From a virus: DNA of 23,568 bases. Positions 1-23,568 of the stretch are shown here, one piece after another. The notes beneath the pieces were generated by a model, which did no database searches, was not told the origin of the DNA, and was given only the letters and a program-made list of their open reading frames with translations. Within the stretch, counting starts at the first letter, position 1. Every line of letters begins with the position of its first letter. The translations under genes and the position numbers were made by a program. Where the stretch lies: IMG/VR virus record IMGVR_UViG_3300032326_000583, positions 1 through 23,568 of that record, one strand, 5' to 3'.

Positions 1-27
1 ACTTTTTATATCATCTTTTGTCAACAT
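1..27 (-). CDS. Start of a small gene cut by the left window edge
   Basis: Only the first nine codons (MLTKDDIKS) lie inside the window. The ATG follows directly after the TAA of the upstream 35-aa gene. A good Shine-Dalgarno sequence, AAAGGAG at 36-42 on the minus strand, sits 8 nt before this ATG, which supports a real start. Translation is probably coupled to the upstream gene. Function cannot be judged from nine residues. Confidence 0.55.
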
Positions 28-135
28 TTAATTAACTCCTTTTTTCATAAGTTTAACATAGTTTTTTCCATCTTTTGACTTCAAAAACTTCTTAGCATCA
101 GCTTTTATCATTTTTATTAGTTGTTTTATTTTCAT
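28..135 (-). CDS. Small basic hypothetical protein, 35 aa
   Basis: The 35-codon frame starts MKIKQLIKMIKADAKKF and ends KKGVN before TAA. The protein is strongly lysine-rich (about a third of residues) and probably helical at its N-terminus. It starts 3 nt after the stop of the 79-aa gene, and its own stop touches the next ATG, so the three genes read as one small operon. No family is recognised. The main support is the tight packing and the good ribosome-binding site for the next gene inside its 3' end. Being so short, it could still be a chance frame. Confidence 0.5.
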   Translation of the reverse strand: MKIKQLIKMIKADAKKFLKSKDGKNYVKLMKKGVN

Positions 136-138
136 AAT

Positions 139-378
139 TTAAGCAGGTTTGTATTCATTAAAACCGTTAAGTTTAACGGAATGAAAAGTGTTATCATATT
201 CAACAATATTATCTAATTCAAAACCATCAAAATTTCTTTTACTAAGATATTTTTCTAATTTTTTTTTAGAAAACTTAATTGCCTCATCCTCATTATCGGC
301 CATAATAGCCGTATCTATGTTTTTTATGTCACTATCAAAGTACACAGTATAAGTTACATTATATTTTGTCATATACAT
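139..378 (-). CDS. Hypothetical protein, 79 aa
   Basis: This is an unrecognised small acidic/basic mixed protein starting MYMTKYNVTYTVYFDSD. Its N-terminus looks like a beta strand pair (NVTYTVYF), followed by an alanine/acidic stretch (TAIMADNEDEAIKF) and a helix (KKKLEKYLSK). The pattern resembles small single-domain alpha/beta phage proteins, in which strand residues and an 'A-DNEDEAI-F' helix are common, but no family is assigned. A second in-frame ATG lies at codon 3 (370-372), so the start could be two residues later. No clear Shine-Dalgarno is present. It leads the minus-strand cluster that runs off the left edge and is divergent from the structural genes. Confidence 0.65.
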   Translation of the reverse strand: MYMTKYNVTYTVYFDSDIKNIDTAIMADNEDEAIKFSKKKLEKYLSKRNFDGFELDNIVEYDNTFHSVKLNGFNEYKPA

Positions 379-552
379 ATAATATACACTGTATTTTTAC
401 TTAAAACAAGCGAAAAGCGCCATAGTTTTAAAGAAATTAAGCAGTAAAATCAATAACTTAACAACTATTTTTTGCCGGACTATCTTTGTTCTTGTGTTTT
501 TTTCAAAAAAAATCAATATTTTTGATAAAGAATCACACTAAATAGTAAATAT
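379..552. other. Divergent intergenic region, no gene seen
   Basis: This 174-bp gap lies between the minus-strand cluster and the plus-strand structural genes. It holds the possible minus-strand -10 box at 392-399, a T7-C-A8 run at 497-512, and a 5-bp AU-rich stem ATCAA/TTGAT at 512-526 with no following U run. No exact TATAAATA is present for the plus strand, so the source of transcription for the first structural genes is not visible. Confidence 0.5.
392..399 (-). promoter_or_regulatory. Possible weak late-type -10 box (TAAAAATA)
   Basis: On the minus strand the sequence reads TAAAAATA, one mismatch from the T4 late -10 box TATAAATA. By T4 spacing the transcript would start near 386, 7 nt before the ATG at 378. 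The same 7-nt spacing occurs at the stronger minus-strand site at 22311-22318. In such AT-rich DNA a one-mismatch match is weak evidence. Confidence 0.25.
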
Positions 553-684
553 ATGATTGATTTTGATAAAATTGATGATTTATCATTTATGATTGATGAT
601 AGTGATTCGAAAAAACTAAAAAAGGCAAAAAATTATGGCAAGAAAAGTATCAGGAAATACAAACGCATCAAAAAAAACAAGTAA
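553..684 (+). CDS. Tiny hypothetical ORF, 43 aa
   Basis: The frame runs from ATG 553 to TAA 682-684. The N-terminal half is acidic (MIDFDKIDDL, MIDDSDS), and the C-terminal half is rich in lysine and arginine (KKSIRKYKRIKKNK). It overlaps the next small ORF by 50 nt in a different frame. No Shine-Dalgarno is obvious. The charge-split composition could be real, or a by-product of AT-rich sequence in which AAA and GAT codons are frequent. No family is recognised. Confidence 0.35.
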   Translation: MIDFDKIDDLSFMIDDSDSKKLKKAKNYGKKSIRKYKRIKKNK

Positions 685-784
685 ACCGAAAAAAACAAGT
701 ATAGGACGAGGTTTTCATAGTAAATGTATGATGAATAAACATAAAAGAAGAAGTTATAAGAAGTATAGAGGCCAAGGAAGATAG
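635..784 (+). CDS. Small very basic protein, 49 aa
   Basis: The frame starts MARKVSGNTN and ends YKKYRGQGR. About 17 of 49 residues are K or R, with a central GRGFHSKCMMNKHKRR stretch, so it should bind nucleic acid or another polyanion. Short basic proteins ending in a YRGQGR-like tail occur beside baseplate genes in marine T4-like phages, as far as I recall; the function is unknown. Its TAG stop (782-784) shares the G of the GTG start of the PAAR gene, a tight TAGTG coupling. The AAGGAAG near its 3' end serves the next gene. Confidence 0.6.
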   Translation: MARKVSGNTNASKKTSKPKKTSIGRGFHSKCMMNKHKRRSYKKYRGQGR

Positions 785-1047
785 TGCCGGGCGTTGCACG
801 TAGAGATACAGACGCTGCCGTCGGCGTTGCGTTTGATGGAAGTTCAAATGTTTTTGTAAATAGTTTTGGAGTTGTTAGAATTGGCGATAGAGTTCAAGGA
901 CACGGATTGCCGCCACATAGTCCATCGCCACCAATGATAGAAGGCTCAGAAAACGTATTTGTAAATGGTATTGGTGTAGTAAGAGCAGGTGATTCAGCAT
1001 CTTGTGGCGATATTATTAGTGGTTCTGATAATGTTTCAGTAAATTAA
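784..1047 (+). CDS. PAAR-repeat baseplate spike tip protein (gp5.4-like), 87 aa
   Basis: PAAR proteins form the sharp metal-stabilised tip that sits on the central spike (gp5 in T4) and punctures the outer membrane on tail contraction. Family features are clear. The N-terminus is MPGVARRDTD. Two repeats of the form 'GSxNVFVNxxGVVRxGD' lie at residues 19-34 and 54-69, and a third 'GSDNVSVN' closes the protein. A His-Gly segment (QGHGLPPH) and a 'CGDII' segment match the usual metal-binding region. T4 gp5.4 is of similar size (about 97 aa). The start is GTG, supported by AAGGAAG just upstream and the 1-nt overlap with the preceding stop; no ATG is available nearby in frame. Confidence 0.9.
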   Translation: MPGVARRDTDAAVGVAFDGSSNVFVNSFGVVRIGDRVQGHGLPPHSPSPPMIEGSENVFVNGIGVVRAGDSASCGDIISGSDNVSVN

Positions 1048-1055
1048 TATAAATA
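1048..1055 (+). promoter_or_regulatory. T4-type late promoter box TATAAATA, in front of gp25
   Basis: This is an exact TATAAATA directly after the PAAR stop codon. In T4 late promoters the box spans about -13 to -6, which puts +1 at 1061, the A of the gp25 ATG. A transcript from here would be leaderless. It shares the 17-nt context AAATTAATATAAATATA with the promoter at 22937. Confidence 0.6.
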
Positions 1056-1060
1056 TACAT

Positions 1061-1486
1061 ATGCCAAACTACGATGCTGGTTCTTTAAACAGAAGTAAAA
1101 GAGCCACAAGACAATATAGAGATTTAGACTTAGATTTTGGTCGTAATACGGTTACAAATGATATTAATAAATTAACAGATGTAGAAGCTGTTAAAAGAAG
1201 TGTAAGAAATTTAATTAATACATCACACTTTGAAAGACCTTTTCATCCTGAAATAGGTTCAAATATAAGAGCGATGTTATTTGAATTAATGACACCATTG
1301 ACTGCTTTGAATCTACAAAGAAAAGTACACGAGGTGTTACAAAATTTTGAACCAAGAATCAAATTGGTTCAAGTATCAGCAAGACCTGATATTGATAGAA
1401 ATTCATATGATTTGAGTATTTACTTTTACGTTATTGGTTCTGCTGAATTGATTACGGTACAAACATTTTTAGAAAGACTAAGATAA
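1061..1486 (+). CDS. 25: Baseplate wedge subunit gp25
   Basis: gp25 is a conserved sheath-initiating wedge protein of contractile tails. It joins the gp6/gp7/gp53 wedge to the first sheath ring. The 141-aa length is close to T4 gp25 (132 aa). The diagnostic central segment 'HFERPFHPEIGSNIRAMLFE' lies at residues 56-75, followed by helix 'LNLQRKVHEVLQNFEPRI' and strands 'LVQVSARPD' and 'YDLSIYFYVIG', the usual GPW/gp25 order. It lies between the PAAR tip and gp6, and gp6 starts 1 nt after its stop. The only upstream signal is the late -10 box ending 5 nt before the ATG, and no Shine-Dalgarno is visible. Confidence 0.93.
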   Translation: MPNYDAGSLNRSKRATRQYRDLDLDFGRNTVTNDINKLTDVEAVKRSVRNLINTSHFERPFHPEIGSNIRAMLFELMTPLTALNLQRKVHEVLQNFEPRIKLVQVSARPDIDRNSYDLSIYFYVIGSAELITVQTFLERLR

Positions 1487-1487
1487 T

Positions 1488-3344
1488 ATGGCAAGTAATA
1501 AATTAGAAGTATCAGATTTTGATTTTGATGCTGTCAAGGCCAATTTAAAAACGTTTTTACAAAGTCAATCAGAATTTTCAGATTATAATTTTGAAGGTTC
1601 AGGTTTTGCTATTCTTTTAGATATACTTGCTTACAATACTCACTATCTAGGTTTCAATGCTAATATGTTAGCAAATGAAATGTACTTAGACAGCGCTGAC
1701 ATAAGAAAAAATATTGTGTCTATCGCTAAAATGTTAAACTACACACCATCATCAGTAAAATCACCAGTAGCAAATATAGATATTGAAGTGAATGATGCTA
1801 CAGGTTCAACTTTAACATTAACAAAGGGCACCGTATTTACAACTACAGTTTCAGGAGTAGGTTATCAATATATAACAAACGAAGATTATACAATTACTCC
1901 TGCAAATGGTGTATTTAATTTTTCAAATGTAGATATTTACGAAGGCACGTTAGTTACGTTTAGATATACAGTTGATAAAAATGATCCAGACCAGAGATTT
2001 TTAATTCAAAATTCAAATGCAGATACAACAACATTAAAAGTATCTGTACAAAATGGTTCTACAGATACAACTACAAATATTTATTCTTTAGCTGGCGGTT
2101 TCAATAATGTAACAGACACATCTAAAGTTTATTTTTTACAAGAAGTAGAAGATGGTAAATTTGAAGTTTATTTTGGTGATGGTGTTTTAGGTGCAGCTGT
2201 TTCAACAGGCAATATAGTAATTTTAGAATATATTGTTACAAATAGAGATGAATCTAACGGAGCTTCTACATTTACTTTAGCAACAACTATCGGTGGATTT
2301 TCTGATATTACAATTACAACTAATTCTGTATCACAAGGTGGTAATGCTGCTGAATCTAAAGAGTCAATTCGTTTTAATGCGCCATTAAACTATTCGGCAC
2401 AAAATAGAGCAGTAACAACTTCTGATTATGAAACTATTGTAAGATCGATTTATCCAAATGCTTTATCAGTAAGTGCTTGGGGAGGAGAAGATGATGAAAC
2501 TCCTGTTTATGGAACGGTAAAAATTGCAATCAAAGCGGCCAGTGGTTCAACACTTACAACTTCTACAAAAGCAAATATAATTAAGGCATTAAAACCTTAT
2601 AACGTTGCTTCAGTAAGACCTGTTATCGTTGATCCTGAAACCACTTCTATTTTAATTACTAGTAATGTAAAATATGATTCAAGATTAACTACAAAATCAT
2701 CTACAACTTTAAAATCAGATGTATTAAGTGCGTTAACAAATTATAATTCAAACACTTTACAAAAATTTGATAGTATATTCAGATATTCTAAAATTGTTGG
2801 GTTAATTGATGATACAGACACTAGTATAGTTTCAAATATAACTACAATAAAAATTAAAAAAACATTTACACCAACATTAAGTTTATCTACAAAATATGAT
2901 GTATATTTTAGAAACGCTTTATATAATCCTGTATTGGGTTATAATTCTTCACAAGGTGGTATTTTAGAATCTTCAGGTTTCAAAGTAAGCGGCGATACAA
3001 TAAATGTTTATTTTTTAGATGATGATGGTGCAGGTAATATAAGAAGATATAGATTATCTGGTGGTGTAAGAACATATATTAATAATACACAAGGCACAAT
3101 CAATTACACAACAGGACAAATTACTTTAAATTCTTTAAATATAACGACAATAGAAAATATAAGAGGTGAAACTTCAACGTCTATAGAATTAACTGTAAAA
3201 CCAAATTCAAATGATATTGTTCCTGTAAGAGATCAAATTATAGAAATTGACGTTGATAATTCTAATATTACAGTAGAAGTAGATACTTTTTTAGGTGGTT
3301 CAGCTGATGCAGGAATAGGTTACACAACATCAACTAGCTATTAA
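1488..3344 (+). CDS. 6: Baseplate wedge subunit gp6 (baseplate J-like)
   Basis: gp6 forms the continuous ring of wedge dimers that holds the baseplate together around the hub. The 618-aa length is close to T4 gp6 (660 aa). The N-terminus 'VKANLKTFLQSQSEFSDYNF', followed by 'EGSGFAILLDILAYNTHYLGF', is typical of the family. The middle 'RFNAPLNYSAQNRAVTTSDYETIVRSIYPNA' (about residues 293-323) is the strongly conserved baseplate-J segment. The C-terminal half is beta-rich and ends in a Gly/Ser/Thr tail. It follows gp25 with a 1-nt gap, and the next gene starts 5 nt after its stop, so the three genes are very probably co-transcribed. Confidence 0.93.
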   Translation: MASNKLEVSDFDFDAVKANLKTFLQSQSEFSDYNFEGSGFAILLDILAYNTHYLGFNANMLANEMYLDSADIRKNIVSIAKMLNYTPSSVKSPVANIDIEVNDATGSTLTLTKGTVFTTTVSGVGYQYITNEDYTITPANGVFNFSNVDIYEGTLVTFRYTVDKNDPDQRFLIQNSNADTTTLKVSVQNGSTDTTTNIYSLAGGFNNVTDTSKVYFLQEVEDGKFEVYFGDGVLGAAVSTGNIVILEYIVTNRDESNGASTFTLATTIGGFSDITITTNSVSQGGNAAESKESIRFNAPLNYSAQNRAVTTSDYETIVRSIYPNALSVSAWGGEDDETPVYGTVKIAIKAASGSTLTTSTKANIIKALKPYNVASVRPVIVDPETTSILITSNVKYDSRLTTKSSTTLKSDVLSALTNYNSNTLQKFDSIFRYSKIVGLIDDTDTSIVSNITTIKIKKTFTPTLSLSTKYDVYFRNALYNPVLGYNSSQGGILESSGFKVSGDTINVYFLDDDGAGNIRRYRLSGGVRTYINNTQGTINYTTGQITLNSLNITTIENIRGETSTSIELTVKPNSNDIVPVRDQIIEIDVDNSNITVEVDTFLGGSADAGIGYTTSTSY

Positions 3345-3349
3345 TTTTT

Positions 3350-5962
3350 ATGGCTATATTCAAAGACAAAATTTCAAACTTCGTAGGCTCACAGGTACCA
3401 GATTTCGTACTTGACGATCATCCTAAATTTTTACAATTTTTAAAAACATATTATACATTCATGGAAGCAGCTGAATTGACAGTTACTTCCGTTGAAACTA
3501 CTGATGGCATACAATTAGAAACAGAAACCAATCAAGAAAATAAATTAATATTAGACGGTTCAAAAATTGAATCGGATAAAACTCCTATAGATGAAGGAGA
3601 TAAATTAATTTTAGAAAGTTCTATTTTTGGAAAATTTACAAAAGGTGAAATTATACAAGGTCAAATTTCAAAAGCCACTTCAACAATATTAACTGAAGAT
3701 TTAAATAACAATAGATTGTTTATTGTTGCACAAAACAAATTTATTAAAGGAGAAACAATTTTAGGACTATCATCTAATGCTAGTGCTATAATTAATAATT
3801 ATAAACAAAATCCTGTAAGCAACATACAAGAATTATTAAACTTTAGAGATCCTGATAAAGTTATTTCAAATTTTTTAACGCAATTTAGAAATGAATTTTT
3901 AGTTACACTGCCTGAAAATTTAAATTCAAGTGTTAATAAAAGAAATTTAATTAAGAACATAAAGTCTTTATATAATAAAAAAGGTACACAAACAGGACAT
4001 GAAGTATTTTTTAGATTATTATTTAATGAAACTTCTGAAACTTTTTATCCTCGTGAACAAATGTTAAGGATATCTGATGGTAAATTTACATCTAATAAAG
4101 TTTTAAGAACTATTAACGTAATAGGAAATTCTTCTAATTTAATAGGTAGAACAATTACTGGTCAAATATCAAATGCAACTGCTATAGTTGAAGATGTTAC
4201 AAATTTTTTAATTGGTGTAGACAATGTATCTGAATTTGTTTTAAATTCTAATAGTATTATAGGTTCTTTTATAGTTGGTGAACAAGTTATAGGAACTTCC
4301 AGCGATAATGATGATATTTTAATCAAAGCTAATATTACAGGTATTCCTATTTCAAAAGTAATTACAAATGGAGGATTTTTACATTCAGAATTTGAAAATG
4401 TTGATATTGTTGGAGGTGGCGAATCATCTATTATTCAAACTAAAACTATTTCTTCTGGAGGTATTAATGAAATTTTAATTGATATATCAGGATCAGGATA
4501 TGACATAGGAGATAATTTAATTTTTAATAACACTAATACTAATGGAGGAGGAGCTGCAGGTTTTATTTCTGTAGTTAATGGAGCATTTACACCTGAAGAT
4601 AGTACAAGTACAACAGAAGATCATATTATATTAGAAGATGCAACTACACAATTTGACACATATCAAGGAAATAAATTAATACAAGAAATAGGTACAGGTA
4701 ATAGAGATATAACAGATATATTTTTGTATAATCAAGGTTCTGGATATAAATCTTTACCTATCATTTCAGTTTCCACAACAGGAGGAACGGGTTGCAAACT
4801 GAAATCTTTTGGTTCAAATATTGGTAGCATATTAGATTTAAATACTGTTGAATTAGGAATTAAATATGACTTACCTCCTACACCTCCTACATTAAATTTT
4901 TTCAAATCTTGCATAGTTTTAAATGCTTCGTTAATATTTGTACAAGGAGAAATAGTTACAATTACCGGCGGCATAACTGCTACTGTTGTAAGTTACAATT
5001 CACAAACAGGTTTACTAATTTTAAAAAATAACTCAGGAACAATTAACATAGATACATTCGTTACAGGAGCAATTTCAGGAGCTACGGCTACAATAAAAAA
5101 AATAGATAACGCTACGTCTACAGTAAATATTGGTGCTATAGGCGATACTGAAGGACTTTTCATAAACGAAGATGGATTTGTTTCCGAATCTACTATGAAA
5201 ATACAAGATAGTTTATTTTATCAAGATTTTTCATATGTTATAAAAATATCTAGGTCAATTAATGATTGGAGAGATAATTTTAAAAAAACAATGCATACAG
5301 CAGGTTTTTTATTTTCAGGACAAGTAAATATACAATCAACAATAAATGCAAAAATTAAATTTCCTATTGTTGGACGAGTTTCAGGATTTAATGAAGGACC
5401 TTTATTCAGCATTCTTAGTACTTTATTCTCTACAATATTTGGTAGAAGATTAGGTACAATAGATGATGGAACAACTTTGAGAGTTAACGCAAATTTAGGA
5501 ATTACATCAGATTTAAATACAACTCAAGGTTCTCCTTTCTCCACTACAACAAGAGATATAACTTTAAGAAGATCTCCTGTAAATTTATCTTTTGCTTCGA
5601 GGGTTAGAGATACTTTTAACAATACAAGAGTCGTACAAGGATTTGCATATGCTGGACCTCGTTACGAAACAATTAACAAACAGGTTCTAGGTGCTTTTAT
5701 TAGAAGTATAGACACAAATTATTCTATAGCTGAATTAGGAAATAATTTAACATTCGGAACAAAAACAATTCTTGATGGTATTGATAACACATTATTGTTT
5801 TGTTCTACAGAAACGGGAAGAAAAATAAAAACAAAATTAAGTATACCAGCAGAGGTATCCATAATAGCTCCATTTAATCAATTTGATAATACGGTAGTTA
5901 AGTTTGACCAAACTTTAGACACTGATGGAAACCCTATAACTTTTGATGATGCAACACCGTAA
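3350..5962 (+). CDS. Large baseplate/virion structural protein, 870 aa, in the gp7 position
   Basis: The N-terminal segment 'VPDFVLDDHPKFLQFLKTYY' (about residues 16-35) matches the opening of a large structural protein found after gp6 in marine T4-like phages. A conserved helical block with 'LPENLNSSVNKRNLIKNIKS' and 'GTQTGHEVFFRLLFNE' follows near residues 185-225. Between and after these lie several small beta modules of the type 'GExIxGxxSxATAxV' (near residues 101, 134, 266, 309, 533 and 572) and two GSGY motifs (near 380 and 462). The C-terminal part has a domain around 'YQDFSYVIKISRSINDWRD' (about 623). The position directly after gp6 is that of gp7 in T4, but homology to gp7 itself is not shown. 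It probably sits in the outer baseplate wedge. Confidence 0.7.
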   Translation: MAIFKDKISNFVGSQVPDFVLDDHPKFLQFLKTYYTFMEAAELTVTSVETTDGIQLETETNQENKLILDGSKIESDKTPIDEGDKLILESSIFGKFTKGEIIQGQISKATSTILTEDLNNNRLFIVAQNKFIKGETILGLSSNASAIINNYKQNPVSNIQELLNFRDPDKVISNFLTQFRNEFLVTLPENLNSSVNKRNLIKNIKSLYNKKGTQTGHEVFFRLLFNETSETFYPREQMLRISDGKFTSNKVLRTINVIGNSSNLIGRTITGQISNATAIVEDVTNFLIGVDNVSEFVLNSNSIIGSFIVGEQVIGTSSDNDDILIKANITGIPISKVITNGGFLHSEFENVDIVGGGESSIIQTKTISSGGINEILIDISGSGYDIGDNLIFNNTNTNGGGAAGFISVVNGAFTPEDSTSTTEDHIILEDATTQFDTYQGNKLIQEIGTGNRDITDIFLYNQGSGYKSLPIISVSTTGGTGCKLKSFGSNIGSILDLNTVELGIKYDLPPTPPTLNFFKSCIVLNASLIFVQGEIVTITGGITATVVSYNSQTGLLILKNNSGTINIDTFVTGAISGATATIKKIDNATSTVNIGAIGDTEGLFINEDGFVSESTMKIQDSLFYQDFSYVIKISRSINDWRDNFKKTMHTAGFLFSGQVNIQSTINAKIKFPIVGRVSGFNEGPLFSILSTLFSTIFGRRLGTIDDGTTLRVNANLGITSDLNTTQGSPFSTTTRDITLRRSPVNLSFASRVRDTFNNTRVVQGFAYAGPRYETINKQVLGAFIRSIDTNYSIAELGNNLTFGTKTILDGIDNTLLFCSTETGRKIKTKLSIPAEVSIIAPFNQFDNTVVKFDQTLDTDGNPITFDDATP

Positions 5963-5968
5963 TATATG

Positions 5969-5976
5969 TATAAATA
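5969..5976 (+). promoter_or_regulatory. T4-type late promoter box TATAAATA
   Basis: An exact late -10 box lies in the 31-nt gap before the fibre-like gene at 5994. Predicted +1 is near 5982, leaving a 12-nt leader. The surrounding 20-nt stretch GTATAAATATAACAAAAGAA is identical to that at 7815, which supports a functional promoter element. Confidence 0.75.
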
Positions 5977-5993
5977 TAACAAAAGAATAATTA

Positions 5994-7292
5994 ATGGCTA
6001 AGCAAACACTCAACATAGGTACATCAGCAAACGACGGAACGGGTACAAACCTTCGTTCTGGTGGTACAATTATAAACGATAACTTTAATGAAATTTATAC
6101 TGCAATAGGAAATGGTAGTACTATTACATTTACACCAAGCGGTTCAGTTGCCCTTACAAATAAAACTATTAGTGGTTCAAGTAATACACTATCTAACATT
6201 GGTAATTCTTCTTTAACAAATTCAAGTTTCAGTATAAGAGATGACTCATCATCAGCAATATCAATTTCATTAGGTGGTACTTTAAAATTAAAAAGTAATG
6301 ATGGTATTACAACAACAGTAAGTCAAGGCGACACGATTACAATAGGTTTAGATAGTAATGTTCTTACTGAAACTTCAACAGATACTTTAACAAATAAAAC
6401 AATTGCGGCCGGTTCTAATACAATAACAGGCCTTACAAATACAAATTTAAGTGGTACGGCTGGTATTACAAATGCTAATATACAAAATGCTTTCATACAA
6501 TTCTCAGACGAATCATCTACATCTAATTCTGTTTCATTAGGAGGAAAATTAGAGTTTCTTGCTGGTGAAGGAATAAACACTATTGTCGGAGCTAGTTCAT
6601 TAACTATATCTGCTGAATTAGCAACTTCTTCAAATGCAGGTGTTGCTTCATTTAATACTGCTAGTTTTGCAGTTTCAAATGGAGATGTTACAATTAAAAG
6701 TGCCGGAGTTTCAAATGCTCAATTAGTAAATTCTACTGTATCTATTGGTGGTAATACAATCACATTAGGTGCGGCCGCTACTACATCAATATCAAATTTA
6801 TCCTTAACGGGAACAGGAACAATAGATTCTACAGGTTCAGGAAATAAAATAAGATTTAACTTTGCCAACGTAGGTGCTAGACCAGATGCTACAACATATC
6901 AAGGTGCATTAGCTGTAGTAACAGGTACAGCAAAAGTATATTTTGCTGATTCTGGTGGTTGGAACGAAATTGCTTCTGAAAACTCTAGTATTAATTTATT
7001 TTCAGACGTTGACTTAGTAACATCAGCTCCAACAGGAAAACAAACTTTAAGTTGGGTTCAATCAACAGGTAGATTTGTACCAGCAACACTTGGTGCAACT
7101 ACATTACTTACAGGTGACGGATCAACTAAAAATTTTACTATAACTAACCTATATAATGTAAACAATATTTTAGTTTTTGTAAATGGTATTTGTTTAGAAC
7201 CTACAAACGATTATACTGTTTCAGGAACAACATTAACTTTCGATACAGCACCTGTGGCAAGTGCTAGTATAATGATAAGATACTTAGGATAA
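5994..7292 (+). CDS. Fibre-like virion structural protein, 432 aa
   Basis: The N-terminus 'MAKQTLNIGTSANDGTG...INDNFNEIYTAIG' is a recurrent attachment-type opening of tail appendage proteins in marine phages. The body is low in charged residues and rich in Ser, Thr, Asn and Gly. It contains two related blocks of about 60 aa, roughly residues 62-120 and 140-203, each with 'LTNKTI.GSNT' and then 'SISLGG.L.L...GI.T'. The C-terminus 'LLTGDGSTKNFTI...VNGICLEP...YTVSGTTLTFDTAPV' (about 373-432) is a common beta-rich fibre end module. It is probably a trimeric short fibre or a baseplate-attached receptor-binding protein. It has its own late promoter, and the C1q-like gene follows 1 nt after its stop, perhaps as partner or fibre tip. 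Confidence 0.7.
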   Translation: MAKQTLNIGTSANDGTGTNLRSGGTIINDNFNEIYTAIGNGSTITFTPSGSVALTNKTISGSSNTLSNIGNSSLTNSSFSIRDDSSSAISISLGGTLKLKSNDGITTTVSQGDTITIGLDSNVLTETSTDTLTNKTIAAGSNTITGLTNTNLSGTAGITNANIQNAFIQFSDESSTSNSVSLGGKLEFLAGEGINTIVGASSLTISAELATSSNAGVASFNTASFAVSNGDVTIKSAGVSNAQLVNSTVSIGGNTITLGAAATTSISNLSLTGTGTIDSTGSGNKIRFNFANVGARPDATTYQGALAVVTGTAKVYFADSGGWNEIASENSSINLFSDVDLVTSAPTGKQTLSWVQSTGRFVPATLGATTLLTGDGSTKNFTITNLYNVNNILVFVNGICLEPTNDYTVSGTTLTFDTAPVASASIMIRYLG

Positions 7293-7293
7293 T

Positions 7294-7794
7294 ATGCCAC
7301 AATCAAACGCTTTTAAATTCGCTAACAATGTTTTGGCTAATGGTGGTTTTGACTCTACGGATTTAATAGGAGGTGGACCAGCGTTTAGAGCATACGTGAA
7401 TACTGCACAAACAATAACATCAGGCAGTCAACAAAAAGTAACTTTTGGTACTGAAAATTTTGATACCAACAACAACTTTGCTTCTAGTACTTTTACTCCT
7501 ACAGTTGCAGGTTATTATCAACTTAATAGTACAGTTCGTATTCAAGGAGGCTCTAGCACCGGTGAAAATATGATTGTTATTTGGAAAAATGGATCTGAAC
7601 ATTCTCGTGGTGTTAACCAGCAGGGAACTGAACAAGGTGTTAGTTTCTATTCAATGCAGGTATCAGATATATTATATGCTAATGGTTCTACTGATTACTT
7701 TGAAATTGCCATTCAACAAACTAGTGGGTCTGATAAAGAAATTACAGCTGCTTCGTATATCTCATACTTTAGTGGCTGTTTGTTAAGAAAATAA
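7294..7794 (+). CDS. C1q/TNF-like jelly-roll protein, 166 aa
   Basis: The C-terminal part, about residues 30-166, matches the C1q-like fold. It has the opening strand 'FRAYVNTAQTI' (31-41), the typical 'VTFGTENFDTNNNF' turn, the strongly conserved 'FTPTVAGYYQLNSTVRI' (67-83), and final strands ending 'YISYFSGCLLRK'. C1q-like domains are trimeric jelly rolls used as binding heads in phage tail fibres. There is no collagen-like region here; only a short N-terminal lead of about 30 residues precedes the domain. The gene starts 1 nt after the fibre-like gene, so a head-on-fibre partnership is a reasonable inference. Confidence 0.75.
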   Translation: MPQSNAFKFANNVLANGGFDSTDLIGGGPAFRAYVNTAQTITSGSQQKVTFGTENFDTNNNFASSTFTPTVAGYYQLNSTVRIQGGSSTGENMIVIWKNGSEHSRGVNQQGTEQGVSFYSMQVSDILYANGSTDYFEIAIQQTSGSDKEITAASYISYFSGCLLRK

Positions 7795-7815
7795 CTATGA
7801 TATTAATTAATGATG

Positions 7816-7823
7816 TATAAATA
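7816..7823 (+). promoter_or_regulatory. T4-type late promoter box TATAAATA
   Basis: An exact late -10 box lies in the 50-nt gap before the gp8-like gene. Predicted +1 is near 7829, giving a 16-nt leader. The flanking 20 nt from 7815 are identical to the promoter at 5968. Confidence 0.75.
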
Positions 7824-7844
7824 TAACAAAAGAAACTAAAAAAT

Positions 7845-9314
7845 ATGCCAGCAATTATAACAAATAAATTCAGAATAAACAACAGTGAACAGTTTGCTGA
7901 ATCTTTTTCGGAAGCTTCGCCAGAAACTTATTACCTAGGTATCGGTAGACCTCAAGCATTTGCTACACAAATAAGAGGAGATTTAAGATCAGACAATCAA
8001 GGTACTGATGCAGCTGCGATAACACCAGCCGACAGTGTTATAGAAGAATTTAATACGTTTGATGATTTACTGGCAGCTAAAAAAATTACATCTTCAGATA
8101 TTTCTTTTGTAATACCAAGAAGAAACTGGACAACAAACACAGTTTATGATTATTATAGACACGATTATGGAAACAGAATTACAGGCACAACAACAGCACA
8201 AACAGCAAACAGTGGTGCAACAACTTTATTTGATGCAACGTTCTATGTATTAACTACAGCAAGAAACGTTTACAAATGTTTAGATAATAATGGTAATGCA
8301 GCTTCAACTACAGAACCAACAGGCACATCTACTTCTATTTTAACAACTGCTGACGGATATAAGTGGAAATATATGTACACTTTAACAGCTTCTCAACAAG
8401 CAAATTTCTTATCAACAGATTTTATGGCTGTTGTTACAGATGCTACAATATCTTCAGCTGCCGTTGATGGAGCTATTAATATAGTAAAAATTAAATCTGG
8501 AGGTACAGGTGGTTCTAATGGAACATTTACAAGTATACCAATAAGAGGAGATGGTACAGGCGGAACTATTTCAGTTACCGTTTCAGGAGGAATTGTAGTA
8601 TCAGCAACAGTTACAAACGCAGGTACAGGATACACAATTGCTTATATAAGAAATGCGGACATAGTAACTGCTGGAGCAACAAGTTTAACAGGTTGTGAAA
8701 TAGATGCAATTATTTCTCCTAAAAATGGCCACGGATTTAATGCCGTGTCTGAATTAGGTGGATTCTTTGTAATGTTAAATGTAAGTTTAGAAGGAACTGA
8801 ATCTGCAAGTACAGGTGACTTTACGGCGGAAAATGATTTTAGAAGAATTGTTTTAATTAGAAATCCATTTTCAAATGGTTCATTAGCTTCTTCTACAACA
8901 TTAAGAGGAACAAAAGCAGTAAGATTTGCTGCCTCTCCTACACCAGGAACTTTTTCAGTTGATGAAGAAATTAATCAATCTACAACAGGAGCCGTAGGTA
9001 AAGTTGTTGAATGGGACGCTACAAATAGAATATTACATTACATACAAACAAGATTTAATGACGAAGGAATTAGTTCCTTAGGTAATAGAACAGAATTTTC
9101 AGGAGTAAATATTATTACAGGCCAAACTTCAGGTGCTACAGGCACACCAAGTGCAACTGCTAGTGAAACTGCTGACCAAATTACATTTACAAATGGTTAT
9201 AGAGATACAGAATTAGATAGACATAAAGGCGATATATTATATATTGAAAACAGAGCACCAATAACAAGAGCTTCAGACCAAACTGAAAACATTAAATTAA
9301 TAATTGAGTTTTAG
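7845..9314 (+). CDS. 8: Baseplate wedge subunit gp8-like, 489 aa
   Basis: gp8 is an outer wedge protein that binds gp7 and gp10 and holds the baseplate periphery. The N-terminus 'MPAIITNKFRINNSEQFAES' with 'YYLGIGRP' (29-36) is the signature opening of gp8 homologues in marine T4-like phages. 'RRNWTTNTVYDYYRHDYG' (about 93-110), 'YVLTTARNVYKCLDNNG' and 'DGYKWKYMYTLTASQ' (about 170-184) are further conserved blocks. At 489 aa it is longer than T4 gp8 (334 aa). The extra C-terminal length includes a GTGY segment near 258 and modules near 373 and 422 of the type also seen in the 870-aa protein. It has its own late promoter. The next gene follows after 8 nt. Confidence 0.85.
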   Translation: MPAIITNKFRINNSEQFAESFSEASPETYYLGIGRPQAFATQIRGDLRSDNQGTDAAAITPADSVIEEFNTFDDLLAAKKITSSDISFVIPRRNWTTNTVYDYYRHDYGNRITGTTTAQTANSGATTLFDATFYVLTTARNVYKCLDNNGNAASTTEPTGTSTSILTTADGYKWKYMYTLTASQQANFLSTDFMAVVTDATISSAAVDGAINIVKIKSGGTGGSNGTFTSIPIRGDGTGGTISVTVSGGIVVSATVTNAGTGYTIAYIRNADIVTAGATSLTGCEIDAIISPKNGHGFNAVSELGGFFVMLNVSLEGTESASTGDFTAENDFRRIVLIRNPFSNGSLASSTTLRGTKAVRFAASPTPGTFSVDEEINQSTTGAVGKVVEWDATNRILHYIQTRFNDEGISSLGNRTEFSGVNIITGQTSGATGTPSATASETADQITFTNGYRDTELDRHKGDILYIENRAPITRASDQTENIKLIIEF

Positions 9315-9318
9315 GGAG
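9313..9318 (+). promoter_or_regulatory. Strong ribosome-binding site for the 2028-aa gene
   Basis: AGGGAG overlaps the TAG stop of the gp8-like gene and lies 4 nt before the ATG at 9323. It is one of the few clear Shine-Dalgarno sequences in the window and fixes the start of the largest gene. Confidence 0.7.
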
Positions 9319-9322
9319 ATTT

Positions 9323-12300
9323 ATGCCAAGTCCAACAGACTTTAACCTCTCACCTTATTTTGATGACTATACTGAGTCAAAGAAATTTCATAGAGTTCTT
9401 TTTAGACCTGCCTTTGCAGTACAGGCTAGAGAATTAACACAATCACAAACAATTCTTCAAAATCAAATTGAAAGAATATCTGACCATCTTTTTGAAAAAG
9501 GTGCTATGGTTATTCCAGGAGAAATTGCTTTTGATTTAAATTATTACGCTGTAAAACTTACATCTAAAACATACGCCACGGTTGCTGAATATATTGGTAA
9601 ACAATTAACAGGTGTTACGTCAGGTGTTGTAGGTATTTGTATAAATGCTGTTGCAACAGATGGAACAGATCCAGATACTTTATACATTAAATATAATAAA
9701 ACAGGAACAAATAATACATCTTTTGCTTTTACGTCAGGCGAAACAATACAAGCCAGAACAATAGGAAGCACAACAGTTTTAGCAACCGCTGTAGTTAATT
9801 CAACTGCCACAGGTGCTGCAGCTAGTATAGCTGAAGGAGTTTATTATATAAATGGTTTTCACGTTTCAGTATCAGAACAAACATTAATACTTGATAAGTA
9901 TACAAATACGCCTAGTTATAGAGTTGGATTAACAATAACAGAATCTTTTATTACTCCAAATGATGATGTTACTTTAGTTGATAATGCCCAAGGTTCATCA
10001 AACGTAAATGCACCAGGCGCTCACAGATTTAAAATAGATTTAACATTATCCAAAAGAACACTAACATCAACTGATGATGCAAATTTTGTAGAATTATTAA
10101 GATTATCAAATGGTGTTAGACAAAACCAAGTTCGTTCAACAGAATATGCTATATTAGAAGATACTTTAGCTAGAAGAACATATGATGAATCAGGCGATTA
10201 TACTGTAAAAGATTTTGATTTAGATGTTAGAGAACATTTAGTATCAGGTAATAATAGAGGTATTTACACTTCAGGTAATGGTGGCGTTGAAACAAAATTG
10301 GTTGCAGGTTTAGGGCCTGGAAAAGCATATGTAAAAGGTTATGAAATTGAAACTATAGGTACAACTTTTGTTGATATAGATAAAGCTAGAGATTTTGAAA
10401 CTGAAAATAATTTTAATACAAGATTTGACGTAGAAAATTTTGTAAACGTTACAAACGTATTCGGTTCACCTGATATTGGATTTGTTTCCGGTGATGTTGA
10501 AGCATTTAAAAATGTTAATCTATTTGATACAGCCACAGTCACAAGAGGTACACAACAATCAACAGTAGGTGTTACAGTTCCACAAATTGGTCGTGCTAAG
10601 TCAAGAGGCTTTGAATTAAACAATGGAACGGCCAGTGCAAACGTATTTTCTAGTACATCCTTAACAAGTGCAGTTTATAAACATTTTTTATTTGATGTAG
10701 AACTGTTTACACATTTAAACGTAAAAACAGCACCTGCTTTTACTAATGGAGAAAAAGTAACAGGAGGCACTTCAGGTGCTTTTGGTTACGTTCAATCCAT
10801 ATCTACTACAAAATCGGCAGCAGTTTCAAGTATTTCGGTTGCAAGTCCTGGAGTTGTAACATTGAACGCACACTCATTTAAAGAAGGAATGCAAATCACT
10901 TTAACAGGTGGTTCTTTTAATATAGGTTCTTCTGCATATACATCAGGCACAGTATTTACAGTTAAAAATCCTACAACAAATACTTTTCAATTATTTGACG
11001 CCGCTGGTGACACGGCAATTAACGTAACTTCTTACAGTTCAGCGCCTACGGCCTCACACGGAGTTACAGTTTTAAATAATGTAACAGGTATATTTGTAGA
11101 AGGAGAAACAATTACAGGTGCTACTTCAAGTGTAACAGCAGTTATACAAAATGATAGATATGGATTTAAAGGTGTACAATTTTTTGATTTCACACAAGTT
11201 AAACAAGTCGGTATGGCAGGTTCTCCTACTTACACGGCAGACGTTACTACAGATTCAACATATGGAGAAAGATATCCTATATTTGGTTCTATATCAGTTG
11301 CAAACAGTGGAACAACAGTAACAGGATTTGGTACTTTATTTTTAACTGAATTAAAAATTGGAGATTCAATTTCATTTACTGATGATGCCGGTGATACAAT
11401 TACTAGGATAGTAGAATCTATTTCCTCAAATACAAGTTTACAATTATTAACAGCAGTTGGAGCTTCTGATGTTTCTACTAAAACAGTTGCATTTAGAAAT
11501 CGTGGTAAATTACAAGGTTCTAATAAAAGTATATCAATATTTCAATTACCAAATACCAGAATTAAAACATTAAAAACTGCAGCAAATGGTGGTATTACAG
11601 ATACAAACTTTAATGTAAGACGACACTTTACAGGTACATTATCATCAAATGGTGATGTTACAATAACGGCCGGTACAAATGAAACATTTACTTCTTTAAC
11701 AGAAAAAGATTTTACGGTTTCTATTATGACTCTTGGTGCAGGTATAACAGGTGCTGTGGGTAATGTATTAAGTTTATCAGGAAACAATCACGAAGGATTT
11801 CCTATATTTGTAAGAGGTGGTTCGCCAACAGGAAAAACATTAACTTTAGATTTTGGTGCTAATTATTCAGGACACAAAGTTAAAATTTTAGCCACAATAT
11901 CAAGAGCTGTTGCAGGTTCAAAAACAAAAACTTTAAACACTAGTCAAACAGTTGCGATTTCAAACCAAACTATAATACAATCTGGAATAATAGGATTAGC
12001 AAAAGCAGATGTTTATAAAATAAATGCTGTTTATATGTCAGCAGATTTTAGTACAGCCGCAACAACTGGTAGTACAAATATTACTACAAGATTTGATTTA
12101 GACACAGGTCAAAGAGATAATTTTTATGATATAGGTAGAATTAAACTAAAAACGGGTGCAATTGTACCAACAGGAAGATTATTAATTAATTTTGATTTTT
12201 TCTCACACGGTTCAGGAGATTATTTTGATGTTGATTCATATTCCGGAGTAATAGATTATGAAGATATACCATCATATAATTCTGACACGACAGGTACAAA

Positions 12301-15300
12301 GTTTGATTTAAGAGATTGTTTAGATTTTAGACCACGTGTTGATGATGCTTCTACAGTTTTAAGTTCAATACAAGATAGACAATATAGTGGTTCAGGAGCT
12401 TCTATAGTTGATATAGTTCAATTTAACTCAGATGTAACTACCGATTTAGAATTTTATTTATCACGTATAGATAAAATATTTTTAGATAAAGATGGTTTTT
12501 TCAAAGTTATAAAAGGTGCTAGTTCTTTAAATCCACAAGTTCCAAAAGGCCTTGAAAATGCTATGCATTTATATACTGTAGTTTTAAATCCTTATACTTT
12601 ACACACAAGTGATTTAAGAATTTTAAAAATAGACAATAAACGATACACAATGAGAGATATTGGACGTTTAGAAAAAAGAATTGAAAACGTAGAATATTAC
12701 ACACAGTTGTCTTTATTAGAAACACAAGCACAATCTTTACAGATACAAGACGCTGAAGGTTTTGATAGATTTAAAAACGGATTTATTGTAGATAATTTTA
12801 CAGGCCACGGAATAGGAGATGTTGGAAATTTAGATTATAAAGTTTCTATGGATATGGCAGGTGGTTATGTTAGACCTTTATTTAATTCTGAATCTGTACA
12901 ATTAATTGAATCGGATGATGATGGTACAACTATTATATCTTCAGATAGAACAGATGCAATTTATCAAAAAACTGGAGACTTAATAACTCTTCCTTATGAA
13001 GAAACAACTATAATTAGTCAACCTTATGCTAGTAAATTTATAAACGTAAATCCTTTTAACGTATTCACTTGGGCAGGTTCAGTTACACTTGATCCTCCAG
13101 GCGATGAATGGAAAGAAACAAATAGAGTTCCTGATTTATTAATTAATGAACAAGGCGCTTTTGATACTATGGCCTCTAATCTAGGCAATCCTAATTTAGA
13201 AAGTGTTGAAATAGATACAGTATGGAATGAATGGCAAGATTTTTGGCAAGGAACGCCGGTAGAAACTACAACTACAAATAATGTTAGACGAGGAAATCAA
13301 AACGGATGGACAGTAGATTTTGGTGATGTTAGTCTTACAACTAATCAGGCCGTTTCTCAAACAAGAACAGGTATCAGATCAGCATTAGTTCCTCAAGTCG
13401 TAAGAACATCATTAGGAGATAAAGTTTTAAATATTGCATTTGTTCCTTTTATAAGAAGTAGAACAATAAATTTTACTGCTACTAGATTGAAACCGAATAC
13501 TAGAGTTTATGCTTATTTTGATAATATTGCTATTACTTCTTATGTTACGCCTACAGGCGGTTCATTAGGCGGCAATTTAGTTACAGATATTAATGGTGCT
13601 GTATCAGGAACTTTTGTTATTCCTGATCCAACCAATGACAGTAATCCTAGATGGAGAACAGGACAAAGATTATTTAGATTGACAAGTTCAGTTACTAACT
13701 CAACAACAGACGTTGAAACTTCTGCTGAAGCGGATTATATAGCTAAAGGTTCTTTAGAAACTGTACAGAATACAATCGTTTCAACAAGAGAACCATTATT
13801 AGTTAGACAAACAGTAAATGATACAAGAAATATTACAAGAACATCTACTAGAACAACTACAGAAGTTATAGCTTGGATTGACCCTATTGCTCAAACATTT
13901 TTAGTTGATGATACTGAAGGTGTTTTCGTAACATCTATTGAATGTTATTTTCAATCAAAAGATGCTAATATTCCAGTTACAATGCAAATAAGAGAAGTTG
14001 TAAATGGTTATCCTTCACGCACAATCGTACCTTTTGGTGAAGTTGTATTAAATCCTAGTGCAGTAAATATAAGTTCTGACTCAACAGTAGCAACTAAATT
14101 TACTTTTCCTTCTCCTGTATATTTACAAGGAAAAACAGAATATAGTTTTTGTTTATTGAGTAATTGTAATAACTATAATGCTTGGGTGGCTAGATTAGGA
14201 GATACACAGGTAGGATCAAACAGAACAATATCAGAAAACCCATATGCAGGTGTGTTGTTTAAATCGCAAAACGGTTCAACTTGGACAGCAGATCAAGAAG
14301 AAGATATAAAATTTAAAATTAATCGTGCAGAATTTTCTATAAACAGTCCAGGTCAAGCAACTTTTACAAATGACTCTTTACCTGTAAAAACTTTACCTAA
14401 CAATTCATTAAGAACAACAAACACTTCAGGAGTAATAAGAGTATTCCATAAAAATCACGGAATGCACGGTTCAAATAATAATGTTACAATTGCTGGAGTG
14501 GCAGCAGGCACATATAATGGTATAACACACACACAAATTAATGGAACATATACAAGCATTTCAAATGTAACTTTAGATAGTTATGATATTACAACAGCTG
14601 GCACGGCCACTGCTACGGGAGATATTGGTGGCACAACTGTAACCGCAACTGAAAATAGATTATATGATGTGGCGTGTTTAAATTTAGGTACTTTAACAGT
14701 TCCAGGAACATCATTACTTTACAATTTAAGAACAACAACTGGTAAATCTATACACGGTACTGAGTCTGAATTTAGTTTAAATTCTACAGCAAATACTATT
14801 AATGTAATACCTGGAGATAATATTTACTTTAATTCACCTCAACTTGTTGCAAGTTCTATAAATGAAACAAATGAAATGACAGGAAGTAAATCATTATTTT
14901 TGAATATAATTTTAAGAAGCACTAATTCTAAACTTTCTCCTGTAGTAGATGTTAAGAGAACAAGTTTAGTGGCAATTCAAAATAGATTAAATAATCCAAC
15001 AGTAGCTAACACACCAAATTTTGTATCAGATACTTCTTCTACAGGTACTTCATCAGCTGCGGTTTATTTAACAAGACCAGTTATTTTAGAAAATGCTTCT
15101 ACAGCTTTAGATGTTAGATTAACTCAAAATGTTAGATCATCTTCTTCAGTAAGAGTATTTTATAGAGTTACAAGCTCTTCAGAAGTAAGAAATATAAATG
15201 ATTTAAGTTGGGTACCATTTAATACAGATGGTTCTGAAGATACAACTGTAACGCCGGCCGAAAACTTTAGTACTTTTAAAGAATACAAATATTCCGATAC

Positions 15301-15409
15301 AGGTATAAATGAATTTACGGCATTTCAAATTAAAATAGTTATGAAAGGTAGCATTTCTTCTTATCCTCCTATTATTAGAGATTTAAGAGGAATAGCATTA
15401 GCGGTATAA
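9323..15409 (+). CDS. Giant DUF4815-type baseplate/tail structural protein, 2028 aa
   Basis: The N-terminus 'DFNLSPYFDDYTESKKFHRV' followed by 'LFRPAFAVQARELTQSQTIL' and 'ISDHLFEKGAMVIPGE' is the signature of the DUF4815 family, large virion proteins of marine T4-like and other myophages. A second conserved block near residues 1245-1620 holds 'FTWAGSVTLDPPGDEW', 'FTATRLKPNTRVYAYFDN' and 'WIDPIAQTFLVDD', then a jelly-roll-like stretch ('PVTMQIREV', 'YSFCLLSN'). Small repeated beta modules lie near residues 92, 139, 475 and 593. The C-terminus ends 'YPPIIRDLRGIALAV'. The gene fills a quarter of the window. Its position after gp8 suggests an outer wedge or long-appendage role comparable to gp9/gp10, but no direct homology to those is seen. 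Confidence 0.8.
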   Translation: MPSPTDFNLSPYFDDYTESKKFHRVLFRPAFAVQARELTQSQTILQNQIERISDHLFEKGAMVIPGEIAFDLNYYAVKLTSKTYATVAEYIGKQLTGVTSGVVGICINAVATDGTDPDTLYIKYNKTGTNNTSFAFTSGETIQARTIGSTTVLATAVVNSTATGAAASIAEGVYYINGFHVSVSEQTLILDKYTNTPSYRVGLTITESFITPNDDVTLVDNAQGSSNVNAPGAHRFKIDLTLSKRTLTSTDDANFVELLRLSNGVRQNQVRSTEYAILEDTLARRTYDESGDYTVKDFDLDVREHLVSGNNRGIYTSGNGGVETKLVAGLGPGKAYVKGYEIETIGTTFVDIDKARDFETENNFNTRFDVENFVNVTNVFGSPDIGFVSGDVEAFKNVNLFDTATVTRGTQQSTVGVTVPQIGRAKSRGFELNNGTASANVFSSTSLTSAVYKHFLFDVELFTHLNVKTAPAFTNGEKVTGGTSGAFGYVQSISTTKSAAVSSISVASPGVVTLNAHSFKEGMQITLTGGSFNIGSSAYTSGTVFTVKNPTTNTFQLFDAAGDTAINVTSYSSAPTASHGVTVLNNVTGIFVEGETITGATSSVTAVIQNDRYGFKGVQFFDFTQVKQVGMAGSPTYTADVTTDSTYGERYPIFGSISVANSGTTVTGFGTLFLTELKIGDSISFTDDAGDTITRIVESISSNTSLQLLTAVGASDVSTKTVAFRNRGKLQGSNKSISIFQLPNTRIKTLKTAANGGITDTNFNVRRHFTGTLSSNGDVTITAGTNETFTSLTEKDFTVSIMTLGAGITGAVGNVLSLSGNNHEGFPIFVRGGSPTGKTLTLDFGANYSGHKVKILATISRAVAGSKTKTLNTSQTVAISNQTIIQSGIIGLAKADVYKINAVYMSADFSTAATTGSTNITTRFDLDTGQRDNFYDIGRIKLKTGAIVPTGRLLINFDFFSHGSGDYFDVDSYSGVIDYEDIPSYNSDTTGTKFDLRDCLDFRPRVDDASTVLSSIQDRQYSGSGASIVDIVQFNSDVTTDLEFYLSRIDKIFLDKDGFFKVIKGASSLNPQVPKGLENAMHLYTVVLNPYTLHTSDLRILKIDNKRYTMRDIGRLEKRIENVEYYTQLSLLETQAQSLQIQDAEGFDRFKNGFIVDNFTGHGIGDVGNLDYKVSMDMAGGYVRPLFNSESVQLIESDDDGTTIISSDRTDAIYQKTGDLITLPYEETTIISQPYASKFINVNPFNVFTWAGSVTLDPPGDEWKETNRVPDLLINEQGAFDTMASNLGNPNLESVEIDTVWNEWQDFWQGTPVETTTTNNVRRGNQNGWTVDFGDVSLTTNQAVSQTRTGIRSALVPQVVRTSLGDKVLNIAFVPFIRSRTINFTATRLKPNTRVYAYFDNIAITSYVTPTGGSLGGNLVTDINGAVSGTFVIPDPTNDSNPRWRTGQRLFRLTSSVTNSTTDVETSAEADYIAKGSLETVQNTIVSTREPLLVRQTVNDTRNITRTSTRTTTEVIAWIDPIAQTFLVDDTEGVFVTSIECYFQSKDANIPVTMQIREVVNGYPSRTIVPFGEVVLNPSAVNISSDSTVATKFTFPSPVYLQGKTEYSFCLLSNCNNYNAWVARLGDTQVGSNRTISENPYAGVLFKSQNGSTWTADQEEDIKFKINRAEFSINSPGQATFTNDSLPVKTLPNNSLRTTNTSGVIRVFHKNHGMHGSNNNVTIAGVAAGTYNGITHTQINGTYTSISNVTLDSYDITTAGTATATGDIGGTTVTATENRLYDVACLNLGTLTVPGTSLLYNLRTTTGKSIHGTESEFSLNSTANTINVIPGDNIYFNSPQLVASSINETNEMTGSKSLFLNIILRSTNSKLSPVVDVKRTSLVAIQNRLNNPTVANTPNFVSDTSSTGTSSAAVYLTRPVILENASTALDVRLTQNVRSSSSVRVFYRVTSSSEVRNINDLSWVPFNTDGSEDTTVTPAENFSTFKEYKYSDTGINEFTAFQIKIVMKGSISSYPPIIRDLRGIALAV

Positions 15410-15410
15410 T

Positions 15411-15629
15411 ATGAAACTTAAAGTTCAAGGACACGATTCATTGGTAAGAGATTTGAAATCTAATGCAATTGTAAATAATTCAAATACTGAATATCAAATA
15501 TATATGAATAGAATTAAGTCACGTGAACAACAAGGCGATCAGATAAGAAATGCAATAAAAGAAATAAATACTTTAAAGCAAGAGTTATTTGAAATAAAAG
15601 AATTATTAAAAGAGGTAATTAAAAAATAA
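15411..15629 (+). CDS. Small coiled-coil virion-cluster protein, 72 aa
   Basis: The N-terminus 'MKLKVQGHDSLVRDLKSNAIVNNSNTEY' resembles a short protein conserved after the giant structural gene in marine T4-like phages; I recall the 'G-H-LVRD-xSxAIxN-Y' pattern but not a named function. The C-terminal half, about residues 40-72, is an evident coiled coil with heptad-spaced I/L residues ('IRNAIKEINTLKQELFEIKE'). It begins 1 nt after the giant gene and is followed after 3 nt by the fibre-like gene. A chaperone or small assembly/bridging role is possible but is only an inference. Confidence 0.75.
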   Translation: MKLKVQGHDSLVRDLKSNAIVNNSNTEYQIYMNRIKSREQQGDQIRNAIKEINTLKQELFEIKELLKEVIKK

Positions 15630-15632
15630 ACA

Positions 15633-16553
15633 ATGGCATTTACTATAATTAATACTACAGATACGCTAGAACAAATGCGAGTTAAGTTAAATAACTTGAC
15701 TACAAGTGATTTTGGTGATCCTTCAACACTTGCTGGTGTTGGGTTAGCATCAACTTCTGTTGTTGGTGCTGTTGTTGAACTTGCTGGCGTGGTTTTTTCT
15801 ACTGCTGGATGGAATTTAAGAGATTCAACTTCTACCATACAAGCTATAGGTGCAGGTGAAACTGTAGATGTTAGAGGAACATCAAATCAAATTAATGCTA
15901 TTGTAAGCGCTCCTGACACATTGACTTTAAGTTTAACTCCAAATGTAACAATATCAGGAAATTTTACTTCGTCTGCAGGAAACATTATTGCTACGAGTGG
16001 TAATATAACGGCTGGTGGTTCTTTACATACATTAGGTACTATTGAAATTAGTAATAATACTATTAGATCAACAAACACATCTTTGGTTACAATAAATGAT
16101 CCTTTGACTGTAGTTGGAGTTATAAATGCCTCTTCAATCATATCAGCAGGAACCATAGCAGGTACGGGAATTTCAGGAACAACAGGAGCTTTTTCAAGCA
16201 CAGTGTCAGGAACTACAATTACCGCTTCAAGTTCATTACAAGGTACAGAATTAATTTTAACTTCAGGTAATATTATATTTGAAGGAACAACAGCTAATAA
16301 TTTTGAAACAACTTTAACAGTTGTCGATCCTACGGCTGATAGAACAATTACCATACCTAATATTACTGGAACTATTATTACAACAGGAGATACTGGAACT
16401 GTTTCTACTACTATGCTTGCTAATGATGCTGTTACTGAAGCCAAAATAGCAGATGATGCAGTAGGTCAAGATCAATTAAAAACATTAGTTACTTTACAAA
16501 TACTTAATTCAACTGGAGGAGTTTTAAAAACTATCTACGGTGCAGGTGCATAA
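15633..16553 (+). CDS. Fibre-like structural protein, 306 aa
   Basis: The N-terminus 'MAFTIINTTDTLEQMRVKLNNL' is a typical helical attachment segment of marine phage fibre proteins. The body is Thr/Ser/Gly/Ile-rich with almost no aromatic residues ('ITAGGSLHTLGTIEISNNTI', 'GTTGAFSSTVSGTTITASSS'), as expected for a trimeric beta-helical shaft. Near the end, 'TMLANDAVTEAKIADDAVGQ' is the common intertwined shaft motif of fibres, and the protein closes with 'LNSTGGVLKTIYGAGA'. No enzymatic motif is seen. It is likely a short tail fibre or baseplate decoration. Confidence 0.7.
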   Translation: MAFTIINTTDTLEQMRVKLNNLTTSDFGDPSTLAGVGLASTSVVGAVVELAGVVFSTAGWNLRDSTSTIQAIGAGETVDVRGTSNQINAIVSAPDTLTLSLTPNVTISGNFTSSAGNIIATSGNITAGGSLHTLGTIEISNNTIRSTNTSLVTINDPLTVVGVINASSIISAGTIAGTGISGTTGAFSSTVSGTTITASSSLQGTELILTSGNIIFEGTTANNFETTLTVVDPTADRTITIPNITGTIITTGDTGTVSTTMLANDAVTEAKIADDAVGQDQLKTLVTLQILNSTGGVLKTIYGAGA

Positions 16554-16574
16554 ATAGGTTTAAACTATATTATT

Positions 16575-17495
16575 ATGGCAGTTAGAACACCTCTTTTTTT
16601 TAATGACGATCAAAATTTGCAAGAATTAACATCTGCTGAAATTTCTCAAATTAAGTTGAGAATGTATAATTTGTACATTAATAATCCTTCTGTTTCATTA
16701 TCTTATGTATCATCAGGAGGCACATTGGGAACAATTAGTGATACAAGATTAATAGCAGGAAATTCTGCTACAAGTATAAGTGCTTTTCCTGAAGAAATTA
16801 CAACAGAAGAACCAACTGTGTTTAATGTAAATTTTAGTAGAATAAATCAAACAATTGACACTGTTAGTCAACCATCTAATACTGATAATATTGAATATCC
16901 TCTTTATTACACAATAGACGGTAATTTACAATCAATGACATTACAAGATATGTATGACACTTTTGCTTTTGACGTTATTAATGAATTAAATATTGGTGGA
17001 GTTATATATACAATTTCAACTGAAACCTCAATAACTGATTACACACTTGTAGATGCAACTCCTGTTTTTACTAATACTTCAACAAATACTTCATTATATT
17101 CAGCTGGAGGTATTACTGAAACGTTAGATCAACCAGAAACTTTAGAAAATTTTTATTTACATAAAAGAAATCCAGACCTTGTGTTTTCTTATAATATACC
17201 TGTTAGACTGACTGCCACAGGTAATATAGAAACTCCTGAATTTAATACTTTTGATTCTATATTAGAAAGTGTTATTAGATATACAGCTGCAAACGTTACT
17301 AACTATAGATTAAGATTTGGTTATAATTTAGAGAATGGCAATAATTGTGGTACTGCTATGATAGATACTCGTTTAAATGGTTCAGGAGATTATCAAACAT
17401 TACAAGTTGGTGGTGATGATTATAGAGCACAAGAATTTCCAAACGGTTCGGAAATAACAATAAATACATATAGTTTAACAATAAGGAAAGAATAA
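16575..17495 (+). CDS. Virion structural protein, 306 aa
   Basis: The protein starts 'MAVRTPLFFNDDQNLQELTSAEISQIKLRM' and includes 'NIEYPLYYTIDGNLQSMTLQDMYDTFAFD' (about 112-140). Proteins with this opening are found in the late structural block of marine T4-like phages, with virion or baseplate location inferred from context. The C-terminal half is beta-rich with 'YHLHKR'-like and 'YRLRFGYNLENG' segments, and it ends 'NTYSLTIRKE'. No known domain is assigned. The next gene overlaps its stop by 1 nt (TAATG), which suggests coupled translation. Confidence 0.65.
   Translation: MAVRTPLFFNDDQNLQELTSAEISQIKLRMYNLYINNPSVSLSYVSSGGTLGTISDTRLIAGNSATSISAFPEEITTEEPTVFNVNFSRINQTIDTVSQPSNTDNIEYPLYYTIDGNLQSMTLQDMYDTFAFDVINELNIGGVIYTISTETSITDYTLVDATPVFTNTSTNTSLYSAGGITETLDQPETLENFYLHKRNPDLVFSYNIPVRLTATGNIETPEFNTFDSILESVIRYTAANVTNYRLRFGYNLENGNNCGTAMIDTRLNGSGDYQTLQVGGDDYRAQEFPNGSEITINTYSLTIRKE
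17483..17490 (+). promoter_or_regulatory. Ribosome-binding site AAGGAAAG
   Basis: AAGGAAAG lies 4 nt before the ATG at 17495, inside the 3' end of the preceding gene. It supports the overlapping TAATG start. Confidence 0.6.
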
Positions 17496-17983
17496 TGATT
17501 TTAATTAATGGTAAATTTACAAATGCTGTATTTTCAAGTAGTAAAAAAAATTTGATAAGAGCTATATGGTATGATGAAATTAAAAAAACATATCAAGAAA
17601 TATCAATCAAACCTGATTTAAATGATAATATGTATAAAAAGTTATTGGAAACTTTTACTACTGATGAAATTTCTACAATGACCGATCAGAAGCATAAAAA
17701 TCAAACCGCAAGTTTTGAATTAGTTGTAAAAGACATAGCAAAAAAATATGGTTTAATTTATGACCCAGCAATTACTAATCCACAAGATAAATTAACACTA
17801 GATCATTTATTTACACCTACAAACGATAACGTAGGAACAGATTTATTATTTAATCTTAAAGTAAAAATATTTGATTTACCGCAAGTAAGTTCTTCTACAA
17901 ATAGTGAATTGAAGAAAAAATTAAGAGAAACTAAAACTCCTTTAGAAGCTCTTTATGTTGCTGGTAAATTTTTATACGAATAA
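17495..17983 (+). CDS. Hypothetical protein, 162 aa
   Basis: The protein starts 'MILINGKFTNAVFSSSKKNL'. The first ~60 residues look like a small beta unit plus helix, the middle carries 'SFELVVKDIAKKYGLIYDPA', and the C-terminus is helical ('LKKKLRETKTPLEALYVAGK'). No family is recognised. It starts on the last base of the preceding stop and is the last gene of the rightward structural run. Its 3' end overlaps the minus-strand cargo operon by 12 nt, tail to tail. Location in the late block suggests a virion or assembly protein. Confidence 0.6.
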   Translation: MILINGKFTNAVFSSSKKNLIRAIWYDEIKKTYQEISIKPDLNDNMYKKLLETFTTDEISTMTDQKHKNQTASFELVVKDIAKKYGLIYDPAITNPQDKLTLDHLFTPTNDNVGTDLLFNLKVKIFDLPQVSSSTNSELKKKLRETKTPLEALYVAGKFLYE

Positions 17984-18670
17984 ATTGTATTTTTCCCAAT
18001 CGTGTGGGTGGTTATCCATATGTGTAAAATGCACATACTTAATATCAGGATAAAATTCATTTCCTAAAAACATATAAGGATTACCAGTTACTTTATTATA
18101 TAATCTATTCAGTGTAGCTACAGTATGTCTTGCAAAATGTTTATTTCTAGCCTCCATTCTACAAAACCATTCATTTGGTAATTTAATTAATTTAAGTTTT
18201 TCATTAACTGAATCTTCTATAAAGTGTTGTTCGCCATTAATTGGGCCTGAAGTAAATCCTTCTTCTATATATTTTTTCTGCCAGTGTTCTGGACTAGCCA
18301 TAAATTTTTCATAAATGTAATGACAATCTTTCGGAAAATACTTGTAAAATCCTCCATTAATACTAAATCGTTTTCCTTCTTCTCCTTTTAAATCTCTCCA
18401 CCATCCTGGTGCAGCTAAAAACTGACCAGGCTCTATAGGATATTCAAATATTTTTTTATAATCATTAATTAATAATATATCAATATCTATTACACAAATA
18501 GGTTCATCAATGTTTAGTGTCATACCATACATTTTGTTCCATTGCAATTTAATATTATCGGCCATTGGCTCTCTTATCCAAACAAATTCATATTCAGGCA
18601 GTTTACTTTCTAAATATGTTTCATATTCAGAACCATATCTATTACCAATTCTGACTGCTACTATTTTCAT
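17972..18670 (-). CDS. Glycosyltransferase-like protein, 232 aa (last gene of cargo operon)
   Basis: The N-terminus 'MKIVAVRIGNRYGSEYETYLESKL' fits a Rossmann-like GT-A glycosyltransferase of the GT8-like type. 'CVIDIDILLIND' carries a DxD motif (D62-I-D64), which normally binds a metal and nucleotide sugar. 'SINGGFYKYFP' (about 102-112) and 'NGEQHFIEDSV' are also typical acceptor-side segments. The C-terminus holds 'YPDIKYVHFTHMDNHPHDW', a His-rich end comparable to the late catalytic motif in GT8-like enzymes. Its ATG overlaps the methyltransferase stop (ATGA), so translation is probably coupled. It is probably cytoplasmic, since no membrane segment is seen. The acceptor is unknown. Confidence 0.65.
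   Translation of the reverse strand: MKIVAVRIGNRYGSEYETYLESKLPEYEFVWIREPMADNIKLQWNKMYGMTLNIDEPICVIDIDILLINDYKKIFEYPIEPGQFLAAPGWWRDLKGEEGKRFSINGGFYKYFPKDCHYIYEKFMASPEHWQKKYIEEGFTSGPINGEQHFIEDSVNEKLKLIKLPNEWFCRMEARNKHFARHTVATLNRLYNKVTGNPYMFLGNEFYPDIKYVHFTHMDNHPHDWEKYNLFV
17974..17994 (+). terminator. Weak possible terminator hairpin
   Basis: ATAC...GTAT with inner A-T pairs forms a short stem of about 6 bp with one bulge and a 4-nt loop, followed by TTTT. It spans the stop codon of the 162-aa gene, where rightward transcription meets the leftward operon. The stem is short and AU-rich, so this is a low-confidence call. Confidence 0.2.
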
Positions 18671-19815
18671 ATTTTTTGTAATGCTACTTGATTTTTTTTA
18701 GGTATAATTAATTCTTTAACTTTATTTTTATATATTTTTTTAAAACTATCTACAGCTAATTTAGGACTCAAAGTTTCATCTTCTAATATTTGATTTGTAT
18801 TGTGGTCTCTGGCCTTCCAATTTACTGCGTCATCAATTAACATTATACCATTATCATTTAACATATTAAAAGAATATATTAAATCTTGTATAACAATATG
18901 CGACCTGTGGTCTCCATCAACATATATAAAATCAAATTTTTCTTTCGTGTGAATTAACTTTTGAAGTACATTTAAAGAATAGTCTTTATAATAAGTTATT
19001 TTATTATTGTTTTTGCAGTTATGTAAGTTATGTAACCAATTTTTCTCAACAGTATTAAACAAAGATTGTGATAAATTGTAAATATCTGATTTGAAAGGAT
19101 CTATTGTATGTATTTTCAAATCATAATTATCGGCTAACCATATTGAATATTTTCCTTCAAATGTTCCTATTTCTAATACTTTTTTAACAGAATTGTTTTT
19201 GAATAAATGTTTTGTATTTTCTATTGCGTTATCTGACCAATTTCTATTAAATTTATAATTACCAAATTTAGAGTAATACTCATTTAGAGTCATTTTAGGC
19301 ACATTAAAATTATTAATGTCACCAGAATAATAAATGTGCCTCCAAGAAGAAGATTTTTCAGAATCTTTACCTACCAGATATAAATTCTCATCATTCACTA
19401 TCCAATCTATTCCTTCATATAATCTTTTTATAGGACTGGAATTAGGATGCCTTGATATAAAATAAAAATTATATTTTTTAAAGCTTTCTTCATTATATTC
19501 TTTAAATATTTCTGTTCCATATTGACATATTTTTTTAAATACTGTTGTAGGTGTTTTTCCAATATATTTTGGATTAGCAAAAAACTTAGTACTACATCTT
19601 AACACGTTAGGACTATAAAGACCGCCGTTTACAGCCGTGCAAGAATATGCAGGTTCTTCATTTAATAATGCACAGACAAAATATTCGTCTTTAAAATCTT
19701 TAATTACTTTTTTAATGTTATTTTTTTTAGCTAAGGTCTGTAAATATTCAAATTCAAAATATGGTTTATCAGATACTATGAATTTTATATCATCTTTTAT
19801 AGTTTCAATATACAT
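18667..19815 (-). CDS. Class I SAM-dependent methyltransferase with unassigned N-terminal domain, 382 aa
   Basis: The C-terminal half is a methyltransferase. The SAM-binding motif 'VLEIGTFEGKYSIWLAD' (about 212-228) is followed by 'IHTIDPF', then the 'FDFIYVDGDHRSHIV' acidic loop (about 294-308) and 'GIMLIDDAVNW' (about 323-333). This order is typical of the Methyltransf_24-type fold that modifies small molecules or sugars. The N-terminal ~190 residues are a separate domain; 'YNFYFISRHPNSSPIKRLYEG' and 'FFANPKYIGKTPTTVF' loosely recall an acetyltransferase (GNAT-like) layout, but this is tentative. Its ATG touches the stop of the preceding glycosyltransferase-like gene. A two-activity sugar-modifying enzyme would suit the operon, but this is inference. 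Confidence 0.7.
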   Translation of the reverse strand: MYIETIKDDIKFIVSDKPYFEFEYLQTLAKKNNIKKVIKDFKDEYFVCALLNEEPAYSCTAVNGGLYSPNVLRCSTKFFANPKYIGKTPTTVFKKICQYGTEIFKEYNEESFKKYNFYFISRHPNSSPIKRLYEGIDWIVNDENLYLVGKDSEKSSSWRHIYYSGDINNFNVPKMTLNEYYSKFGNYKFNRNWSDNAIENTKHLFKNNSVKKVLEIGTFEGKYSIWLADNYDLKIHTIDPFKSDIYNLSQSLFNTVEKNWLHNLHNCKNNNKITYYKDYSLNVLQKLIHTKEKFDFIYVDGDHRSHIVIQDLIYSFNMLNDNGIMLIDDAVNWKARDHNTNQILEDETLSPKLAVDSFKKIYKNKVKELIIPKKNQVALQKI

Positions 19816-20481
19816 TTAAATCCAATAATCTTTTATCCAAGTATTTAAATCTTGCTGTTTACTTCCGTGATTTAAAATACAAACTTCATAATCTGTTCTT
19901 AGTTTTTCTGGCGTAGTATCTTTACCATATCTTACGCCTTTCCAATATGAATAAGCTATTGAGGTTGGTAATAAATCTACTTCAACAGGTTCATTAAACA
20001 AATAACGATCTATGCCTTGATATTTGAATAAAACCATTTCTTTATTTTTTTGAAAATAATCATATATTTTAACTCCTTGATTGCCTTGCCATTTCATAAT
20101 AGATGAATTGTATAACGTGGGATATTTTTCTTTTGCAGTTGGCATTAAATATCCTTCTTTCCATTGAGAATATAAAACCGAGAAAGTTCTTGTTTTGACA
20201 GAAAATAATCTATCTAAAGGATTTAATATAATAACATCTAGGTCAAAAAATATGTTTACGTCTTTATTAAAAATATTTAATAAATCAAGTTTAGGCCACC
20301 AATCTTTTAAGTCTGAATTTATTTTAATAGTTTTGATATTGTCTATAAGGTTTGAATTGTTATCTGTATAACAATAAAAATCAAACGGTTGACCATTACA
20401 GTTTTTCAAGACCATATTATATAGCCTATTAACATAATCAGAAGAATATTTTGTTCCCCATTTAACACATAATATATTCAT
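19816..20481 (-). CDS. Glycosyltransferase-like protein, 221 aa
   Basis: The N-terminus 'MNILCVKWGTKYSSDYVNRL' and 'FDFYCYTDN' fit a GT-A fold resembling GT8-type glycosyltransferases. The metal/nucleotide-sugar motif is 'NIFFDLDVIILNPL' with D80-L-D82. 'WWPKLDLLNIF' just before it is typical of the same enzymes. The C-terminal 'ILNHGSKQQDLNTWIKDYWI' includes a His-Gly-Ser segment like the late catalytic motif of this group. It shares its opening pattern with the 232-aa protein (K/R-x-G-x-[KR]-Y-x-S/E-Y), so the two may be related. It sits between the QueC-like and methyltransferase genes, 14 nt after the former. Donor and acceptor cannot be told. Confidence 0.68.
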   Translation of the reverse strand: MNILCVKWGTKYSSDYVNRLYNMVLKNCNGQPFDFYCYTDNNSNLIDNIKTIKINSDLKDWWPKLDLLNIFNKDVNIFFDLDVIILNPLDRLFSVKTRTFSVLYSQWKEGYLMPTAKEKYPTLYNSSIMKWQGNQGVKIYDYFQKNKEMVLFKYQGIDRYLFNEPVEVDLLPTSIAYSYWKGVRYGKDTTPEKLRTDYEVCILNHGSKQQDLNTWIKDYWI

Positions 20482-20495
20482 AATAAAAAAATAAT

Positions 20496-21287
20496 TTAAG
20501 AGTAATCTGTAGTATCTTCTACGCCTGCTTGTGATAATGCATATTTTTTACCTAAACAATCACTGCAATATCCACAATTTAATTTTGTAGTTAAAACTGG
20601 ACAAGAAACGGATTCAAAAATTTTATCTTTTAAACTTAATATTTCGTAAAATTTAATTATATTAGTGGTTGTTAAATTTATAAAAGGTTTTTGTACAGAT
20701 TGATAGTAGTGATTTATTTGTTCAAACCCTAATACTTTGTTTATAGCAGGTATTTTGTAGTCTAAATTTTTAGTATAATAATAAAGTTCAGGATATTTTG
20801 ATGAATTGTTATCTAAGTATCCATTAAGTTCGTTTACAGAAAGTAATCCTTTGTCCCAACCTGAGTCTAATAATAACTGTATTGTTTCTTGATGCATATT
20901 ATTGTGACCTGCAAAAAGAAATTTTACGTTTGAAAATTTTTCATTAATTTTTTCCATTATTAAATCATAGTTAAATTTGTGTTGATCTAATAATCCTTCT
21001 GTATTGTGTATTGAGTGAATAGCATTTAACTTTTCTAGTCCTAAAGTAAAATTGTTTTTTGCTTTAATTAATTTTGTTGGATTATTTTTAAAATTAGCAA
21101 ATTCTTCTGGAGTATTTAAAACAAATACAATATTTTCTATGCCATAAATTTGTTTGGCCATAAGTCCTAATAAGTGCGATTTAATACCAGCTGTATATAA
21201 TATTGCTATTTTTTCACCTGTTGCAATAGGTTTAAACACATCAAAAGTGCTAAATGTTTTTCCGTTTATGTTATAAGTACTATTCAT
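20496..21287 (-). CDS. QueC-like PP-loop protein with altered nucleotide-binding loop, 263 aa
   Basis: QueC makes 7-cyano-7-deazaguanine (preQ0) in an ATP-dependent reaction, and QueC-like proteins also occur in modification and defence systems. Two features point to the family. The C-terminus has four cysteines, C229, C238, C241 and C244, followed by 'GKKYALSQAGVEDTTDY', the QueC zinc-site and tail pattern. The N-terminal 'KIAILYTAGIKSHLLGL' lies where the PP-loop 'LSGGxDS' should be. Here the loop reads TAGIKS (32-37): the first Ser is Thr, the first Gly is Ala and the Asp is Lys. 'VKFLFAGHNNMH' resembles the later nucleotide-pocket strand. It follows the radical SAM gene by 3 nt. The altered loop suggests lost or changed ATP chemistry, or a different substrate. 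Confidence 0.7.
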   Translation of the reverse strand: MNSTYNINGKTFSTFDVFKPIATGEKIAILYTAGIKSHLLGLMAKQIYGIENIVFVLNTPEEFANFKNNPTKLIKAKNNFTLGLEKLNAIHSIHNTEGLLDQHKFNYDLIMEKINEKFSNVKFLFAGHNNMHQETIQLLLDSGWDKGLLSVNELNGYLDNNSSKYPELYYYTKNLDYKIPAINKVLGFEQINHYYQSVQKPFINLTTTNIIKFYEILSLKDKIFESVSCPVLTTKLNCGYCSDCLGKKYALSQAGVEDTTDYS

Positions 21288-21290
21288 TGT

Positions 21291-22298
21291 CTATTCTTTC
21301 TTTTTTTTATACCACAAAGTTTTTTGTGGTGTTTTAACTCCATCTATCTCGGTAACGTGAACCTGAGATCCTGTACAACGTTGATGACAAACAGATTTAT
21401 TGTTTGCATACATTAACTCTAACCACTCATTATACAACTTACTCTCTAAAATTTCAAATATAGTTTTATTATGTAATGATATACTATATTTATCTTTGTA
21501 AATAGGCCAGTTTGTAGATTTGTGAAATAAAGAAGCTGTCCAACAACAAGGAAATAAATTACCCCAAGAATCAACGTATATTTCTTTCCTTTGTTTATGT
21601 AAACAAATAAGAGGTCCTTTTTCTACTTGCATATCTTCAATATTAAATCTATCTGCTGTTGGAGGATAAATTGATTTTTTATTATTATCTTTATCTTTAT
21701 ACAAATAAGGTTTTTTAAAGTCTTTAAATCTTGCTGATATTTTTAAAACAAATTCATTAAATCCTATTTCTTTGGACAATTTTTCAGCTTCTTCAACTTG
21801 ATGCTCGTTATGAAAAAAAGGTATAAAAAACCATTTTGCATTTGCTCCTGTTGCAATAAATGCTTTTGCATTTTCTATAAGTTTTGACCATTTAACGTCT
21901 ACACGATAGATATGGTTTGTATCTTCTAGTCCGTCAATATGAAACTCTACGAAAGATTTAGTATTTGTTTTGTATATTTCTCCTAATTTGGTCCAAAAAT
22001 CTGTATTTCTTACACCACCATTTGTGCTTAAAGATATTAATATATTAGGATTATTGTCTAAAATATATTTTGTTATAGGCAATAAATCGTGAGCTATTGC
22101 TGGGTCTCCAAAATTACCACAAAATTTAAATTTTTTTAATGACTTGATAAAATCTATTGAAAAAAACTTAATAAAATTATCATAACTAATTTCTGATTGA
22201 TTATTAAGTATAAGTGAATTATTAGTCCTAGAACACATAGGACACTTTGCATTGCAACGGTTGGTTATTTCAAGGTGTACAGAATCAATTTGTTTCAT
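21291..22298 (-). CDS. Radical SAM/SPASM-type enzyme, 335 aa (first gene of cargo operon)
   Basis: Radical SAM enzymes use a [4Fe-4S] cluster to split SAM and start radical chemistry. The cluster motif is 'NRCNAKCPMCSR', with C15-x3-C19-x2-C22 at the N-terminus. A variant of the 'GGEP' SAM-binding motif appears as 'FCGNFGDPAIAHDL' (about 59-72). The C-terminal region carries auxiliary-cluster cysteines in SPASM spacing: C232-x13-G246-x4-C251, then C252, C304 and C308. 'ISLSTNGG' and 'KSFVEFHIDGLED' are typical barrel strands. SPASM enzymes often act on peptides, but some act on sugars or other substrates. It is 3 nt from the QueC-like gene and has a late-type promoter upstream. No Shine-Dalgarno is obvious. 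Confidence 0.85.
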   Translation of the reverse strand: MKQIDSVHLEITNRCNAKCPMCSRTNNSLILNNQSEISYDNFIKFFSIDFIKSLKKFKFCGNFGDPAIAHDLLPITKYILDNNPNILISLSTNGGVRNTDFWTKLGEIYKTNTKSFVEFHIDGLEDTNHIYRVDVKWSKLIENAKAFIATGANAKWFFIPFFHNEHQVEEAEKLSKEIGFNEFVLKISARFKDFKKPYLYKDKDNNKKSIYPPTADRFNIEDMQVEKGPLICLHKQRKEIYVDSWGNLFPCCWTASLFHKSTNWPIYKDKYSISLHNKTIFEILESKLYNEWLELMYANNKSVCHQRCTGSQVHVTEIDGVKTPQKTLWYKKKKE

Positions 22299-22310
22299 TA
22301 TTATATGATC

Positions 22311-22318
22311 TATTTATG
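22311..22318 (-). promoter_or_regulatory. Minus-strand late promoter box CATAAATA
   Basis: Read on the minus strand the sequence is CATAAATA, one base from TATAAATA at the least constrained first position. Predicted +1 is near 22305, 7 nt before the ATG of the radical SAM gene. It lies back to back with the plus-strand box at 22322, only 3 bp apart, so it probably drives the whole five-gene operon. Confidence 0.55.
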
Positions 22319-22321
22319 ATG

Positions 22322-22329
22322 TATAAATA
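22322..22329 (+). promoter_or_regulatory. T4-type late promoter box TATAAATA
   Basis: An exact late -10 box. Predicted +1 is near 22335, giving a 25-nt leader with a strong ribosome-binding site. A second near-match, TATAAATT, lies at 22333-22340. The context ATGATGTATAAATAT also occurs at the 7816 promoter. It restarts rightward structural transcription after the cargo operon. Confidence 0.75.
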
Positions 22330-22347
22330 TAGTATAAATTATATCAT

Positions 22348-22354
22348 AAAGGAG
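22348..22354 (+). promoter_or_regulatory. Ribosome-binding site AAAGGAG
   Basis: AAAGGAG lies 5 nt before the ATG at 22360. It is one of the best Shine-Dalgarno matches in the window and fixes the start of the 69-aa gene. Confidence 0.7.
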
Positions 22355-22359
22355 ATATT

Positions 22360-22569
22360 ATGTCAATAACCATTAATGGAAAAGACTATGATGAAACTAA
22401 GTTCAGTGATAAATTGAAAAATTACATTATAGCAAGACAAGAAATACAAAATAATAAAACAAGATTATTAGTTGAAATTGAAAAAATAGACGTTTTAACT
22501 GAATACTATAATAATAGAATTATAGAGGAATTAGGTATAGAGGTTAAAGAAACTAAAGAAACAAAATAA
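22360..22569 (+). CDS. Small DUF6447-like phage protein, 69 aa
   Basis: The protein starts 'MSITINGKDYDETKFSDKLK' and continues as a long helix with 'IIARQEIQNNKTRLLVEIEK'. This layout (short beta 'ITINGKDY', then a helix pair) matches small DUF6447-type proteins seen in marine T4-like phages; the assignment is from memory of the pattern. It ends in a charged tail 'EVKETKETK'. It is the first gene after the divergent promoters, with the strong ribosome-binding site, and the next gene's ATG follows its stop directly. The function is unknown. Confidence 0.7.
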   Translation: MSITINGKDYDETKFSDKLKNYIIARQEIQNNKTRLLVEIEKIDVLTEYYNNRIIEELGIEVKETKETK

Positions 22570-22908
22570 ATGGCAGCTGTAGCAAACTTATCAATAGACC
22601 AAGGCGCAACATTTACATCAGATATAACCGTAAAAGACATAAACGGAAACGTATTTGATTTGACTGGTTATACAGCCAACGCAAAAATGGCCAAAGGTTA
22701 TTCATCTACAAGAACAAGAACAGTAATTTCAACAACGTTTGCTACAGATAGAACAACTGGTGTTTTGACTATTTCTTTGACGGCCAATCAAACAGCCACT
22801 CTGGACGCAGAAAGATACGTCTATGACGTTGAAATTACCTCTAGTTCTGGTTCAGTTACAAGAGTTTTAGAAGGAATTATTACCGTTAGACCTGAAGTAA
22901 GTATTTAA
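22570..22908 (+). CDS. Small beta-rich structural protein, Ig-like, 112 aa
   Basis: The protein reads 'MAAVANLSIDQGATFTSDIT', then 'DLTGYTANAKMAKGY' and 'LTISLTANQTATLDAERYVY', ending 'VLEGIITVRPEVSI'. The arrangement 'I..G.TF...i.v.d..g...dLtGytv.akm', followed by strand repeats, is the pattern of small Ig-like or BppU-N-like baseplate and fibre adaptor proteins of phages. It starts directly after the stop of the 69-aa gene (TAAATG). It is likely a virion component linking or decorating fibres. Confidence 0.68.
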   Translation: MAAVANLSIDQGATFTSDITVKDINGNVFDLTGYTANAKMAKGYSSTRTRTVISTTFATDRTTGVLTISLTANQTATLDAERYVYDVEITSSSGSVTRVLEGIITVRPEVSI

Positions 22909-22936
22909 ATTATTCTTTATTATAGATTAAAATTAA

Positions 22937-22944
22937 TATAAATA
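22937..22944 (+). promoter_or_regulatory. T4-type late promoter box TATAAATA
   Basis: An exact late -10 box lies in the 57-nt gap before the 84-aa gene. Predicted +1 is near 22950, leaving a 16-nt leader with an AGAGAG ribosome-binding-like stretch. It shares its 17-nt context with the promoter at 1048. Confidence 0.75.
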
Positions 22945-22965
22945 TAAGTAAAAAGAGAGATTTGA

Positions 22966-23220
22966 ATGGCTAACATAACTGCTAGGATCAGTTCACCTAC
23001 ATCTGCTGGACCCCAAAAAGTATCTGTAACGATACCATCTGGTGCCACATTACAAAACAGTTCATTACAATTAAAATTATTAGGCGATGTAGATACAACA
23101 ACAGAAGGATTAGTTGACGGCTCTTTATTACAATATAGATCAAGCGATCAAAAGTTTGTTACAAGAACAAACATCATTACAACTACAGGAAATTTAACAC
23201 TTAACGGTGGAGAATATTAA
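22966..23220 (+). CDS. Small structural-type protein, 84 aa
   Basis: The protein starts 'MANITARISSPTSAGPQKVS' and continues 'LQLKLLGDVDTTTEGLVDGS'. The segment 'LGDVDTTTEGLVDGSLLQY' is typical of phage fibre and structural proteins ('L.DVD....dGs.L.y....kfv' module), and the tail 'NIITTTGNLTLNGGEY' is beta-rich. No enzymatic motif is present. It has its own late promoter and lies 3 nt before the next fibre-type gene, so it may be an adaptor or chaperone of that fibre. Confidence 0.65.
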   Translation: MANITARISSPTSAGPQKVSVTIPSGATLQNSSLQLKLLGDVDTTTEGLVDGSLLQYRSSDQKFVTRTNIITTTGNLTLNGGEY

Positions 23221-23223
23221 TAA

Positions 23224-23568
23224 ATGGCAACTATAATTAAAATTAAAACGTCCAGTGGCCTAGGTACACCTGCAACAGCCAAAATTGGAGAGCTTTCGTA
23301 TTCATACGCTACAGGTGCCTATAACACATTAGGAGATAAACTCTTTATTGGAGTTGGTCCAGTTGATGGTAACGGAGATGCCTCATCACAGGTTGTAATT
23401 GGCGGTAAGTATTTTACAGCAGCTTTAGATCATCAACCAGGAGTTTTAACTGCTAGTTCAGCTATTATCACTGATGCAAATAAAGCAGTAGATGAAATTA
23501 TTATAGGAAATAGTACAACAGTTGGTGGCGGAATTAAATTAAATGAAGGTACTAATAACGGTACTGAT
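23224..23568 (+). CDS. Fibre-type structural protein, N-terminal part, cut by the window edge
   Basis: 115 codons are present in frame with no stop before the window end. The start 'MATIIKIKTSSGLGTPATAK' followed by 'IGELSYSYATGAYNTLGDKL' and 'FIGVGP' is a widespread opening of marine phage fibre proteins (the 'G.l.yt.......g..LfiG' module). 'IGGKYFTAALDHQPGVLTAS' then 'AIITDANKAVDEIIIGN' is the repeating shaft unit that usually continues for hundreds of residues. The gene follows the 84-aa gene by 3 nt. It is likely a receptor-binding or shaft fibre; its C-terminal tip is outside the window. Confidence 0.75.
   Translation, partial: MATIIKIKTSSGLGTPATAKIGELSYSYATGAYNTLGDKLFIGVGPVDGNGDASSQVVIGGKYFTAALDHQPGVLTASSAIITDANKAVDEIIIGNSTTVGGGIKLNEGTNNGTD

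Follow-up and report, generated by a model that had tools for sequence, protein, structure and literature searches.

A radical SAM, QueC-family and glycosyltransferase gene cassette in the tail region of a marine T4-like phage: a candidate system for virion tailoring

Our analysis establishes a cassette of five tightly packed minus-strand genes (17972-22298), flanked by plus-strand baseplate and fibre genes, which encodes a radical SAM enzyme, a QueC-family protein, a methyltransferase fusion and two glycosyltransferases and which recurs beside tail genes in other marine T4-like phages. The window, i.e. the whole stretch of 23,568 nucleotides analysed here, covers positions 1-23,568 of the IMG/VR record IMGVR_UViG_3300032326_000583, a virus in a marine T4-like phage setting. 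With moderate confidence we propose that the five genes serve to tailor a tail protein in the cytosol, in preference to modifying host LPS. This preference is based on the linkage of genes C and E to a tail gene, the overlap of the block with the tail operon, its version in the cultured Pelagibacter phage Mosig, and the coupling of a gene A homologue to the fibre gene in siphophages.

Layout and enzyme families of the cassette

The features of the region are as follows.

16575-17495, plus strand: s306a, a 306-aa variable tail/fibre-region protein (dN/dS 0.20-0.34; homologue Mosig_00097)
17495-17983, plus strand: s162, a 162-aa tail-region gene and constant neighbour of the cassette (by adjacency; homologue Mosig_00095)
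17972-18670, minus strand: gene E, retaining GT-A glycosyltransferase (model, Foldseek, motifs)
18667-19815, minus strand: gene D, N-terminal domain fused to a COMT/MycF-type SAM O-methyltransferase (Pfam, model, Foldseek)
19816-20481, minus strand: gene C, GT8-like DxD glycosyltransferase (PHROG, profile, DxD)
20496-21287, minus strand: gene B, QueC-family protein of PP-loop and zinc-motif type whose nucleotide loop is degenerate (HMM to the L032 copy, motifs)
21291-22298, minus strand: gene A, radical SAM enzyme carrying an auxiliary Fe-S domain of twitch/SPASM type (Pfam, NCBIfam, invariant cysteines)
22311-22318, minus strand: CATAAATA, late-promoter-like, 20 nt upstream of the gene A start and one base off TATAAATA
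22322-22329, plus strand: TATAAATA, late promoter of the divergent plus-strand fibre block (by position)

All five antisense ORFs described in a first-pass annotation of the window are present. Genes E and D overlap by 4 nt, D and C abut (0 nt), 14 nt separate C from B and 3 nt B from A; gene E also overlaps the convergent gene s162 by 12 nt. The ORFs do not arise by chance, since each is conserved as a protein (dN/dS of 0.02-0.30 in the closest clade) and their order is kept in independent contigs. The surrounding genes include, as had been supposed, baseplate genes of gp25-like, gp8-like and VrlC type together with a gene for fibre assembly; s306a and s162 gave no family match. The VrlC-type gene (9323-15409) matches phrog_358 and the VrlC of Mosig, and the cassette lies 2.6 kb beyond it.

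Gene A carries the motifs CxxxCxxC, GNxGD and Cx18CC...Cx3C. It matches NCBIfam N_Twi_rSAM (5e-13) as well as Pfam Radical_SAM (3.7e-6) and SPASM (0.0019), the two Pfam matches both lying slightly below the curated cut-offs. The cysteines C15, C19 and C22, which bind the SAM cluster, are invariant, and the C-terminal auxiliary-cluster cysteines (Cx18CC and Cx3C) occur in 11/11 relatives and 40/40 siphophage homologues. A full seven-cysteine SPASM domain would need more of them, so the enzyme is best described as twitch-like. A profile search against solved structures returned no homologue at 0.01.

That gene B is QueC-like was borne out by transitivity: it matches the copy in lineage L032 (HMM, 3.7e-23), which in turn has the SGGMDS loop and a Pfam QueC match (7e-13). 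The SGGxDS loop reads TAGIKS in the window and is degenerate in 11/11 aligned copies, the intact SGGMDS occurring in L032 only. Since the loop is lost in the window clade, a catalytic role for B is doubtful. The zinc site C(x)8CxxCxxC is intact in the window, and the gene evolves fast (dN/dS 0.14-0.48 versus mostly 0.02-0.13 for A, C and E). The QueC substrate motifs YxQxHxxE, VPxRN and YPDC, known from a family that is part of the 7-deazaguanine pathway (PMC13329287), are absent from every copy of B, that of L032 included.

Genes C and E are confirmed as retaining GT-A glycosyltransferases, E by its predicted fold and motif and C by motif, in line with the DxD-type assignment made at first pass. 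Gene E is the most conserved and most widespread gene of the cassette, and retaining GT-A enzymes account for nearly all of the best PDB matches to its predicted model (pLDDT 93); the best Foldseek matches include UGGT, LgtC, GlyE, LH3 and LARGE1, several of them acting on proteins or glycoproteins. Its D62-x-D64 and GEQ motifs are invariant in 34 homologues. Gene C matches a glycosyltransferase PHROG (5.3e-12) and, weakly, glycogenin and the Skp1 galactosyltransferase in profile searches (E 0.08-0.4), and its DxD is present in 34/34 homologues. The methyltransferase of gene D was likewise verified, by Pfam (Methyltransf_24, 5.7e-13) and by Foldseek (O-methyltransferases at 1e-7 to 1e-8; model pLDDT 85). 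Its N-terminal domain has a predicted GNAT-like order of strands and helices; the methyltransferase part accounts for most of the Foldseek matches, and a PDB profile search with this domain gave no match. In half of the relatives D is swapped for an unrelated gene, D'; profile comparison of D' with the N-terminal part of D was without significance, and identity of the two domains was rejected. No membrane segment or signal was found in proteins A-E.

Conservation of place, strand and expression

Loci were sampled by homologues of E and A, which favours loci containing E or A. In about 11 independent contig groups genes A, B, C and E are kept at the same site, with D present or replaced by D'. 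The expectation that the cassette would recur as a unit in other T4-like phages, rather than being scattered, stood for these close groups in both order and strand; among distant phages it did not hold for strand or for A, B and D. In those phages C and E remain next to the same tail gene as in the close groups, and the presence of A, B and D varies. Counted over all groups that carry B, A directly precedes B in 11 of 14. The antisense lineages with C/E beside s162 and s306a comprise the window's relatives, L032, L112-L118 and Mosig. In 17 groups the block is flipped to the co-directional strand, which rules out a fixed strand as a constant feature. Here the run of genes from s162 through C to E consists mostly of overlapping neighbours (4-38 nt) and contains no intervening promoter, which places the block inside the tail operon. 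The gene s162 adjoins E in convergent, tail-to-tail orientation in 14 groups and adjoins C co-directionally in 15. It is a candidate substrate or partner of the cassette, and s306a is a candidate substrate.

A homologue of gene A was also studied in siphophages, a lineage unrelated to the window phage, in groups chosen by the upstream tail gene without reference to A. It follows the tail-fibre gene in 38/38 scorable groups, and in 30 of the 35 groups with a simple layout the two genes overlap by 1 nt (TAATG). The Fe-S and SAM-binding signature is kept in all 40 siphophage homologues, and GT28 and methyltransferase genes adjoin them. Myophage and siphophage A proteins share only 28-37% identity and may have different targets.

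The first-pass annotation had also given the block a late-type promoter of its own and, with it, late expression. TATAAATA occurs five times in the window, always on the plus strand, outside ORFs and 13-38 nt before a start codon. The related CATAAATA before gene A is kept in the three nearest relatives (L001-L003) and absent from the next clade (L004-L014), which has a sigma-70-like element instead. In the window clade, L115, L118 and Mosig, the antisense block is preceded by a late-type promoter. Late expression is supported in this way for most lineages but not for L004-L014, and the late promoter is ruled out as a constant feature of the cassette.

Substrate of the enzymes

Our data support the view that the genes form a cassette for biosynthesis or modification. 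Of the targets suggested at first pass (virion protein, virion glycan or host surface), the virion is favoured by the fixed place of the cassette beside tail genes. In the mechanism that we infer, the enzymes would act in the cytosol during infection on the newly made products of adjacent tail-fibre or baseplate genes, the putative substrates being s306b, s306a, s162 or the fibre block starting at 22360. Gene A would introduce a radical modification at a residue of the fibre polypeptide, C and E would add sugars from NDP-sugars partly made by the phage, and D would O-methylate, with D or D' adding further groups. Gene B, derived from a QueC-type ATP enzyme, probably acts as a subunit for substrate binding or specificity, not as a normal PP-loop ligase. 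A fibre modified in this way might differ in receptor binding, stability or recognition. The enzyme families, their conservation, location and shared gene neighbourhood are observations; the substrate, the order of the steps and the benefit to the phage are proposals.

Counted in favour of virion tailoring were the constant place despite the strand change, the late-type promoters, the fibre/A coupling in siphophages, the lack of membrane segments or signals, the NDP-sugar genes, the protein-acting GT-A matches and the mycobacteriophage precedent. Counted against it were LgtC, an LPS galactosyltransferase, among the best matches of E, the LPS-like neighbours in L002, the sigma-70-like promoter in L004-L014, the low identity of myophage and siphophage A proteins, the bias of the sampling towards loci with E or A, and the general point that neighbourhood is no proof of substrate.

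Several of these observations bear on host-surface remodelling, a less likely alternative in which the enzymes would build or alter an O-chain sugar of host LPS, so that the infected cell or its debris would cease to bind other phages or released progeny. It agrees with the O-chain reading in the part of the published work considered here (PMC7029224), with the LgtC match of E, with the promoter of L004-L014, and with a GT4-GT2 fusion and an FkbM methyltransferase/glycosyltransferase of LPS style beside the L002 cassette. NDP-amino-sugar genes, found in 5/5 long contigs searched, fit as well, and an NDP-sugar epimerase/dehydratase lies beside a DegT aminotransferase in phages of the group. A complete sugar-nucleotide pathway was rejected: NTP_transferase was absent from the five long contigs, so only the epimerase and aminotransferase steps are represented. 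Against host-surface remodelling stand the lasting linkage to tail genes, inside the tail operon in many lineages, the coupling of an A homologue with the fibre gene of siphophages, a different class of phage, and the fact that the cassette encodes neither a membrane protein nor a flippase or lipid-linked transferase. A related bacterial cassette, e.g. in SAR11 surface loci, was sought by scanning 84,980 bacterial and archaeal genomes with gene A; the single match, in Elusimicrobia, is remote (25% identity), and the scan is weak evidence of absence because it needs exact short peptides and does not directly cover SAR11 genomes.

The QueC ancestry of gene B raises two further scenarios. In the first, which we consider improbable, the pair A and B, reminiscent of QueE/QueC chemistry, could supply a modified base, nucleoside or sugar for completion by C, D and E, to be used in DNA or RNA hypermodification or as a cofactor. 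The place of the QueC family in the 7-deazaguanine pathway, the frequent A-B adjacency and the presence of QueD in Campylobacter phages with radical SAM clusters speak for it. However, B of the window clade has neither SGGxDS nor the three canonical QueC motifs, A is a twitch/SPASM enzyme and not QueE, the cassette has no QueD/FolE gene, and it lies among tail genes, not replication genes. The second scenario, a Cap9/QatC-like N-terminal deazaguanylation or related conjugation in which B puts a nucleobase on a partner protein, seems very remote. Type IV CBASS has recruited members of the QueC family to modify proteins (PMC13279940), and the same was proposed for qatABCD (PMC11996544). Yet Cap9/QatC substrates begin MG..., as does no window ORF of at least 60 aa; the ATP loop of B is degenerate, and genes for 7-deazaguanine supply were not seen.

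Returning to virion tailoring, we tentatively advance a broader proposal: a widespread, undescribed class of radical SAM/twitch enzymes, translated with or beside fibre genes in myophages and siphophages, may put radical-derived modifications on fibres, to which marine T4-like phages would add glycosylation, methylation and a degenerate specificity subunit derived from QueC. Tailoring of phage coats by sugars and radical chemistry is hardly explored. If the virion is the target, marine phages chemically tailor their receptor-binding proteins, radical chemistry included, which would form an extra layer of host range and recognition unreadable from the fibre sequence alone. Own tail versus host LPS is a testable choice for the glycosyltransferase and radical SAM cargo common in SAR11-type myophages, and the siphophage fibre and radical SAM pair offers a simple two-gene system. 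Gene B, with its ATP loop lost stepwise and its zinc site and gene order kept, is a useful case of an enzyme changing role inside an operon.

Relation to known systems

At the level of single families, gene B descends from PF06508 (QueC, QatC, Cap9) and shares its Cx8CxxCxxC site, in contrast to the lost loop and substrate motifs described above. C and E resemble GT8-like retaining GT-A enzymes (LgtC, glycogenin, GlyE, UGGT) in fold and DxD, but without a significant sequence match to any solved member. O-antigen serotype conversion of the gtrABC type employs a membrane flippase and a lipid-linked transferase, unlike the membrane-free A-E. We know of no radical SAM or QueC-family partner in the virion glycosylation of mycobacteriophages. 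That system, in which glycosyltransferases modify capsid and tail proteins (Freeman et al. 2023, as cited in PMC12619734), is phage-encoded like the one proposed here, in different phages, as far as the cited part of the source goes.

Among cultured phages, Mosig EXVC030M (MT647606) has homologues of A, C and E in a 13-gene block at the same place; unlike the window, this block includes nitroreductases, a PseC/LegC-like aminotransferase and a NodU-like carbamoyltransferase and lacks B. The Campylobacter phages CP220, CPt10 and F379 (PMC2853527) carry several radical SAM genes distantly like A near baseplate hub genes, in modules with an amidinotransferase and an NDP-sugar transferase; identity is about 27%, the gene order is unmatched, and the genes are interpreted there as metabolic. 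In cultured phages other than Mosig and the Campylobacter phages no match was found for A, B, C or E, and the methyltransferase domain of D alone matched two further records.

The closest published counterpart is the host recognition cluster of pelagimyophages and cyanomyophages (PMC7029224), for which, in the part of that 2020 report considered here, GT8 glycosyltransferases, deoxysugar genes and radical SAM cassettes were described, read as host O-chain modification because SAR11 is almost without restriction systems. That cluster runs as far as gp14 in phages of SAR11 hosts; the contig studied here ends at 23568. The cassette is placed likewise, past VrlC in a variable part of the tail region that contains fibre genes and glycosyltransferases, and it has the same kind of cargo (glycosyltransferase, radical SAM, methyltransferase). 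It differs in the QueC-family gene, which that part of the report does not mention, and in the target, given there as host LPS. Neither this set of genes nor the coupling of a radical SAM enzyme to a fibre gene nor the decay of QueC appears to be described in the literature searched. The first-pass statement that the combination was not recognised is fair for the gene set; the region itself, with cargo of this general kind, is the host recognition cluster already known from that report.

Cassette layout, conservation and promoters

The window carries five antisense ORFs, A-E, surrounded by baseplate and tail genes on the plus strand:

17972-22298, minus strand: five-ORF cassette, transcribed in the order A-B-C-D-E
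Cassette surroundings, plus strand: gp25-like wedge gene
Cassette surroundings, plus strand: gp8-like wedge gene
Cassette surroundings, plus strand: gene for a VrlC-type protein of 2028 aa
Far side of the cassette, plus strand: fibre-assembly-like gene

In transcribed order the distances between the cassette genes are 3, 14 and 0 nt, and the last pair overlaps by 4 nt; E also overlaps by 12 nt the convergent plus-strand tail-region gene s162 (17495-17983). The window is a virus record of 23.6 kb, and its nearest relative in culture is Mosig EXVC030M, a SAR11 myophage that shares 80% nucleotide identity with it across a section of the VrlC gene. A was recovered at 72-93% identity in 14 IMG/VR contigs, all 14 of which show the same A-B-C-E order and orientation beside s162. 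After removal of redundancy A, B, C and E occur together in 11 groups, six with D and five with D', an unrelated gene product of ~190 aa encoded between B and C; no group has both.

The element TATAAATA occurs five times in the window, always on the plus strand, outside ORFs and 13-38 nt ahead of a start codon. On the minus strand, 20 nt upstream of A, lies CATAAATA, which is conserved in the related contigs L001-L003; L004-L014 carry a TTGNNN-N17-TATAAT element at -35 instead. L115, L118 and Mosig have an exact TATAAATA ahead of their first cassette gene. Judged from this distribution of promoter elements across lineages, late expression is likely in most of them, though no fixed property.

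The enzymes and the decayed loop of gene B

A encodes a radical SAM enzyme whose C-terminal domain is of the twitch/SPASM type; the CxxxCxxC, GNxGD, Cx18CC and Cx3C motifs of the enzyme are invariant across 11 relatives. C and E are homologous to each other and GT8-like glycosyltransferases; the model of the slow-evolving E (pLDDT 93) matches LgtC, UGGT, GlyE, LH3 and LARGE1, and the C profile weakly matches glycogenin and Skp1 galactosyltransferase. D is a COMT/MycF-type O-methyltransferase fused to an N-terminal domain of an unassigned family.

B is a QueC-family protein: its copy in contig L032 matches Pfam QueC at 7e-13 and retains SGGMDS, where the window copy reads TAGIKS. Six of the aligned copies, that of the window among them, have an intact Cx8CxxCxxC zinc motif; in the other five all four cysteines are present and the first spacer is shorter. 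In the alignment of B (20496-21287) with its relatives the PP-loop has degenerated along many separate lines (TAGIKS, SGGSNS, TNGIKS, QGGIES, TGDIET, EADIES) and the zinc cysteines are invariant. The evolutionary rate of B is several times that of the other operon genes: dN/dS is 0.14-0.48 for B, but for A, C and E it lies mostly at 0.02-0.13; the value for s306a, a neighbouring tail protein, is 0.20-0.34. Since all values are below 1, B is constrained, though loosely. The simplest reading of B is that it was once an ATP enzyme and has been retained for binding or specificity, since it has lost the loop but still has its zinc site, fold family and place.

Variation around C and E

A scan with E returned 147 contigs, of which 80 were kept. 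C and E stay beside s162 and s306a, and the genes between them vary, including more radical SAM proteins and the following families:

F4, between C and E: Asp/Asn hydroxylase family (Pfam Asp_Arg_Hydrox)
F6, between C and E: small unassigned family
F9, between C and E: unassigned family, ~440 aa
F12, between C and E: 13-member family

Across L112-L177, F9 has no Pfam family match and often directly precedes E; in the same contigs F4 hydroxylases accompany the glycosyltransferases, a pairing reminiscent of collagen-like proteins, which are first hydroxylated and then glycosylated.

Relative to the tail genes, the block runs antisense in Mosig, L032, L112-L118 and the relatives of the window, and in the same direction in 17 other groups. 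In these 17, the genes from s162 through C to E mostly overlap their neighbours by 4-38 nt, and no promoter-like element separates them. Mosig has 13 antisense genes at the cassette site (60990-71305); three kinds are homologous to A, C and E, and others encode a PseC/LegC-like aminotransferase and a NodU-like carbamoyltransferase. Its overlapping ORFs Mosig_00084 and 00085 look like a radical SAM core and, as a separate ORF, the C-terminal Fe-S domain belonging to it. Contig L031 holds homologues of A, C, D and E, an extra C copy, two more radical-SAM-like ORFs and, on the opposite strand and away from recognisable tail context, a QueC-like gene with an intact SGGVDS. Adjoining the cassette in L002 (1819-5150), on its strand, are a GT4-GT2 fusion and an FkbM methyltransferase/GT gene. 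Sugar genes were searched in five long related contigs, two of them from cassette phages, two from C/E phages and one from a siphophage: all five encode an NDP-sugar epimerase/dehydratase and a DegT aminotransferase, mutually adjacent in three, and none an NTP_transferase.

Siphophage homologues, possible targets and known systems

Another phage class, the siphophages, carries distant homologues of A, which are 28-37% identical to it and show its cysteine and GNxGD signature in 40 of 40 cases. They lie directly downstream of a tail-fibre-like gene, in company with tail-collar genes and a gene for a lambda J-like tail protein, and GT28 and methyltransferase genes are nearby. TAATG was found at 25 of 40 fibre/radical SAM junctions in an earlier set. 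In a search with a 155-aa gene upstream of the fibre, chosen so as not to select for A, the radical SAM gene comes directly after the fibre in every one of the 38 independent groups that could be scored, a count to be taken with caution as the query itself derives from loci carrying A; the two genes overlap by 1 nt in 30 of 35 simple layouts. The pairs come from uncultivated marine siphophages (L034-L097, L211-L274; e.g. L043:6778-8987) and may be the most clear-cut setting in which to test for modification of a fibre. The 155-aa protein (L037:6160-6624, L043:6303-6764), with its conserved acidic C-terminus (PPSVDxQVEDFIKEFF...DFLxEFF), is always encoded just ahead of the pair and resembles s162 in size and place.

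That the cassette tailors the virion has, in our judgement, about an even chance of being right. In its favour are a tail neighbourhood that is constant across strand flips, the embedding of the block within operons of tail genes, late-type promoters, the siphophage homologue of A that is coupled to a fibre gene, and a cassette devoid of membrane components. Modification of host LPS by the cassette enzymes, the published view for the region (PMC7029224), is the less likely of the two readings; it draws on the GT8/LgtC similarity, the LPS-like GT4-GT2 and FkbM genes adjoining the cassette in L002 and the sigma-70-like promoter of one clade.

Cargo is known at the level of the region, and radical SAM cassettes there were mentioned in 2020. 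Among the papers searched, we found no description of this gene set, of a fibre-coupled radical SAM enzyme or of a QueC-family gene within such a cassette. The cassette offers a clear, testable route toward something more novel. Close to its baseplate hub genes, Campylobacter phage F379 carries five radical SAM genes together with genes for an amidinotransferase and an NDP-sugar transferase; these may be a comparable tailoring block rather than metabolic genes.
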